This document shows positions 1-64,000 of a stretch of 64,000 bases of DNA, piece by piece (the first letter of the stretch is position 1; each line of letters begins with the position of its first letter). The translations under genes and the position numbers were made by a program. The stretch is from Limnochorda pilosa (lineage in GTDB: Bacteria; Bacillota; Limnochordia; Limnochordales; Limnochordaceae). Below the pieces are notes generated by a model. The model was given only the letters and a program-made list of their open reading frames with translations. It had not been told where the DNA came from and did no database searches. The stretch is taken from assembly GCF_001544015.1 (NCBI RefSeq), contig NZ_AP014924.1:1612001-1676000 (forward strand). The letters run 5' to 3'.

Positions 1-1
1 C

Positions 2-133
2 GTGTTCGAGGTTGCGGAGTCGGTGGAGCTCGGATTGGTCTTCATTCTGATCGTGGGCGGGCTCGCCCTGCTCTACTTCCTTCAGAGGTGGGTCCGAAAG
101 GCGGCCGAGGACGAAGAGGGCGAGGGATCATAG
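2..133 (+). CDS. C-terminal end of a small membrane protein (partial)
   Basis: This is an open frame entering from the left edge and stopping at TAG 131-133. The 43 visible residues contain one hydrophobic segment (LGLVFILIVGGLALLYFL) followed by a charged tail (RWVRKAAEDEEGEGS), so the protein ends with a transmembrane helix and a short, probably cytoplasmic, acidic tail. A GTG at position 2 could be a start, but more likely the gene begins outside the window. It lies 60 bases ahead of a membrane-anchored cytochrome c, so it may belong to a respiratory complex; that is inference only. Confidence 0.5.
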   Translation: MFEVAESVELGLVFILIVGGLALLYFLQRWVRKAAEDEEGEGS

Positions 134-193
134 CCTGCCCCGGCAGCGCTGCCGCCGGCGCCTGCAGGAGTCGCTGAAAGGAGTCGTCCCCAC

Positions 194-1135
194 GTGCGCT
201 ACCGCAAGTACCTGGTCGTCATCGCACTGGCCTGGATCCTCATCCTCACCTGGACCGCCTACCTGGTCCTCGAGAACCGCCGCATGGCCACCGCGGGCGA
301 AGAGCAGACCGCGAGCCTGGTGGCCCGCGGGCTCGACATCTACGCGAACAACTGCGTCGTCTGTCACGGACCCATGGGTGAGGGGGTGGTCGGCCCACCG
401 CTGAACCGGGAGGAGTTCCGGGGTGATCCTGAGGAGGCGACCGACGCTTACGACCTCATCTACCGTACGGTGAGCCAGGGGCGCCCGGGCAGCACCGAGA
501 CGCACTGGGTGCGGCTGGCCACGGGCGAGTGGGCCTCCTTCACCTCCATGCCCACGTGGAGCCAGGACTTCGGCGGCCCCCTGAACGAGCAGGAGGTCCG
601 GGCGGTGGCCACCTTCATCATGCTGGGCGACTGGACCCAGGTGAACGGGCGGATCCCGGCACCCCGGCTCCAGGGCGAGCTGCCCGACGCGGGCGTGGCG
701 CCGGAAGTCAACCAGCAGGCCAAGGCGATCATCCAGGCCAAGGGGTGCCTGGCGTGCCACACCATCGGGCAGGTGGGCGGCTTCGTGGGCCCCGACCTCA
801 CCAAGGTGGGAACGTGGGGGTTGGACGCCGATTTCCTCAAGACCTGGATCAGCGACCCACCGGCCATGAAGGACCGGGCGCCCGTCTATTGGTCCAACTA
901 CGGGGGCCCGCTCCTGACGCCCCAGGGTATGCAGGCTCTGCAGTCCCAGCCTGGCGCGGGTACCGCCCAGGCCCGGGGAGAGGCCGGGGGTGGGGCGCCG
1001 GGCGGCGGGAGCCAGGCGGTGAAGGACCTGCCCCTGAACCCACCTGTCCCTCTGGGGCCGACGCAGATGCCGAAGCTCCTCTTCACGGACGACGAGCTGG
1101 ACGTGCTGGTGCAGTACCTGCTCGGCCTCAAGTGA
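194..1135 (+). CDS. Membrane-anchored diheme cytochrome c
   Basis: This is a 313-residue electron carrier anchored on the outer face of the membrane. Residues 6-26 form one uncleaved-looking N-terminal transmembrane helix. Two CxxCH heme c sites follow: CVVCH at residues 54-58 and CLACH at 185-189, each followed by the GxxxGPxL pattern typical of small class I cytochrome c domains. Methionines in SMPTW (about 119) and TQMPKL near the C terminus are candidate axial ligands. A Gly/Ala-rich insert (about residues 255-275) is low complexity. The start is GTG with AAAGGAG 10 bases upstream. Two tandem cytochrome domains on one anchor are typical of subunits of bc-type or alternative quinol-oxidising complexes, but no other subunit is recognisable here. 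Confidence 0.85.
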   Translation: MRYRKYLVVIALAWILILTWTAYLVLENRRMATAGEEQTASLVARGLDIYANNCVVCHGPMGEGVVGPPLNREEFRGDPEEATDAYDLIYRTVSQGRPGSTETHWVRLATGEWASFTSMPTWSQDFGGPLNEQEVRAVATFIMLGDWTQVNGRIPAPRLQGELPDAGVAPEVNQQAKAIIQAKGCLACHTIGQVGGFVGPDLTKVGTWGLDADFLKTWISDPPAMKDRAPVYWSNYGGPLLTPQGMQALQSQPGAGTAQARGEAGGGAPGGGSQAVKDLPLNPPVPLGPTQMPKLLFTDDELDVLVQYLLGLK

Positions 1136-1160
1136 GGGCGGCGCGAAGGGAGGCGGGAAG

Positions 1161-1811
1161 GTGAGCGTGCGGTTGTGGGTGGGCCTGGCGGTGCTGGCCT
1201 TCGCGGCCGGCAGCCTGTTGCGCCTGGGCGTGGAGACGGGCGGGGCGGGCTTCACCATGTTCGGCATGGTCGCCTTCCTCCTCATCGGGGTGCTGGCGTT
1301 GCAGGAGGTCGCGGGGCAACAGGCCCGGGCCGGCCGAGGCCGTCTGGATGGGGTGCTGCGGCGGCAGGCCAGGCGCTGGCCGGTTCTGCGCCTCCCAGGA
1401 ACCTCCTGGGGCGGGGTGGTGTACCTGGCCCGTCCCGGCCCGTCCTGGGTGGCCCTTGCCGTGGACACCAGCTCGGAGGCGGGGCTCTGGGCGCTGGTCG
1501 GGCCGGCCCTCGCGGCCCGGGCCCGAAAGCTTCGGGAGGGAGCGGCCGCCCTACCGGTTGAGGGAGACGGAGCCGCCGTGCTCCCCGTGCTGGTGCTGGT
1601 CCGCCGGAAGGTGCGCGCGAGAGAGCGTGCCCTGGGCGAGGCCGCCGGCGTTCGGCTGGCCAACCCGGAGGACCTGCCGGTCCTCTTCGCCGAGCTGGCC
1701 GGAGAGACGGGCGCGTCCGGGGCGAGCAAGGCCGCCGACGAGGAGGCGCCTCCCGGGCCGGAGGGCCTGGCGGGCGTGGCCGACCGGCTCGGGGCGGTGG
1801 CGCTTCGCTGA
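1161..1811 (+). CDS. Membrane protein of unknown function
   Basis: A 216-residue protein with GTG start preceded by GAAGGGAGG. Residues 4-22 and 33-48 are two hydrophobic segments with a glycine-rich turn between them. The remaining ~165 residues are soluble and Arg/Ala-rich, with a region (about 95-175) containing alternating hydrophobic stretches (VLPVLVLVRRKVRARE, ANPEDLPVLFAEL) that could be an alpha/beta domain. The layout, two helices and then a cytoplasmic domain, recalls membrane-anchored nuclease-like (NERD-type) proteins, but I see no catalytic motif and do not assign a function. It lies 26 bases after the cytochrome gene, so the two are probably cotranscribed. Confidence 0.6.
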   Translation: MSVRLWVGLAVLAFAAGSLLRLGVETGGAGFTMFGMVAFLLIGVLALQEVAGQQARAGRGRLDGVLRRQARRWPVLRLPGTSWGGVVYLARPGPSWVALAVDTSSEAGLWALVGPALAARARKLREGAAALPVEGDGAAVLPVLVLVRRKVRARERALGEAAGVRLANPEDLPVLFAELAGETGASGASKAADEEAPPGPEGLAGVADRLGAVALR

Positions 1812-1949
1812 AGGCGGCGTGCCCGCCTACAACCAGGGGTCCGGGACGAGGCGGACCCGAGGCTCGGGTTGAGCCGTAGCTCTGCATGCGTATCGTGGGA
1901 GAAACGGGATCCCTCGGCTCCGGACAGCCGTGGCAAGGAGGTTGTCAGG

Positions 1950-2375
1950 ATGGCGCACTTCATCCGCGACACGTGCATCGGGTGTACGGCCTGTGTGAAG
2001 GTGTGCCCGACGGAGGCGATCACCGGGGCACGCGACCAGGTCCACCTCATCGCGCCGGAGCTCTGCATCGACTGCGGCGCGTGCACCATGGCCTGCCCGG
2101 TGGAGTGCATCGAGAACGACCGCGGGGAGATCCTGCCCCGTATCCGCAAGCGCACCGAGTGGCCCAAGCCCGTGATCGACCCCGTGAGCTGCACCGGCTG
2201 CCAGTTCTGCGTGGACGTCTGCCCCTTCGACTGCCTGGAGATGTCCGGTGATACCTTCCACAGCATCGCGGTGCTGGTGGACCCCAAGGCCTGCGTGGGC
2301 TGCGGGCTCTGCGAGGAAGTGTGTGCCAAGGACGCGATCGACGTCCGCTTCCCGCCGAAGGAGAGCGTGGCGTGA
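1950..2375 (+). CDS. Polyferredoxin with four [4Fe-4S] sites
   Basis: A 141-residue electron-transfer protein made of two consecutive bacterial 2x[4Fe-4S] ferredoxin modules. Four CxxCxxCxxxC(P) motifs are visible: CIGCTACVKVCP, CIDCGACTMACP, CTGCQFCVDVCP and CVGCGLCEEVCA, enough cysteines for four clusters. The ATG at 1950 is preceded by AAGGAGG at the right distance; an upstream in-frame extension has no such signal. Such proteins feed low-potential electrons to or from oxidoreductases. The neighbours are a diheme cytochrome and membrane proteins, so a role in a respiratory chain is plausible, but no partner enzyme is adjacent. No signal peptide, so it is cytoplasmic. Confidence 0.85.
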   Translation: MAHFIRDTCIGCTACVKVCPTEAITGARDQVHLIAPELCIDCGACTMACPVECIENDRGEILPRIRKRTEWPKPVIDPVSCTGCQFCVDVCPFDCLEMSGDTFHSIAVLVDPKACVGCGLCEEVCAKDAIDVRFPPKESVA

Positions 2376-2402
2376 GGCCCGGGGTTGGCGTCCGCGATGC
2401 TC

Positions 2403-2431
2403 TTGACGCTCCGGAGCCGCTGTGGTAGAGT
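2403..2431 (+). promoter_or_regulatory. sigma-A-type promoter of tRNA-Leu
   Basis: TTGACG (2403-2408), a 17-base spacer, then TAGAGT (2426-2431), ending 23 bases before the tRNA. Confidence 0.65.
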
Positions 2432-2454
2432 CTAGGGTGCTGTGGGTCCCTCTT

Positions 2455-2539
2455 GCCCGGGTGGCGGAATTGGCAGACGCGCACGTTTGAGGGGCGTGTG
2501 GAGTAATCCGTACCGGTTCAAGTCCGGTCCCGGGCACCA
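2455..2539 (+). tRNA. tRNA-Leu, anticodon GAG
   Basis: The 85-base gene folds completely. The acceptor stem GCCCGGG pairs with CCCGGGC (2529-2535). The anticodon stem CACGT/GCGTG encloses the loop TTGAGGG with anticodon GAG and G37. There is a long class II variable arm typical of leucine tRNAs, a T arm ACCGG-TTCAAGT-CCGGT, discriminator A, and an encoded CCA at 2537-2539. It reads CUC (and CUU) leucine codons. It is a single tRNA transcribed from its own promoter and followed by a strong hairpin. Confidence 0.95.
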
Positions 2540-2613
2540 GACAATACGGGCGGTTCGAGAGGATAACCCCGTCGGGGTATCTGAAACCGGACCCAACGCT
2601 GACTGAACGAGTC

Positions 2614-2649
2614 GAAGGCGCCAGCGGGCAGAACCCGCCGGGCGCCTTC
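2614..2649 (+). terminator. Terminator-like hairpin after tRNA-Leu
   Basis: A nine-base stem GAAGGCGCC/GGCGCCTTC encloses a second inner stem (GCGGG/CCCGC). It is followed by GGTCGTTT, so the T tract is weak; likely still the end of the tRNA transcript. Confidence 0.6.
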
Positions 2650-3097
2650 GGTCGTTTGCCGCCAAGGCTGTGAACACCCGGCAGGTCCGGGCCTGTTCCC
2701 CGGCTGGCAGCAGATCGACGAGACGGTGCAGGTCCTGCCTTTCGTCCGCGCTCACGAGCTCACACCTCCCGAATGCACGTCTTCCAGCCACCTCTCCGGA
2801 GGATCCCGGCCCCGCTCCTCGGCAGCCAGCGTTGCGCGTCGCTTTCGTCCCGCGCCTACCCGGGCGGATCTTCTGAGCCCGTGCCCACTGCTTCGACTCA
2901 CCCGGAACTCCGGATCTCCGGCGGGTTGGTCACGTGGGCCGGACCGCCCCGTCCACCTTCCACTCTGTCAACCCAAAACTGGATCCCATGCCTTTATCTG
3001 CATCCAGCAGGACAGATGTCAACTATGTTGAAGAAATAGCTCGAGGAAGCGGGGAGGGCTCGGGCAGCCCTGGGGCGCTCGAGCACCCCTGCGTGCT
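2650..3097. other. Intergenic stretch with no recognised gene
   Basis: About 450 bases between the tRNA terminator and the ROK gene. Short open frames exist on the plus strand, but none has a Shine-Dalgarno sequence or a recognisable protein pattern, and base use is less GC-biased than in the genes. It presumably carries the promoter and operator of the downstream ROK regulator; I could not pick out a convincing -35/-10 pair or palindrome. Confidence 0.5.
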
Positions 3098-3111
3098 AAG
3101 GAGGGTCGGCG

Positions 3112-4386
3112 TTGCCTGTCAGGATCGACCCGCACCGATCACGGCAGCTCAACCGGTTGAGCATCCTTCAGCTGCTCCGCGCCCACGGGGAGCTGTCGGG
3201 ATACGACCTGGCAAGGCGGACGGGCCTCAGCCGCACGGCGGCCTACAACGTGGTCGACGAGCTCCTGGCCTCTGCTACGGTTCGCGAGCGGCTCGGGCGC
3301 TCGCGCGGAGGACGCCGGCCCGTGCTCTACAGCCTCAACCCCGATACGGGCTTTGTCATCGGGGTGGACCTGGGCGGTTCGCGCATCCGGGCTGAGAGCT
3401 TTTCCTTCGACGAGAAGTCGGTGGCCTCTTCGGAGGTGCCGATGGGCCTGACGGGCAACGGTGGGGTGCTCTCCAGCGTGCTGGAGGCCGTAGGCAACGT
3501 GACGAGCAGCCTTCCGGGTCCGGTCTTGGGCATCGGGATCGCTGCGCCCGGCTTGGTGGACGCATCCCAGGGGATGGTGTTGCAGGCCGCCAACCTTGGC
3601 TGGCAGGACGTCCCCCTGGCGCAGATCCTCAGCGGTCGCTTCGGCCGGCCGGTGATCGTGGACAACGACACGAACGCGGCCACCCTGGCCGAGACACGGT
3701 TCGGGGCGGGGCGCGGTCACCGCAACGTCGTCTACGTCCGGGCCGACACCGGCATCGGGGCCGGACTGGTCCTCGACGGGAAGCTCTACCGGGGCGAGCT
3801 GGGGGTCGTCGGCGAGGTGGGGCACACGGTGCTCGAGCCGGACGGGGCATTGTGCGCCTGCGGGAGACGGGGCTGCCTCGAGACTCTGGCCTCGGTCCCT
3901 GCCATGGTGCGACGCTATCGGGCGTTGCGGGGTGAGACGGGCCCAGGCGAGTTGCGCTTCAAGGATCTGACCTCACGGGCCTACGCCGGCGACGAGGCGG
4001 CGCGGGTGACGCTGCGCGAATCCGGCCGCTGGTTGGGGCACGCGCTGGGGAACGTCGCGAACCTCCTGGGACCGTCTGCCATCCTGCTGGCCGGCCAGGT
4101 AGCGGGAGGGGGGCCGCTTCTCTGGGAGCCCCTCCTGGCCGAGCTTCGCCATCGGGCCCTCTCGCCCGCGGCGGGACAGATATGGGTGGCCCGGGGGGAG
4201 CTGAAGGAGCGGGCAGGTACCGTTGGGGCCGCCCAGTTGGTCTTTGAGCAGGTCTTTTCCCCAGATCACGAAGACTGGTTGCCTGCTCTTCGCGATCGCC
4301 AAGCGGAGGGCGGAAGCCAGGCGGATCAAGACGAGGGAGAGGACGGGGGTGGGGCCAGGGAGTCCAACGGCTCGTGTATGGGCTGA
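3112..4386 (+). CDS. ROK-family transcriptional repressor
   Basis: A 424-residue sugar-responsive type repressor (NagC/XylR family). Residues 10-65 form a winged helix-turn-helix (LNRLSILQLLRAHGELSGYD and following). Next comes the ROK sugar-kinase-like fold with the phosphate-binding DLGGSRIRAE segment, the NDTNAATLAE substrate loop and the zinc motif CACGRRGCLE. The N-terminal DNA-binding domain marks it as a regulator rather than a kinase. The start is TTG at 3112 behind AAGGAGGG. The last ~45 residues (from about 380) are an acidic, Gly-rich tail beyond the usual end. It opens the cluster with the permease, HyuA-like, TIM-barrel and FAD genes and is the obvious candidate to regulate them in response to their substrate. 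Confidence 0.88.
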   Translation: MPVRIDPHRSRQLNRLSILQLLRAHGELSGYDLARRTGLSRTAAYNVVDELLASATVRERLGRSRGGRRPVLYSLNPDTGFVIGVDLGGSRIRAESFSFDEKSVASSEVPMGLTGNGGVLSSVLEAVGNVTSSLPGPVLGIGIAAPGLVDASQGMVLQAANLGWQDVPLAQILSGRFGRPVIVDNDTNAATLAETRFGAGRGHRNVVYVRADTGIGAGLVLDGKLYRGELGVVGEVGHTVLEPDGALCACGRRGCLETLASVPAMVRRYRALRGETGPGELRFKDLTSRAYAGDEAARVTLRESGRWLGHALGNVANLLGPSAILLAGQVAGGGPLLWEPLLAELRHRALSPAAGQIWVARGELKERAGTVGAAQLVFEQVFSPDHEDWLPALRDRQAEGGSQADQDEGEDGGGARESNGSCMG

Positions 4387-4471
4387 CCGGGTAGGCTCCC
4401 TGTCGGCCTTCTCGATCGAAGGACCGGCGGCGGCAGCGCCGCCGAGGAGAGAGACGAGGGGGTATGGAGTC

Positions 4472-5755
4472 ATGTGGACAGCAGTGGCCATCCTGGCCAT
4501 CTTCCTGATCTTCGCCTTCCTCATGATCACCCAGAGGATGTCGTCCGTGCTCTCCTTGATCTTCATGGCCATCCTCATTCCGGTGGTGGCCGGGGTCCCT
4601 TTCACGGGGAGCGAGGGCATCCTTCAGAAAGTCGTTGAGGGCGGGGCCATCCGGCTCGCTACCGCCATCGCCGCCGTCATCTTCGGCGCGTGGCTGGGGC
4701 AGCTCATGGTGCAGACGGGGATCTCCCACTCCATGATCGCCAAGGCGGCCGAGCTGGGCGGGGACAAGCCCATGGGCGTCGCCCTCGCGCTGGGCGTGGT
4801 CGTGGCCATCCTCTTCACCGCGGTCGGGCACCTGGGTGCGGTGATCATGGTGGGGACCATCGTCCTTCCGATCTTGATGTCGGTGGGGATCGACCGGCAC
4901 AAGGCGGCCACGATCTTCCTGATCTCCATGGCCACCGGCATCGCGATGAACCTCTCCAACTGGCAGACCTACGCTTCCATCGCCAACGTGGAGATCGGCG
5001 TCATCCAGCAGTTCGGGGTCATCCAGCTGGTGATCACCGGCGCGGTCGCCGTGGTCTACATCGTCCTGCAGACCCGGAGAGTCTCCTCCGAGTGGGCCGT
5101 TGGCGGAACGCCGCCGGCGACGGGCAGCTCGCCCACCAAGGTGGAGGCGAAGCACGTCCCGGCGCTCTCGCTCCTTACCCCGCTGGTCCCGCTCGTCCTG
5201 GTGCTGGGCTTCAAGTGGCCGATCGTCCCCAGCATGCTGGCGGGGATCCTGTACGGCGCCGTCACCGTGGACTTCCGGAACAGCCCTGCCAACCTGACCC
5301 GCTCGGTGATCGACGGGTTGCGTGAGACGGCTCCGGCGATTTCCCTGATGGTCGCCATCGGCATGGTCTTGAACGCGGTCTTCCTGCCCCAGGTGGCGGA
5401 AGCGATGGGTGGGCTGTTGAGGTCGATCATCCCGTCGAGCCCCGTCGGGTACGTCCTCTTCTTCGCCCTCCTGGCGCCGCTGGCCCTCTATCGGGGTCCC
5501 CTCAACATGTGGGGCCTCGGGAGCGGGATCGTCGGGCTGATCATCAGCCTCGGCATCCTGAGCCCGCAGGCGGCCATGGCTGCCTTCATGTCCACCGAGC
5601 GGGTTCAGATCGCGGGCGACCCGACCAACACCCACAACGTCTGGACCGCGGACTTCACCAAGATCGACGTCAACGCGATCACTCGGAGGCTGCTGCCGTT
5701 CCTGTGGATCGTGGCGGCCATCTCCGCGCTGATCGCCGGCATCCTCTACGTGTAG
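4472..5755 (+). CDS. Multi-spanning permease of the ion-transporter (GntP/CitM/DcuC-like) type
   Basis: A 427-residue integral membrane protein with about 11-12 hydrophobic segments. It has an internal two-half pattern and a hydrophilic central loop (about residues 200-225, GTPPATGSSPTKVEAK). The half-helix signatures LFTAVGHLGAVIM and ALYRGPLNMWGLG, and the late GDPTNTHNVW loop, fit the ion transporter superfamily of carboxylate or gluconate carriers. The ATG at 4472 follows GAGGGGG; longer upstream frames overlap the ROK gene and lack a ribosome site. It lies directly between the ROK regulator and the HyuA-like gene, so it probably imports the substrate of this cluster. The exact substrate is unknown. 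Confidence 0.8.
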   Translation: MWTAVAILAIFLIFAFLMITQRMSSVLSLIFMAILIPVVAGVPFTGSEGILQKVVEGGAIRLATAIAAVIFGAWLGQLMVQTGISHSMIAKAAELGGDKPMGVALALGVVVAILFTAVGHLGAVIMVGTIVLPILMSVGIDRHKAATIFLISMATGIAMNLSNWQTYASIANVEIGVIQQFGVIQLVITGAVAVVYIVLQTRRVSSEWAVGGTPPATGSSPTKVEAKHVPALSLLTPLVPLVLVLGFKWPIVPSMLAGILYGAVTVDFRNSPANLTRSVIDGLRETAPAISLMVAIGMVLNAVFLPQVAEAMGGLLRSIIPSSPVGYVLFFALLAPLALYRGPLNMWGLGSGIVGLIISLGILSPQAAMAAFMSTERVQIAGDPTNTHNVWTADFTKIDVNAITRRLLPFLWIVAAISALIAGILYV

Positions 5756-5869
5756 CAGGGACGCGGGGCCGGGAGCGGGGGTCATCCGCTCCCGGCACCG
5801 CCACCTCGTCCGGCGCGGCTCGCGAATCATGATGGACGTTCGCTCGCAGGTAGGCCCGAGAGCGGCGCC

Positions 5870-8089
5870 ATGCCTGGCGGGAGTTCGTTTCGGGGGGTAC
5901 GTCACGTGGCAGGCACAGGGGGAGCCCAGGACGCTCAGAAGGGCCGGCGCGTCCGGATCGGCATCGACGTCGGGGGAACCTTCACCGACGCGGTGGCCAT
6001 CGATGATGGCAGCCTTGAGATCCTCGCCCAGCTCAAGATCCCGACCACCCACAGCGACGATCATGGTGTCGCCGCCGGCGTGGTCAGGGCGGTGCGCGGC
6101 GTTCTGGAGCAGGGGGAGATCGACCCGTCGGAGGTCGTCTTCATCTCCCACGGCACGACGCAGGCGACCAACGCCCTCCTGGAGGGCGACGTGGTCACGG
6201 TGGGCGTCGTCGGCATGGGGACGGGGCTCGACGGGGCGCGCGCTCGGGGCCAGACGCAGATCGAACCGATCCCCCTCGCGCAGGGCAAGGTCCTTCACCC
6301 GGTGCACACGTTCGTTGAGACCGGGAACGGCTTCGGACCTGAGCGTGTGGAGGCGGCGCTTCGATCCTTGATCGACCAGGGAGCCGAGGCGGTGGTGGCG
6401 GCGGAAGCGTACAGCGTCGACGACCCCCAGCGGGAGCTCCAGGTTCAGCAGGCGGCGCGCGAGCTGGGTCTGCCCGGAAGCTCGTCGCACGAGATCTCGA
6501 AGCGCTACGGGCTCAAGATGCGGACGCGCACGGCCGTCATCAATGCTTCCATCCTCCCCCGCATGACCCGGACCGCCGACATGACCGAGGAGAGCGTGCA
6601 GGCTGCAGGCATCGCGGCGCCGCTGATGATCATGCGCGGTGACGGTGGGTCGATGATGGTGGACGAGATGCGCCGGCGCCCCATCCTGACCCTTCTCTCG
6701 GGGCCCGCCGCCGGCGTGGCCGGTGCCCTCATGTACGCCAAGGTTTCGGACGGCCTCTTCCTGGAGGTGGGTGGCACCAGCACGGACATCTCCCTGATCA
6801 AGAACGGCCGGGTGATGGTGGACTACGCGGAGGTGGGCGGGCACCGGACCTACCTTCGCTCCCTGGATGTCCGCACGGTGGGTGTGGCCGGGGGGAGCAT
6901 GATCCGCATCCGGGAGGGGCGGATGGTGGAGGTGGGGCCGCGCAGTGCACACATCGCGGGGCTCGCCTACGCCGTCTTCTCCGAACCCGAGGAGATGGAG
7001 GGCGCGGAGCTGGAGGTCTTCGCTCCCCTCCCAGGCGACCCGGCCGAGTACGTGGCCATCCGCGCTGCCAGCGGCAAGCGATTCGCCCTGACCCTCTCGG
7101 ACGCGGCCAACCTGCTGGGGTTGGCGGCGCCGGGAGAGTACGCGCATGGGAACGTGGAGGCAGCCCGGCGTGCCTGGGGGCCGCTGGCTAGGGTCCTGGG
7201 AACGGATGTCGAGGAGGCGGCCCGCCAGGCACTGGAGCTGGCGGCCGAGAAGGTGCTGGCCCCCATCCATGCGCTCCGGAGGAAGTACGCCCTCGAGGAG
7301 TCCAAGGTGGTCCTCGTGGGCGGCGGGGGCGGCTCGGCGGCGGTGGTCCCCTACGTGGCCGGGAAGCTCGGGGTGCCGCACCGCATCGTCGAGAACGCGC
7401 CCATCATCTCCACCATCGGGGTGGCGCTGGCCATGATCCGGGAGACCATCGAGCGATCGGTGAGCAACCCGACCGAGCAGGACCTGCTCCGGATCCGGCG
7501 CGAGGCACAGGAGGCGGTGATCGGCCTGGGTGCGGAGCCGTCCACGGTGGAGGTGCAGATGGAGGTCCTGCCCGATGAGAGCCTGGTGCGGGCCGTGGCG
7601 ACGGGCGCTACCGAGCTTCGCACCGGTACGGCCCGCCGGGCGAGCCTCTCGGTGGATGCGCGCCGGGGGGTGGTGGCCCAAGGGCTCGGCGTGCCCGTGG
7701 AGGCGGTGGAGCACCTGGGTGGCAGCAGCGGACTCGACGCCTACGGCCACACCGTGGAGAAGCGCGCCCTGTTCGGCCTGCTCAAGAAGCAGGAGCAGCG
7801 GGTACAGGTTTGCGACCAGGAGGGCGTGGTCCGCCTGAAGCTCTCCCACGCGTTCACGCAGGCGGCCACGGTTGCACGAGCCCGGAGTGCTGCAACCGGG
7901 GTGATGGAGCGAGCATCCACTGTGAAGGACACGGGTCGGGTGCTGCCCAACGTCTTCGTCCTCGTCGGCTCGCGCCTCGTGGACCTGAGCGGGATCGCGG
8001 ACGAGGAGCTCATTCACTCCATGATCGAGACCGAGCTGGCGGGGCTGCCCGGTGAGACACCCGTCGTCTTCGTGGCCGAGCCGCGGTAG
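5870..8089 (+). CDS. Hydantoinase/oxoprolinase HyuA-like ATPase subunit
   Basis: A 739-residue protein of the HyuA / N-methylhydantoinase A family, which couples ATP hydrolysis to opening lactam rings or to carboxylation. The N terminus carries the actin-like phosphate motif IGIDVGGTFTDAV and then FISHGTTQATNALLEGD. A second phosphate loop GGTSTDISLI and the late VVLVGGGGGSAAVVPYVA segment are also present. A HyuB subunit is not found nearby, so the protein acts alone or with one of the TIM-barrel or FAD proteins. ATG 5870 is used; a GTG at 5906 is possible. It is probably cotranscribed with the permease and the TIM-barrel genes. The substrate is unknown. Confidence 0.85.
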   Translation: MPGGSSFRGVRHVAGTGGAQDAQKGRRVRIGIDVGGTFTDAVAIDDGSLEILAQLKIPTTHSDDHGVAAGVVRAVRGVLEQGEIDPSEVVFISHGTTQATNALLEGDVVTVGVVGMGTGLDGARARGQTQIEPIPLAQGKVLHPVHTFVETGNGFGPERVEAALRSLIDQGAEAVVAAEAYSVDDPQRELQVQQAARELGLPGSSSHEISKRYGLKMRTRTAVINASILPRMTRTADMTEESVQAAGIAAPLMIMRGDGGSMMVDEMRRRPILTLLSGPAAGVAGALMYAKVSDGLFLEVGGTSTDISLIKNGRVMVDYAEVGGHRTYLRSLDVRTVGVAGGSMIRIREGRMVEVGPRSAHIAGLAYAVFSEPEEMEGAELEVFAPLPGDPAEYVAIRAASGKRFALTLSDAANLLGLAAPGEYAHGNVEAARRAWGPLARVLGTDVEEAARQALELAAEKVLAPIHALRRKYALEESKVVLVGGGGGSAAVVPYVAGKLGVPHRIVENAPIISTIGVALAMIRETIERSVSNPTEQDLLRIRREAQEAVIGLGAEPSTVEVQMEVLPDESLVRAVATGATELRTGTARRASLSVDARRGVVAQGLGVPVEAVEHLGGSSGLDAYGHTVEKRALFGLLKKQEQRVQVCDQEGVVRLKLSHAFTQAATVARARSAATGVMERASTVKDTGRVLPNVFVLVGSRLVDLSGIADEELIHSMIETELAGLPGETPVVFVAEPR

Positions 8090-8130
8090 GGCGGGCCCCG
8101 GCACCAGCGGAGCATGAGGGGGCATCGACG

Positions 8131-8817
8131 ATGAGCCGATTCCTGGAGACGCTGCAATCGGGCCGTTTCGGCCTGATCGTGGCCCTTCCTGCCAACAGCG
8201 TGGCGATGGCACGCGCCGCCGAGGAAGGGGGTGCGGACGCCATCAAGGTGCATCTCAACATCACCCATCGGGCGACCAGGCGGAAGTTCGGTTCGCTGGA
8301 GGTCGAGCGGCCCGTGCTCGAGGAGATCTTGGGGGCGGTTCGGATCCCGGTAGGTCTGGTGCCGGCCGCGGAGGGTGCGGATCGGGCCGAGATCACGGCG
8401 GCTGCCTCCATGCCCTTCGACTTCGTCGACATGTTCGCCCACTTCATGCCCGGGTGGCTCCTGCAAGTGGGCACATGGGACCGGATGGTCGCGGCGGACG
8501 CGAGCTTCGACCTGGACCTGCTCCGGGGCCTCGGCAGCATGACCGGCCTCCACATGGCAGAGCTCGCGCTCGTCCCACAGGAAGGGTATGGCGAGCCCCT
8601 GAGCGTGCGGGACCTGGCCCGGTACGCGGCCGCCGTCGAGGCTTTCGGCAAGCCGGCGGTGATCCCGAGCCAGCGACGGCTCGAGCCCCACGACGTGCCC
8701 GCGCTGCGGGCGACGGGGGCTGCGGCCGTCATGATCGGCGTCCTCTCGGTGGGCGAGGAGCCGGCGGAGATCTACGAGATGACCCGGGCGTTCCGCCAGG
8801 TGATCGACAAGGGTTGA
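8131..8817 (+). CDS. TIM-barrel-like protein, paralogue A of a pair
   Basis: A 228-residue protein that looks like a (beta/alpha)8 barrel of the phosphate-binding type, with repeated hydrophobic strands ending in acidic residues: GLIVALPANS, ADAIKVHLNI, IPVGLVPAAEGAD, FDFVDMFAHF, ELALVPQEGYG, AVIPSQRRLEP, AAAVMIGVLSV. It is clearly related to the gene at 10270-10959. Both share the segments LARAA-EEGGAD-KVH-N-HRA and VPKEGYG/VPQEGYG, and an S/TQRK/R segment. The ATG follows AGGGGG within a short gap after the HyuA gene. I do not recognise a characterised enzyme; an aldolase, epimerase or isomerase is possible. Retention of the paired copy suggests two related steps or a hetero-oligomer. Confidence 0.7.
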   Translation: MSRFLETLQSGRFGLIVALPANSVAMARAAEEGGADAIKVHLNITHRATRRKFGSLEVERPVLEEILGAVRIPVGLVPAAEGADRAEITAAASMPFDFVDMFAHFMPGWLLQVGTWDRMVAADASFDLDLLRGLGSMTGLHMAELALVPQEGYGEPLSVRDLARYAAAVEAFGKPAVIPSQRRLEPHDVPALRATGAAAVMIGVLSVGEEPAEIYEMTRAFRQVIDKG

Positions 8818-8831
8818 CGAGGAGGGATCTG

Positions 8832-10211
8832 ATGGTACCGGTCCATACGTACGACCTGGTGGTCGTCGGGGGCGGGAACAGCGGGGTGCTGGCCGCGGTG
8901 GCCGCCGCCAGGATGGGTCTCAAGGTGGCCCTCGTGGAACGGTACGGATTCCTGGGTGGCACGCTGACAGCGGCCATGGTGGGCCCGATCCAGTCGTTCC
9001 ACGCTGGGGAGACGCAGGTGGTGCGCGGCCTACCCCAGGAGGTGGTCGACCGGCTGCAGGCCATCGGCGGCTCGCCTGGGCACGTGCCTGACCCCATCGA
9101 CTACTGCTCGAGCATCACGCCTTTCGATTTCGAAGCGCTGAAGCGGGTCTTCCAGGAGATGTGCGTCGAGGCGGGCGTGGATCTGTGGCTCCACGCCACC
9201 TTCCTGGACGCGGCGGTCGACGGCCGGCAGCTCCGGCACGTGCGGGTGTGGCAGAAGGACGGGGTGAGCGAGCTCGCGGCCCGCTTCTTCGTTGACGCCT
9301 CCGGCGACGGGGACCTCTCCGCGGCCGCCGGTGTTCCGTTCCGGGTCGGGCGGGACGAAGACAGCCTTCCCCAGCCCATGACGATGATCTTCTCCGTGGG
9401 CGGCGTCGACTGGGACCGGGCCTTCGACTTCTTTCGGGAGCATCCGGAGGAGCTCCAGCACCCGGTGGCCATCCACGGAACCATCGACCCGGACCGTCTT
9501 CGATCTCTCCCATTCCGGGGCTTCTCCGCCTTCCCGACCCTCCTTGCGGAGGCTCGGGAGGAGGGTGCCTTCACCATCCCGCGGCAGCGCCTCCTGGTCT
9601 TCGAATCCCTTCGGAAGGGCGAGGCGGTCGTGAACACCACCCGGGTTCAGGGGCTCTCGTCATTGAATGGGCGGGATCTGGCCCGGGCGGAGGTTGAGGG
9701 GCGGCGCCAGGTGTGGGAGCTGGTCGACTTCCTGCGGGACCGGGTACCTGGTTTCGAGGAGGTCCACGTGATCGCGGTCGCGCCGCAGATCGGAGTGCGG
9801 GAGAGCCGCCGAATCGAGGGCGAGGTGCAGGTGACGCAAGAAGACGTCCTGGCGGCCCGCACGTTCCCGGATGCGATCGCCTGCGGGGCGTACCCCATCG
9901 ACATCCACGACCCGGCGTCGACCAAGAACAAGACGCGCCGCCTGCCCGAAGGCGAGTACTACACGGTCCCCTACCGGGCCATGGTGCCGCGGGCGATGGA
10001 CAACCTCCTGGTAACCGGGCGGTGCATCTCGGCCACCCATGAGGCGCTGGCGGCGCTCCGTCTCTCGCCCTTCACGATGGCGATGGGGCACGCGGCGGGC
10101 GTGGCGGCGACCCTGGCGCTGCGGAAGGGCGCGGCGGCCCGGGACGTGGACACGGACCTCCTGCGGGGCACGCTCGTGGAGCAGGGCGCCTTCGTCGGCG
10201 GCGGGGCCTAG
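8832..10211 (+). CDS. FAD-dependent oxidoreductase (PF12831 type)
   Basis: A 459-residue flavoprotein. The Rossmann dinucleotide-binding motif DLVVVGGGNSGVLAAVAAA lies at residues 8-26. It is followed by the FLGGTLTAAMVGP segment characteristic of the FAD_oxidored family. The middle contains FFVDASGDGDLSAAAGVPFR, and the C terminus has the FAD-binding NLLVTGRCISATHEALAALR and GHAAGVAATLAL. ATG 8832 follows GAGGAGGG, 12 bases after the stop of the TIM-barrel gene. Members oxidise or reduce diverse small molecules, and the family is mostly uncharacterised. Its position between two paralogous TIM-barrel genes and downstream of a HyuA protein implies a dehydrogenation step in the same pathway. 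Confidence 0.85.
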   Translation: MVPVHTYDLVVVGGGNSGVLAAVAAARMGLKVALVERYGFLGGTLTAAMVGPIQSFHAGETQVVRGLPQEVVDRLQAIGGSPGHVPDPIDYCSSITPFDFEALKRVFQEMCVEAGVDLWLHATFLDAAVDGRQLRHVRVWQKDGVSELAARFFVDASGDGDLSAAAGVPFRVGRDEDSLPQPMTMIFSVGGVDWDRAFDFFREHPEELQHPVAIHGTIDPDRLRSLPFRGFSAFPTLLAEAREEGAFTIPRQRLLVFESLRKGEAVVNTTRVQGLSSLNGRDLARAEVEGRRQVWELVDFLRDRVPGFEEVHVIAVAPQIGVRESRRIEGEVQVTQEDVLAARTFPDAIACGAYPIDIHDPASTKNKTRRLPEGEYYTVPYRAMVPRAMDNLLVTGRCISATHEALAALRLSPFTMAMGHAAGVAATLALRKGAAARDVDTDLLRGTLVEQGAFVGGGA

Positions 10212-10269
10212 GACCGTGCCTCAACCCCGGGGCATGCACGGGACGATGGATCGAAAGGAGTCGGAGCCG

Positions 10270-10959
10270 ATGGATCTCTCTCAGTACGGACGCGGGACGC
10301 TGGTGGTCAGCCTTCCCCGAAACGATCCGGAGCTGGCCCGGGCGGCCAGGGAGGGCGGGGCGGACCTCCTCAAGGTCCACGTGAACGTCGCCCATCGCGC
10401 CAGCGGGAACACCTTCGGATCGCTGGCCGAAGAGGCGGAACGGATCCGCGAGATCGCGGCGGCGGGACTGCCGGTGGGCCTGGTACCGGGAGAGGAGAGA
10501 ATGATCACCCAGGAGGAGGCGCGCGGCCTCGCGGCGATGGGCGTCAGCTTCATCGACGTCTACCTCTCGGCCCTCCGTCTCCACCTCTACGCTTCCGGAC
10601 TGCCCGTGATCCCCGCCATCAACGCGGAGACCCCGCCGAGCTTCTGGGCTGGAGTCCGATACCTGCCGGGGGACTGGCTGGAGGCGTCGGTGGTACCAAA
10701 GGAAGGGTACGGGCAGGAGTCGCGGGGTCAGGACCTGGCGGTGCTCGCAGCGGTGGGCGAGGCGACGGGCCGCAAGCTCCTGGTGCCGACGCAGCGCAAG
10801 ATGGACCCGGCCGATCTTCACCTCTACTTCCGGGTGCCCGGGGTCCACGCGATCATGATCGGAGCGATGGTGACCGGGCACGAAGCGGGCACGCTCTTCG
10901 AGGCGACGGCCGCCTTCCGGCGGGCGCTGGACGGCCTGAGGGCCAAGGGCTGGGCCTAA
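10270..10959 (+). CDS. TIM-barrel-like protein, paralogue B of a pair
   Basis: A 229-residue paralogue of the protein at 8131-8817 with the same strand order: TLVVSLPRND, ADLLKVHVNVAHRAS, LPVGLVPGEER, VSFIDVYLSA, EASVVPKEGYGQES, KLLVPTQRKMDP, VHAIMIGAMVTGHE. The conserved lysine-histidine pair in KVHxNxxHRA and the V-P-K/Q-EGYG loop are shared by both copies, so they are the best guesses for active-site residues. The ATG at 10270 is preceded by AAAGGAG at nine bases. It closes the set permease-HyuA-TIM-FAD-TIM. No named activity can be assigned from sequence alone. Confidence 0.7.
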   Translation: MDLSQYGRGTLVVSLPRNDPELARAAREGGADLLKVHVNVAHRASGNTFGSLAEEAERIREIAAAGLPVGLVPGEERMITQEEARGLAAMGVSFIDVYLSALRLHLYASGLPVIPAINAETPPSFWAGVRYLPGDWLEASVVPKEGYGQESRGQDLAVLAAVGEATGRKLLVPTQRKMDPADLHLYFRVPGVHAIMIGAMVTGHEAGTLFEATAAFRRALDGLRAKGWA

Positions 10960-10999
10960 GGTCGCGCACCGCAGTTCAGGGCGGGAAAGGGAGGGGCGC

Positions 11000-11668
11000 A
11001 TGGGCGGCGGACCCGGCAGGCGTTCGGGATCCTTGGACCTGGAGGCGGGCCTTTTCCTGGTCCGCTCCTCCCCGCGCTCCTACCCTTTGAGCGACGAGGC
11101 GTTGGCGGAGCGGGTGGCGGCAGCCCTGGAGGCTGGGGCCCGAGCGGCGGCCACCCTCCGCCGGCGCCGGCCGGAGGCGACGGCGGAGGAGTTGGCCCGG
11201 GAGCTGGGCGTACCGGTCACCGAGAGCACCTCGAGCGGGAGCGCGACTGGGGCGTCCCGCGTCCGCCTGGCCGATTTCCTGGCGGGTCGTGGCATCGTCG
11301 TTTACCGCGAAGGTCTCGAACGGGTCGCCGCGGCGCTGCGCGAGATGCTCCCGGACGAGAGGGAGATCGACGTCGTCGCGCGCGAGCTCCTGGTCGCGCA
11401 CGAACTCTTCCACGCGCTGAGCCATCTGCGCCCAGGGGGAGAGCTCCCGGCTCTCCCCCGGGTTTCGCGGCAACTGGGGTACACCGCGCGCTTTCTCGGC
11501 ATCCCGTTCCGGGCTGCCATCCCCGAGTTGGAAGAGGTCGCGGCCCACGGGTTCAGCACCGCCTGGACCCGTCTTGCCGTGCCTGCCCTCCTGGTCCATG
11601 CCCACGTCGCGGCCCGGTACGATCCCCGTTGGGCCGAGTGGGGGCGCCCCCACGGGCCGGGGCAGTGA
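11000..11668 (+). CDS. HExxH-motif protein, possibly IrrE/ImmA-like metallopeptidase
   Basis: A 222-residue protein whose middle carries LLVAHELFHAL, a classical HExxH zinc-peptidase helix (HELFH). A possible third ligand is one of the glutamates in PELEEVAAHGF about 50 residues later. The helical context (LVAHELFH) resembles IrrE/ImmA-family endopeptidases. No transmembrane segment or signal peptide is seen, so it should be cytoplasmic. It lies 40 bases after paralogue B and on the same strand, and may be the last gene of that operon. Function unknown; confidence in the metal motif is good and in the family is low. Confidence 0.6.
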   Translation: MGGGPGRRSGSLDLEAGLFLVRSSPRSYPLSDEALAERVAAALEAGARAAATLRRRRPEATAEELARELGVPVTESTSSGSATGASRVRLADFLAGRGIVVYREGLERVAAALREMLPDEREIDVVARELLVAHELFHALSHLRPGGELPALPRVSRQLGYTARFLGIPFRAAIPELEEVAAHGFSTAWTRLAVPALLVHAHVAARYDPRWAEWGRPHGPGQ

Positions 11669-11681
11669 CCGGCGCCGCGCT

Positions 11682-11915
11682 TCAGGCACCCAGGAAGTGG
11701 CTGACCTCTTCGCCCGTAGGTACGTGCCCGGACGAAACCACCCGTCCGTCCACCACCACCGCGGGGGTGAAGACCACCTGGTACTTGCGCATCTCCTGCG
11801 GGTCCGTCACGTGGACCACGTCGGCCGTGAGCCCCAGGGTCTGAAGCTGTTCCCGCACGATGCGCTCGGTGGCCCGGCACTTGGGGCACCCGCTCCCCAG
11901 GATCTCGATCCGCAT
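11682..11915 (-). CDS. Small thioredoxin-like protein (redox-active disulfide type)
   Basis: A 77-residue glutaredoxin-sized thioredoxin-fold protein with the active-site motif GSGCPKCRATE near the N terminus and the cis-proline segment VVFTPAVVVDGRVV. It belongs to the family of thioredoxin_3-like proteins (TM0996/MTH895 group) that usually sits beside ArsP/DUF318-type permeases. It is the last gene of the arsR-permease-thioredoxin operon, 13 bases after the permease. It probably supplies thiol redox chemistry, or metalloid handling, for the exporter. Confidence 0.85.
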   Translation of the reverse strand: MRIEILGSGCPKCRATERIVREQLQTLGLTADVVHVTDPQEMRKYQVVFTPAVVVDGRVVSSGHVPTGEEVSHFLGA

Positions 11916-11928
11916 GCGATCGACCTCC

Positions 11929-13038
11929 TCAGCCGAAGATCAGGTTGCCTGCAAGCCATCCCCAGAGGACGGCGAAGATGATCACGGTCACGATGTAGAC
12001 CGCCGCACGCCGGGCGCCAAAGACGCGGCCCAGGGTGAGCATGTTGGGCAGGCTGAGGCCAGGTCCGGCCAGGAGGAGTGCCAGGGCGGGCCCCGGCCCC
12101 ATTCCCAGGTCCATCAGCCTGCTGACGAACGGCGCCTCGGTCATGGTGGCGAAGTAGCTGATGGCGCCGAGGAGGGTGGCCGTGAGGGAGGCGCCGATTC
12201 CGGACCCCCCCAGCCAGTGCTGGATCCACGCCGGCGAGAGGAGGCTGCCCACGATGCCCACCACGAAGACGCCTGCGAGCAGCAGGGGGAAGATGAGCCG
12301 GACAAACCACCCGCTCTCCCGGAGCCAGCGGCCGACGGCATCCGCTGGGAGACGCCGCCAGGCGTAAAGGGCCGCGACGAGGGTGAGAGCCGCCCACACC
12401 AGCACCTTGAGCGCATAGGGCCCCTGCTGCACCAGGTAGTTGGGCGCGAGCACGTTGAGGACCAGGAGGCCCAGCAGGCCCGGAGCGCCAGGTACCGTGA
12501 GGACCGGCCGGGCAGGAGCGGCGCTGGGTCCCGGCGCGGCTCCCACCCCGGCTCCTGCGGCCCCACCGGGCTCCTGCGCGGCGGCTGCCTCGAGTCGGGC
12601 GGCCTCCTCCCGCCGGAAGACCCAGGTCATGACGGCCCCCACCAGCAGGGCTGTAGCGAAAGCGGCCAGCAGGCGGGCGGTGGCCATGGGCGCCCCGAGG
12701 ATCGAGCCGGTGTACGCCAGGGCGAGGACGTTGGCCGCGGGGGCCACCCAGAGCACGATGAAGGCGGCCCCGAGGCCCGCCCCGGCGAAGTAGAGGCCGC
12801 TGGCCACGGGAATGACCGTGCACGAGCAGGCGGCGATGAAGAGGCTGCCGACCGCGGCCAGCCCGAAAGCCCGCAGCCGGTGGCGTTCGGATCCCAGGTA
12901 GGCCACGATCGCCTCCCGCGAGATCATGCTCACCATGGCCCCGGCCAGCAGGAAAGCGGGGATCAGGCAGGTGACCACATGCAGCGCCACGTACTCCCAG
13001 AGAGCCCGGAAGCCGGCTTCCAGCACCTCGCCGATCAC
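11929..13038 (-). CDS. Permease of the ArsP/DUF318 type
   Basis: A 369-residue membrane protein with about eight to ten hydrophobic segments in two repeats separated by a long Ala/Pro-rich cytoplasmic loop (about residues 150-185). The signature FIAACSCTVIPVASGLYFAG, with the CSC motif, and the later SYFATMTEAPFV and LLLAGPGLSLPNML are characteristic of this permease family. The ArsP branch exports trivalent organoarsenicals. With an ArsR-type repressor upstream and a thioredoxin-like protein downstream, metalloid or thiol-reactive metal resistance is the natural reading, but the ion is not proven. Confidence 0.85.
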   Translation of the reverse strand: MIGEVLEAGFRALWEYVALHVVTCLIPAFLLAGAMVSMISREAIVAYLGSERHRLRAFGLAAVGSLFIAACSCTVIPVASGLYFAGAGLGAAFIVLWVAPAANVLALAYTGSILGAPMATARLLAAFATALLVGAVMTWVFRREEAARLEAAAAQEPGGAAGAGVGAAPGPSAAPARPVLTVPGAPGLLGLLVLNVLAPNYLVQQGPYALKVLVWAALTLVAALYAWRRLPADAVGRWLRESGWFVRLIFPLLLAGVFVVGIVGSLLSPAWIQHWLGGSGIGASLTATLLGAISYFATMTEAPFVSRLMDLGMGPGPALALLLAGPGLSLPNMLTLGRVFGARRAAVYIVTVIIFAVLWGWLAGNLIFG

Positions 13039-13074
13039 TGCATCATCGCCTCCGATGCCGTATCGTCCCGTTGC

Positions 13075-13458
13075 TCAGCGTTCGGCGGCCTGGCACGCCG
13101 GAGCACACCGGTCGGCGTGCTCGAGGCGGTCTCCCTCCGGACCCAGGCCGGCCGCGCCCAGAAGCCGCGCAGGCAGAGGCCCGTTGAGGCGGTAGCGGAC
13201 GAAGAGCCCGTCTCGGCGGCTCTTCACCAGCCGCGCCCGGCGAAGCACCGCCAGGTGCTGGGAGATGGCGGGCTGCCGCAGCCCCAGCGCGGCCACCAGC
13301 TCGCAGACGCAGGCCTCTCGTGCCTGGAGGGCCCGGACGATCCTCAGCCGGTCCGGATGGCCCAGAGCGCGCAGGGCTTCCGCCGCACAGGCCAGCTCCG
13401 CCTGCTCGCGTCGGTGCTTCGGCAAGGGGTACGCCTCCTTCGGGCAGCCAGAGTTCAT
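13075..13458 (-). CDS. ArsR/SmtB-family repressor
   Basis: A 127-residue winged-helix repressor. The metal-sensing ACVCELV motif sits in the alpha-3 helix, as in arsenical sensors of the ArsR type, and is followed by the recognition helix RQPAISQHLAVLRRARLV and wing residues RRDGLFVRYRL. Extra cysteines occur at the N terminus (SGCPKE) and the C terminus (ADRCAPACQ), giving further thiols for metal binding. ATG 13458 lies very close to the likely transcription start, so the leader is about ten bases and has no clear ribosome site. It should repress its own operon with the downstream permease. Confidence 0.9.
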   Translation of the reverse strand: MNSGCPKEAYPLPKHRREQAELACAAEALRALGHPDRLRIVRALQAREACVCELVAALGLRQPAISQHLAVLRRARLVKSRRDGLFVRYRLNGPLPARLLGAAGLGPEGDRLEHADRCAPACQAAER

Positions 13459-13474
13459 TCAGCATTCCGCATAT

Positions 13475-13503
13475 AGAATAGAGTAGTCCGGGCGCGGGGT
13501 GAA
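13475..13503 (-). promoter_or_regulatory. Probable promoter of the arsR-permease operon
   Basis: On the minus strand TTCACC, 17 bases, then TATTCT. An imperfect ATTC...GAAT dyad overlaps the -10 region and start (TTCTATATGCGGAA), a position expected for ArsR binding. Moderate support only. Confidence 0.45.
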
Positions 13504-13814
13504 GGGTCGAAGGTCCTGGGAGGATCGGGGCAGGCGTTGCGGCGGAGCGGTTGCACCGAGGAGTGGTCTCCTGGCGCCTCAGCTTAACGGACACGTCGCG
13601 TACGATTTGCCTTCCCGTAGCCCCCGGTCGCGCATGGCGAGACCCGCGGCAGTGCCGCGGCCTGCCGGGCCTTCAGTCGAGCAGGACGGTCCGGACGCCC
13701 GAACCGCGCGCGATCTGAGCGCCGTGTCCGCCCCGCCCGCAGGATCGCCTGAGCCCGATCCGGCTCCCGGACCGCGGGAGAAGGAACGAGGGCGATGAGG
13801 GTGAAGCGCTCCTG
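13504..13814. other. Intergenic region, nothing recognised
   Basis: About 310 bases between the divergent arsR operon and the small gene at 13832. Open frames here lack ribosome sites and family signals. It should contain the promoter of the small downstream gene, which I could not define. Confidence 0.4.
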
Positions 13815-13831
13815 AAAAGGAGGTTGCTTCC

Positions 13832-14059
13832 TTGAGCACTCCCCCGAAGGCAGCACAGGGTTCCGCCCGTGAGCCAGAAGAGCCCTCGCGGACGCCGGGC
13901 CACGGGTCCCAGGTCGCCGGCCCCCTTCTCGATCGCCCCGACCCCTCGTACATCCCCACCTTTCGCGACGTCCTCGAAGCCCAGGCCCGGATCCTCCTGC
14001 CCATCACGGGCGGGAACCTCAGCGTCGACCAGCTTCGCCGGGCGCTGGGCGCCGCCTGA
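13832..14059 (+). CDS. Small protein of unknown function
   Basis: A 75-residue frame starting with TTG, preceded by the excellent ribosome site AAAAGGAGG eight bases upstream, which is the main reason to believe it. The first 35 residues are Pro/Gly/Ser-rich and probably disordered. The second half (PSYIPTFRDVLEAQARILLPITGGNLSVDQLRRALGAA) could form two helices. No motif is recognised. It stands alone, convergent with the dnaE2 operon. Confidence 0.45.
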   Translation: MSTPPKAAQGSAREPEEPSRTPGHGSQVAGPLLDRPDPSYIPTFRDVLEAQARILLPITGGNLSVDQLRRALGAA

Positions 14060-14185
14060 GGCGCGCACCAGTCTGCGAGACGACGAGCGGCGCAGCGATC
14101 CACAAGGAACTTCACGTTCGTGTTACCTGTATCGCACCCAAGTCCAGGATCCTGAATCCCCACGCCGCCCCCACTCTAGCACGAG

Positions 14186-17100
14186 TCATGCCGGAGCGCC
14201 ATGTTTCGACGGGCGCCTCTTGAGCGCCCAGACCCGGGTGGCGTCCACCGAGACGCCCTTCCCCCGCCAGGTGACCCTGCCGTCCACCGCCAGGACGGGA
14301 TACCCGCCGAAGATGGCCTCGCCGTCCCGCTGGTAGACGTGCTCGAAGACCGTCGCATCGACCATGCCGTGGGCATCTTCCAGGGTGAGGAAGACCACGG
14401 TGCGCCCGCTGCGGGTGGGGGGCCGGTGGGGGCGGATCAGGAGCCCCGCCACCCGCACGGGCCGGCCCGCCTCCATCTGCCGGAGCCGGCTGGAGGGGGT
14501 GACGCCCAGCCGGCGCAGCTCCGGCTCCAGCAGGGTCATCAGGTGGCGCTCGGTGGTGAGCCCCAGCGCCTCGTACTCCAGCAGCAGGCGCTGTTCGGGG
14601 GAGAAATCCTGCACCTCCGGCGGGGGGCCGGAGCGGGGAAGGTCCAGGCGCTGCTGGGTGGGCGCTGGCGGGCCGGTCTGGCCGGTTCGGCCTGCTCTGC
14701 CAACCCCACCGGTCCGGATGGGTTCCTCCCGCTGGCGGAGGGCCTCCTCCAGGCCGAAGAGGAGGCGGCGCCGGTTGGCATCGAACGCGTCCAGGGCGCC
14801 GGCCAGGACCAGGTAGGAGAGCCCCTCCCGGGTGAGGTGGGTGCGCCGGCAGAGGTCCCCCAGCGAGGCGAAGGGCCGCCGGGCCCGCTCGGTCAGGATC
14901 TCCTCCACGTCCGCCTCCCGCAGCTCCCGCACCAGGGCCAGGGAGAGACGGATGGCGCCATCCTCCACGGTGCAGGGCTTCTCGCTCCGGTTGACGTCGG
15001 GCGGCAATACCCGGATGCCCCGGCGCCGGGCCTCGTGCACCAGGGTGTTGGGCGGGTAGAAGCCCATGGGCTGGTGGGAGAGGAGGGCCGCGTAGAACTC
15101 GGCCGGATGGTGGCGGAGGAGGTAGGCGGTCTTGTAGGCCGTGTCGGCGAAGGCGGCGGCGTGGGCCTCGCAGAAGCCGTAGCCGGCGTAGCCCACGATG
15201 TAGGAGAAGATCACCTCGGCCACCTCCGGGGAGGTGTCCCGCGCCACCGCCTTCTCCACGAAGTGGCGGCCGATGCTCTCCATCTCCTCGTGGGAGCGGT
15301 AGTGGGTCATCACCCGGCGCAGCCGGTCCGACTCGCCCGGCGTGAAGCCGGCGACGACCGTGGCGATCTCGATCACCTGTTCCTGGTAGAGGACGACGCC
15401 GTAGGTCTTCTCCAGGATCGGCGCCAGGCGGGGGTCCACGTAGCTCACAGGCTCCAGCCCCCGCCGGCGCCGGAGGAAGGGCTCCACCATGTCACCCTTG
15501 ATCGGCCCCGGGCGGATGAGGGCGACGCTGGCCACCACGTCCTCGATGGAGTCCGCTCCCAGACGGGCCTGCAGCGCCCGCTGGGCGGGGCTCTCGAGCT
15601 GGAAGGCGCCCACCGTCTCGCCCCGGCCCAGCATCCGGAAGGTGGCCCGGTCGTCCAGGGGGATCGCCTCGTAGCGGAAGGAAGGCTCCCGCACCTGGAT
15701 CGTCCGGGTGGCGGTGTCCACGGCCGAAAGGGTCCGCAGGGAGAGCAGGTCCAGCTTGATGAGCCCGAGCGCCTCCACGTCGTCCTTGTCGAAGGAGAGG
15801 ATCACCACCCCCTTGGCCGCCTCCTCCAGGGGGGCCACCTGGGCCAGGGGCTCCCGGCTGAGGACCAGGCCGCCCAGGTGGGTTCCGATGTGGCGGGGGA
15901 AGCCCGCCACCTGGGAGGCCAGCTCGAAGAGGAGCCGGTAGCGCTCCAGGGGGAGGTTGCTCGAGCGCAGCTCGGGGAACTCCTCCAGCGCCTGGGGGAT
16001 CCGGTCCGCCGGTATGTGGGGGAAGCGCTTGGCGAGCCGGTCGATCTCCTCGTCGGGGAAGCCCAGCACCTTTCCCAGGTCCCGCAGGGCCGAGCGGGCG
16101 TGGTAGGTGTGGAAGGTGCAGACCGAGGCCACGTGGTCGGCCCCGTAGCGGCGGTAGACGTAGTCGGCCACCTCGTCGCGCCGCTCGGCCTCGAAGTCCA
16201 CGTCGATGTCGGGCTTCTGGGCCCGCTCCAGGCTCAGGAACCGCTCGAAGAGGAGCCCCCGGCCGATGGCGTCCACCTCCGTGAGCCCCAGGCAGTAGGC
16301 CACGGCCGAGTCGGCCGCCGAGCCCCGGCCGGCGTGGCGGATGCCCCGCTCCCGGGCGAAGCGGATCAGGTCCCACGTGACCAGGAAGGCGTCGGCCACG
16401 CCCAGCTTTCCGATCACCTCCAGCTCGTGCTCCAGACGCCGGCGGATGCGGGGGGTGAGGGTGCCGTACCGCCTCCGGGCGCCCTGGTGGGTGAGCCGGC
16501 GCAGGAGGGTCATGGAGCTCTCCCCCGGTGGGGTGGGGAAGGTGGGGAAGAGGCTGGGGGGATGCTCGGGCAGGGCGGGCCGGCAGCGCCGGGCGATCTC
16601 CAGGGTGTTCCGGAGGGCGCGGGGGTCGTCGGGAAAGAGGTCCGCCATCTCCTGGGGGCTCGTGAGGTAGTTGGTGCCGTTGAGGCGCCGTTCGGGGTGG
16701 ACGTCGGGCAGGCGGGTGCCGGTACGGACGCAGGTGAGGGCGTCGAAGAGGGGGAACCGGTCCGGCGTGGCGTAGTGGACGTCCTGGGTGGCCACCCACT
16801 CGAGCCCCGCCTGCCGGGCCACCTCCCGCAGGGCGTCGTTGAGCGCCCGGCCCCCCGGCAGGCGGTTGTTCTGCAGCTCGACGTAGAAGCTCTCCCGCCC
16901 GAAGAGGCGGGCGTAGCGCTCGGCCGCGCGGAGCGCCCCGGACCGGTCCCCCCACAGCAGGCGCCGGGCGATCTCCCCCTTCCGGCAGCCCGAGAGGGCG
17001 ATGAGCCCTTGGTGGTGCCGCTCCAGGGCCTCCCGGGAGACGGCCGGCTCCCCCCGGGGGCGGCTCAGGTGGGCCGCGGTGAGGAGCCGGGAGAGGCTCG

Positions 17101-17362
17101 CGTACCCCTCGGGCCCGTCGGCCAGGAGGGTGAGGTGGGTGCCGTCCTCGAGGGTCGCCTCGGCCCCCAGGATCGGCTTGATTCCCGCCTCCCGGGCCGC
17201 CCGGGTGAAGGCGACGGCGCCGCTCAAACGGTTCCGGTCCGTCAGCGCGAGGGCCTCCACGCCTGAGGCCGCAGCCCGGTCCACCAGCGCCTGGATGGAG
17301 CTGCCCGCCTCCAGGAAGGAGAAGGGGCTGTGAACGTGGAGATGGGCGAACACGGGAGGCAC
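14186..17362 (-). CDS. dnaE2: Error-prone DNA polymerase III alpha subunit (DnaE2/ImuC)
   Basis: A 1058-residue translesion polymerase. Residues 1-260 are a PHP domain beginning FAHLHVHSPFSFLEAGSS. The polymerase core contains the palm aspartates in QKPDIDVDFEAERRDEVADYV and the finger segment FDKDDVEALGLIKLDLL, as well as GAFQLESPAQRALQ and PGPIKGDMVEPF. The C terminus has a helix-hairpin-helix region and an OB fold, without the long tau-binding tail of DnaE1. The length is normal for DnaE2. It is the last gene of a three-gene operon behind a LexA-like box, so it is DNA-damage inducible. With the ImuB-like protein it should form the mutagenic translesion machinery. Confidence 0.93.
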   Translation of the reverse strand: MPPVFAHLHVHSPFSFLEAGSSIQALVDRAAASGVEALALTDRNRLSGAVAFTRAAREAGIKPILGAEATLEDGTHLTLLADGPEGYASLSRLLTAAHLSRPRGEPAVSREALERHHQGLIALSGCRKGEIARRLLWGDRSGALRAAERYARLFGRESFYVELQNNRLPGGRALNDALREVARQAGLEWVATQDVHYATPDRFPLFDALTCVRTGTRLPDVHPERRLNGTNYLTSPQEMADLFPDDPRALRNTLEIARRCRPALPEHPPSLFPTFPTPPGESSMTLLRRLTHQGARRRYGTLTPRIRRRLEHELEVIGKLGVADAFLVTWDLIRFARERGIRHAGRGSAADSAVAYCLGLTEVDAIGRGLLFERFLSLERAQKPDIDVDFEAERRDEVADYVYRRYGADHVASVCTFHTYHARSALRDLGKVLGFPDEEIDRLAKRFPHIPADRIPQALEEFPELRSSNLPLERYRLLFELASQVAGFPRHIGTHLGGLVLSREPLAQVAPLEEAAKGVVILSFDKDDVEALGLIKLDLLSLRTLSAVDTATRTIQVREPSFRYEAIPLDDRATFRMLGRGETVGAFQLESPAQRALQARLGADSIEDVVASVALIRPGPIKGDMVEPFLRRRRGLEPVSYVDPRLAPILEKTYGVVLYQEQVIEIATVVAGFTPGESDRLRRVMTHYRSHEEMESIGRHFVEKAVARDTSPEVAEVIFSYIVGYAGYGFCEAHAAAFADTAYKTAYLLRHHPAEFYAALLSHQPMGFYPPNTLVHEARRRGIRVLPPDVNRSEKPCTVEDGAIRLSLALVRELREADVEEILTERARRPFASLGDLCRRTHLTREGLSYLVLAGALDAFDANRRRLLFGLEEALRQREEPIRTGGVGRAGRTGQTGPPAPTQQRLDLPRSGPPPEVQDFSPEQRLLLEYEALGLTTERHLMTLLEPELRRLGVTPSSRLRQMEAGRPVRVAGLLIRPHRPPTRSGRTVVFLTLEDAHGMVDATVFEHVYQRDGEAIFGGYPVLAVDGRVTWRGKGVSVDATRVWALKRRPSKHGAPA

Positions 17363-17371
17363 CTCCTCGGC

Positions 17372-17683
17372 TCAGTCATCGATGCAGTCCAGCACCCACG
17401 GTCCCCGAGGGTGGCGAAAGAGGAGGACCCCAGTGACGCCCCCCTGGAAGGCGACGTGGAAGCCTTCCGTGACGGGCTCGCCTTCCCACCAGCACCCCGC
17501 TTCCTGCCACCCGTCCAGCACCTCCTGCACCACGAAGCGGCGGCCCCGCCAGGGAAAGTGGCTGCCCGGGAGGGGGCGCACCCCCGGCACGACCCCGGGC
17601 AAGGAGGCGGGAGAAGACGCTTGCCGCTCGCCCGGGGGCGTTCCCGGGCCGGCGAGGACGATCGGCGTGTGAACCCGTCGCAT
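17372..17683 (-). CDS. DUF6504-like mutasome-linked small protein
   Basis: A 103-residue protein. Its C-terminal half reads FPWRGRRFVVQEVLDGWQEA followed by GCWWEGEPVTEGFHV and a final RHPRGPWVLDCIDD. This matches the pattern of the small domain (DUF6504) that in Actinobacteria is either a separate gene or a C-terminal part next to imuB and dnaE2. The ATG at 17683 follows GGAGG. It is placed between the ImuB-like gene and dnaE2 with gaps of 13 and 9 bases, so all three are cotranscribed. It probably bridges or regulates the polymerase complex; the biochemical role is unknown. Confidence 0.75.
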   Translation of the reverse strand: MRRVHTPIVLAGPGTPPGERQASSPASLPGVVPGVRPLPGSHFPWRGRRFVVQEVLDGWQEAGCWWEGEPVTEGFHVAFQGGVTGVLLFRHPRGPWVLDCIDD

Positions 17684-17696
17684 GGGGAACCTCCGG

Positions 17697-18947
17697 CTAC
17701 AACGGTCCCTGCCAGAGACGGAGCATCCGCTCCCGCCGGGAGACGGGAAGGCGGCTGGCGGAAACGGGGGCGGCCTGCCCGAAGCGGCGGTGGGCCTGCT
17801 CGAGGGTCTCGGCGAGGGCGGGGGGGATCTCCCGGGCGCCTCCGGCGGAGACCAGCCGGGCAACCTGGTGCACCTGCGGGGGAGCCAGGCGGTCCGCCTC
17901 CAGGACCAGCCGGGTCCCCGGGGGCGGCGGGGCCCCGGATGAAGGGCGCGAAGGGAAGAGGGTGCGGGCCAGGCGCAAGCCCTCCCGCTCGATCCTGCGG
18001 GGGTCACCGACGGGCTCGGGGAGCCGGCGAGCGCACGGACCGAGTGCCTCGTGAGCGGGAGCGTCCGAATCACCCGGCGGGCGGGGATCGCCGGGGGCCG
18101 CCAGGCGGAGGGTGAGGCGGGAAGCCCCCAGCCCCTGCCGCTGGAGCTGTTCGGCCAGCTCCGCCGCCATCGACCGGAGCATCCCCTCGAGCTGGGAGCC
18201 GTCGAAGCCGTCCGGGACCGGGCGCTCCAGCCGGATCGCAGGGCGGGGGAAGCCGTCCCGGACCGGCGTGGGGTCCACGCCCAGGCTCGCCTCGACCAAC
18301 CGGCGGGCGAGGGTGGAGCCCAGCCGCCCTACCAGGAGGGTCCGGGGGATCCGGGCCGGGGCGTTCTCTCGAAAAGAGGGGCCCCGAGAAGAGGTGCCTT
18401 GAGAGGAGGAACTCCCAGGAGGCGCCACCCCCGAGACCTGGCCGATCCGCCAGACCCCGAGCCGCTCCAGCTCCAGGACCTCCGCCGGGAGCGTCCAGAG
18501 GTACGCGAGCGGGAGGGGGGCGAGGAAGCGGGCGGGCTCGTGGACCTGGTAAAGGGTGGGGGATGGCTGCTCCCACGTCGTCCCCCGCCCCGGGGGCGGC
18601 GGCTGGAGGAGGAGACGGACCCCGGCCGCCCGGGCGACGAGGCGGGACGAGGCGAGGACCGCCAGAACCGGCGGGCCTTCCTGCAGGCGATCGAGGAGGC
18701 GGCCGAGCCGGGCGGTTGCGCCGGGATCCAGGGCGGCGAAGAGCTCGTGCTCCGTGAAGGGTTCCACCCTGGGGGTGAGGGAGGCCACGGCCTCCAGGAG
18801 CGGCAGCAGCGGGTGATCCGGCGCCCACTCCTCCGGAGGCGGTGCGGCCGGGGGGCGCAGGAGCGAAGCGGGATCCGCCCCGGAGCGCGTGGCGGAGGAA
18901 GCGGCGTCGGGTCCGCCCGTGATCCGTACGTGGAGAACGAAGCCCAT
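17697..18947 (-). CDS. Divergent ImuB-like Y-family polymerase homologue
   Basis: A 416-residue protein encoded immediately upstream of the DUF6504-like and dnaE2 genes. It resembles the non-catalytic ImuB type: a palm/finger-like region is followed by a helix-hairpin-helix-like block (LPLAYLWTLPAEVLELERLGVWRIGQV). A little-finger-like block comes next (RPAIRLERPVPDGFDGSQLEGMLRSM and following), then a C-terminal tail (RRERMLRLWQGPL). The acidic catalytic residues of active Y-family polymerases are not visible, as expected for ImuB, and the N terminus is strongly reduced. The assignment leans on gene context. ATG 18947 is chosen because the SOS promoter lies 50 bases upstream; longer in-frame starts would lie upstream of this promoter. 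Confidence 0.65.
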   Translation of the reverse strand: MGFVLHVRITGGPDAASSATRSGADPASLLRPPAAPPPEEWAPDHPLLPLLEAVASLTPRVEPFTEHELFAALDPGATARLGRLLDRLQEGPPVLAVLASSRLVARAAGVRLLLQPPPPGRGTTWEQPSPTLYQVHEPARFLAPLPLAYLWTLPAEVLELERLGVWRIGQVSGVAPPGSSSSQGTSSRGPSFRENAPARIPRTLLVGRLGSTLARRLVEASLGVDPTPVRDGFPRPAIRLERPVPDGFDGSQLEGMLRSMAAELAEQLQRQGLGASRLTLRLAAPGDPRPPGDSDAPAHEALGPCARRLPEPVGDPRRIEREGLRLARTLFPSRPSSGAPPPPGTRLVLEADRLAPPQVHQVARLVSAGGAREIPPALAETLEQAHRRFGQAAPVSASRLPVSRRERMLRLWQGPL

Positions 18948-18996
18948 GAGGACGACCCCCCTGGAACGGCAGCGCGCTGGCGTTCGCCGCTCCTCC

Positions 18997-19025
18997 AGTA
19001 TACGAACACATGATCGTCCTGTCAA
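18997..19025 (-). promoter_or_regulatory. SOS promoter with LexA-like box in the spacer
   Basis: On the minus strand a near-perfect sigma-A promoter: TTGACA (19025-19020), 17-base spacer, TATACT (19002-18997). The spacer holds CGAACACATGATCG (plus strand 19003-19016). This matches the Gram-positive LexA/DinR box CGAAC-N4-GTTCG at all but one position. LexA bound there would block the promoter completely. Confidence 0.8.
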
Positions 19026-19197
19026 GCTGGGAAACCCTGGGTGGGAAACCCTGGATCGCTTCGCGCCCCGGCCCACGCCCGGCCGGCTCGACCCAGCCGG
19101 CCTGCGCACACCCGGGCGCCCGCCGTTGACCGCCACCCTCCCGGCCGATATGATGGGACCATCAGGACCGGCCCGCGCCGGTGGAGGGAAGCGGTCC

Positions 19198-20016
19198 GTG
19201 GGGAGCATCCGCGTCGGCACCTGTGCCTGGAGCGACCACGAGAACTTCTACCCCCGGGGCCTCAAGGCGAGGGACCGGCTGGCCTACTATGCCACGCACT
19301 TCGACCTGGTCGAGGTGGACGCCACCTACTACCACCTGCAGCCGCGCCGGAACTTCGAAAGCTGGGCCCGCGCCACGCCCGACGGCTTCGTCTTCAACGT
19401 GAAGGCCCACCGCTCCATGACCCTCCATGACCGGCCCCGCCCCTCGGACGAGGAGCTCCTCGACACCTTCGCGGTCTTTCGCGACGCGGTCCAGCCCCTG
19501 GCCGAGGCCGGCAAGCTCCGGACCCTCCACTTCCAGTTCCCGCCCTGGTTCACCCAGAGCCGCGAGAGCGTCGACCACCTCCACTGGATGCGGGACCTGT
19601 TGCCCGGTGCCACCGTCTCCGTCGAGTTCCGCCACCGGAGCTGGTTCCACGACGACGAGGCGACCGCGCGCACCCTCCAGACCCTGCGGGACCTGGGGTA
19701 CGTCCACACCATCTGTGACGAACCTCAGATCGGTTCGGGATCGGTGCCGGCGGTGGTGGAGGCGACGCATCCCGAGATCGCCATCCTGCGGCTGCACGGG
19801 CGGAACGCCCGTACCTGGTACTGGAAGACGAAGGAGAGCGGCGAGCGTTTCGACTACCTCTACACCCAGGCGGAGCTGGCCGAGTGGGCACCGCCCCTGC
19901 GGGCCCTGGCCGGGCGTGTGGAGGAGGTCCACGTGCTCTTCAACAACAACCGGGCCGACTACGCCGTCCAGGGCGCGAAGACCATGCAGCGGATCCTCGA
20001 CCTGGTGGTACCGTAG
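19198..20016 (+). CDS. DUF72 family protein (YecE-like)
   Basis: A 272-residue TIM-barrel protein of the DUF72 family. Diagnostic stretches are IRVGTCAWSDHENFYP at the N terminus, HFDLVEVDATYYHLQP, FVFNVKAHRSMTL, LHFQFPPWF, SVEFRHRSWF and the C-terminal VEEVHVLFNNNRADYAVQGA with the conserved asparagines. The length is normal for the family. GTG 19198 is preceded by GGAGGG; an ATG 48 bases upstream is the alternative. The family is widespread and its biochemical role is not established. It is divergent from the SOS mutasome operon, and the two share an intergenic region. Confidence 0.88.
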   Translation: MGSIRVGTCAWSDHENFYPRGLKARDRLAYYATHFDLVEVDATYYHLQPRRNFESWARATPDGFVFNVKAHRSMTLHDRPRPSDEELLDTFAVFRDAVQPLAEAGKLRTLHFQFPPWFTQSRESVDHLHWMRDLLPGATVSVEFRHRSWFHDDEATARTLQTLRDLGYVHTICDEPQIGSGSVPAVVEATHPEIAILRLHGRNARTWYWKTKESGERFDYLYTQAELAEWAPPLRALAGRVEEVHVLFNNNRADYAVQGAKTMQRILDLVVP

Positions 20017-20105
20017 GCCACGGGCGGGTCGGAGGGACGAAGGAACCTGGAGCTCTTCCCGCTCCCGCCGTGATCACCTCCGGGTTCATCAAGGAGTGAA
20101 CCGTT

Positions 20106-21143
20106 GTGAAGAGGACTCGCTTCACCCCCAGAGGCGCGTCACGCGCCGCCGGCCCGGTGGCCTCGGAGGCCGCCCAGCCACGCCTTACCACCAGGAGAGG
20201 GCATGCGGGGCTGGCCCTGCTCCTGGCGCTCCTGATGGTGCTTCCGGCCGGGCTGGCCGTGTCGGCCCAGGCGCCGGCCGCCCTGGAGGTCCGCCCCCAA
20301 AGCAGCGGGGGCCAGGACCCCGTCCTGAACCTGCCCGCCTACTGGCGGCCTGCACCCGGGCGCCTCTACCGCCGGGAGGTGCTCCTGCACCTGCAGATGG
20401 AGCTTCTCGGCATGCCCGGTCAGGGCGCGGTGCCCATGGAGGCCCGCACCCGCCAGGAGTGGACGGTGCGCACCAGCAACCCTGCCCCCGACGGCAGCCT
20501 GTACCTGATCCTCGCCATGGGCAAGCCGGAGGTCCTCGAGGGAACCCCCGAGCTCACCCAGCAGCTGGCCCAGGTCGAGGCGAGCACCATCCACGTGAAG
20601 GCGGCCCCGGACGGCCGCTGGGAGGTGGTGCGGGTCGACGACGGGAAGGGACGGCCGGTGCCGGAGATGGATGAGGCGGCGCTGAAGCGGCTGGCAGCCA
20701 CCCTCCAGGGCCCCGGCTGGCCGGTGGGGGTCCGGGTGGGCGGCACCTGGGAGATTCCTTTGGAGCAGATGGCGGGGGCCGCCATGGGTGGTGGGGGGCA
20801 GCTGCCCTCCGTGCGGGTGCGGGCCACCCTGGATGGGGTGGACGGCGACGGCGCCGAGCAGGTGGCCCGGGTGGGCTACAACCTCCCCCAGCAGGAGGTG
20901 ACCGTTCCCGCCCCCGGCGGAGGACCGCCCGGACGCATGTGGGTGGAGGTGGAAGGTTCGGAGCGGGTGCGGGTGCGTGACGCCCAGCCGGTCGAGGCTC
21001 ACCTCCGCCTGGTCATGCGCATGGGCGTGCCCGGCGCCCCCGGCGGCGGGGCGAACGCCCCTGAGATGCTGATGAACCTTCAGATCGACGAGCGGGGCGA
21101 GGCAGAGGAACTCCTGGCGGATCCGCCGGTTCCGCCCTGGTGA
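20106..21143 (+). CDS. Secreted protein of unknown function
   Basis: A 345-residue protein with a long, basic N terminus (MKRTRFTPRGASRAAG...RRG) followed by a hydrophobic core (AGLALLLALLMVLPAGLAVSA) and a likely signal-peptidase site around AQA. It is therefore exported. The mature part begins with a Pro/Gly-rich stretch and has a beta-rich appearance (EVLLHLQMELLG, EARTRQEWTVRT, VRVRATLDGVDGDGAEQVARV). No catalytic motif is recognised. GTG 20106 is the start. It ends just before a strong bidirectional hairpin shared with the convergent purine permease. Confidence 0.65.
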   Translation: MKRTRFTPRGASRAAGPVASEAAQPRLTTRRGHAGLALLLALLMVLPAGLAVSAQAPAALEVRPQSSGGQDPVLNLPAYWRPAPGRLYRREVLLHLQMELLGMPGQGAVPMEARTRQEWTVRTSNPAPDGSLYLILAMGKPEVLEGTPELTQQLAQVEASTIHVKAAPDGRWEVVRVDDGKGRPVPEMDEAALKRLAATLQGPGWPVGVRVGGTWEIPLEQMAGAAMGGGGQLPSVRVRATLDGVDGDGAEQVARVGYNLPQQEVTVPAPGGGPPGRMWVEVEGSERVRVRDAQPVEAHLRLVMRMGVPGAPGGGANAPEMLMNLQIDERGEAEELLADPPVPPW

Positions 21144-21188
21144 GTCCATCGCCCGGACCCGCCCGCCGCGGAGTCTGGGTCCAAGGAA

Positions 21189-21220
21189 GGCCCCGGGGGC
21201 GGAAGAGCGCCCCCGGGGCC
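21189..21220. terminator. Bidirectional terminator hairpin
   Basis: A perfect 12-base stem GGCCCCGGGGGC/GCCCCCGGGGCC with an eight-base loop sits between the convergent secreted-protein gene and the purine permease. T-rich tracts are short on both sides. Confidence 0.7.
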
Positions 21221-21227
21221 TTGATCT

Positions 21228-22571
21228 CTAGCTGAGGAAGGCGAAGCGGAGCACGAAGAGCGCGCCCAGCACGTACGTGAGCCAGTGGACCTCGCGGCCC
21301 CGGCCCGTCGCCAGCTTCAGGAGCGGGTAGAGGATGAAGCCCAGGGCGATGCCCGTGGCGATGCTGAAGGTGAAGGGCATCGCGGCCACGGTGAGGAAGG
21401 CGGGCAGCGCGTCGGTGAAGTCGTCCCAGCGGATCCCTTCCACCTGCCGGATCATCATCGCTCCCACCAGCACCAACGCCGGGGCCGTGGCCGCGGCGGG
21501 TACGATGGCTACGATGGGCATGAAGAAGAGGCTGAGGAGGAAGGCCCCGGCCACCACCACGCCGGCCAGGCCCGTCCGGGCGCCGGCGGCCACGCCGCTG
21601 GCCGACTCGACGTAGGTGGTCACGGTGGGGGTCCCGAAGAAGGAGCCCGTCACGGTGCCGATGGCGTCCGAGAGCAGAGCCCGGTTGGCCCGGGGGAGCC
21701 TGCCCTCCCGGTCGAGGAAGTTGCCCTGGGAGGAGACGCCGATCAGGGTCCCCACCGTGTCGAACATGTCCACGAAGAGGAAGACGAAGATGATCTCCCA
21801 GAAGCCCAGGGCCAGCGCGGCGCCGATGTCGAGCTTGCCCAGCACGGGCGCCCAGGCCGAAAGGTCCGGCAGGCGGAAGAAGCCCTCAGGCGCCTGGGTG
21901 ACCCCCATGAACCCGCCGATGAGCGTGGTGAGCAGGATCCCCACCAGAATCGCCCCCGGAATCCGGAGACCCAGCAGGACGGCGGTGAGCGCCAGGCCGA
22001 TGATGGCCAGAAGCGTCGCGGGCTGGGCCAGGTTCCCCAGGGCGACCAGGGTGTCGGGGTTGGCGACGACGATGCCGGCGTTGTGGAGCCCGATGAGGGC
22101 GATGAAGAGCCCGATGCCGGCCCCGATGGCCTTCTTCAGGACTGCGGGCACCGCATCGATGATCATCTCCCGCACCCGGCTCAGGGTGAGGACCACGAAG
22201 ACCACACCCGAGATGAAGACGGCGCCCAGGGCGGTCTGCCAGGGGACTCCCATGGCTCCCACCACCGCGAAGGCGAAGTAGGCGTTCAGGCCCATGCCTG
22301 GCGCCAGCGCGAAGGGGTAGTTGGCCAGCAGCGCCATCAGCAGCGTGGCCAGGGCCGAGGCGAAGATGGTGGCGATGGCCACGGCCTCGAAGGGCATGCC
22401 GGTGGTGCTCACCAGGCTGGGGTTGACGAAGATGATGTAGGCCATGGTCATGAAGGTGGTGAGCCCGCCCACCAGCTCCCGCTGCCAGGTGGTTCCCGCC
22501 GCCTGCAGGTGGAAGAGGCGCTCCACCAGCGGCCCGCCCGGCGCGCCTGCGACTCGAAGGCTTTCGTTCAT
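21228..22571 (-). CDS. NCS2/AzgA-type purine (hypoxanthine/guanine) permease
   Basis: A 447-residue membrane transporter of the AzgA/PbuG family with about 12-14 membrane segments. The family signatures are GGLTTFMTMAYIIFVNP, ALAPGMGLNAYFAF, FLFVDMFDTVGTL and SFFGTPTVTTYVESASGVAAG. It is a proton symporter for purine bases at the cytoplasmic membrane. The ATG at 22571 is preceded by a GAGG site. A pair of PurR boxes lies just upstream on the same strand, with the same spacing as the pair in front of purB, so this gene should be repressed when purines are abundant. The related PbuG/PbuO permeases of Bacillus also belong to purine regulons. Confidence 0.92.
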   Translation of the reverse strand: MNESLRVAGAPGGPLVERLFHLQAAGTTWQRELVGGLTTFMTMAYIIFVNPSLVSTTGMPFEAVAIATIFASALATLLMALLANYPFALAPGMGLNAYFAFAVVGAMGVPWQTALGAVFISGVVFVVLTLSRVREMIIDAVPAVLKKAIGAGIGLFIALIGLHNAGIVVANPDTLVALGNLAQPATLLAIIGLALTAVLLGLRIPGAILVGILLTTLIGGFMGVTQAPEGFFRLPDLSAWAPVLGKLDIGAALALGFWEIIFVFLFVDMFDTVGTLIGVSSQGNFLDREGRLPRANRALLSDAIGTVTGSFFGTPTVTTYVESASGVAAGARTGLAGVVVAGAFLLSLFFMPIVAIVPAAATAPALVLVGAMMIRQVEGIRWDDFTDALPAFLTVAAMPFTFSIATGIALGFILYPLLKLATGRGREVHWLTYVLGALFVLRFAFLS

Positions 22572-22611
22572 ACCGGTTCCTCGCTCCTCGTCGGGATGTG
22601 GGCCCGAAAAC

Positions 22612-22649
22612 ACGAACGTTCCAGGTCCCTGATAACATATTGTTCGTGG
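22612..22649 (-). promoter_or_regulatory. Paired inverted PurBoxes (PurR operator) of the purine permease
   Basis: ACGAACGTT (22612-22620) and ATTGTTCGTGG (22639-22649) form an inverted pair of CGAAC-type PurBoxes with 18 bases between the cores. This is the arrangement bound by Bacillus-type PurR. The pair lies about 40 bases upstream of the permease start. Confidence 0.75.
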
Positions 22650-22708
22650 CTCGGCCCTCTCCTCCCTGCACCGGATGATTCCCCGCCCCTCCGCGGAGGG
22701 TTCGCGGA

Positions 22709-23647
22709 TCAGGAGGCGGCGATCCAGGTGCCCGCCCGGCCTGCGAGGATCGCCTCCACCTGGGCCAGCGCGCCGATGTGCGCGACCCCGCCGCTCCGGG
22801 CGAAGGCCGCCGCCGCCCGCACCTTGGGGCCCATGCTCCCGGCCGCGAGCTGGCCCTCGCTCAGGAGGACGTCGGCTTCGCCGGGGGTGAGCCGGGGAAG
22901 CGGACGGCGGTGGGGGGTGGCGTAATCCCGATAGACCTGGTCCACGTCGGTCAGGATCAGGAACCGGTCCATGCCCAGGGCCCGGGCCAGAAGGCTCGAG
23001 GCCAGGTCCTTGTCGATCACCGCCTCCACCCCATCCAGGCGTCCCTCGGCGGTGCGCACCACGGGTACGCCCCCTCCGCCCACCGCGACGGGGATCGCCC
23101 CCCCGTCCAGCAACCGCCGGACCGCGTCCAGCTCCAGGATCTCCACCGGCTCGGGCGAAGGCACCACCCGGCGCCACCCGCGGCCGGCCTCATGGACCCA
23201 CGCCTCTCCCCGGGCCTGCCCCCGGGCCGCCTCCTCCGCGTCGTAGAAGGGTCCCACAGGCTTGGTGGGGTGGGTGAAGGCCGGGTCGTCCGGGTCCACC
23301 CGTACCCGGGTGACCACGCTCACCACCTGGCGCTCGACGCCCCGCGCCTCCAGCTCCGCCCCCAGAGTCTGCTGGATCATGTAGCCGATGAGGCCCTGGC
23401 TCGCCGCGTCGCAGAAATCCAGGGGCCACGGGGGCACCACGGCGCTGGCCATGGCCTGTTGGATCAGCAGGCTGCCCACCTGGGGCCCGTTCCCGTGGGT
23501 GAGCACCAGGTCGTGTCCCTCCTGGGCCACCACCGCCAGGGCGCGGGCCGTCTCCTTCAGGTTCTCCATCTGCTCGTGGGCCCAGCCGCGCTGGCCCGGG
23601 TGCAAGATGGCGTTCCCGCCCAGTGCCACCAGGATCCGCTGCCCCAA
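22709..23647 (-). CDS. arcC: Carbamate kinase
   Basis: A 312-residue amino-acid-kinase-fold enzyme that makes ATP from carbamoyl phosphate and ADP (or the reverse). Signatures are ILVALGGNAIL at the N terminus, LVLTHGNGPQVG, the AVGGGGVPVV loop, EAVIDKDLASSLLA, FLILTDVDQVY and the C-terminal GSMGPKVRAAAAFA. The length is normal. The start is TTG 23647, 10 bases after AGGAGG. No arginine deiminase or ornithine transcarbamylase gene is adjacent. The enzyme may instead serve purine or allantoin breakdown, consistent with the purine permease downstream on the same strand; that link is inference. Confidence 0.9.
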   Translation of the reverse strand: MGQRILVALGGNAILHPGQRGWAHEQMENLKETARALAVVAQEGHDLVLTHGNGPQVGSLLIQQAMASAVVPPWPLDFCDAASQGLIGYMIQQTLGAELEARGVERQVVSVVTRVRVDPDDPAFTHPTKPVGPFYDAEEAARGQARGEAWVHEAGRGWRRVVPSPEPVEILELDAVRRLLDGGAIPVAVGGGGVPVVRTAEGRLDGVEAVIDKDLASSLLARALGMDRFLILTDVDQVYRDYATPHRRPLPRLTPGEADVLLSEGQLAAGSMGPKVRAAAAFARSGGVAHIGALAQVEAILAGRAGTWIAAS

Positions 23648-23744
23648 CCGCTCCCACCTCCTGTGCCCATCCAGCCACCCCTACCTCACCGGGGGCGTAC
23701 AGACCTGCCTGCGCGGGTTTTCGTCGGAAGCGCGGGGAAGCCTC

Positions 23745-23773
23745 TTGACAGGGTCTGGCGGGCGAGGCATATT
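23745..23773 (+). promoter_or_regulatory. sigma-A promoter of groESL
   Basis: TTGACA (23745-23750), a 17-base spacer, then CATATT (23768-23773), 10 bases upstream of the CIRCE operator. Confidence 0.75.
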
Positions 23774-23783
23774 AAGTAGCGGG

Positions 23784-23810
23784 TTAGCACTCGCCCGGAT
23801 GGAGTGCTAA
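23784..23810 (+). promoter_or_regulatory. CIRCE operator (HrcA binding site)
   Basis: TTAGCACTC, nine bases, GAGTGCTAA: an exact match to the CIRCE inverted repeat. It overlaps the expected transcription start of groESL, so HrcA repression relieved by heat shock is expected. Confidence 0.97.
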
Positions 23811-23854
23811 CAGAGAACGATCGAACGACCCGGAGAGTACGAGGAGGGGTTTCA

Positions 23855-24145
23855 GTGACGCTCAGGCCACTGGGCGACCGGATCGTCGCCAAGGCGATCG
23901 AGGAAGAGGAACGGACCCAGGGCGGCATCTACCTGCCGGACACGGCCAAGGAGAAGCCGCAGCAGGGTGAGGTGATCGCCGTCGGTTCCGGGCGGATCCT
24001 CGAGAACGGCGAGCGGATCCCGCTCGAGGTGAAGGTGGGCGATCGGATCATCTTCGCCAAGTACGGCGGTACCGAGGTCAAGCTCGACGGCCAGGAGTAC
24101 CTGATCCTGCGCGAGAGCGACGTGCTGGCCGTCACCGAGAAGTGA
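23855..24145 (+). CDS. groES: Co-chaperonin GroES
   Basis: A 96-residue 10-kDa chaperonin that forms the heptameric lid of GroEL. Hallmarks are [20 protein letters not shown] at the N terminus, the mobile loop [25 protein letters not shown] and the C-terminal [30 protein letters not shown] region. The start is GTG 23855, preceded by GAGGAGGGG. It is the first gene of the CIRCE-controlled groESL operon, 65 bases ahead of groEL. Confidence 0.97.
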
Positions 24146-24168
24146 AGGCCGGGTCGAGCACCCGGTGA

Positions 24169-25833
<1,665 letters not shown>

Positions 25834-25881
25834 TCGGCCGGTCCCGGTGGGCCGGAATCCGTGAACGGTGGGATGAACGGG

Positions 25882-25907
25882 GCGAGGCGGCCAGGAGGCC
25901 GCCTCGC
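25882..25907. terminator. Hairpin after groEL
   Basis: A perfect 11-base stem GCGAGGCGGCC/GGCCGCCTCGC with loop AGGA lies between the convergent groEL and mdh genes. There is no long T tract, so it may end transcription inefficiently or stabilise the mRNA ends. Confidence 0.6.
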
Positions 25908-25974
25908 TCGCTCTCAAGCGCTGTTGGGCGGCCGCCCGCCGCCCGCCTTGCGATCCGTGCGGGCCGTGCCGGGG

Positions 25975-26904
25975 CTAGAAGGCCAGCTTGGCCATCGGCT
26001 CCCGGACCGCGTCCACGGAGCTCTGGAAGGCATCCTGCTCCTCGGGGGTCAGCTCGATCTCCACGACCTTCTCGATGCCGTTGCCGCCCAAGATCACCGG
26101 CACCCCCACGAAGACGTCCCGCTGGCCGTACTCGCCCTCCAAGTAGGCGATGGCGGGCAGGATGCGCCGCTGGTCGCGGAGGATCGCCTCGACCATGTCG
26201 GCCACCGAGGCGCCGGGGGCGTAGTAGGCGCTGCCGGACTTGAGCAGGTTGACGATCTCGCCGCCGCCCTTCCGGGTCCGCTCGACGATGCGATCGATGG
26301 TCTCCCGGGGCAGGAGCTTCTCGATGGGGATACCACCGGCGTAGGAGTAGCGCACCAGCGGGACCATGGCATCCCCGTGCCCGCCCAGGACGAACGCGCT
26401 CACGTCCTTCATGGAGACGCCCAGCTCCTGGGCTATGAAGGTGCGGAAGCGGGTGGAGTCCAGGACACCCGCCATGCCCATCACCCGGTTCTTGGGCCAG
26501 CCGGAGACCCGGTAGGCCGCGTAGGTCATCACGTCCACCGGGTTGCTCACCACGATGAGGAAGGCGTTGGGCGACGCCTTCGTCACCTCTTCGGTGACGC
26601 TCTTGACGATGCCGAAGTTGGTCTGGAGCAGGTCGTCGCGGCTCATGCCAGGCTTGCGGGCGATGCCGGCCGTGATGACCACCACGTCTGAGTCGCGGGT
26701 CTCCTGGTAGCTGTTGGTCCCCGCGACCCGGACGTCGAAGCCCGCCACGGGCGCGGACTCCTGCAGGTCCAGGGCCTTGCCCTGGGGGATCCCTTCGAGA
26801 ACGTCCACCAGCACCACGTCGCCCAGCTCGCGGGCGGCGATCCAGTGGGCCGCCGTGGCTCCCACGTTGCCGGCACCCACGACGGTGACCTTGCTGCGTG
26901 CCAT
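25975..26904 (-). CDS. mdh: Malate dehydrogenase (LDH-like type)
   Basis: A 309-residue NAD-dependent malate dehydrogenase of the lactate-dehydrogenase-like group used by Bacillota. It interconverts malate and oxaloacetate in the TCA cycle. The Rossmann motif is [16 protein letters not shown]. The substrate loop has arginines in [16 protein letters not shown], which is typical of malate rather than lactate enzymes. [12 protein letters not shown] and the catalytic histidine in [11 protein letters not shown] are present. The length is normal. It is transcribed alone from its own promoter, convergent with groESL. Confidence 0.95.
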
Positions 26905-26955
26905 CGATGCCCCCCCCTGTTCCGAGCCCCCAGAATTGATACTGACATCACAATC

Positions 26956-26984
26956 AGTCTACCAGGTCCTGGGGCCTGATTCAA
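26956..26984 (-). promoter_or_regulatory. Probable mdh promoter
   Basis: On the minus strand TTGAAT (26984-26979), a 17-base spacer, TAGACT (26961-26956), about 50 bases upstream of the mdh start. Confidence 0.55.
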
Positions 26985-27137
26985 TCGCGGCACCGGCCGG
27001 CGCCGGCCGGTTTGGTCGATGCCTGCCGGCCACCGGTCGGGGCCGCACGATGCCGGTCTGCCTCGAAGCGGGCCGATCTTTGCAGGAAAAGCTGGGAGGG
27101 GGTGGTAATGATCGGCTAGGCGGAAGGGGGGTACGGC

Positions 27138-27353
27138 GTGAAGACGTTCGAGACCATCGACGCGGCTCCGGCGGAGACGGAGGCCGGCGAGATGGAGGCC
27201 CGTTTCTTCCAGTTGCTGGAGACCGACCGGGAGGCCGGCGAGTTCCTGGCCCGCTTCTGGGAGTTGGACCGGATGCTGGAGGCGGCCATGGCCGCAGAGG
27301 GCGTGCGTGCGGCCGAGCAGGATGCCGCGGCCCGGACGGTGAATCAGGAGTAA
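27138..27353 (+). CDS. Small acidic protein of unknown function
   Basis: A 71-residue frame with GTG start behind GGAAGGGGGG. It is rich in Glu and Ala and looks entirely helical (FFQLLETDREAGEFLARFWELDRMLEAAM...), with no cysteines and no membrane segment. It lies between the mdh promoter and the cobalamin riboswitch. Its composition fits a real small helical protein more than a random frame, but there is no family match I can recall. Confidence 0.45.
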   Translation: MKTFETIDAAPAETEAGEMEARFFQLLETDREAGEFLARFWELDRMLEAAMAAEGVRAAEQDAAARTVNQE

Positions 27354-27365
27354 GCGAACCCAATA

Positions 27366-27632
27366 GCGAGCGGGGGGTGCCCGTGCGGCGTTGCCGCACG
27401 GGAGAATAGGGAAGTCGTCATCCGGCTTCGGCCGGAGAAGCGCGCGGGCCCGCCACTGTGACCGGGGAGGCGCCCGAGCCCACTCGCACCTGCGGGGAAG
27501 GGCCGGGCAGGAGCCGACGATCCGGAAGCCAGGAGACCTGCCCTTCGCCGTGTGACCGTCGATCCTGCGGAAGTCCGGGAGCGATCGTGCTGCGTCCCCC
27601 TTCGAGCGCGCCCCAGGCGATGGGGCGTCTTT
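27366..27632 (+). promoter_or_regulatory. Cobalamin riboswitch with terminator platform
   Basis: This leader has the conserved blocks of B12 riboswitches in order: a P2-P3 region with GAATAGGGAAGTC (about 27404-27416), the core GCCACTGTGACC (about 27452-27463), and the B12-box-like GCCAGGAGACC (27528-27538). A following hairpin, CGCCCC (27609-27614) with GGGGCG (27622-27627) and then TCTTT, can act as a terminator. It precedes the btuF-like gene. Adenosylcobalamin should therefore switch off the binding protein. Outer limits are approximate. Confidence 0.85.
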
Positions 27633-27673
27633 CGCGTGGCGGGCCCGTCCACCCCAAACCGGAGGTGTGTGGC

Positions 27674-28582
27674 ATGGTGGTCCGGAACGGCACCCGTTGG
27701 GCGCGGGCCCTCGCGGTAGGGCTGGCGCTGCTCTCCTGCCTGGTGGTCCTGGGCCGGTCGCCGGTCCAGGCGGCCTCGATTCAGGTGACGGACGCGCTAG
27801 GGCAGAACTACGAGTGGAATGCGCCGCCCCAGCGCATCATCGCCCTGGCCCCGTCCATCACCGAGAACCTCTTCGCGGTGGGGGCGGGTCCCCAGGTGGT
27901 GGGGGTGAGCGCCTACAGCGACTACCCCTCCGAGGCGGCTTCGCTGCCCGTGGTTTCCGACGCGACCCAGGTCAACCTGGAGCGGCTGCTGGAGCTACAG
28001 CCGGACCTGGTGGTGGGCGACCTGCAGCTCGTGCGGGCGCACCTGGAGGATCTCAAGCGGCTGGGCGTGGCCGTCTTCGCGGTGGACGTCCCGAACCTGG
28101 AAGCTCTCTGGGAGGCGCTCCTGCTCCTGGGGCAGGCCACGGGCCACGAGGAGACGGCGCGCTCGCTGGTGGCGGGTTTGCAGCAGCGGGTAGCGGCGGT
28201 GCAGGAGCGGACGGCCTCGATCCCGCCCGACCAGCGGCCCCTGGTCTTCGTGGAGGTTTGGAACGACCCGCTGATGACGGCGGGGCCCGGGAGCTTCATC
28301 GACGAGCTGGTGACGTTGGCCGGGGGCCGGAACCTGGCCCACGAGGCGCCCAGCGCCTGGCCCACCTACAGCCCGGAGACGGTGATCGCCCGCGACCCCG
28401 AGGTCATCCTCCTCACCCACCCGAACCGGGGCGAGGTGCAGGCGCGTCCCGGCTGGCAGTCCGTTCGGGCCATACGTGACGGGAAGGTGTACGAGCTGGA
28501 CCCCGACTCGGTCACCATCACGGGGCCGCGGCTGGTGGATGGGCTGGAGGCGCTGGCGCGGATCTTCCATCCGGATCGGTAG
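27674..28582 (+). CDS. Cobalamin ABC transporter substrate-binding protein (BtuF-like)
   Basis: A 302-residue exported binding protein of the periplasmic type III fold. A signal peptide (RALAVGLALLSCLVVLGRSPVQAAS) precedes the mature part. The cysteine in LLSC lies inside the hydrophobic core, so a lipobox is uncertain. The mature domain contains PQRIIALAPSITENLFAVGAG, a long linker helix (LEALWEALLLLGQATGHEETARSL) and VIARDPEVILLTHP. ATG 27674 follows GGAGG. Control by a cobalamin riboswitch strongly supports B12 or a corrinoid as ligand. The permease and ATPase genes are not adjacent; the next gene is ileS. Confidence 0.87.
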   Translation: MVVRNGTRWARALAVGLALLSCLVVLGRSPVQAASIQVTDALGQNYEWNAPPQRIIALAPSITENLFAVGAGPQVVGVSAYSDYPSEAASLPVVSDATQVNLERLLELQPDLVVGDLQLVRAHLEDLKRLGVAVFAVDVPNLEALWEALLLLGQATGHEETARSLVAGLQQRVAAVQERTASIPPDQRPLVFVEVWNDPLMTAGPGSFIDELVTLAGGRNLAHEAPSAWPTYSPETVIARDPEVILLTHPNRGEVQARPGWQSVRAIRDGKVYELDPDSVTITGPRLVDGLEALARIFHPDR

Positions 28583-28598
28583 GCCAACGGCCCGCCGA

Positions 28599-28627
28599 TT
28601 GACGGCCCCAGGCGGCTTGGCTATAAT
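28599..28627 (+). promoter_or_regulatory. sigma-A promoter of the ileS leader
   Basis: TTGACG (28599-28604), a 17-base spacer, and a consensus TATAAT (28622-28627). Confidence 0.85.
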
Positions 28628-28634
28628 GAGGACC

Positions 28635-28971
28635 AACATACGCAGGCGTGTCAGAAACCGGCCTTCGGCCCGGGGGCACGACGCTCCAGGGTCAGGCCGG
28701 AGCAACGGCGATGAAGAGGCGAGTAGGGGCGGCCGCCCCGGAACGAGCGAGCCGGGAGGGTGGAAGCCGGCGCCGGGACCTCCCCGAAGATCCCCTCGGA
28801 GCCGCCTTGGCGAACGCCCGACGACCCCGCGGCGCGGGGCGGCGAGCCAGTAGCCGGGGCCGGTTGGGGCCGTTACCCCGTTCGAGTGGGGGTGGAACCG
28901 CGTTCCGCCCCAACTCCGGGTGGTACCGCGGGGGTGTGGACTCTCGTCCCAGAGGGACGAGAGTCTTTTTT
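28635..28971 (+). promoter_or_regulatory. T-box leader controlling ileS
   Basis: The leader contains the diagnostic T-box sequence CGGGTGGTACCGCG (28917-28930). It is followed by an intrinsic terminator with an 11-12-base stem (GACTCTCGTCCC pairing to GGACGAGAGTC, 28939-28965) and a six-T run. A second T-box-like copy, GGGGTGGAACCGCG, lies at 28889-28902. Uncharged tRNA-Ile should stabilise the antiterminator. I could not fix the specifier codon by eye. Outer limits are approximate. Confidence 0.9.
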
Positions 28972-28990
28972 CGTCAGGAGGGTGGGGGCC

Positions 28991-31885
28991 ATGGACTACC
29001 AGAAGACCGTTCAGTTGCCGCAGACGGCGTTCCCCATGCGGGCGCAGCTCGCCCAGCGGGAGCCCGAGCGCCTGGAGGCGTGGCGGAAGGCCCGGCTTTA
29101 CCAGAAGCTCCAGGAAGAGCGCCGGGCTGCCCGCAGCGCGGGCGGGCCGGCGGCGACGGCCGACGGACGCACCCCCGGACCCGACTTCGTGCTCCACGAC
29201 GGGCCGCCCTACGCCAACGGCCAGATCCACATCGGAACCGCCCTCAACAAGGTCTTGAAGGACGTCATCGTGCGGTCTCACGCCATGGAGGGCGAGTGGG
29301 CGCCCTACGTGCCCGGTTGGGACACCCACGGCCTCCCCATCGAGCGGGCGGCCCTGCAGGAGATGGGCGTGGACGCGGAGAGCCTGGACCCGCTGGAGCT
29401 CCGCCGGCGCTGTCGCGAGTATGCCCTGCGCTTCGTGGACGTGCAGCGCGAGGAGTTCGAGCGCCTGGGGATCTGGGGCGAGTGGGAGGTCCCCTACCTC
29501 ACCCTGAGCCCTGAGTACGAGGCCCGGCAGATCGAGGTCTTCGGCGAGATGGCCAGGAAGGGCTACGTCTACAAGGGACTCAAGCCCGTCTACTGGTGCC
29601 CGGACTGCCGGACGGCCCTGGCCGAGGCGGAGATCGAGTACCAGGACCACCGCTCGCCCTCGATCTACGTGGCCTTTCCCGTTACCGACGCCCGCGGCCT
29701 CTTCCAGCCGGAGAACGCGTCCGTCCTCATCTGGACCACCACTCCCTGGACCCTTCCCGCCAACAAGGCAATCGCGCTCCATCCCGAGCTGGAGTACGTG
29801 CTGGTACACGTGGGGGATGGGCCCGAAGCGCCCCGCTACCTGGTAGCCCGGGGGCTCCTGGACGGCGTGCGGAAGGCCCTGGGGTGGAGCCGAGCGGACG
29901 TGGTCGGTGCCTGGAAAGGGGCGGAACTGGAAGGGGTGGTCACCCGCCACCCGCTCAAAGGAATGCCCTCGCCCGTCATCCTCGGGCGTCACGTCACCCT
30001 CGAGCAGGGCACCGGCGCGGTCCACACCGCCCCCGGTCATGGCCTGGAGGACTACGAGGTGGGGACCCGCTACGGCCTCGAGGTCTACGCGCCCCTGGAC
30101 GACCGGGGACGCTTCACCGAGGCCGAGCCCCGGTACGCCGGCCTGCCCGTGAGCGACGCCAACGGCCGCATCCTGGAGGACCTGAAGGAGGCCGGCCTGC
30201 TCCTGAACGCCTCGACCCTGGTGCACTCCTACGCCCACTGCTGGCGGTGCAAGAGCCCCGTCCTCTTCCGAGCCACGCCCCAGTGGTTCGCCTCGGTGGA
30301 GGGCTTCCGGCAGGAAGCGCTGGAGGCCGTGGGGGATGTGACGTGGGTGCCCGCCTGGGGCGAGGAGCGCATGCGGGAGATGGTGCGGGAGCGGCAGGAC
30401 TGGTGCATCTCCCGCCAGCGGCTCTGGGGCGTGCCCATCCCGGCCTTCTACTGCGGGAGCTGTGGCGAGGCGGTCATCGAGCCCGAGACCATCGCGGCCG
30501 TGGCCGGTCTCTTCCGGCGGGAGGGGTCCGACGCCTGGTTCCGGCGCGAGGCGGCGGAGATCCTGCCCGAGGGCTTCCGCTGCCCCCACTGCGGCGGCGG
30601 CTGCTTCCGCAAGGAGACCGACATCATGGACGTCTGGTTCGACTCGGGCTCCAGCCACGCGGCGGTGCTGGAGGACCGCGGTCTGGGCTGGCCGTCGGAC
30701 CTCTACCTGGAGGGCGGCGACCAGTTCCGGGGCTGGTTCCAGTCGTCGCTCCTGACCGCGGTGGCCACCCGGGGGCGGGCGCCGTACCGCAAGGTGCTCA
30801 CCCACGGCTGGGTGCTGGACGGCGAGGGTCGGGCCATGCACAAGTCCCTGGGCAACACGGTCTCGCCCCTGGACGTGGTGGACCGCTACGGAGCCGACGT
30901 GCTGCGGCTCTGGGTGGCCGCGAGCGACTACCAGAGCGACGTGCGGGTCTCCGAAGCCATTCTGGAGCAGGTGGCCGACGTCTACCGCCGCATCCGGAAC
31001 ACCCTCCGCTTCATGCTGGGGAACCTCTTCGACTTCGACCCCACCCGGGACGCGGTGGGCGCCGAGGCCCTGGAGGAGGTGGACCGGTGGGCCCTCTCCC
31101 GCTATGCTCGGCTGGTGGAGCGGGTGCGCGCCGCCTACCGGGAGGACGCCTTCCACCTGGTCTACCACGACGTCAACACCTTCTGCACCGCGGAGATGGG
31201 CGGCTTCTACCTGGACGTGCTGAAGGACCGCCTCTACTGCGAGCGCCCCGACGCCCCCGGTCGCCGCGCCGCCCAGACCGTCCTCTACCGGATGGTCTCG
31301 GGCCTCATCCGGCTGGTGGCCCCCATCCTGGTCTTCACCGCCGACGAGGCCTGGGAGCACCTGCCCGAGGCGGCCCGCCCCGAGCCCAGCGTCCACCTGG
31401 CCACCTTCCCCGGGGTAGCCGCCGCCGGTGTGACCGAGCCCGCAGCCGATCGGGACCGGGACCTGGCGGCCGAGTGGGACCTCCTGCTGGACGTGCGCCA
31501 CGCGGTCTACCAGGCCATCGAGGAGGCCCGGGACCGGCGTGAGGTGGGGGGGAGCCAGGAGGCGCGCGTGGACCTCTACCTTCCCCCGGACGTGGCCGGC
31601 TCGCTCGCGGCACGGCTCCTGGCCCGGGGGGACCTAGCCGGTCTCTTCCTGGTGTCGGAGGTGCGCTTCCACGAGGGGGAGCCGCCCGAGGGCGCGGTCC
31701 GGGCCCGGGTCCAGGGGGCCGAGGTGGGCGTGACCGTCTCCCGCAGCCCCCACGACCGCTGCCCCCGCTGCCGCCGCAACCACCCCACCACCGGCTCGGA
31801 TCCCCGCTTCCCGGACCTCTGCGCCCGCTGCGCCGAGGTGGTGGCCAGCCTGGAGCCCTCTGCCGTCGACGCCTCGGCCGGCTGA
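28991..31885 (+). CDS. ileS: Isoleucyl-tRNA synthetase
   Basis: A 964-residue class I aminoacyl-tRNA synthetase that charges tRNA-Ile. The HIGH motif is in [17 protein letters not shown], and WDTHGLPIE is also conserved. The editing (CP1) domain includes [14 protein letters not shown]. The KMSKS equivalent is MHKSLGN. The C-terminal zinc module is CPRCRRNH...CARC. The length is normal for the bacterial type with the C-terminal zinc finger. ATG 28991 follows AGGAGGGTGGGGG just after the T-box terminator, so its expression responds to isoleucine supply. Confidence 0.97.
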
Positions 31886-31943
31886 GCGGACCCGCGTCTT
31901 CGCCCCGGCCGCGACGGGGAGTCTAACGGCCGGGGGGCTTGGA

Positions 31944-32267
31944 ATGAGGCGGCCGGCAGAGAGGCGCGACGCGGAAGGCGCGCTCCTTCGCAACCTGGTG
32001 CACCGGGTGAACGAGCTGGGGCGCCGGATGGAGGAGGCCCACATCGGCGAGCTGGTAGAGTTCTACCGGAACCCCCGGCGGGCGCTGCTCCTTCAGCTCG
32101 GCGGCGGCGTCTTCCGGGGGGTGGGCATCGCCATCGGCTTCACCGTCGTGAGCGCGTTGATCCTCTACACGCTCACCCGGCTGGCCGCCCTCAACCTGCC
32201 CCTCATCGGTGCGGTGATCGCCGACATCGTCCGCATCGTCGAGCGGGAGCTGAACCTGGGTCCTTGA
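31944..32267 (+). CDS. DUF5665 membrane protein
   Basis: A 107-residue protein. A charged N-terminal half (RNLVHRVNELGRRMEEAHIGEL) leads into VEFYRNPRRALLLQLGGGVFRGVGIAIGFTVV and a second hydrophobic stretch, so there are one or two membrane segments. The YRNPRRxLxxNxxxGxxRGxGxxxGFT pattern is the DUF5665 signature seen in Bacillota. The role is unknown. It is 58 bases after ileS and in the same direction, possibly cotranscribed. Confidence 0.8.
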   Translation: MRRPAERRDAEGALLRNLVHRVNELGRRMEEAHIGELVEFYRNPRRALLLQLGGGVFRGVGIAIGFTVVSALILYTLTRLAALNLPLIGAVIADIVRIVERELNLGP

Positions 32268-32316
32268 GCTCGTCCCGGGTAGCCTACGGTGGGGAGGGGT
32301 TCTTCTGGCCAATAGG

Positions 32317-33144
32317 GTGGACAATGCTGGGGTGGACCCGCAGAGGATGAAGGAGCGGCTCCTGAAGGAGCGCGACCGGCTGGCCAGCCTCTGGGAGCGG
32401 CTGAACGAGGGCGGGCTGGGAAGGGACTCGCTGCGAGGGGCGACCGCCGAGCTTTCGGTGGCGGACCAGCACCCCGCGGACCTGGGAACGGAGACCTTTG
32501 AACGGGGGAAGGACCTGGCCCTGCGGGAGAGCACGGGACAGCTCCTGGCAGAGGTGAACACCGCCCTCGAGAACCTCGAGCGGGGCACCTACGGGATCTG
32601 CCAGCAGTGCGGGCGCCCCATCGAGGCCGAGCGGCTCGAGGCCCTTCCCTACGCGGGGCTCTGCCGCCGGTGCCAGGAGGAGATGGAGCAGGAGACCACG
32701 GCCGGTGAGGCGCGCACCCGACCCATCGAGGAGGAGAGCCTGCCGGGCTCCTTCTCCCGGGAGTTCGGCGACGAGCCCGAGGAGGTGGGGGTGGAGGGCG
32801 AGGACATCTGGCAGGACGTGGCTCGCTACGGCACCGCCAACACCCCCCAGGACGTCCCCGGCTCGGTCTCCTACGACGAGGCCTTCATCGAGGCCGAGGA
32901 GCCCCGGGGCGCAGTGGAGCCTGTGGAGGAGATCCCGGACCTGGCGGGGAACATGGCCACCGACTGGGATGAGATCTACCCCGAGCCCCGGCCCGAGGCC
33001 GAGGAGACCCGCACCGCTGAAGGCAACCCCCAGTCCGGCCGACGCCGGCCCGTGGGCGACCCCGACGAGGAGGAACACACGGCCAACCTGGATGAGATCG
33101 ACCTGGAAGCCGCAGACCTGGACGACCTCGATGACGAGCCGTAG
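32317..33144 (+). CDS. TraR/DksA-type zinc-finger protein (YteA-like)
   Basis: A 275-residue protein. Residues 1-90 form a coiled-coil-like helical hairpin (MKERLLKERDRLASLWERLNEG; ENLERG). This is followed by a C4 zinc finger, CQQCGRPIEAERLEALPYAG then CRRC. That is the DksA/TraR arrangement. The long, very acidic C-terminal tail (about 120 residues, ending EIDLEAADLDDLDDEP) with a DVARYGTANTPQDVPGSVSY stretch matches the YteA family of sporulating Bacillota. The start is GTG 32317. DksA-like proteins bind RNA polymerase; the role of YteA proteins is not settled. It precedes lspA with a gap of about 35 bases. Confidence 0.85.
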   Translation: MDNAGVDPQRMKERLLKERDRLASLWERLNEGGLGRDSLRGATAELSVADQHPADLGTETFERGKDLALRESTGQLLAEVNTALENLERGTYGICQQCGRPIEAERLEALPYAGLCRRCQEEMEQETTAGEARTRPIEEESLPGSFSREFGDEPEEVGVEGEDIWQDVARYGTANTPQDVPGSVSYDEAFIEAEEPRGAVEPVEEIPDLAGNMATDWDEIYPEPRPEAEETRTAEGNPQSGRRRPVGDPDEEEHTANLDEIDLEAADLDDLDDEP

Positions 33145-33178
33145 GCCGAAGGTAGGCAACGGCCCAGGTCCGGGCGGG

Positions 33179-33655
33179 ATGGAACGGGTCGTCTCCAGGC
33201 CGGGCGTGCGACGGCTCCTCCTGGTGGGCGCGCTGGTGGCTGCGGATCAGGCGCTGAAGCTTGCCGTCTCCAGCCGCCTCCCGCTAGGTAGCCAGCTGGT
33301 CCTCTGGGGCGACGCACTGGCGCTGGCGCCGGGGGTCAACCCGGGGGCGAGCCTGGGGATCCTGGCGGGCAGCCCGCTCCTCCTGGCGGCCGTGAGTCTG
33401 GGCGGGGCGGCCTGGGTCCTGCTGAGACAACCGTCGCAGGGCCGTACGCCTTTCTTCTGGCCCGCGTGCCTGGTGGCGGCCGGGGCGCTCTCCAACGGAC
33501 TGGACCGGCTCCGCCTGGGCGGGGTCCTGGACGTGGCGGCGCTCGGGGGCCGGCTGGCCTTCAACCTGGCCGACGTGGCGCTGCTGGCGGGGGCGCTGCT
33601 GGGGGTGGCGGCCGCGTGGCGAAGCCGCAACGAGAGCGACGAAGCGGCGGGGTGA
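33179..33655 (+). CDS. lspA: Signal peptidase II (lipoprotein signal peptidase), divergent
   Basis: A 158-residue integral membrane aspartic protease that cleaves prolipoprotein signal peptides. Four hydrophobic segments are present. The conserved blocks are ADQALKLAV, GVNPGASLGIL (NxGAAFG-like), the first catalytic aspartate in GALSNGLDRLRLGGVLD, and the second in FNLADVALLAG. It is shorter than the E. coli enzyme and shows substitutions in several otherwise conserved positions. An earlier in-frame ATG at 33131 overlaps the stop of the preceding gene and could be the real start. The gene ends overlapping the pseudouridine synthase start (GTGA). Confidence 0.88.
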   Translation: MERVVSRPGVRRLLLVGALVAADQALKLAVSSRLPLGSQLVLWGDALALAPGVNPGASLGILAGSPLLLAAVSLGGAAWVLLRQPSQGRTPFFWPACLVAAGALSNGLDRLRLGGVLDVAALGGRLAFNLADVALLAGALLGVAAAWRSRNESDEAAG

Positions 33656-34656
33656 GCACCGCGGGCGAGGCGCCGGCCCTGCGCCCGAGCGAGGGGGAAG
33701 GCCTCCGCCAGAACCCGGGGGCGCTCGAGCCCAGGACGTGGCAGGTGGCCCCCGAGGAAGCAGGCCTCCGCCTGGACCGGTTCCTGGCCCTGAAGGAGCC
33801 GCTCCGCTCCCGCTCCTTCTGGCAGAAGCGGATCGAAACCGGCGACGTTCGCAAGAACGGCCGACCGGCGGCCAAGTCCGACGCCGTGGAGACGGGCGAC
33901 CGGATCGAGGCCGTCCTTCCTCCCCCCGAACCGGACTGGGTGCCGCCCGAGGCGATCCCTCTCCGGATCGTCTACGAGGATCCCCACCTGATCGTCATCG
34001 ACAAGCCGGCGGGCATGATCGTCCACCCGGGGGCGGGGCACAAGGAAGGGAGCCTGGTGGCCGCGCTGCTGGCCCACTGCGGCGATCTCTCCTCGGTGGG
34101 CGGGCGCATGCGGCCTGGCATCGTCCACCGGCTGGACAAGGACACGTCCGGGCTCCTGGTGGCCGCCAAGGACGACGCGGCCCACCTGGGGCTCGCCCGC
34201 CAGATCCGCTCCCACCAGGTGCGCCGAGTCTACCGGGCGATCGCTTACGGGGTCGTGGAGCCTCCCGAGGCCACCGTCGACCTCCCGGTGGGCCGCCACC
34301 CCCTCCACCGCACCCGCATGGCCGTCCGGCCCGACGGCCGCCCCGCCGTGACCCACTACCGGGTGCTGGAACACCTCCCCGGCCCGCCCCGCTGCACCTT
34401 CCTGGAGCTCCGCCTGGAGACGGGCCGAACCCACCAGATCCGGGTCCACCTGAGCCACCAGGGCCACCCGCTGGTCGACGACCCCACGTACGCCCCGGGG
34501 CGTCCACGGCTGGGGCTGGGGCGCCAGGCGCTCCACGCGGCCGAGCTGGCCTTCCAGCACCCGGTGACGGGGGAGGACCTGCACCTCACGGCGCCGCTAC
34601 CTCAGCAGATGGAGGCGTTGCTCAGGCGGCTGCGGGGGACTCCCGCGAAGGGCTAA
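33652..34656 (+). CDS. RluA/RluD-family pseudouridine synthase
   Basis: A 334-residue RNA-modifying enzyme that isomerises uridine to pseudouridine, probably in 23S rRNA. An N-terminal S4 domain (LRLDRFLALKEPLRSRSFWQKRI) follows a ~30-residue unstructured leader. The catalytic block GIVHRLDKDTSGLLVAAK has the active aspartate. The later RLETGRTHQIRVHLSHQGHPLVDD is the second family signature. GTG 33652 overlaps the lspA stop, implying translational coupling, the usual lspA-rluD order in Bacillota. It marks the end of the core-genome block; base composition shifts right after it. Confidence 0.94.
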   Translation: MSTAGEAPALRPSEGEGLRQNPGALEPRTWQVAPEEAGLRLDRFLALKEPLRSRSFWQKRIETGDVRKNGRPAAKSDAVETGDRIEAVLPPPEPDWVPPEAIPLRIVYEDPHLIVIDKPAGMIVHPGAGHKEGSLVAALLAHCGDLSSVGGRMRPGIVHRLDKDTSGLLVAAKDDAAHLGLARQIRSHQVRRVYRAIAYGVVEPPEATVDLPVGRHPLHRTRMAVRPDGRPAVTHYRVLEHLPGPPRCTFLELRLETGRTHQIRVHLSHQGHPLVDDPTYAPGRPRLGLGRQALHAAELAFQHPVTGEDLHLTAPLPQQMEALLRRLRGTPAKG

Positions 34657-34672
34657 GGGCGAGCGGGGTGAC

Positions 34673-35977
34673 CTACGGCGGAGGCGACGTGCCTAGCTCG
34701 GGCGGTCCCGATGCCAGCATTCCGACTGCGAACTCATTGAGAGCCGCGAGTGCCTCATTCAGGGGGGCCCTCCAGCAGAGGTAAAGCGCTGCCTCGGCGG
34801 AGCCCTGAATCCACAGGGACCGAAGCTCGGGATCGGCAGAAGCGAGGAGCCGGGACCATTCGGGGAACGGTCCGGTCCTGTCCGCCCCCAGAATACCTTC
34901 CCGGAGAAGCGTGAGGGTCGCCCGGGAAGGATGGCGTGGAAAGGGGGCGACGAAGGACTCAGCCCGGTCAACGTACTCCATCGCTTGCTCGCGTCGGTCT
35001 GCCAGGACGGCGCTCTGCGCGAGCTCTTCCAGGGTGCAGGCGGCGTCGAAGCCGTCGGTCTGCACCTGCAGGCTCTCCTGCCAGAATGAGCGGGCCTCTC
35101 TCCAGTCGTCCATCCGTTTGTGGCACAGCCCCATGTTGTTCAACACGCGGGCAATGCTGCGAGGTTCGCCGTCGGCCTCATAGCGCCTCAGAATAACGCG
35201 GTGCACCTGCAAGGCGGTGTCCGGTTGACCCAGGCGCTCCAGTGCGAAGGCCTTGCCTTCGGGGACCGATTCTGCCAGCGGTGGTTCGTGCACGTGTGCA
35301 CGAATGGACTCATAGATGTCGAGCGCCGGCCGGTAGAGGCCTGCATCCAGCTGCGCGTGGGCCAGATGAATCAGGACGCGGGCGTGAAGCGGTTGGTGCG
35401 GGCGAGCCTGCCTGGCTGCAGCCTGAAGATGGCGGATGGCGCTCGTGGGTCGCCACAGGTAACGGAGAGCGATGCCTGCGAGTGCATGCGCTTCGGCCTG
35501 ACACTCCCAGTCCGAGTGCTGGTTGGCGAGGACCGCGGCCTGACGAGAGCTATCCAGCGCTTCCTCGTACCGATCCTGGTCCAGCGCAAGCAGCCCTTTC
35601 TCTAGAGCAATCCAAGCGGACCAGGGGTTACTATGGTCGACCTTCTCTTCTTCTAGATGACGTACGAGCACCCTTGCGGCCGTCTGATGGCCCGCTTCGC
35701 GAAGGAGGCGGACGAGGAGGTACCGTTGGCCGGCACGACGCTGACATCGGGCCCACAGGGGGAGGATCCTCGGGAGATCGAGGTGGAGCCGGCCGGCGAG
35801 GTACATGAGACGGTCGGCTGTAGGGCACGCCTTTCCTTTTTCGAGCTTGCATAGGGCCGGAGCACTTAGGTCGGCGCCTGCCACGTCGTAGAGAGACAGC
35901 CCAGCGGCGCGACGGGCTTCGTGCAGTAAGGTACCCAGTGCAGCCAGGTCCTGTTCGTTAACCCGTGGGCTAGGCAT
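34673..35977 (-). CDS. XRE-type helix-turn-helix regulator with TPR domain
   Basis: A 434-residue regulator. Residues 8-65 are a Cro/CI-type helix-turn-helix (LGTLLHEARRAAGLSLYDVAGADLSAPALCKLEKGK). The remaining ~350 residues are a run of helical repeats typical of TPRs (AWIALEKGLLALDQDRYEEALDSSRQA, ARVLNNMGLCHKRMDDWREA and others). This design is used by peptide- or metabolite-sensing regulators of Bacillota. ATG 35977 is preceded by GGAGGG. It is divergent from the radical SAM gene across ~335 bases and is the natural candidate to control the RiPP operon. The TPR part may bind a peptide, perhaps the product itself. Confidence 0.82.
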   Translation of the reverse strand: MPSPRVNEQDLAALGTLLHEARRAAGLSLYDVAGADLSAPALCKLEKGKACPTADRLMYLAGRLHLDLPRILPLWARCQRRAGQRYLLVRLLREAGHQTAARVLVRHLEEEKVDHSNPWSAWIALEKGLLALDQDRYEEALDSSRQAAVLANQHSDWECQAEAHALAGIALRYLWRPTSAIRHLQAAARQARPHQPLHARVLIHLAHAQLDAGLYRPALDIYESIRAHVHEPPLAESVPEGKAFALERLGQPDTALQVHRVILRRYEADGEPRSIARVLNNMGLCHKRMDDWREARSFWQESLQVQTDGFDAACTLEELAQSAVLADRREQAMEYVDRAESFVAPFPRHPSRATLTLLREGILGADRTGPFPEWSRLLASADPELRSLWIQGSAEAALYLCWRAPLNEALAALNEFAVGMLASGPPELGTSPPP

Positions 35978-36296
35978 CGTGCATTCCCTCCGCGAAGTTA
36001 ACAGGTTGATACCCGCAACAATCGAAACCTTGCACCAATCGGGGGCGTTGGGAGGTGTATGGGGGACGGTGCGCAGCGATTCGCGATCGTGGCTGGGTGG
36101 CATCGTCTGAGTCCTTTTTATCGTAGCTGCCTCTCCCGTACCTTGCAAGTGGCGGGATGATCCCCAGTCATCAGGCAAACTTAGGGTGGTGTGCCGTTCG
36201 TCAGCCATTGACCCGGATCGACCAATCAGGCCTCCAATGGGTTCGAGGTCACATCAGCGGTTCGGGGGGGAACCTGCACTTGCTCGCAGGTTCTTT
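35978..36296. other. Divergent intergenic region of the RiPP locus
   Basis: About 320 bases between the regulator and the radical SAM gene. No gene is supported; a frame extending the radical SAM reading frame upstream lacks a ribosome site. It should hold the promoters of both genes. A TTGACC occurs near 36210, but I see no good -10 partner at 17 bases. Base composition is lower in GC than in the surrounding genome. Confidence 0.4.
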
Positions 36297-36312
36297 AGGA
36301 GGAGGCGTTCAA

Positions 36313-37758
36313 ATGGATCGTAACGCGCGCGATCGTCAACTTCGACCATCCAAGTTTCTTACTCTCACTACCACCGAGGATGGCCGTCTGCTGTTGCACA
36401 ACTCCCTGACAGGTGCAATAGCGGCAATAGCCCCCGCGCAGGCTGAGCAAGCCCGCCATTTTCTGCGAAGCAAAGCAGCGGATCTCCCGCGTGAGACCAA
36501 CCTAGAAGAGCAGCTTGCAGAGGCAGGATTCCTGGTGCCCATCGGAACTGACGAAGACGGTTCGGCGATGGACCAATACTTGGCCAAGTACGGTACCAGT
36601 CATTTACAATTGATTATACTGCCGACTGAACAGTGTAACTTTCGGTGTGTGTACTGCTACGAATCGTTCTCGCGTGGTGCCATGCCATCTGAAGTCCAGA
36701 AAGCATTGAAGGAATGCGTCGCCAGACAAGTTAACCTAGAGCGATTGAATATCACGTGGTTCGGTGGCGAACCTCTGGTAGCGGCGGACGTCGTTGTCAA
36801 TCTTCAACAGTACTTCTCGCAACACTGCAAGCGTCACGGTATCGAGTTCTCTTCGACGCTTGTGTCGAACGGTTACCTGTTGACGCCAGCTGTGGCTGAC
36901 AAGTTGCTCCACCTTGGCCTTTCGCATCTCCAGATAACCCTTGATGGTACCGCAGCAGAGCATAACAAGCGTCGCCATCTCATGGATGGTGGTGAGACTT
37001 TCGAGAAGATCATGGTGAACTTACGCTACCTCAAGCAACGTACCGAGCGAGTGAGAGTGACGCTTAGGCACAATTACGATAGAAGGAATCTCTCACATGC
37101 ACCAGAGTTTATAGAACTTATGGCACGCGAATTCGCCGACGATCCTCGATTTGAATTCGTCTTCGAACCCATAGGCAAGTGGGGAGGCCAGAACGACTCC
37201 GTACTTGACGTCTACGAAGGCAAGGAACGGGCAGCGACCAAGATCCACCTACAGAGACTGGCGAAGGAGGCCGGATTCCGAAACGCCTATCAAGCCCAGG
37301 TGCTGCGGCCCAATGGGTTTGTTTGCTATGCTGCAGACCCAAGATCCTTTGTGGTCGGGTCCGACGGAACACTGTATAAGTGCACCGTAGAGCTCGACAA
37401 GAACGAACGCAACGTCGTTGGCCGGTTAACGCAAGACGGCAAGTTAATGGTGGACTGGCAGAAGGTTGCGCTTTGGACTGAGTCTAATGGTGCCTGGCGG
37501 CAGAACTCCAAATGCACTGGCTGCTTCTTTCTCCCAGCGTGCTTCGGCGCGATATGCCCAAAGGAGTGGCTGGACAGAGCAGACGTGACGTGCCCTCCGG
37601 AGAAGCGGTTTATAGGGGAAACGCTCCGCACCATAGCGCTGAGGAGCGTGAATGACGGCGCGCAGCGGAGCGGGTCCGCCGCAGTGGAACGCGGCGCTGG
37701 CGCCTCCTCCCAGACGGAGCTGGCTGGGGGAAAGCTTTCGGGCCGGCCCAATTCCTAG
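36313..37758 (+). CDS. Radical SAM/SPASM peptide-modifying enzyme
   Basis: A 481-residue radical SAM maturase. Residues 1-75 form the N-terminal domain common to peptide maturases (FLTLTTTEDGRLLLHNSLTG; LAEAGFLVP), likely for leader binding. The cluster motif CNFRCVYC has cysteines at 108, 112 and 115, followed by TWFGGEPL and LQITLDG. The C-terminal SPASM domain has VCYAADPRSFVVGSDGTLYKC and CTGCFFLPACFGAIC (from Cys401) plus a last cysteine in VTCPPEK, ligands for two auxiliary clusters. ATG 36313 follows AGGAGGAGG. The precursor gene starts 19 bases after its stop. Expected chemistry is carbon-radical crosslinking, such as a thioether, on the precursor; the bond type is unknown. Confidence 0.9.
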   Translation: MDRNARDRQLRPSKFLTLTTTEDGRLLLHNSLTGAIAAIAPAQAEQARHFLRSKAADLPRETNLEEQLAEAGFLVPIGTDEDGSAMDQYLAKYGTSHLQLIILPTEQCNFRCVYCYESFSRGAMPSEVQKALKECVARQVNLERLNITWFGGEPLVAADVVVNLQQYFSQHCKRHGIEFSSTLVSNGYLLTPAVADKLLHLGLSHLQITLDGTAAEHNKRRHLMDGGETFEKIMVNLRYLKQRTERVRVTLRHNYDRRNLSHAPEFIELMAREFADDPRFEFVFEPIGKWGGQNDSVLDVYEGKERAATKIHLQRLAKEAGFRNAYQAQVLRPNGFVCYAADPRSFVVGSDGTLYKCTVELDKNERNVVGRLTQDGKLMVDWQKVALWTESNGAWRQNSKCTGCFFLPACFGAICPKEWLDRADVTCPPEKRFIGETLRTIALRSVNDGAQRSGSAAVERGAGASSQTELAGGKLSGRPNS

Positions 37759-37777
37759 AGCGAAGGGAGGGAACATC

Positions 37778-37852
37778 ATGGAATGGATCCAGAAGCCTGA
37801 TGCCGCCTTGGATCCGCCGCAGCATTTCGACTCCAACTGCCACAACTGCTAG
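37778..37852 (+). CDS. RiPP precursor peptide, 24 residues, ending in Cys
   Basis: A very short gene with strong support from context. It has an AAGGGAGG ribosome site seven bases before ATG 37778, and it sits alone between the radical SAM maturase and the flavoprotein decarboxylase. The peptide starts MEWIQKPDAALDPP and ends FDSNCHNC. It has two cysteines, one of them the very last residue, as required by LanD/EpiD-type decarboxylases. The Pro-Pro pair in the middle would be a natural cleavage site for the downstream prolyl-oligopeptidase-type protease, leaving a ten-residue core beginning with Gln. No signal peptide. It is unlike any precursor I know. Confidence 0.75.
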   Translation: MEWIQKPDAALDPPQHFDSNCHNC

Positions 37853-37857
37853 GCAAA

Positions 37858-37883
37858 GCCGGGGGCGGTACGTCGCCCCCGGC
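37858..37883 (+). promoter_or_regulatory. Strong intergenic hairpin after the precursor gene
   Basis: A perfect ten-base stem GCCGGGGGCG/CGCCCCCGGC with loop GTACGT, five bases after the precursor stop. There is no T tract, so it is more likely a partial attenuator or mRNA stabiliser than a full terminator. This would raise precursor mRNA relative to the downstream enzymes, a common device in RiPP operons. Confidence 0.7.
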
Positions 37884-37940
37884 TACTTACGGCTCAACGT
37901 ATTACTGTACTCTCTGATCATGTGGAAGGGAGTCGGTAGG

Positions 37941-38588
37941 ATGAGAGAAAGGATGTGTGACCGTCTGCTTGTCGGCGTGGCGGGCTCAGTGCGCGCAGTC
38001 CAACTTCCAGAATACCTGCAGGTATTGCGAGCAGAGTTCACCGAACAGATCAAAATCATAGCGACGCGCTCGGCTAGCAGGATGATACCTCCGAGAATTC
38101 TGGAACTGTATGCAGACGACAGGGTGTTCGTTGACCTGTGGGATCGGTCACCCACTGTGAAGGTACCGCACGTCAATCTCGTCGAGTGGGCAGAGATGTT
38201 TCTCATTTTACCTGCCACAGCATCAATCATTGGCAAGGCTGCAAACGGAATTGGGGATGACCTCCTGTCCACTGCCGTCATCATGGCACGGGCACCGGTT
38301 CTCTTCGCGCCAGCAATGAACGCTGACATGTGGAACAGCGCCGCGGTTCAGAGGAATGTCGCGCAACTTGTACGCGACGGAAACTACGTGGTTCAGCCAT
38401 CGCTTGGGCTCTCAGTAACTTCTAGCCAAAACAAGGTACATGGTGTGGGTCCAGGTATTGAGAATCTCCTTAGACAGCTTCAACACTTCTTCCTGCATAG
38501 GCTACAGGTAGCGCAACTCTCGTCGTCCAGTCTGGTCGCGCATCGCGCCCTGGAGAATGAGTTGTCCGCCGTATCTGATAAAGGCTAG
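37941..38588 (+). CDS. LanD/EpiD-type flavoprotein cysteine decarboxylase (HFCD family)
   Basis: A 215-residue FMN protein of the homo-oligomeric flavin-containing Cys decarboxylase family. It contains RLLVGVAGSVRAVQLPEYL, the active-site histidine in VPHVNLVEWA (about His77), and LPATASIIGKAANGIGDDLL, which replaces the usual PASANT motif with a Dfp-like variant. The substrate motif PAMNADMW is also present. Relatives oxidatively decarboxylate a C-terminal cysteine to an enethiol. The precursor just upstream ends in Cys, so this is the likely substrate. ATG 37941 is chosen because AAGGGAG lies eight bases ahead; an ATG at 37920 is possible. This is not the coenzyme A enzyme, which would be fused to CoaB. 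Confidence 0.87.
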   Translation: MRERMCDRLLVGVAGSVRAVQLPEYLQVLRAEFTEQIKIIATRSASRMIPPRILELYADDRVFVDLWDRSPTVKVPHVNLVEWAEMFLILPATASIIGKAANGIGDDLLSTAVIMARAPVLFAPAMNADMWNSAAVQRNVAQLVRDGNYVVQPSLGLSVTSSQNKVHGVGPGIENLLRQLQHFFLHRLQVAQLSSSSLVAHRALENELSAVSDKG

Positions 38589-38715
38589 CTGGCGTGCCGT
38601 GTTGACATCCGCCACATGAGCATAGCTGTGATGCCGTTGCCACGCGTACACGGATGACCTACCGCGCTGGTGGTATGGCCTGACTCCACTCACGGACGGC
38701 CCAAGGAGGTGCGCG

Positions 38716-40503
38716 ATGGGACCACTCGGGATCCTCTCAACGCTGGAGCAACTACCGGCGGTCTACAGCCCTGCGCTATCACACGACGGGACGAAGCTAG
38801 CTTACTACGCGGATTTCACCGGCAGAATGGAACTCTACGTAGCAGACGTCCGTTCCAATAGCGCGCCAGTGCAGATCACGAGCGGTGAACTGCCAGACGT
38901 CGTGGAGGCACCCCTCAGGTGGATGCCGGACGGTGCTGGAATACTGATCGTGAAGCGCCTTGGCGCGAGTCCCGAGTCCAGCGCGTGGTGTATCGACCTT
39001 CGTACGCGCGAGATGCGGCAGGTTGCAGAGGAGATGCCCGCAGGTACCCCGGGACGCGTATCTCCCGAAGGCCGGTTTCTCATATGGAATGCAGCATTGG
39101 AAGTGTACATCGCTGACATCGAATCCGGTGAACTCTGTCGTATAGGTCAGGGCATGGCTTTCATGCAGGCGTCGGATTGGTCGCGGATCGGTGGTGGGGT
39201 CTACGTTACCGCGAGCGACAGCGAGCCCCTCCGTAATAGAGACGTGTATTACGTGCAGCTGGACGGGTGTCGTGCGACTGCAATGCAAAAGGTGTACTCT
39301 TCTGGGCCGGAAACGATGGACCTCTCTGGCCGAGTCTCGCACGACGGCCGATGGCTGGCAATCACTACACGTCGTTCAGACAGAACGTGGGCCGTACTGG
39401 CCGATCTTGTAACTGGTAGCACGACCACAGTCACAGGGGGAACGCTGGACGCGTTCCCATTGACGTTTTCACGTGACGGGAGCAGGATGCTCGTGCTAGA
39501 AGAAAGCCCAGTGACCGTACGCCTGGCTGAGATAGCTCTTGCCACGCGTAGGCGCAGAGTTATTGCGACGGGCAAAGGTGTTGTGTACGATGCAGATTAC
39601 ACGGCAGATAACGACGTAGTGTATGTGGCGTCAGATCCTCGCCATGCGCCTCGAGTCATGTTGCACGATTCCGCTGGGCACGCGGCCAGCGCTCTAGTTG
39701 ACCCTACGCGGGATGTGCCTGGGGCCTTTCCAACCGTCGCCACACGCAAGGCCAGGTTTACCTCCGAGAACTTGTGCATCGAAGGGCTGCTCCACGCGCC
39801 TGCGGAGCGCGCAGGAGATAGACGGCCAGCCGTAGTATTGCTGCATGGCGGGCCGTCAGCGCGTGATCGTCTCGAATGGAATGCGCTGGTTCAACTCATT
39901 GTGGGAAGTGGTTTCACGGTATTGCAGGTAAACTATCGCGGCTCAGCAGGTTACGGAGATGCATTTGAGCACTTGAACGTCCGCGACGTTGGCGGTGGTG
40001 ACGCGCGCGACGTTGCTGCAGCAGCTCGGTGGCTCCAAGATATGCCTGGAATTGACGGGACCAGGTTGATCTGTGTAGGTGGATCCTACGGAGGGTACTT
40101 AGTCTACCGCCAGTTGACCCGTTATTCCGATCTTTGGGCTGCAGGAATTGCGTGGATGGGGATTACTGACTGGACGTCCCTCTATTACGAGACAACAGAC
40201 GCAGTAAGGCTATACTGCCGTGCACTATTCGGGGGAGGTCCTTCAGAACTACCGCAGATGTACATGGAAGCCTCGCCAATCCACGACGTGGCTCGCTTGA
40301 CGGCGCCTATTCTCATGATCCATGGCAAGAACGATCCCCGCGTACCGGTTACCCAGGCTCGGAGGTTTAGGGATAGGCTTCTGGAGCTAGGACGTCACAA
40401 TGTTTGTTACGTAGAACTGGACGAGGGGCACGGGTTAACCGCTCGGGCTGCTCGGATTCGCATGTACAAGAAGATAGCTGAGTTCTTGCACTCGTTGCTA
40501 TAG
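38716..40503 (+). CDS. S9-family (prolyl oligopeptidase-type) serine peptidase
   Basis: A 595-residue cytoplasmic protein. Residues 1-340 form a WD40-like beta-propeller (SHDGTKLAYYADFTGRMELY, SPEGRFLIWNAALEVYIADI). The rest is an alpha/beta hydrolase with catalytic Ser457 in GGSYGGY, Asp540 in HGKNDPRVP and His572 in DEGHGLT. It has no signal peptide. ATG 38716 follows AAGGAGGT. S9 enzymes such as FlaP remove leaders from lanthipeptides by cutting after proline. Here the precursor has a Pro-Pro pair before its Cys-containing tail. It could alternatively be a self-protection hydrolase. A TTGACA at 38602 may add an internal promoter. Confidence 0.9.
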   Translation: MGPLGILSTLEQLPAVYSPALSHDGTKLAYYADFTGRMELYVADVRSNSAPVQITSGELPDVVEAPLRWMPDGAGILIVKRLGASPESSAWCIDLRTREMRQVAEEMPAGTPGRVSPEGRFLIWNAALEVYIADIESGELCRIGQGMAFMQASDWSRIGGGVYVTASDSEPLRNRDVYYVQLDGCRATAMQKVYSSGPETMDLSGRVSHDGRWLAITTRRSDRTWAVLADLVTGSTTTVTGGTLDAFPLTFSRDGSRMLVLEESPVTVRLAEIALATRRRRVIATGKGVVYDADYTADNDVVYVASDPRHAPRVMLHDSAGHAASALVDPTRDVPGAFPTVATRKARFTSENLCIEGLLHAPAERAGDRRPAVVLLHGGPSARDRLEWNALVQLIVGSGFTVLQVNYRGSAGYGDAFEHLNVRDVGGGDARDVAAAARWLQDMPGIDGTRLICVGGSYGGYLVYRQLTRYSDLWAAGIAWMGITDWTSLYYETTDAVRLYCRALFGGGPSELPQMYMEASPIHDVARLTAPILMIHGKNDPRVPVTQARRFRDRLLELGRHNVCYVELDEGHGLTARAARIRMYKKIAEFLHSLL

Positions 40504-40779
40504 CGGCTACCCGGATCCTGGTGGTTGTACGGGCTGGGTGACTTACGGGCGCGCAAGGTGGTTGTTTCCCACGGCAAGGGCTGGATGCCTGAACCGATAG
40601 GCACGCGTGCAACCTTGGCCGTCGGTCGAGAGTGTTGCGTTACGGACGCTTGCTGGCTGCTGCTGTGTTATGGCGCCTGTCGCGTTGACAGTGAAGCTGC
40701 GGGGAAGCAGGGAGCGTCCTGGGGGTTAGTGGGTCATACATGGAACGATGATCCGGTCGGTGTACCCGAGGGGAGACAT

Positions 40780-42060
40780 ATGACCGAGAATACGCAGACC
40801 CCGGTGTGGTCGCTACGCAACTACCCGTCGGTTGCCTGGCTATGGTCCGGAGCAAGCGTTTCCGTTTTCGGTGATGCGCTCCGGAGGATGGCGGTGCTCC
40901 TGACGGTTTACGCCGTAACGGATGGGTCCGGCATGGCTGTCGCCGGGATCACACTGGCCGAGATCGTTCCAATGCTTGCCCTCGGCTTGATTGCAGGCGT
41001 GTACGTCGATCGTTGGGACAGGCGTAGAGCTATCATTCTTGGCAACACGGTGCGAGGCTTGCTCAGTCTAGCACTCGTCCTTGCCGCCCGTTCACAATCG
41101 CTTGGGCTGGTGTACGTCGTCATCGCGGCTTCTGAAGCTGCAGGTGCTGTCGTCCAGCCTGCCATGACTGCGATCGTTCCACAATTGGTGCCGGTTGCCC
41201 ACCTGGCACAGGTGAACACCCTTTTCGTTCTGTCCCGCCAGTTCAGCCTGTTGATAGGCCCTGTGGTTGCAGCCACGGCGTACCGTGTCATCGGAGCCGA
41301 ACTGACCTTCCTCGTGGACGGGGGGACTTTCTTCGTAGGAGCCGGAACAGCGTTGGCTATTCGGCGCCCGAGGGAGGTTGAGAAACAGGCGGGCTCCGAT
41401 GAGACGGTGGGTTCGACCTGGTGGCGGGATTTCTTGAACGGCTTGGCACGCGTTCGGGGAGATCGTCTTGTGATGGCGCTTCTGGCGACCATCGGACTCC
41501 AGTCTCTCGGTGCTGGCATTAACAACACGGTGATGATCGTTTTCATCAATCGCGGGCTTGGAAGGGCCGCTAGCGATATCGCGTGGCTCAGTTCAGCGAA
41601 CGGGTTGGCACAGATCCTGGCGGCCACGGTAGTAGCCCCGCTCATCCGGCGGCGCGGAACCGCGGGTGTGCTTGCAGGAGCTACGATTACCATGCTTGCC
41701 GGGAATGCGATCTTAGCGGGCTCTTGGTCTCTTTTCGTCCTGATTGTTGGGGTCTTGATCACGGCGCTAGGGAACAGCCCCTTTACGATCGTGCATACTA
41801 CCGTCCTCCAGCAGGCTGTCGGACCGGAATACCTTGGGAGGGTGCAGGGAAGCCTCGGAACCCTAGCGGCTGTTCTCTTCATGGCCGCCAGTTCGGCTTC
41901 TGGCGTAGCTGTTGACTACGTGGCAGCGCGGAGCCTGTTGATAGTATCAGCGGGAATCAGTGCCTCGCTCGTGGTGGTCACGTTGACGCGCATCGTTCCA
42001 GCGCTTAGGGCTGCCAAGCGTCTTTCTTCTGGAAGGTCGCCCCTACGAGCGGATGACTAG
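40780..42060 (+). CDS. MFS exporter of the DHA3 type
   Basis: A 426-residue transporter with 12 predicted membrane helices. The N terminus reads WSLRNYPSVAWLWSGASVSVFGDALRRMAVLLTVYAVT, and loop 2-3 carries the GVYVDRWDRRRAIILGN motif A. Loop 8-9 has a second motif-A-like element (VAPLIRRRGTAG). This is typical of drug and antibiotic exporters of the MefA/DHA3 group. ATG 40780 follows GAGGGGAG; the in-frame upstream extension has no ribosome site. It is the last gene of the RiPP operon and should export the mature product and provide immunity. Confidence 0.88.
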   Translation: MTENTQTPVWSLRNYPSVAWLWSGASVSVFGDALRRMAVLLTVYAVTDGSGMAVAGITLAEIVPMLALGLIAGVYVDRWDRRRAIILGNTVRGLLSLALVLAARSQSLGLVYVVIAASEAAGAVVQPAMTAIVPQLVPVAHLAQVNTLFVLSRQFSLLIGPVVAATAYRVIGAELTFLVDGGTFFVGAGTALAIRRPREVEKQAGSDETVGSTWWRDFLNGLARVRGDRLVMALLATIGLQSLGAGINNTVMIVFINRGLGRAASDIAWLSSANGLAQILAATVVAPLIRRRGTAGVLAGATITMLAGNAILAGSWSLFVLIVGVLITALGNSPFTIVHTTVLQQAVGPEYLGRVQGSLGTLAAVLFMAASSASGVAVDYVAARSLLIVSAGISASLVVVTLTRIVPALRAAKRLSSGRSPLRADD

Positions 42061-42352
42061 AAACCATCACATCCTCGCCCAGACCGCGACAGCTGACCAA
42101 GCATCGTCCCCACGGTGTGACGCACAGCAGGAAGACCAACTGGCATTGCACAGTCGGAAGGCAAATCACGCACCCCCGATCCCTCGACGATGGGCTTTTT
42201 CGGCCGCGAACCATGGCCAAACCTACATTCCGGTGCGCCGGAACAACCGGCTATCTCGAACAGGTGGAATTCCTGCCCCCGCAAGGGCCAGCCACCCACG
42301 GGGAAGCGAGCCTTGGGTCGTCAACCGCGAGGTTGATGGCTAAGCGTAGGCA
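42061..42352. other. Gap between the exporter and the group II intron
   Basis: About 290 bases without a supported gene. A weak GC stem followed by TTTTT near 42190-42200 may end the RiPP transcript. Frames here have no ribosome sites. The intron probably entered downstream of this terminator-like site, a preference known for some group II introns. Confidence 0.35.
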
Positions 42353-44100
42353 GCGCGACGACCAGGCCGCAGCCCAAAAGGGCGAAGGGATCGAGCCTCG
42401 TTACGGTTATGGACCGAGGGCCGACGGTGTCGGAATGGCCGGAAGGCAACAGTACGCGCTCGGTAGGGCGAGAGCGCGGGAGACCTCGGCGGGGTCGGAG
42501 ACCGCGGCATGGCGGAAATCGAGATAGTACGGGAACCGGGAGGCCTCCCGGCGTCGCGCGCCGCGCGTACGCCCCACCCGACAGGCGAAGCCGAAGGGCG
42601 GCGGAAGCGCCGGGCGGGCGCCCTCTGGGCGCGGAGCCCCTCATAGTACTCCGAGCGCGGGAGAGCCGCGCACATGGGGAAGGAGGGGCACGGTCTCAAG
42701 CGTCCAGGACCCAATCGTCTCCACGCAGAGGGAGGACACCGATGAACGAGGGACTGGAACGCATCGCGCAGAGGGCCAAGGCGGACCGGAAGTGCCGGTT
42801 TACCGCCCTGGCCCACCACCTCACGGAGGACTTCCTCCGTGAGACCTGGCAGGGGCTCAACCGGAAGGGAGCCCCCGGAGTCGATCGTGCGACGGCAGCA
42901 GAGTACGCCGCGAACCTGGACACGAACCTGAAAAGGCTCGTCGACGGAATGAAGCGGCGCTACTACCGGGCACCCCACGTGCGCAGGGTCTACATACCGA
43001 AAGCGGGCAACCCGGCGAAGCTCAGACCGCTCGGGGTACCGACGGTCGAAGATCGCCTCCTTCAGGCGGCGGTCGCTCGCATCCTGTCGGCGATCTACGA
43101 GGCGGACTTCCTGGAGTGCTCCTACGGCTTCAGACCGGGGCGGACGGCGCATCAGGCGCTGGCCGCCCTCCGCAACGAGGTGATGCTCGGCAGGGCCCAG
43201 TGGGTCTACGAGGCTGACATTCGCGGCTTCTTCGACCACCTGGACCACGACTGGCTGATGCGCATGCTCGATCTCCGGGTCGGCGACCCGTGGATCCTAC
43301 GCCTCGTCCGCAAGTGGTTGAGCGCTGGGATCCTCGACCACGGGCAGGTGACGGTGCCAGAGGAGGGCACCCCGCAAGGGGGACCGATCTCGCCGATCCT
43401 GGCCAACGTCTACCTGCACTATGCCCTCGACCTCTGGTTCGAGAAGGTCGCGCGACCGCGCTGCGTGGGGAAGGCGACCCTGATCCGCTTCGCCGATGAC
43501 TTCGTCGTCCTCTTCCAGAGCGAGAAGGACGCCAGGCGATTCGCGGCGGCCTTGCCGGCGCGGCTGGCGAAGTTCAACCTCACGCTCGCCGAAGAGAAGA
43601 CGAACCTGCTGCCCTTTGGGCGGCGGCACTGGCGGCGCGGGCAGAGCCACCCGTACCACTTCGACTTCCTCGGATTCCGCCACCACCTCGGGACGGATCG
43701 CAAGGGCCGCATGGCGGTCGTGCGCATCCCGTCGCCGAAGAGCGTGCGGAAGTTCCTCGCGGAAGTGAAGGAGTGGCTCAGGCAGCACATGCACGACCGA
43801 CCGCAGGACCAGCAGGGCGCGCTGGCAAGAAAGCTCCAGGGCTTCTACCAGTACTTCAGCCTCTGGCGCACGTATCGGAAACTCTCCGTCGTGCGGCGAG
43901 AAGTGCTGAGGCTCTGGAAGCGCATACTGGAGCGCCGTAGCCAACGCGGTGCCCGAACATGGGCGCGCTGGGAGCGGCACCCGTGGTTCACCCTACCGGT
44001 GCCAAAGCTCCTGCACAGGACCGTTTAGCGCGAGAGATCGGGGAGCCCGGTGCGGGAAATCCGCACGCCGGGTTCTGAGGGGGAGGACGGGCCCAAGTCG
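42353..44100 (+). mobile_element. Group II intron with intron-encoded reverse transcriptase
   Basis: A self-splicing retroelement. The 3' RNA part has a textbook domain V hairpin at 44043-44075, with GAGCCCGG pairing to CCGGGTTC around a GGGAAATCC-type loop and the catalytic AGC triad. This is followed by a purine-rich stretch expected for domain VI. The reverse transcriptase sits in the domain IV position. The 5' end is probably near 42353 (GCGCGACG, followed by AGCCCAAAAGGGCGAAGGG), but neither end is proven, and the domain VI branch site is not clear. It sits between the RiPP exporter and an IS element. Confidence 0.75.
42742..44028 (+). CDS. ltrA: Group II intron reverse transcriptase/maturase
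   Basis: A 428-residue reverse transcriptase with maturase domain, which helps the intron splice and copies it into new sites. The RT blocks are LRPLGVPTVEDRLLQ, YGFRPGRTAHQAL, ADIRGFFDHLDHDWL, EEGTPQGGPISPILANVYLH and the catalytic box IRFADDFVVLF (FADD instead of YADD). The maturase domain X has FDFLGFRHH and the final LARKLQGFYQYFS...WERHP-F segment. No HNH endonuclease is present, as in class C and related introns. ATG 42742 follows AGGGAGG. The domain V hairpin lies 15 bases after the stop. Confidence 0.95.
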   Translation: MNEGLERIAQRAKADRKCRFTALAHHLTEDFLRETWQGLNRKGAPGVDRATAAEYAANLDTNLKRLVDGMKRRYYRAPHVRRVYIPKAGNPAKLRPLGVPTVEDRLLQAAVARILSAIYEADFLECSYGFRPGRTAHQALAALRNEVMLGRAQWVYEADIRGFFDHLDHDWLMRMLDLRVGDPWILRLVRKWLSAGILDHGQVTVPEEGTPQGGPISPILANVYLHYALDLWFEKVARPRCVGKATLIRFADDFVVLFQSEKDARRFAAALPARLAKFNLTLAEEKTNLLPFGRRHWRRGQSHPYHFDFLGFRHHLGTDRKGRMAVVRIPSPKSVRKFLAEVKEWLRQHMHDRPQDQQGALARKLQGFYQYFSLWRTYRKLSVVRREVLRLWKRILERRSQRGARTWARWERHPWFTLPVPKLLHRTV

Positions 44101-44365
44101 CCATGCCGGTTCACCAAGGGCACCGCGCCGAAAGGCGCGGTAACGGAGAATGGTGCTATGGCTAAAGCGGCGAGGCCCGCCTCTACCCACCCACCCTCTT
44201 TTGGCAGGAATCGAGTCGTTTTGCGGTGAATTGAGGGCAAGGCCCCGAATCGTTATTCGAACCTTGCCGCGAGCAGCGCGACTTTTGCAATTGGAGCTTC
44301 GGACGGGCCAACAGGATCCGGGCGGCCGGGTGCGAAGCCTCTCCCTGGAAAGCGAGGGAGCGCCC

Positions 44366-46084
44366 TTGGAGCCGAAACGGGAGCGGCTGGTGGTTCGCCA
44401 GGGTGGTGCGCCCGTCCTGCTCGCCCGGGTCTGCCGGCAGCTGCGCATCCGCCGCATCGTCAATGCCATGGTCGAGTGGGACCCCAGGCAGTGCAAGGTC
44501 TCGCCTGGCACGCTCGTCGTCGCGCTCATCCTCAACATGCTGGTCGCCCGTGAGCCGCTTTACACAGTGAAGGAGTTCTACCGCCGGAGGGACCTGGGGC
44601 TGCTCTTCGAGGAGCCGGTGGAGGTAGATGCCCTCAACGACGACGCCCTGGGGCGGACGCTGGACCGGCTGGCCGCCATCGACCTGCCCCAGCTCGTCCA
44701 GAGCGTGGGGCTTTCGGCGGTCCACCTGGGCGAGATGGAGGTCCGCTCCGTCCACGCCGATACCACATCGGTCTCCGTATACGGCGAGTTCGAGCCCACG
44801 GTGGGGGATGAGAAGTTCGTGGAGGCCCACCCCGAGAAGCGGCTGCTGAAGATCACCCACGGCCACAGCAAGCAGCGCCGTCCGGACCTCAAGCAGTTCA
44901 TCTCGGGTCTGATCGTCTCGAAGCAAGGCGTTCCGCTCATGGGGACCATCGGGGACGGGAACCTGAGCGACAAGGTGTGGAATCGTGAGATGATCGAAAG
45001 CCTGGAGCGGAGCTTCCTGGATCCCCGCTCGGTCGCCTACGTGGTGGACTCGAGCCTGGTGACCGTGAAGAACCTCCAGCGGATGGACCAATCGAAGGTC
45101 CGCTTCATCTCCCGGCTCCCCGAGACGTTCAAGGCGGCGGGCGAGGTGAGGGCGAAGGCCTTCGTCGAGAACCGGTGGCAGCCGATCGGGAGGCTCGCCC
45201 GGACCCGGTGGAACGGGGCGTTCTACCACGCGGTCTCCTACCGCCACGAGCTGGCGGGCGGCACCTACCGGCTCACCGTGGTCCGCTCCTCGTCGCTGGA
45301 CAAGCGGAAGGAGAAGAAGCTCGAGCGGCTCATCCGGACCGAGCAAGAGGCGATGAAGCGGGCAGCCAAGGAGCTGATGGGGCAGCGCTTCAACTGCCAG
45401 GCGGACGCCGAGGCCGCCCTGGCGGCCTTCCAGAAGGCCCACGAGGACGCTCTCCACACCACCCGAGGGCTCGTCGTCGCCTACACCGAAGAAAAGCGGC
45501 CCCGAGGCCGGCCACGCAAGGACGCGGTCTACCCCAAGCAGACCCACTACCAGGTGGAGATCCGCCTCTTCGCACCGAGCGAGGAGGCCAAGAAGGCGTG
45601 GCTCGAGCGGGAGAGCGCCTTCGTCTTGATCAGCAATCTGCCTGAGGACAAGTGGAGCGATGCCGCGCTCCTCGAAGAGTACAAGGGCCAGACCCAAGTG
45701 GAGCAGGGGTTCCGGGTTTACAAACACCCGATCGTGGACGACGGGATCTTCCTCAAGAGCACGCGGCGGGTGGAGGCCTTCGCCTACGTGGCCACTCTGG
45801 CGCTGATGGTGGCGGCCTTCCTGGAGTACCGGGTACGCCAGGAGCTCCAGAAGACCGAGACGAAGAAGCTCCGCCTGCTTCGCGGTGCCCGGGTGACCGA
45901 CAGCCCCACCAGCCTGGCGCTCCTGGAGGAGATCGACTACATCCCTGTCCTGGGAAGCCTCACCCCCGAAGGCTACAGCCGTTATGCAGACGTTGCCGAC
46001 GACCTCCCCGAAGAGCATCTGGAGATCCTCCGGCTGGCCGGTTTCGGGCCTGAGATCTATTTCGAACCGCTGGTTTCGAATTGA
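44366..46084 (+). CDS. IS1634-type transposase
   Basis: A 572-residue DDE transposase of the IS1634 (IS4-like) group. An N-terminal DUF4277-like region (IVNAMVEWDPRQCKVSPGTLV) precedes the catalytic core, with acidic residues in VHADTTSVSVYG, YVVDSSLVT and LLEEYKGQTQVEQGFRVYK (the last carries the Y..E box). The full catalytic core is intact, so the element may be active. TTG 44366 behind GAGGGAG is the likely start; the frame is open further upstream. I could not define its terminal inverted repeats by eye. Only ~270 bases separate it from the group II intron domain V. Confidence 0.88.
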   Translation: MEPKRERLVVRQGGAPVLLARVCRQLRIRRIVNAMVEWDPRQCKVSPGTLVVALILNMLVAREPLYTVKEFYRRRDLGLLFEEPVEVDALNDDALGRTLDRLAAIDLPQLVQSVGLSAVHLGEMEVRSVHADTTSVSVYGEFEPTVGDEKFVEAHPEKRLLKITHGHSKQRRPDLKQFISGLIVSKQGVPLMGTIGDGNLSDKVWNREMIESLERSFLDPRSVAYVVDSSLVTVKNLQRMDQSKVRFISRLPETFKAAGEVRAKAFVENRWQPIGRLARTRWNGAFYHAVSYRHELAGGTYRLTVVRSSSLDKRKEKKLERLIRTEQEAMKRAAKELMGQRFNCQADAEAALAAFQKAHEDALHTTRGLVVAYTEEKRPRGRPRKDAVYPKQTHYQVEIRLFAPSEEAKKAWLERESAFVLISNLPEDKWSDAALLEEYKGQTQVEQGFRVYKHPIVDDGIFLKSTRRVEAFAYVATLALMVAAFLEYRVRQELQKTETKKLRLLRGARVTDSPTSLALLEEIDYIPVLGSLTPEGYSRYADVADDLPEEHLEILRLAGFGPEIYFEPLVSN

Positions 46085-46323
46085 CATCGTGCTGGCTCAT
46101 GACGTTGAAAATCCTGCTCGACTCGCTCGAAGGGTGCGGAATGCGGGTCGCGAGCACGTTGATGCCGCTTTCCATGCTCGTCTATGGTCCGCTGGCCGAC
46201 ATGATCCCCATCGAGTGGCTGCTCCTGGCCACCGGTTCACTGCTGGTGGTCCAGAGCCCGTTCATGGTGAGCCACCGGGCCCTCGTCGAGGCGGGCAAGC
46301 CGCTACCGGTGCCTGAGACGTAG
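46081..46323 (+). pseudogene. C-terminal fragment of an MFS exporter
   Basis: The 80-residue frame contains GMRVASTLMPLSMLVYGPLADMIPIEWLLLATGSLLVVQSPFMV-type sequence. This is the last two helices of a MefA-like MFS exporter. The N-terminal ten helices are missing, and it begins within the IS1634 transposase end. It is a remnant truncated by the insertion, unrelated in detail to the intact exporter at 40780. Confidence 0.7.
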
Positions 46324-46344
46324 GCAGCTCTACGCCGGCACTTC

Positions 46345-46563
46345 TTACCAGGTGTAGCGGACCGGATTGGCTGCCCCCCGCTTTCGATACGCTTCCGGAA
46401 TCGCTTTCCCGACATAGAACCTCGCGACTTCTTCAGCCCGATTCCCCTTCCCTCTACCCACGTAGAAGGTCTCACCGTTTCGGGGATCAATCAGCCTGTA
46501 GACGTACGTCTCCAGTTCATTTGCAGCCTCTTCCGGAAACGACGCCACTTCCTCGGCCCACAC
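46345..46563 (-). pseudogene. Truncated GIY-YIG nuclease-like protein (LEM-3 type)
   Basis: A 72-residue frame reads [26 protein letters not shown]. This is the N-terminal part of a GIY-YIG nuclease domain of the LEM-3-like type (YVY and YVG equal GIY-YIG, plus the GKGxGNR loop). The following catalytic arginine/glutamate region is missing, so it is probably a fragment. It lies in a debris-rich region after the IS element, on the opposite strand. Confidence 0.55.
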
Positions 46564-46619
46564 TCACCAGCCACTCCCTTTCCACGGTCCGCCCATGGCA
46601 CCTCCTCTAATCGGACGCG

Positions 46620-47192
46620 TCATCGAGGTGCGGGCCACGCGATCGCCTTGCGCCAGGCGGCGCGCTGTTTCTTCCGTTGCTTCTCGTCCGGCTCGGTCTC
46701 GATCAGCGCATTCAACCGGACTTCGATGGTCGCGTCGCCGGTCGCCTTGGTGAGGCGGCCCAGCGCGGTGACCACATCGGTCCGGACCAGGGTTCCGTTC
46801 TTCTCCTCCGCACACTCACGGAACCTGTGCTCGAGGGCCTCCAGGACCATCGCCTTCTGTTGCGGACCGGCCAGACCGATGCGCCAGAGGGACTGGAGCG
46901 TGTGCCGGGCGGTCACCGTTTTCTCGTCCTTCATCACGGCCGCCACCTTCGGGAAATCCTTCAGCATGCGGCCGTCGGGATCGCTGATCGCCAGGCGAGC
47001 GAGCATCTGGGCCGCGAACGCCCGCTTCTGCCCGGCCCGGGCTGTGAGATCCTTCAGCAGCTGGTCCCAGAACTCGTACGCCCAGTCGACGGGCCTCTCG
47101 GTTATCTCGAAGAGGCGGCCCAGCGCCTGATACGCCACATCGCTGTCCGACGACTCACGGTCGGCGAAGAGCGCCTGGACGCGCTCGTTCAT
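46620..47192 (-). CDS. HEAT-like helical repeat protein of unknown function
   Basis: A 190-residue, apparently all-helical protein (VAYQALGRLFEITERPVDWAYEFWDQLL, AAQMLARLAISDPDGRMLKDF, TARHTLQSLWRIGLAG). The repeats recall armadillo or HEAT folds. The start ATG overlaps the stop of the VOC-domain gene (ATGA), so the two are translationally coupled. No catalytic motif is seen. It is the last gene in a small operon of ArsR regulator, VOC protein and this protein. Confidence 0.65.
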   Translation of the reverse strand: MNERVQALFADRESSDSDVAYQALGRLFEITERPVDWAYEFWDQLLKDLTARAGQKRAFAAQMLARLAISDPDGRMLKDFPKVAAVMKDEKTVTARHTLQSLWRIGLAGPQQKAMVLEALEHRFRECAEEKNGTLVRTDVVTALGRLTKATGDATIEVRLNALIETEPDEKQRKKQRAAWRKAIAWPAPR

Positions 47193-47584
47193 GACGCACC
47201 ACCCGTCTCCGCGATCTGGATCAGGTTGCCGCAGGTGTCGTCGAAGACAGCCGTGGTGACCGGTCCCATCTGGACGGGGGGCTGGGTGAACCGAACCCCC
47301 AGTGCTTTCAGGCGCTCGTATTCCCTGTGGACATCGTCGACGCCCAAGGAGGTGAAGGGGATTCCATCGTTCCTCAGTGCTTCCTTGAAGGGCCCGGCGG
47401 CCGGGTGGTTGTCGGGCTCCAGCAGGAGCTCGGTCCCGTTGGGGTCGTCGGGCGAGACCAAGGTAAGCCAGCGGGACTCCCCCAGGGGGATGTCGTTCTT
47501 CTTGACGAAGCCGAGGACGTCCGTATAGAAGGTGAGCGCCTTCGCCTGATCGTCCACCAAGACGCTCGTCACCACGATCTTCAT
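47189..47584 (-). CDS. VOC-superfamily (glyoxalase-like) protein
   Basis: A 131-residue protein with two beta-alpha-beta-beta-beta modules of the glyoxalase/bleomycin-resistance fold: KIVVTSVLVDDQAKALTFY, SRWLTLVSPDDPNGTELLLE, PFTSLGVDDVHREYERLKAL and TAVFDDTCGNLIQIAE. The metal ligand E in the last strand and H in DNHP are plausible. ATG 47584 overlaps the stop of the ArsR gene (ATGA), with GGAGGG in front. With an ArsR-type regulator upstream, it may be induced by a small molecule that it binds or modifies. Confidence 0.85.
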   Translation of the reverse strand: MKIVVTSVLVDDQAKALTFYTDVLGFVKKNDIPLGESRWLTLVSPDDPNGTELLLEPDNHPAAGPFKEALRNDGIPFTSLGVDDVHREYERLKALGVRFTQPPVQMGPVTTAVFDDTCGNLIQIAETGGAS

Positions 47585-47871
47585 TTCTGTCCCTCCGTCC
47601 GGGGTCGCACTGGCCATCGTTCGAGGATCGCCCGCAGGGGAGTCGTGTCGAGGTAGTGGAACTTGTAACGCCCGTCCCGTCTCGCAACGACAAGACCGGC
47701 CGATTCTAGGACGTCGAGGTGCTGGGAGATCGCCTGTCGCGACATCTCCAGCCCGTGCTTCATGGTTAGGCGGGTACAGATCTCGAAGAGCGTCTGCCCG
47801 TTTCTCTCCTTGAGCTCATCGAGGATCGCTCGTCTCGCGGGAGCGGCCAGCGCATGGAATACGTCACTCAC
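47581..47871 (-). CDS. ArsR-family winged-helix regulator
   Basis: A 96-residue regulator: VFHALAAPARRAILDELKER, then the recognition helix SRQAISQHLDVLESAGLVVARRDGRYKFHYLD. It lacks the metal-binding CxC motif, so it belongs to the large non-metal subgroup (PadR/SdpR-like) often paired with VOC or activator-of-Hsp90-like proteins. It is the first gene of a three-gene operon with ATGA overlaps. Confidence 0.88.
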   Translation of the reverse strand: MSDVFHALAAPARRAILDELKERNGQTLFEICTRLTMKHGLEMSRQAISQHLDVLESAGLVVARRDGRYKFHYLDTTPLRAILERWPVRPRTEGQK

Positions 47872-47934
47872 GCGGACAGTATAGGCAAGTCACGGCTTGC
47901 CTGTCAAGGGGAATGCTCCCGATTATCGAGACGT

Positions 47935-48873
47935 TCATTCTCGGCACACCGCCACGTACTGGGAGTCAAATGGGGTGCCGACAAGTACGGACATCACCGT
48001 GATCGACACCCTCCGGCCCCACGCAACCGTCCCCTCGGGTGAGACGGGCGAGGTCCGGCTCCTTACCGTCGGGAACGCGGCCACCGGGGACCTCACCATC
48101 CGGGACGGGGGCGTCCTCTCCACCACCCCGGGCGTCCTGGGCGGGCTGGGGAGACGGGCGGCTTCGCACCGTCTCGCTCCGGGGCTTCTCGGCGGCGATG
48201 GACCGTCTCGCGGCTCTCCTGGAGGAGACGAGCGGCGGTCTTCTGCAGGCCTCCTGGCCCTGATGAGGAGGAAGATGTCCGCGAGGAGCGGCCGTACCTC
48301 CTGCACCTCCAGCCCGGCTCGGCGCAGATGGGCCACCGTCTCCCGGTTGATGTTGGCCCCGCTGATGGCCACCGCCAGGGGGTTGACCCAGTCCATGACG
48401 CGGCCGACAACGGGCAGGTGGCTCCGAACGTGCTCCAGCATGCGAAGCTCCCGCCCCGGCTTCAGCACCCGGCGAATCTCCCTCAGCCCCAGGATCGGGT
48501 CCGGCACCGAGCAGAACACGCAACTGGTCACTGCTGCGTCAAAGCTGGCATCCGGGAAATCGAGGGCCTGCGCGTCCATCAGCCTCAGGTCGACTCGACC
48601 CCCGAGCGTCTCGGCCTTCCGCCGGGCTTTCTCCAGCATCGCCGGGCTGAAGTCGACGGCGGTGACCCGAGCCTCTTCCGGGTAGTACGGAAAGTTGAGG
48701 CCCGTCCCCACGCCTACCTTGAGCACCCTGCCCGAGACGCCCTCCCAGAGTAGTCTGCGCCACCTGGCCATCCCCAGACGCTTGGCGAAACCCATCTCGT
48801 GATCGTAGGTGCGGGCATGACGGTCGTAGCGCCGCCGAGCCTTCTCGGTTCGAGCCTGTAGATCGTCGTCCAT
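47935..48873 (-). CDS. SAM-dependent methyltransferase with extended C terminus
   Basis: The first ~210 residues form a class I methyltransferase: motif I is LKVGVGTGLNFPYYP, then VTAVDFSPAMLEKA, FDAAVTSCVFCSVPDP and LREIRRVLKPGRELRMLEHV. This is a complete UbiE/phospholipid-methyltransferase-like domain ending near IFLLIRARRPA. The remaining ~100 residues (Arg/Pro/Ser-rich) do not look like a domain and probably come from an altered reading frame or loss of the original stop; the opposite strand shows gene-like patterns there. The ATG at 48873 is used. The substrate is unknown. Confidence 0.75.
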   Translation of the reverse strand: MDDDLQARTEKARRRYDRHARTYDHEMGFAKRLGMARWRRLLWEGVSGRVLKVGVGTGLNFPYYPEEARVTAVDFSPAMLEKARRKAETLGGRVDLRLMDAQALDFPDASFDAAVTSCVFCSVPDPILGLREIRRVLKPGRELRMLEHVRSHLPVVGRVMDWVNPLAVAISGANINRETVAHLRRAGLEVQEVRPLLADIFLLIRARRPAEDRRSSPPGEPRDGPSPPRSPGARRCEAARLPSPPRTPGVVERTPPSRMVRSPVAAFPTVRSRTSPVSPEGTVAWGRRVSITVMSVLVGTPFDSQYVAVCRE

Positions 48874-49083
48874 GGGGCGATCCCCTCCGCGACCTGAAGC
48901 CATAACCGTGTCGGGATCATGGTAACGACCATCTCGGAAGTCCGGTTGAGGCCTCCCACTCGACGACGGAGCCGGTGGCCGTCAACGTCTTCGGCGCGGT
49001 CTGGAGCTGCACCTCGCCCAAGCGCCAGTGGACTGACCTCCTCGATCCCCACCTGATACGCCGGGTACCGGACGCCCTGGGAG

Positions 49084-49743
49084 TCACGAATGAATGATGG
49101 CGTAGGCTCGCACCGGAAAGGAGCTGAAACCCCGGACCTTTACCGGTACCGCATGAAACTTGAAGCCCGAGTCGGGCAGGCTCTCCAGGTTGCAGAGGTG
49201 CTCGACGATGGGGATGTCCGCACGAAGAAGGATGGAGTGGACCGGCCGCTCGCCTGTGGACGTGTCATCGATGTTGAGAGAGTCGATGCCCACCAGCGCG
49301 GCGCCGGAGTCCCTCAGCCACGTGGCGGCCTCAGCAGTGAGGAAGGGGTGGCCGTCGAAGTACCGATCCGTACCCCAGTGCTCGGCCCAGCCGGCGTGAA
49401 CCAGCACCGCCTTGCCTCGCACATCTGCTGCGGAGAAGAGCTCGGGGCCGATGGCCCGGCTCGACCGGTCCGCCTGGAAGACCAGCCCTTCCAGATCGGC
49501 GACCTGCTCCAGGGCCAGCTCGGAGAGATCCTTGCCCTCCGCGTAGCGGTGGAAAGGCGAGTCGATGTAGGTGCCCGTATTGCCGACCATCTCGATCCTT
49601 CCTATGTGGAAGGTGGTCCCCTCGGCGTAGTGCTCCCGAGCGGCCTCCCTGCTCAGGTAATCGGAGATGAAGGGGGCGGGCAGCCCGGGATAGGTGAGTA
49701 TCCCGTCTTCGACCGCGTGACTCAGATCGACCAGCCGTCTCAT
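49084..49743 (-). CDS. Cyclase-family (kynurenine formamidase-like) hydrolase
   Basis: A 219-residue protein of the cyclase family (PF04199). VDLSHAVEDGILTYPGLPAP opens the protein, and the metal-binding block HxGTHxDxPxH appears as GNTGTYIDSPFHRYAEG, with two of its histidines replaced (Asn and Tyr). GKAVLVHAGWAEHWG and GIDSLNIDD are the other family blocks. The substitutions suggest altered metal binding or a shifted activity. ATG 49743 follows a GAGG site. Neighbours are IS debris and a methyltransferase, so no pathway can be inferred. Confidence 0.85.
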   Translation of the reverse strand: MRRLVDLSHAVEDGILTYPGLPAPFISDYLSREAAREHYAEGTTFHIGRIEMVGNTGTYIDSPFHRYAEGKDLSELALEQVADLEGLVFQADRSSRAIGPELFSAADVRGKAVLVHAGWAEHWGTDRYFDGHPFLTAEAATWLRDSGAALVGIDSLNIDDTSTGERPVHSILLRADIPIVEHLCNLESLPDSGFKFHAVPVKVRGFSSFPVRAYAIIHS

Positions 49744-49875
49744 CCTTCGAGCCTCCTCGTCGGTTCGTGTTGATTATGGCACCCGCCCGGCAGGCAGGCC
49801 AGTTCGAGGCATCCAGAGACCCGGGAGCGCTGAACTCCCGGAGAGGATGGCCGTCGTCTGATCACCCGGACCGAG

Positions 49876-50433
49876 GTGAGCGAGATCACCGAGACGCTCC
49901 GGGAAGAGTACGAGGCTTTCCGCAGCCGAAGCCTGGCTGAGCATGATCTGGTCTACCTCTTCCTGGATGCCGTCTTCGAGCCGCTGCGTCGAACGGGGAC
50001 CACCCGAGAGGGCATCCTCTGCGCCTGGGGGATCACCGTAGAAGGCCGGCGGGTGCTGCTCCACCTGGCGTTGGGCAACAAGGAGAGCTACGCGAACTGG
50101 CTCGAGTTCCTCCGGGACATGGTGAGCCGGGGTCTTGAGCCCCCGCTCACGGTGACGACGGACGGGGCTCCGGGGCTGATCCGCGCGGTGGAAGACATGT
50201 GGCCCAAGAGCCTGCGGGTGCGTTGCTGGGCCCACAAGGCTCGGAACGTCCTCGACAAGGTGCCGGAGGAGATGCGCCCCGAGGTGAAAGCCCACCTGGC
50301 CGCGGTGCGGGAGGCTCCCACCCATGCGGACGGCAGGGAGGCCGCTCGTCGCTTCGTGGAGAGGTTCGAACGTGATTACCCTTCCGCGGTGCGTACCTTC
50401 ACCGACGATCTGGAGCCGGCCTCAACCACCTGA
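49876..50433 (+). pseudogene. Remnant of an IS256-type transposase
   Basis: A 185-residue frame with the mutator-type core: AEHDLVYLFLDAVFEPLRR (first aspartate), VTTDGAPGLIRAVEDMWP (second aspartate) and RCWAHKARNVLDKVP. The N-terminal third and the last part are missing. A frameshift near 50415 moves the continuation (LNHLKMPQAHRKYVRTTNLIERSF) into another frame. Inactive. Confidence 0.85.
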
Positions 50434-50777
50434 AGATGCCCCAGGCCCATCGGAAGTACGTGCGCACTACGAACCTGATCGAGCGGAGCTTCGAGGAGGA
50501 GCGCCGACGCACGAAGGTGCACCGGCCCGAGCCGGATCCCGCCTGGATGCACCGGGAGCTGAAGAAGGGCAGGAACGTCACCCTGCGGATCCTCTGGGAA
50601 GAGTACAAGGCGGATCATCCTGACGGGCTCCACTACACGCAGTTCTGCCCGTTCTACCGCCGGTGGGGGAAAGACCTGGACATGAGCACGCGCCAGGTTC
50701 ATCGGGCCGGCGAGAAGATGTTCGTCTACTCCGCCGGGGAAACGGTGGCCCGATGGACCTCGCCACCGGCAAGGTGA
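50411..50777 (+). pseudogene. IS256 tail joined in frame to an IS21 IstA fragment
   Basis: The first part (MPQAHRKYVRTTNLIERSFEEERRRTKV, given here in two overlapping views with the previous entry) is the IS256 C terminus with its catalytic glutamate. From about 50521 the frame changes family: AWMHRELKKGRNVTL, LWEEYKADHPDGLHYTQFC and YRRWGKDLD are the N-terminal region of an IS21-type IstA transposase. A clean in-frame join of two insertion-sequence fragments indicates a past deletion or recombination. Confidence 0.75.
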
Positions 50778-50880
50778 GGTAGGCCCAGATCTCCGTCGCG
50801 GCGGCGGAAGCGAGCAGCTACACCTACTCGGTGGCCTGCCCTGCTGGCCCCAGGATTTGGCCTCTCGATCGGGACCCACC

Positions 50881-50910
50881 GCCGGGCGTTCATCGTGGTG
50901 AACGCCCGGC
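50881..50910. terminator. Perfect 12-base inverted repeat
   Basis: GCCGGGCGTTCA/TGAACGCCCGGC with loop TCGTGG. It lies between IS debris and a broken ABC gene. It could be a bidirectional terminator or a leftover end of a mobile element. Confidence 0.45.
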
Positions 50911-50969
50911 GGTCCGCCAAGACACGGTAATGTCAAAGGTAAGACCAGTTTCGTATTCAAACTTCGTAT

Positions 50970-51292
50970 CCAACGGGGCTGGCAAGACCACCACCATCCA
51001 GCTCATCGTCGGGCTCCTGGAGCCCACCGCCGGGCGCGTGCGGGTGTTCGGTCTCGATCCCGCACGCCGTGGGCTCCAGATTCGGGCCCTTACGGGCCTG
51101 GTCATACAGCAAACGGCCCTTGATGTCTGCCTCACCGGGCGGGGGAGAACCTGGAGTTCCAGGCCACACTGTACGGGCTGACGGGTGCCGGCAAGCGGAG
51201 TCGCATCGACGAGCTGCTCGGGTGGTCGGGCCTGCAGGACGAGGCCGACCGGCTCACGCGCACCTACTCGGGGGGCATGAAGAGAAGTGACG
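50970..51292 (+). pseudogene. Broken ABC-2-type transporter ATPase
   Basis: Two adjoining frames together read as the first half of an ABC ATPase: NGAGKTTTIQLIVGLLEPTAG (Walker A, missing its start) and GLVIQQTALD (Q-loop region). After a one-base frameshift near 51140 comes GRENLEFQATLYGL, then DRLTRTYSGGMKRS (ABC signature). Walker B and everything beyond are lost. Non-functional remnant. Confidence 0.8.
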
Positions 51293-51374
51293 AGCACCTG
51301 CTGTGGATCGACCGGGTCCCCTGTCCTGCGCGCCGTTCGAGAGAGGCGGGGCGGTGACGGACCGCCTGCGTGGC

Positions 51375-51578
51375 TCAGCGCCCTGGGGCCCGGCGGTCGG
51401 TGACGGTCTCGCCCCCGATCCCCCAGTTGTCGGTGTCCACCTCGTCGATGACCACCACCGTGGTCGCGGGGTTTTTGCCGAGCACCCGCTGAAGGAGCTG
51501 GGTGACGCCCTGGATCAGCTCTCGCTTCTGCGCGGCCGTTGCGCCCTCCCGCGTGATCTTGATGTTGACGTAGGGCAC
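51375..51578 (-). CDS. 4-oxalocrotonate tautomerase-family protein
   Basis: A 67-residue protein. After removal of the initiator residue it begins with proline (PYVNIKITREGATAAQKRELIQ), the catalytic base of the tautomerase superfamily. VVVIDEVDTDNWGIGGETV is the conserved C-terminal part. GTG 51578 is the start, with GGGAGG 10 bases upstream; it is the only start that exposes the proline. The length is normal for a 4-OT subunit. The natural substrate is unknown. Confidence 0.88.
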   Translation of the reverse strand: MPYVNIKITREGATAAQKRELIQGVTQLLQRVLGKNPATTVVVIDEVDTDNWGIGGETVTDRRAPGR

Positions 51579-51682
51579 CGCAAGGCCACCTCCCTCTCTG
51601 TCCACACCCAGGTATTCGACATCCCATGATGATTCCCCGCACCGGACGAACGAGCGACGGAACGTCGTTGACCACGTGCGGG

Positions 51683-51712
51683 TTGACACAATACGAGACG
51701 CCATGATACGAT
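51683..51712 (+). promoter_or_regulatory. Promoter of the HTH-MntA/HepT pair
   Basis: TTGACA (51683-51688), an 18-base spacer, TACGAT (51707-51712), about 58 bases upstream of the GTG start. Confidence 0.65.
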
Positions 51713-51770
51713 GTAGACATGGTGAAGACCCGTGACCATCGGCAACCGCCGGGGCAAGGAGGTCTACGCC

Positions 51771-52589
51771 GTGGGGTTCGTCACCATCGCAGAGGCGACG
51801 CGCCGGCTGGGCATTAGCCGGGCCACCCTCTACCGTTGGGCCAGAGCGGGGCGTCTGACGCTGCACAAGGTGGGCCCTCGCGCCACGCGCGTCAAGGAGG
51901 AAGAGGTGCAGCGGCTGGAGGAGGGTGCGCGCCCTGTCTACCCCAGGCCACCGTCACACGGCGGGTTCGTGGCCGAAGCGAACAGGGTGGGCGTCCGTTC
52001 GCTCGGCGAGCCCGACGAGGACGATCTGATGTGGATGGAAGAAGGTCTGGAGGACCTCCCACCGTACGACTGGGGTCCCGAGGGTGTGCCGCCCATACAC
52101 CCGATTCGACACGTCCCCTGGATCGCACCGGGGTCTCCTACCGTAACGGGGGTCTTCTCGGCCCTCCGTACAGCGCTCGCGGCTGAGGAGGATGTTGCCT
52201 TCGCATACCTCTTCGGCTCAATCGCCAAGGGACGGGTACGTCGTGAGAGCGACGTGGACGTGGCCGTCTGGCTGGCTGAAGGAAACCGCCGACGAGCGGT
52301 TGCAGATCCGGAGGAGACGCGGCTGGCCCTCGAAGGGAAGTTCGAACGGGCCCTGGGGCGCGAGGCCGATGTGGTCCTCTTGAACGACGCTCCCTTGGAT
52401 CTGGTCCAGAACATCCTCGATATAGGGATCCTTTTCCATTGCTCCGACGAGGCCGCCCGGCACGCGTTCTACGTTCGGCACGCGCAACGCTACGTGGACA
52501 TGGCCTACGCGCGCGCCGTTTTCGATCAGGCCATGCTCCGGCGGATTCGGGAGGGGACCTTCGGTGGTGGAGGAAGGCACCGTTCGTAG
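51771..52589 (+). CDS. HTH-MntA-type nucleotidyltransferase fusion (antitoxin)
   Basis: A 272-residue two-domain protein. The N-terminal ~50 residues are an excisionase/MerR-like helix-turn-helix (FVTIAEATRRLGISRATLYRWARAGRL). A ~65-residue Pro-rich linker follows. The C-terminal part is a minimal nucleotidyltransferase with FGSIAKGRVRRESDVDVAVW, the GSx10DxD motif (G149, S150, D161, D163), and VVLLNDAPLDLVQNIL. MntA proteins neutralise HepT by adding AMP to its tyrosine. The start GTG 51771 has AAGGAGG eight bases upstream. The fused DNA-binding domain suggests it also represses its own operon. It overlaps the HepT gene by 26 bases. Confidence 0.88.
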   Translation: MGFVTIAEATRRLGISRATLYRWARAGRLTLHKVGPRATRVKEEEVQRLEEGARPVYPRPPSHGGFVAEANRVGVRSLGEPDEDDLMWMEEGLEDLPPYDWGPEGVPPIHPIRHVPWIAPGSPTVTGVFSALRTALAAEEDVAFAYLFGSIAKGRVRRESDVDVAVWLAEGNRRRAVADPEETRLALEGKFERALGREADVVLLNDAPLDLVQNILDIGILFHCSDEAARHAFYVRHAQRYVDMAYARAVFDQAMLRRIREGTFGGGGRHRS

Positions 52590-53031
52590 GCTGTTGCGGG
52601 TCATCGAGAAGCGGCTGGCGCGCCTCGAGAAGCTGGTGGGGACACCGTTGGAGGCCTACCTGGCGGACATGGACCTCCAGGATGTGGTGGAGCGTAATCT
52701 CGAGCTGGTCATCCAGGCGTGCCTCGACCTGGGGATCCATGTCCTGGCCGATCGTGCTTCGGCCCCACCCGAGACCCATCGCGCCGTCTTTCGCCTGCTC
52801 GTCGACGAGGGCGTGGTCGACCCCGAGCTGGGTGGGCGCCTGGAAGCGATGGCGGGATTCCGCAACAGGCTCGTGCACGAGTACGCCGACCTGCTCCCCG
52901 AGAAGGTTCACGGGTACTTGGCGGAACTCGACGACGTCAGGCGATACGTACGGGAGGTGGTGGATCACCTGACGGCCGAAGGGCTCTTTGGAGGAGCAGA
53001 CCGCTCCGAGCCTGGAAACTCCCCGAGGTAA
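52564..53031 (+). CDS. hepT: HepT-like RNase toxin (DUF86)
   Basis: A 155-residue all-helical HEPN nuclease. The active-site motif Rx4HxY is intact as RNRLVHEY (Arg100, His105, Tyr107), and DLQDVVERNLELVIQACLDLG and FRLLVDEGVV are typical family segments. HepT toxins cleave RNA as dimers and are silenced when MntA adenylylates the motif tyrosine. GTG 52564 with GGGAGGGG upstream overlaps the antitoxin gene, the standard coupled arrangement. The system is intact and probably functional, serving plasmid or island stability or phage defence. Confidence 0.9.
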   Translation: MVEEGTVRRLLRVIEKRLARLEKLVGTPLEAYLADMDLQDVVERNLELVIQACLDLGIHVLADRASAPPETHRAVFRLLVDEGVVDPELGGRLEAMAGFRNRLVHEYADLLPEKVHGYLAELDDVRRYVREVVDHLTAEGLFGGADRSEPGNSPR

Positions 53032-53082
53032 AGGGAACCGGCATTTGGATGGGAGGCCGCGGAGTGTTCTTCGCTCCTCCCC

Positions 53083-53111
53083 TGGACACGGCCCGTCCCT
53101 TCGGCTATACT
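53083..53111 (+). promoter_or_regulatory. Promoter of pyrR
   Basis: TGGACA (53083-53088), a 17-base spacer, TATACT (53106-53111). Confidence 0.7.
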
Positions 53112-53123
53112 CACCTCAGACCG

Positions 53124-53845
<722 letters not shown>

Positions 53846-53895
53846 CGGGCAAGGGCGTCACGGTTCGGCCGGGTCCGCTCGGTAGGAGGAAGACC

Positions 53896-55206
53896 ATGTC
53901 CGAGAACGTGCGGTTACGCGTGGGCGATCGTCCCCCCGCGGTGCAGATGATCCCCCTGGGGCTGCAGCACCTTTTCGCCATGTTCGGGGCGACGGTGCTG
54001 GTGCCCATCCTCACCGGTCTGAACCCGTCCGTGGCCTTGCTCACCAGCGGTCTGGGCACCCTGCTCTTCATCCTCATCACCGGCGGTCAGGTGCCGGCGT
54101 ACCTGGGCTCGTCCTTCGCCTTCATCGCTCCCATCCTGGCTGTGTCGGCCGCGTCGGGCCCGGCGTACGCCCTGGGCGGCGCGGTCGCGGTGGGTCTCCT
54201 CTACGCTGTGGTCGCCGGGATCATCCGCCTGGTGGGCGTGGGCTGGCTGGACCGGGTCCTGCCGCCGGTCCTGGTGGGCTCCCTCATCGTGGTGATCGGG
54301 CTCGGGCTGGCGCCGGTAGGCGTGCAGATGGCGGGCCTCAGCAAGGAGGCGGTGAGCCTCTTCGACACGGACATCCAGATCGCGTTCTTCACGCTGCTCT
54401 CGGCGGTGGCGGCCGCGGCCTTCCTGCGGGGCTTCTTCGCAGTGATCCCCATCCTCCTGGGCATCGTCTCGGGCTATGTCTTCGCGCTGCTGCGGGGCGC
54501 GGTGGACCTCACCGCTCTGCGTGAGGCCGCCTGGATCGGGCTGCCGGCCTTCACCGCGCCGGCCTTCTCCTGGAGCGCGGTGGCCGTTTTCTTGCCGGTG
54601 GCGGCGGTTACCCTGGCCGAGCACCTGGGCGACGTGCTGGTGCTGGGCCGGGTGGTGGGGAAGAACTTCTACAAGAAGCCCGGCCTCCAGCGGACCCTGA
54701 TGGGCGACGGGCTGGCCACGGCCCTGGCGGGCCTCCTGGGCGGGCCGCCCAACACCACCTACGGCGAAAACATCGGCGTGATCGCCATCACCAAAGTGTA
54801 CTCGGTGTGGGTCATCGGCCTGGCAGCGAGCTTCGCCACGGTGCTGGCCTTCGTGCCCAAGCTGGGGGCGGCCATCCAGACCATCCCGGCGCCGGTCATG
54901 GGCGGCGTGACCATCATGCTCTTCGGCGTCATCGCCTCCAGCGGCATCCGCACCCTGGTGGAGAGCGGCATCGACTTCAGCCAGACGCGGAACCTGCTCA
55001 TCAGCTCGGTGGTGCTGGTGCTGGGCATCGGCGGCGCCAAGATCGGCGAGCTGAGCGGCATGGGGCTTGCGGCCATCGTGGGCGTCATCCTCAACCTGCT
55101 GCTCCCCATGCCAGGCGGGGCGCGGGAAGGGGCGGGGGAGGCGGAGCGAGCCGAACCCGACGAAGCCCGGGCCCGGTCGGCGCGTGAGGCGTCCGAGGGC
55201 GCGTAG
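53896..55206 (+). CDS. Uracil permease (NCS2 family)
   Basis: A 436-residue proton-linked uracil transporter with 14 membrane segments. Hallmarks are [34 protein letters not shown], the TM8 motif [12 protein letters not shown] with the substrate glutamate, and [22 protein letters not shown] 53896 follows TAGGAGGA. It lies 50 bases after pyrR under the same PyrR leader, as in the Bacillus pyrR-pyrP operon. The C-terminal ~40 residues are hydrophilic and Glu/Arg-rich. Confidence 0.94.
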
Positions 55207-55249
55207 CGTCGCGTCCGCGACCTGACCCGCTGCACGCAACGTGATCGAC

Positions 55250-55288
55250 GGCCGGTGGCGATGCAGGCGCAGCCCATTGCCACCGGCC
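55250..55288 (+). promoter_or_regulatory. Long hairpin between the uracil permease and carA
   Basis: A ten-base perfect stem, GGCCGGTGGC with GCCACCGGCC, separated by a 19-base loop. There is no clear T tract after it. It may be a weak terminator or a second regulatory site ahead of carA; I could not recognise a second PyrR-binding motif. Confidence 0.45.
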
Positions 55289-55443
55289 CGTTCGCTGGTT
55301 TAGGATGGGGCCAGGCACTGGAAGCGCCGGATCCGGACCTGGACCTGGACCTGCGGGCGACGCTGGCGGCGGCCTGGAAGCGGGGGCACTACGAAAAGCT
55401 CATCAGGCGTTGGACGGAGAGGGCCGCGGCCGGCGGGGTGTGA
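55261..55443 (+). CDS. Possible small protein upstream of carA
   Basis: A 60-residue frame (ATG 55261, or GTG 55255) ending just ahead of carA. It contains a DPDLDLDLD repeat, then a helical, basic end (RATLAAAWKRGHYEKLIRRWTERAA). There is no strong ribosome site, and the frame overlaps the hairpin loop. It may be a real coupled leader gene or a chance frame in GC-rich DNA. Confidence 0.3.
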   Translation: MQAQPIATGPFAGLGWGQALEAPDPDLDLDLRATLAAAWKRGHYEKLIRRWTERAAAGGV

Positions 55444-55478
55444 GCGTGCAGGCCGGGCCCCGTCTGGAGGTGGAGCGG

Positions 55479-56549
55479 GTGGAAGGTTGGCTGGTGCTGG
55501 AGAACGGGGCCGTCTTCCGGGGGGAGGCGGTGGGCGCCGAGGGGCGCCGCTCGGGCGAGGTGGTCTTCAACACGGGGATGACGGGATACCAGGAGATGCT
55601 GACGGACCCCTCGTATCGGGGCCAGATCCTGGCCATGACCTACCCGCTCATCGGCAACTACGGGGCCACCGCGGACGATCTCGAAGCCGACGCGCCCCAG
55701 GTGGAAGGGCTGGTGGTCCACCGCCTGACCGAGCGTCCGTCGAGCTGGCGGAGCGACGAGGGGCTGGCCACTTTCCTCAGGGAGCACGGCGTGGTGGCCC
55801 TGGCCGGGGTGGACACTCGGGCCCTCACGCGCCTGCTGCGGGAGGAGGGAACGCTCCGCGGGGTGCTGGCCACGGGAGCCGCGGACCCCGAGGAGCTCAA
55901 GGCTGAGGCAACCGCCTTCCGCATGCCGCCCACGAACCGGCTGGTCGAGGAGGCGACGGTGAAGGAGCCCGTCCGCCTGGGGGACGGATCCCCGCGGGTG
56001 GTGGCGGTCGACCTGGGGGCCAAGCGGCGGATCAGCCAGCTCCTGCTGAAGCGGGGCGCGGGGGTGGTGGTGGTGCCGCCCTTCAGCGGGCCCGAGGCGA
56101 TCCTGGTCCATCGGCCCGACGGCGTGCTCTTCTCCAACGGGCCCGGCGACCCGGCCGAGCTGGGTCCGGCGGTCGCCACCGCCCGGGCGCTGGTGGGTCG
56201 CGTGCCGCTCTTCGGGATCTGCCTGGGTGAGCAGGTGCTGGCCCAGGCCCTGGGGGCCCGTACCTTCAAGCTCAAGTACGGCCACCGGGGCGGGAACCAT
56301 CCGGTGCAGGACCTGGTGACGGGCCAGGTGGCGGTGACGACCCAGAACCACGGCTACGCGGTGGAAGAGGGCAGCTGGGACGACCCGGACCTGGTGGTGA
56401 CCCACCGGCACCTGAACGACGGCACCGTGGAAGGGATCATGCACCGGCGCTACCCGCTCTTCGCGGTCCAGTATCACCCCGAGGGGGCGCCCGGGCCCGA
56501 GGACTCCCACGTCCTCTTCGACCGCTTCGTGCAGGCCATGGCCGGGTAG
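55479..56549 (+). CDS. carA: Carbamoyl-phosphate synthase small subunit
   Basis: A 356-residue glutaminase subunit that supplies ammonia for carbamoyl phosphate, the first step of pyrimidine and arginine synthesis. The N-terminal domain has WLVLENGAVFRGEAVG, VVFNTGMTGYQEMLTDPSY and LAGVDTRALTRLLREEGTLRG. The glutaminase domain has FSNGPGDPAELG and the catalytic cysteine in FGICLGEQVLAQALG, where Glu replaces the usual His after CLG. It ends with the triad residues in VQYHPEG. GTG 55479 follows TGGAGG; GTG 55446 is an alternative. The partner carB is not next to it; purE follows. Confidence 0.93.
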   Translation: MEGWLVLENGAVFRGEAVGAEGRRSGEVVFNTGMTGYQEMLTDPSYRGQILAMTYPLIGNYGATADDLEADAPQVEGLVVHRLTERPSSWRSDEGLATFLREHGVVALAGVDTRALTRLLREEGTLRGVLATGAADPEELKAEATAFRMPPTNRLVEEATVKEPVRLGDGSPRVVAVDLGAKRRISQLLLKRGAGVVVVPPFSGPEAILVHRPDGVLFSNGPGDPAELGPAVATARALVGRVPLFGICLGEQVLAQALGARTFKLKYGHRGGNHPVQDLVTGQVAVTTQNHGYAVEEGSWDDPDLVVTHRHLNDGTVEGIMHRRYPLFAVQYHPEGAPGPEDSHVLFDRFVQAMAG

Positions 56550-56598
56550 CCCGGCAGGCCGGGGCCAAGGAGTCCACGCCTCGTAGGCAGAGCTGATC

Positions 56599-56627
56599 GT
56601 GGTCCCCACGCGCGTGGGGGTGAACCG
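56599..56627 (+). repeat. CRISPR-repeat-like hairpin element upstream of purE
   Basis: A 29-base element: GTGGT, then the palindrome CCCCACGCGCGTGGGG, then GTGAACCG. Length, stem and the GAACCG end match type I-E CRISPR repeats. It stands alone, directly in front of the purE ribosome site GGAGGG, with no second repeat or spacer nearby. Confidence 0.65.
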
Positions 56628-56639
56628 GAGGGAAGCGAT

Positions 56640-57179
56640 GTGGCGAAAGTCGCGATCGTTGTGGGCAGCCGGTCGGATCTGCCCCGGGTGGAGCGGGCCC
56701 GGAACACCCTGGAGGACTTCGGCGTCTCCTACGAGCTGCGGGTGCTTTCGGCGCACCGGACGCCGGCGGAGGTGGCGGCCTACGGCCGCTCGGCCCGGGA
56801 ACGGGGGATCCGGGTGATCGTGGCCGCCGCAGGGCTGGCCGCGGCCCTGCCGGGTGCGCTGGCGGCCGAGACCACCCTGCCGGTGGTGGGCCTGCCCGTC
56901 TCCGCCGGGCCGCTCCAGGGCATCGAGGCGCTCCTGGCCATGGCCCAGATGCCTCCCGGCGTGCCCGTGGGGACCGTGGGCATCGACTCGGGCACCAACG
57001 CCGCCCTGCAGGCCGTCCGGATCCTGGCCCTGGAAGACGCGGAGCTCGCCGGGCGGCTCGAAAGCTACCAGCGCCGCCAGCGCGACGCGGTCCTCGAGGC
57101 GGACCGGGAGGTGTCGGGCGGAGCCCCCGGGCAGCCCGTGGCGGAAGAGCCCGCAGGGCAAGCAGAACACGAACGTTAG
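56640..57179 (+). CDS. purE: N5-carboxyaminoimidazole ribonucleotide mutase
   Basis: A 179-residue enzyme of purine synthesis that converts N5-CAIR to CAIR. Signatures are [74 protein letters not shown] and [22 protein letters not shown] 56640 follows GGAGGG, right after the CRISPR-repeat-like hairpin. No purK gene follows; the next gene is purB. The 3' end of purE contains a PurBox of the downstream purB promoter. The last ~25 residues are a charged tail. Confidence 0.95.
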
Positions 57180-57205
57180 ATGTAATCCTGGGGGGATTGT
57201 TCGCG
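57167..57205 (+). promoter_or_regulatory. Paired inverted PurBoxes (PurR operator) upstream of purB
   Basis: ACACGAACGTT (57167-57177) and ATTGTTCGCG (57196-57205) form an inverted PurBox pair with 18 bases between the cores, the same as at the purine permease. The first box lies inside the end of purE, the second just before the -35 of purB. Confidence 0.78.
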
Positions 57206-57212
57206 AAATGGG

Positions 57213-57241
57213 TTGACGCGCCCGGTGAGGTGGTGTACGAT
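57213..57241 (+). promoter_or_regulatory. sigma-A promoter of purBCSQLF
   Basis: TTGACG (57213-57218), a 17-base spacer, TACGAT (57236-57241), directly after the PurBox pair. Confidence 0.8.
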
Positions 57242-57297
57242 ACGGCCGTAAAGTCGCCGATGGCGAACGTTCCCCACCACCGCCGGAGGTGCGCCGC

Positions 57298-58731
57298 GTG
57301 TCCTTCGAAGACCTGGTCGCGAGCCCATTTGAAAGCGTGAGCCCCTGGGACCACCGGTACGCCGTGGGGAATCCGGAGCTCTACCATGCCTGGAGCCGCC
57401 ACCTTTCGGAGGCGGCTTTTCTGCGCCTCCAGCTGCGGGTGGAGGCGGCGCTGGTGGCAGGGCTGGAGGAGGCGGGGGTGGCGCCTGCCGGGGCGGGCGA
57501 GCGGGTGGCGGCCGCGAGCGAGCGGGTGACGCCTGAAGCCGTGGCCCGGGAAGAGGAGCGCACCCGTCACAACATCCGGGCCCTGGTGAACTGCCTCGCC
57601 CGGGAAGCCGGGCTGGACCTGGCACCCTGGATCCACCTGGGGGCCACCTCGGCCGACATCACCGAGACCGCCCGCAGCCTCCAGTACCGGGAGAGCCTGG
57701 ACGGGTTCCTGCTCCCCCAGCTCCAGGAGCTCCTGGGGCTGTGGGTGGATCTGGCCGAGCGGGAGGCGGCCACGCCCCAGATCGGCCGCACCCACGGGCA
57801 GCACGCGGTGCCGGTCACCTTCGGTTTCGCGGTCGCGCTCTATGTGGAGCGGCTGGGCGAGCGGATCGAGCGGTTGCGCGAGGCGCGCGACCGCCTGGTG
57901 GGGAAGCTCACGGGCGCCGTGGGCGCCTACAACGCGCTCAGCCTGCTGGTTCCGGATCCCGAGGAGCTGGAGCGCCGGGTGCTGGCGCGCCTGGGCCTCG
58001 AGCCCGCCCCGGTGGCGACGCAGATCCTGCCGCCCGAGCCGTACGTGGACCTCTTCCACGGCCTCACCAGCACCCTGGGGGTGCTCGCCAACTTCGCCGA
58101 CGACATGCGCCACCTGCAGCGAAGCGAGATCGCGGAGGTGGCCGAGGCCGTGGAGGCCGGGCAGGTGGGCTCCTCCACCATGCCGCACAAGCGGAACCCT
58201 TGGAACTTCGAGCACGTCAAGAGCCTCTGGAAGGCGTATGCGCCCCGCATGACCTCGGTCTACCTCGATCAGATCTCCGAGCACCAGCGCGACCTGACCA
58301 ACTCGGCCTCCTCCCGCTTCCTGGTGGAGCTCCTCGTGGCCCTCTCCGAGGCGGCCGGCCGGCTCATCGGCCTCTCCCGCCGCCTGCGGGTGGACCGGGC
58401 CCGCATGGCCTCCAACCTTGAGCTGGAGCGCGCTCTCTGGGTGGCGGAGCCCCTCTACGTGTTGCTGGCGAAGCACGGCCACCCGGCGGCCCACGAGGCC
58501 GCGCGGCTCCTGGCGGCCCGGGTGCGGGAGGATGGGCTCGATCCTCTCGAGGCGCTCGAGGCGGCCCGGGCGGGCGATCCCCGGCTGGACCAGGTGGTGG
58601 CGGCGCTTTCGGACGAGGAGCGGGCGTTCTTGCGGGAACCGGGTGGCTACCGGGGGCGGGCCGAGGAGCGGGCCCGGGCGGTGGCGGCCCGCTGGCGGTC
58701 CAGGATGGCCGGGTGGAAGGCCCCGGCCTGA
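57298..58731 (+). CDS. purB: Adenylosuccinate lyase
   Basis: A 477-residue fumarase-superfamily lyase that acts twice in purine synthesis, on SAICAR and on adenylosuccinate. Key segments are WIHLGATSADITETARSLQY, QIGRTHGQHAVPVTFGFA with the catalytic histidine, and the superfamily signature GSSTMPHKRNPWNFE with the mobile catalytic serine. GTG 57298 has GGAGG eight bases upstream; the GTG at 57289 lies inside that site. The first gene of the purB-C-S-Q-L/F operon under PurBoxes. Confidence 0.96.
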   Translation: MSFEDLVASPFESVSPWDHRYAVGNPELYHAWSRHLSEAAFLRLQLRVEAALVAGLEEAGVAPAGAGERVAAASERVTPEAVAREEERTRHNIRALVNCLAREAGLDLAPWIHLGATSADITETARSLQYRESLDGFLLPQLQELLGLWVDLAEREAATPQIGRTHGQHAVPVTFGFAVALYVERLGERIERLREARDRLVGKLTGAVGAYNALSLLVPDPEELERRVLARLGLEPAPVATQILPPEPYVDLFHGLTSTLGVLANFADDMRHLQRSEIAEVAEAVEAGQVGSSTMPHKRNPWNFEHVKSLWKAYAPRMTSVYLDQISEHQRDLTNSASSRFLVELLVALSEAAGRLIGLSRRLRVDRARMASNLELERALWVAEPLYVLLAKHGHPAAHEAARLLAARVREDGLDPLEALEAARAGDPRLDQVVAALSDEERAFLREPGGYRGRAEERARAVAARWRSRMAGWKAPA

Positions 58732-58752
58732 GCTACGCGACCGGCGTCACGC

Positions 58753-58781
58753 GACCCCCACACAGGCGTGGGGGCGAACCG
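58753..58781 (+). repeat. CRISPR-repeat-like hairpin element upstream of purC
   Basis: A 29-base element with stem CCCCCAC/GTGGGGG, loop ACAGGC and the end GCGAACCG. It is about 85 % identical over its last 20 bases to the element upstream of purE, and likewise runs straight into the ribosome site (GGGAGGGG) of the next gene. Confidence 0.6.
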
Positions 58782-58795
58782 GGAGGGGTGGGACG

Positions 58796-59581
58796 ATGGA
58801 CGAGCAGATTCTGACGCAGGGCAGGTTTGCGGGCTGGACCTTTGCCTACGAGGGCAAGGCGAAGCGGCTCTACCGGTCTCCGGAGGGCGACCGGTACCTG
58901 GTGCGCTTCAAGGACGACGCGACCGCCTTCAACGGCAAGAAGCGGGGGCAGATCGAGTCCAAGGGCATCGTGAACAGCCGCATCTCGAGCCTGCTCTTCC
59001 GCTTGCTGGAGGAGCACGGGGTGGAGACGCACCTCCTGGAAGAGGTGGGACCCGGCCAGATGCTGGTGCGGGCGGTGGAGATCATCCCGCTGGAGGTGGT
59101 GGTGCGGAACCTCACCACCGGAAGCCTCAGCCGCAGGCTGGGCCTGCCCGAGGGAAGGCCCATCGACCCGCCCCTGGTGGAGTTTTACTACAAGAGTGAT
59201 GCGCTCGACGACCCCCTGGTCTACCCCGAGCACGCCGGGCTCCTGGGCGCGGCCCGTGAGGAGGAGGTCGTTCGCTTGAGGGAGCTGGCCCTGCAGGTGA
59301 ACGGCGTCCTTCAGGCCTTCTTCCAGCAGCTCCGTATCGTGCTGGTGGACTTCAAGCTGGAGTTCGGACGGGCGGACGGGCGGATCCTGCTGGCCGACGA
59401 GCTCTCGCCCGACACCTGCCGCTTCTGGGAGGCCGGCACGGGCCGCAAGCTGGACAAGGACCGCTTCCGCCAGGACCTGGGCCAGGTGGAGGAGGCGTAC
59501 CAGGAGATGCTCCGCCGGGTGGAGGCGGGGGCGACGGGGCGGGTGGCGTCTTCCGCCGGCATGGGGGGCGGCGGCCGGTGA
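58796..59581 (+). CDS. purC: SAICAR synthetase
   Basis: A 261-residue ATP-dependent ligase that joins aspartate to CAIR. Conserved segments are FAYEGKAKRLYRSPEGDRYLVRFKDDATAFNGKKR, VVRNLTTGSLSRRLGL, VEFYYKSDALDDPLV and the C-terminal VDFKLEFGRADGRILLADELSPDTCRFW. ATG 58796 is preceded by GGGAGGGG. A ~20-residue Gly/Ala-rich tail extends beyond the usual end. The stop overlaps the purS start (GTGA). Confidence 0.96.
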   Translation: MDEQILTQGRFAGWTFAYEGKAKRLYRSPEGDRYLVRFKDDATAFNGKKRGQIESKGIVNSRISSLLFRLLEEHGVETHLLEEVGPGQMLVRAVEIIPLEVVVRNLTTGSLSRRLGLPEGRPIDPPLVEFYYKSDALDDPLVYPEHAGLLGAAREEEVVRLRELALQVNGVLQAFFQQLRIVLVDFKLEFGRADGRILLADELSPDTCRFWEAGTGRKLDKDRFRQDLGQVEEAYQEMLRRVEAGATGRVASSAGMGGGGR

Positions 59582-59885
59582 GTAGGTTCCGGCTGGTGCT
59601 CCACGTGGAGCCGCGGCCGGGCGTGCTGGACCCCCAGGGTGCGGCCACCCGTCGGGCGCTGGAGCAGCTGGGCTTCGCCTCGGTGCAGGCGGTCCGGGTG
59701 GGCAAGGAGATCACCCTGGAGGTGGAGGCGCCCGACGCCTCCGAGGCCCGGCGGCAGGTGGAGGAGATGGTCCGGGTGCTCCTGGTGAACCCGTCGACCG
59801 AGAGTTACCGTATGGAGCTTGCCGAGACGCCCGGCCGGAACGGATCCGGCGCGGCGGCCAACACCACCCTCGGGGCTGGGGCCCG

Positions 59886-59889
<4 letters not shown>
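59578..59889 (+). CDS. purS: FGAM synthase subunit PurS
   Basis: A 103-residue small subunit of the three-part phosphoribosylformylglycinamidine synthase. It contains LVLHVEPRPGVLDPQGAATRRALEQLGF and VRVLLVNPSTESYRMELA. It bridges PurQ and PurL so that ammonia can pass. It is found in Bacillota and archaea, not in proteobacteria with large PurL. The C-terminal ~20 residues are extra. Start and stop overlap purC and purQ by four bases. Confidence 0.95.
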
Positions 59890-60590
<701 letters not shown>

Positions 60591-60604
60591 AGGGAGGCGT
60601 GTTC

Positions 60605-63600
60605 ATGCACTCCATGGCCGTGGCCCGCGCCGCGACCCGGCGGCCCCGTTCCTGGCAGGCCCGGGGCCTGAGCGACGACGAGATGCGCCACCTCTTGCGG
60701 GTGCTGGGGCGGGTGCCCAACCAGCTCGAGCTCGCGCTGGTGGCGGCGCTCTGGTCCGAGCACTGCGGGTACAAACACTCGCGCCTGGCCCTGCGCCGGC
60801 TCCCCCGGGCACCGCTCGCGGGCAGCCGCACCCGGGTGCTGGAGGGGTGGAGCCAGGACGCGGGCCTGGTGGAGCTGGGGGACGGGTGGGCGGTGAGCTT
60901 CAAGGTGGAGTCGCACAACCATCCGTCGGCCGTGGAGCCCGTGCAGGGTGCGGCTACGGGAGTGGGCGGCATCCTGCGGGACGTGCTGGCCACCGGAGCG
61001 CGCCCCGTGGCGGTGCTCGACTCCCTCCACTTCGGGCCGCTGGAGGAGCGCCAGCAGCAGTACCTGATGGAGGGCGTGGTGGCGGGCATCTCCTCCTACG
61101 GGAACGCGGTGGGAGTGCCGACGGTGGGCGGCGAGCTCCACGTTCACCCGGGGTACCGGGGCAACCCGCTGGTGAACGTGATGGCCGCCGGCCTGGTGCC
61201 CGTCGACCGCCTGCGCCGGCCCCCCTCGGGCCCGGCCCTGGAGGACGCCCGCGTCTGGCTCATCGGGGCCGCCACCGGGCGGGACGGCCTGGGCGGTGCC
61301 ACCTTCGCCTCCCGTACCCTCAGTGGCTCCGACTGGGAGAGCCGCCCCGCCGTTCAGGTGGGGGATCCCCTCCTGGAGAAGGGGCTGATCGAGGCTTGTC
61401 TCGAGATCTTTGACCAGGATCTGGCCCTGGCCGCTCAGGACCTGGGGGCCGCGGGGCTGACCAGTGCCGCCTCGGAGCTGGCCCACCGGCTGGGGCGGGG
61501 GCTGGAGCTCTTCCTGGACCGGGTGCCCGTGCGGGAGGAAGGGCTGGACGCCGAGGCGCTGATGCTCTCCGAGTCCCAGGAGCGGATGCTCATCCTCTGC
61601 CGCCCCGAGGACGGGCCGGCGGTGGAGGCGGTCGCCCGGAAGTGGGAGCTGGAGGCGGGCGAAGTGGGGCGCCTGGTGCCGGGGGGCGACCTCATCGTCA
61701 CCCATCGGGATCGCCGCCGGACCCGCTTGCCCCTGCGCGTGCTGGTGGACGAGACGCCCCGCTACCGCCCCCCGGACCCGCGACCTCAGGCCCCGCCGGG
61801 CGGAGGGCATCGTTCCGCGCCCGCGGCCCCGTGGCCGGTGCTGGAGGCCTCGGCGGCCCGGGAGCAGCTGCGCCGGCTGCTGGCGCACCCGGAGCTGGGG
61901 CCCCGGGAGAACGTCTTCCAGCGCTACGACCACCAGGTGGGCCTGCGGACGGTGACGGGACCCGGGGCCGACGCGGCCGTGCTGCGGGTGCCCGCTAGCC
62001 CGGTGGGGCTGGCCCTCACCCTGCAGAGCGACGGGCGGCGATGCCTCCGGGACCCCCGGCAGGGGGCGGCCTGGGTGGTGGCCGAGGCGGCCACCAGCGT
62101 CGCCTGTGCCGGCGCGGAACCCTTGGCGGTCACCGACGGGCTCAACCTGGGAAGCCCCGAGGATCCGCAGGTCTACCAGCAGCTCGCGGACGTGGTGGAA
62201 GGCCTGGCCGACGGCTGCCGGGCCCTGGGCCTGCCGGTGGTGAGCGGAAACGTGAGCCTTTACAACGAGACGGGCCGGGCGGCCGACCCGGGGGGCAACG
62301 TCCGCGTCGGGCGCCAGGCGATCCCGCCCACCCCCGTGGTTGGTTTGGTGGGCTGGCTTCCCCGGGTGGAAGAGCGGCTTCCCATGGGCCTGCAGGAGGG
62401 AAGCCTCCTGCTCTTGGCGGGGGAGCCCTCCCCCGATCCCGGCGGCAGCCTGTGGGCCGAGGTGGTGGGGTTCGAGGAGCCACCCGCCCCGGACGGCGAG
62501 GATGCCCTCTCCGGCAGCTTCCGGAACGGCCGGGTCGCGGACGACGGGCCCCATCTGGACCTGGGGTCGGTGCGAGGTGCCGTGCGCTGGCTGGTGCGGG
62601 CAAGCCGGGAAGGGTTGCTGCGCTCGGCCCACGACCTCTCCCAAGGCGGGCTGGCCGCGGGCCTCGTCGAGGCCGCCCTGGCCGGAGGCGTGGGGGCCCG
62701 GATCCGCCTGCCCCGGGGCGACGTGCCTACCCTTTTCGGCGAGCTACCCGGCCGGGCGCTGGTGGGCGCGGACCCTCAAGCCCTGCACCGGCTCCTGAAC
62801 CTGGCCCGCGAGGAGCGCGTGGCGGTGACGGTCCTGGGCCGGTCCGGCGGCGACCGTGTGGACCTCACCTGGGCGGGCGCCGCGGTCTGCGCGCCCGGAG
62901 GGCTCACGACCCGGTTGGTGCTGCCCCTCGCGGAGCTGGCCGCATGGCGGGCGGGCGAGGCGGAAGCACCCGCGAACATGGCGGGCGACCGGCTTCGGGA
63001 GGAGTGCGGCGTGGTGGGCGCCTGGTGCGACCCGGGAACCTCGGCCTCGTCGTCTGCCCTGCTGCTGGCGATGCTCGCGCTCCAGCACCGGGGCGAGGAG
63101 AGCGCAGGCGTGGGCTACCTGGAGGCCGGGGAGGTGCGGGTGGCCAAGGGGATGGGCCGGGTGAACGAGGTCTTCGCCCAGGGGTCCCCGGCTCGGAGGG
63201 AACTCGACCGAGCCCGATCGCCCGGGCTGGTGGGCCACGTGCGCTACTCCACGGCAGGGGCCTCGAGCCTGGAGAACGCCCAACCCTTCCTGGCCCGGAC
63301 CCGGTTCGGCGACGTGGCCCTGGCCCACAACGGGCAGCTCCTGGAGGAGGGGCCGGTCGCCTCCGCTGATGGGTTCCGCTCGGGCGAGAGCGACAGTCGC
63401 CGCTTCGCCCGGCTCCTCGCCGCCTCGCCCGCGGCCACGCTCCTGGAGGCGGTGGTGGCCACCGCGCGGCAGGTGCGGGGCGCCTTCGCCCTGGTGATCC
63501 TCTCGCCCCACGGGCTCTTCGCCCTTCGGGACCCGCTGGGGATCCGGCCGCTGGTGCTGGGGCGCGGGCCCACGGGGTGGGTGGCGGCGTCGGAGTCGTG

Positions 63601-64000
63601 CGCGGTGGAGGCGATGGGCGCCCAGGTGGTGGACGAGGTTGCCCCAGGCGAGGTGGTCTGGGTGCGGCCGGGGGGTGGGGAGGCGGCTCCGCTCAGGACG
63701 CGGTTCGCCTCGCCGGAGGCGCCCCGGTTTTGCCTCTTCGAGTGGGTCTACCTTTCCCGGCCGGACTCGCGCTACGCCGGCCAGAGCGTCTACCGCGCCC
63801 GGCAGCGGATCGGGCGGGAGCTCTGGCGGGAGCATCCGGTGCAGGCCGACGTGGTGGTTCCCGCACCCGATTCCGGCACCCCGGCGGCGCTGGGGGTGGC
63901 GCAGGCGTCGGGCCTTCCCTTCGAGCTGGGCTTCCTCAAGAACGCGTACATCGGCCGCACCTTCATTCAGCCGGACCCCGAGGTCCGGCGCCACCAGGTG
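60605..64000 (+). CDS. purL-purF: PurL-PurF fusion: FGAM synthase large subunit joined to glutamine PRPP amidotransferase (partial)
   Basis: One reading frame runs from ATG 60605 to the window edge (1132 codons) without a stop. Residues 1-790 are small-type PurL: LWSEHCGYKHSRLALRRL, VSFKVESHNHPSAVEPVQGA, TPTVGGELHVHPGYRGNP-like segments, VVSGNVSLYNE and HDLSQGGLAAGLVEAAL. From Met792 it is PurF: the Ntn nucleophile Cys801 in REECGVVGAW, LQHRGEESAG, RYSTAGASSLENAQPF, LAHNGQL, the PRPP loop VVVPAPDSGTPAALGVA and KNAYIGRTFIQP. In Bacillus the two are separate overlapping genes. PurF needs a free N-terminal Cys, so either Glu800-Cys801 is cleaved or translation restarts at ATG 62978, where only a weak GAGGCGGA lies upstream. 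Confidence 0.9.
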   Translation, partial: MHSMAVARAATRRPRSWQARGLSDDEMRHLLRVLGRVPNQLELALVAALWSEHCGYKHSRLALRRLPRAPLAGSRTRVLEGWSQDAGLVELGDGWAVSFKVESHNHPSAVEPVQGAATGVGGILRDVLATGARPVAVLDSLHFGPLEERQQQYLMEGVVAGISSYGNAVGVPTVGGELHVHPGYRGNPLVNVMAAGLVPVDRLRRPPSGPALEDARVWLIGAATGRDGLGGATFASRTLSGSDWESRPAVQVGDPLLEKGLIEACLEIFDQDLALAAQDLGAAGLTSAASELAHRLGRGLELFLDRVPVREEGLDAEALMLSESQERMLILCRPEDGPAVEAVARKWELEAGEVGRLVPGGDLIVTHRDRRRTRLPLRVLVDETPRYRPPDPRPQAPPGGGHRSAPAAPWPVLEASAAREQLRRLLAHPELGPRENVFQRYDHQVGLRTVTGPGADAAVLRVPASPVGLALTLQSDGRRCLRDPRQGAAWVVAEAATSVACAGAEPLAVTDGLNLGSPEDPQVYQQLADVVEGLADGCRALGLPVVSGNVSLYNETGRAADPGGNVRVGRQAIPPTPVVGLVGWLPRVEERLPMGLQEGSLLLLAGEPSPDPGGSLWAEVVGFEEPPAPDGEDALSGSFRNGRVADDGPHLDLGSVRGAVRWLVRASREGLLRSAHDLSQGGLAAGLVEAALAGGVGARIRLPRGDVPTLFGELPGRALVGADPQALHRLLNLAREERVAVTVLGRSGGDRVDLTWAGAAVCAPGGLTTRLVLPLAELAAWRAGEAEAPANMAGDRLREECGVVGAWCDPGTSASSSALLLAMLALQHRGEESAGVGYLEAGEVRVAKGMGRVNEVFAQGSPARRELDRARSPGLVGHVRYSTAGASSLENAQPFLARTRFGDVALAHNGQLLEEGPVASADGFRSGESDSRRFARLLAASPAATLLEAVVATARQVRGAFALVILSPHGLFALRDPLGIRPLVLGRGPTGWVAASESCAVEAMGAQVVDEVAPGEVVWVRPGGGEAAPLRTRFASPEAPRFCLFEWVYLSRPDSRYAGQSVYRARQRIGRELWREHPVQADVVVPAPDSGTPAALGVAQASGLPFELGFLKNAYIGRTFIQPDPEVRRHQV

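Follow-up and report, generated by a model that had tools for sequence, protein, structure and literature searches.

The locus at positions 34673–42060 of the analysed DNA of Limnochorda pilosa is best read as a RiPP cluster, as the initial annotation had proposed, and judged from its sequences it probably belongs to those RiPPs in which a radical SAM enzyme and a LanD-type flavoprotein give rise to S-[2-aminovinyl]-3-carbamoylcysteine (AviCamCys). The window, i.e. the whole stretch of 64,000 nucleotides that was analysed, corresponds to positions 1612001–1676000 of the 3.8 Mb single-contig genome. Within it, a divergent HTH-TPR regulator gene is followed by genes for a radical SAM/SPASM enzyme, a 24-residue peptide, an HFCD flavoprotein, an S9 peptidase and an MFS protein (Table 1). 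Open reading frames, domain searches and motifs confirm this previously noted gene string, and all six genes are intact.

Table 1. Features of the Limnochorda pilosa cluster, in positions of the window.
Feature	Positions	Strand	Evidence and remarks
HTH + TPR regulator	34673–35977	-	Pfam TPR_12 3.3e-16; weak HTH_31/HTH_3 matches; divergent
Radical SAM/SPASM peptide maturase, CteB-like	36313–37758	+	Radical_SAM 6.9e-18
Precursor peptide MEWIQKPDAALDPPQHFDSNCHNC, 24 aa	37778–37852	+	GGGAGGG site upstream; conserved WI...N...C type
Strong GC hairpin, 11-bp stem	37856–37885	+	directly 3' of precursor stop
LanD-type HFCD, predicted Cys decarboxylase	37941–38588	+	Flavoprotein 2.9e-23
S9 (prolyl oligopeptidase family) peptidase, candidate leader protease	38716–40503	+	Peptidase_S9 4.3e-42
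MFS exporter (predicted)	40780–42060	+	MFS_1 5.5e-27

The genes from the radical SAM enzyme to the MFS protein have a GC content of 54–60%, compared with 69% for the whole window. Directly downstream of the cluster (42409–46084) lies a reverse transcriptase gene (RVT_1), likely of the group II intron type, followed by a DUF4277 gene, which is probably an IS transposase. The low GC content, in combination with the RVT_1 gene and the probable transposase, suggests that the cluster was gained horizontally. Elsewhere in the window, at 51732–53031, an HTH nucleotidyltransferase gene is situated beside a HepT-like ribonuclease gene, and the two look like an MNT/HEPN toxin–antitoxin pair.

The frame of the 24-residue peptide begins 19 nt past the stop codon of the radical SAM gene, behind the GGGAGGG site, and its product MEWIQKPDAALDPPQHFDSNCHNC ends in the tail NCHNC. 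A Cys-terminal small peptide is likewise found beside the radical SAM gene in five related loci, which supports the earlier assignment of the 24-mer as precursor. These core peptides comprise MQAKQIRWIVKPVQASRPGTRPNTNVNCLC in Calidithermus (L046), MQWIQEAEIPSFGPPKQINPGCNFATGC in a Ktedonobacteraceae MAG (L047), MTWIAKAKAVGALTEPTNGNCGIC in Actinoplanes (L048), and, from a single Micromonosporaceae genome that holds two clusters (L188 and L189), MVWISEGSSGSMAQEQTANNNCGIC, MVWISEGSDGTLVTKSTGKNNCGIC and MEWIVEISSEPAHRTYDNGNCVC. All are 23–30 residues long, carry an N-terminal WI and a C-terminal Cys, and always adjoin the radical SAM gene. GC hairpins like that of the window also follow the precursor in L046, L047, L048, L188, L189 and L079. 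Dinucleotide shuffles of the gap between the radical SAM and HFCD genes (3000 per region, for the window and the five related loci) yielded a frame of 20–40 residues that begins close to a WI, ends in Cys and has Asn 3–5 positions ahead of that Cys once in 3000 for the window and never in 3000 at each of the related loci, so that such frames exceed what chance would produce.

More distant clusters also combine radical SAM and HFCD genes with Cys-terminal peptides: MKKALKKPQAVVVANVQAYDNEGCNNCWC in Tumebacillus flagellatus, with the homologous MKKSLKKPQAVVVANVQAYDNENCNNCWC in another genome, and two peptides with the tails NVVAC and NIIAC in Longirhabdus. For a second type of Tumebacillus cluster (L068, L171), pairwise comparison of short frames revealed no conserved precursor; in these clusters (L068, 2797–5961) the radical SAM and HFCD genes are accompanied by two TldD/PmbA-like genes. 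The precursor set accordingly comprises 11 peptides, seven from core clusters (including the window), two of the Tumebacillus type and two from Longirhabdus. Every one of them has an Asn at -3, -4 or -5 from the terminal Cys, and although the exact position varies, this Asn and the terminal Cys are the sole tail features common to all 11. Ser and Thr are absent from the last nine residues of four of these precursors.

Related radical SAM enzymes were searched in GTDB contigs by means of an alignment that included two Deinococcus plasmid homologues, together with two short peptide patterns. The contig scan gave 80 loci, seven of which have an HFCD gene near the radical SAM gene; in L115, an eighth locus, the match is more distant. 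The whole-genome search covered 1932 genomes, and the broader genome search contributed the Micromonosporaceae genome with its two clusters. The additions made by searching the Ktedonobacteria, Actinomycetes, Deinococcota, Bacilli, Micromonosporaceae and Paenibacillales comprised one genome with core clusters and one with the Tumebacillus types. A scan of genome contigs with the single radical SAM protein found no relative, viral scans found nothing, and the nearest radical SAM enzymes in the sample of the organism's own phylum (L003–L008) occur without an HFCD. The radical SAM and HFCD neighbourhood, which the initial annotation had proposed to look for in other genomes, recurs in Calidithermus, the Ktedonobacteraceae MAG and Micromonosporaceae. 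The set conserved in L046, L047, L048, L188 and L189 consists of the radical SAM enzyme, the Cys-terminal peptide, the HFCD and an MFS gene, the latter following the HFCD gene in each case. Compared with C. roseus (L046), Calidithermus chliarophilus (L045, 7650–8300) lacks about 211 nt of the HFCD gene, which is disrupted by this deletion; the remainder of the cluster is 99.8% identical.

The flavoprotein is a standalone protein of 215 residues that displays His77 and the motif PAMNADMW and has no ligase domain. His77, the PxMNxxM clamp (P124, M126, N127 and M130) and a QRN motif are invariant across seven HFCD homologues. The closest solved structures by sequence are SpaF (7cfu, 8.4e-31) and MrsD (5e-26), followed by CoaBC (2.8e-21) and EpiD, and the predicted structure has MrsD, SpaF and EpiD as its top matches, the structural alignment with SpaF showing 40% identity. 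In the tree, the HFCDs of the clusters group with a Priestia LanD, apart from 17 CoaBC domains, with a support of 100/100. A separate CoaBC is encoded elsewhere in the organism's own genome by a frame of 453 residues, and all six related genomes likewise have a long CoaBC frame of their own. Taken together, the clade, the closest structures and the separate CoaBC argue strongly against a housekeeping role and uphold the LanD-type identity originally given to the flavoprotein. The lack of the Cys158 motif of E. coli CoaC was dropped as a test for LanD-type function, since this Cys is likewise missing from the CoaBCs of the class. The window enzyme shares with EpiD, MrsD, TvaF and SpaF the fold, His77, the PxMNxxMW clamp and, as predicted here, a C-terminal Cys substrate; in the pathways of these enzymes, however, the enethiol meets a Dha or Dhb made by a dehydratase, whereas the cluster contains no Ser/Thr dehydratase.

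The radical SAM enzyme carries Cys108, Cys112 and Cys115 of the CxxxCxxC motif and the auxiliary-cluster residues Cys338, Cys357, Cys401, Cys404, Cys410, Cys415 and Cys427, and all ten cysteines are invariant across 15 homologues. It falls outside every curated NCBIfam equivalog, all scores being well under the cut-off (209 of 525 bits for TIGR04463, 184 of 600 for Clo7bot, 153 of 400 for geopeptide and 102 of 340 for PapB). A structural model (pLDDT 80) aligns over residues 13–446 with CteB (5why; Z 25.6, r.m.s.d. of 4.9 over 389 residues). Like CteB, the enzyme has an N-terminal domain, which aligns with that of CteB, and a short precursor adjoins its gene; by analogy, this domain, in place of the leader-binding domain of CteB, may bind the leader. 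The radical SAM core and the SPASM cysteines are shared with the maturases of ranthipeptides/SCIFF, PapB, Clo7bot and TIGR04463, but unlike CteB-type maturases the window enzyme is partnered by an HFCD and by a Cys-terminal core peptide containing Asn, in addition to its NCBIfam scores lying far below the cut-offs.

In the radical SAM tree, the window and the core loci form one clade (SH-aLRT 100). Pairing with an HFCD is seen in two or more parts of the tree, the enzymes of Tumebacillus and Longirhabdus being located elsewhere than the core clade. Actinobacterial sister enzymes (L146, L147), which have no HFCD and stand beside other uncharacterised genes, are preceded by short frames ending in Cys (L146, 5581–5661, ...INIIC; L147, reverse complement, 6068–6136, ...IDFGC). 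In Paenibacillus, Bacillaceae and Proteiniclasticum (L049, L050, L053, L061, L067, L070 and L090), Cys-free peptides of 27–29 residues with the common tail PGNLK/S or PGSLK lie just behind the radical SAM gene and possibly represent a further RiPP family. As related radical SAM enzymes are found beside Cys-free peptides, the chemistry of the enzyme family is not fixed. A further relative, in Deinococcus sp. KNUC1210 (L040, 7045–9149), is accompanied by a luciferase-like (LLM) oxidoreductase, with lantibiotic dehydratase genes nearby; the same arrangement is seen, with poorer annotation, in L039 (7012–9293).

By its name, 3-carbamoylcysteine is asparagine with sulfur on its β-carbon. Deduced from the residue name, Asn would be the coupling partner in AviCamCys. 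As stated in PMC11162475, citing Cheng et al. 2023, flavoproteins can work with radical SAM enzymes to make AviCamCys; the original report is given there as Cheng, Huang, Duan and Liu, Angew Chem 2023, e202308733. The window shares with that system a radical SAM enzyme and a LanD-type flavoprotein, here encoded together, and a Cys-terminal ribosomal peptide as their predicted substrate, and the Asn located 3–5 residues ahead of the terminal Cys in all 11 precursors would be available for the coupling. Features of the present family are the N-terminal WI, a second Cys that often adjoins Asn (NCxxC, NCxC) and, in the window, the S9 peptidase. The conservation of Asn was noticed after the name AviCamCys was known and is therefore a consistency check rather than a blind prediction; it holds in all precursors, which were gathered by other criteria or found afterwards (L188, L189). 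The Asn rule in every precursor and the 2023 precedent together make it probable that the window belongs among pathways of this kind. Since the radical SAM and LanD pair had been reported in 2023 (PMC11162475), the description as a candidate new RiPP class was too strong, and the statement that no characterised pathway has this gene set does not hold for its central enzymes.

The following course of events is proposed and, as a whole, has a good chance of being correct. The leader of the 24-mer (MEWI.K...) would be bound by the N-terminal domain of the radical SAM enzyme, and the HFCD, as its clade and motifs imply, would oxidatively decarboxylate the C-terminal Cys24 to an enethiol. The radical SAM/SPASM enzyme would then couple the enethiol sulfur to the β-carbon of the Asn 3–5 residues upstream, most likely Asn20, which spacing makes preferable to Asn23. 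The conserved Asn and the 2023 precedent point to an AviCamCys macrocycle as the product, with a net change of -48.02 Da. From the position of the genes, a protease, here probably the S9 enzyme, would cut off the leader and the MFS protein would export the product. The crosslink in the NCHNC tail that was postulated initially is better read as a bond between Asn20 and Cys24, because the tails of all 11 precursors have, besides the terminal Cys, no residue in common other than the Asn at -3 to -5. The inner Cys21 may form a second link, stay free or be metal-bound. Conceivably, though this is unlikely, one radical SAM enzyme makes two links on NC(x)xC, enethiol to Asn and inner Cys to another carbon, resulting in a bicyclic C-terminus not yet described.

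The radical SAM enzyme might instead act apart from the HFCD and form a ranthipeptide- or sactipeptide-type thioether at Cys21, leaving the Cys24 enethiol free or otherwise used. An inner Cys is present in 9 of 11 precursors, the nearest match of the model is CteB, an enzyme that makes thioethers with Cys, and PapB, a ranthipeptide maturase, is matched weakly (NF047865, 2.7e-29). However, both Longirhabdus precursors have the terminal Cys alone, and yet the radical SAM enzyme, the HFCD and Asn at -4 are retained; moreover, according to PMC12291118, a C-terminal enethiol is unstable and hydrolyses easily. Separate action of the two enzymes is accordingly considered rather unlikely. Far less probable still is a classical AviCys, in which a Ser or Thr dehydrated by an enzyme encoded elsewhere would receive the enethiol. 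Ser19 of the window peptide, at -5, has a legal spacing for AviCys, but Ser/Thr positions vary in the family and the four precursors without these residues in the last nine positions mean that dehydratase-made AviCys cannot explain the family. The cluster contains no dehydratase, and a search with a positive control found no LanC-like gene in the organism's genome; a search of the genome for LanB was empty, as were its controls. The earlier proposal that an AviCys-like end arises by radical chemistry without a dehydratase is plausible. Kintamdin and class V lanthipeptides also pair an HFCD with a second protein that controls cyclisation; their partner is kinase-like, whereas that of the window is a radical SAM enzyme in a cluster devoid of dehydration machinery.

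The NCBIfam models, which give 128.7 bits for CoaBC and 32.8 for CypD, both under the cut-off, speak for the flavoprotein being a second phosphopantothenoylcysteine decarboxylase and the 24-residue frame spurious or unrelated to it. In view of the organism's own CoaBC, the tree separation, the missing ligase domain and the Cys-terminal peptide conserved in five related loci, this is hardly credible. With regard to the use of the product, HTH and TPR domains in one protein are typical of peptide-sensing RRNPP regulators, and the regulator gene is divergent from that of the radical SAM enzyme, so that the product could be mainly a signalling peptide for this regulator instead of an exported antibiotic or metal binder. 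Such a role, which is compatible with the AviCamCys chemistry, appears improbable, as regulators of this type were not observed next to the related clusters and the regulator gene, whose start was set by a GGAGGG site, has a GC content (0.65) between those of cluster and genome. Because the regulator is not common to the related loci, its place in the gene set is the least secure.

The S9 peptidase displays the triad Ser457, Asp540 and His572. Among the other core clusters, an S9 gene accompanies only that of Calidithermus (L046), and it belongs to another S9 subtype, one that has a classical N-terminal propeller; no protease was recognised next to the remaining core clusters, and distant clusters carry M16, S8 or TldD/PmbA-type genes. 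A fixed role of S9 enzymes as leader proteases therefore finds no support in the family. The same applies to the suggested cleavage after Pro-Pro, which was rejected as a common family trait: Pro-Pro occurs in two of the seven core precursors, those of the window and of L047, and the latter has no adjoining S9 gene.

The pairing of radical SAM and LanD-type enzymes, represented by one 2023 report as cited in PMC11162475, is now a family that spans Bacillota, Deinococcota, Chloroflexota and Actinomycetota and can be recognised by its precursor, WI...N(x)C. Radical coupling to an enethiol can be tested directly by means of the Asn rule and the precursors free of Ser and Thr. Both also allow such clusters to be found by genome mining, whereas searches that require Ser or Thr before the terminal Cys, as used in PMC11162475, can miss them.
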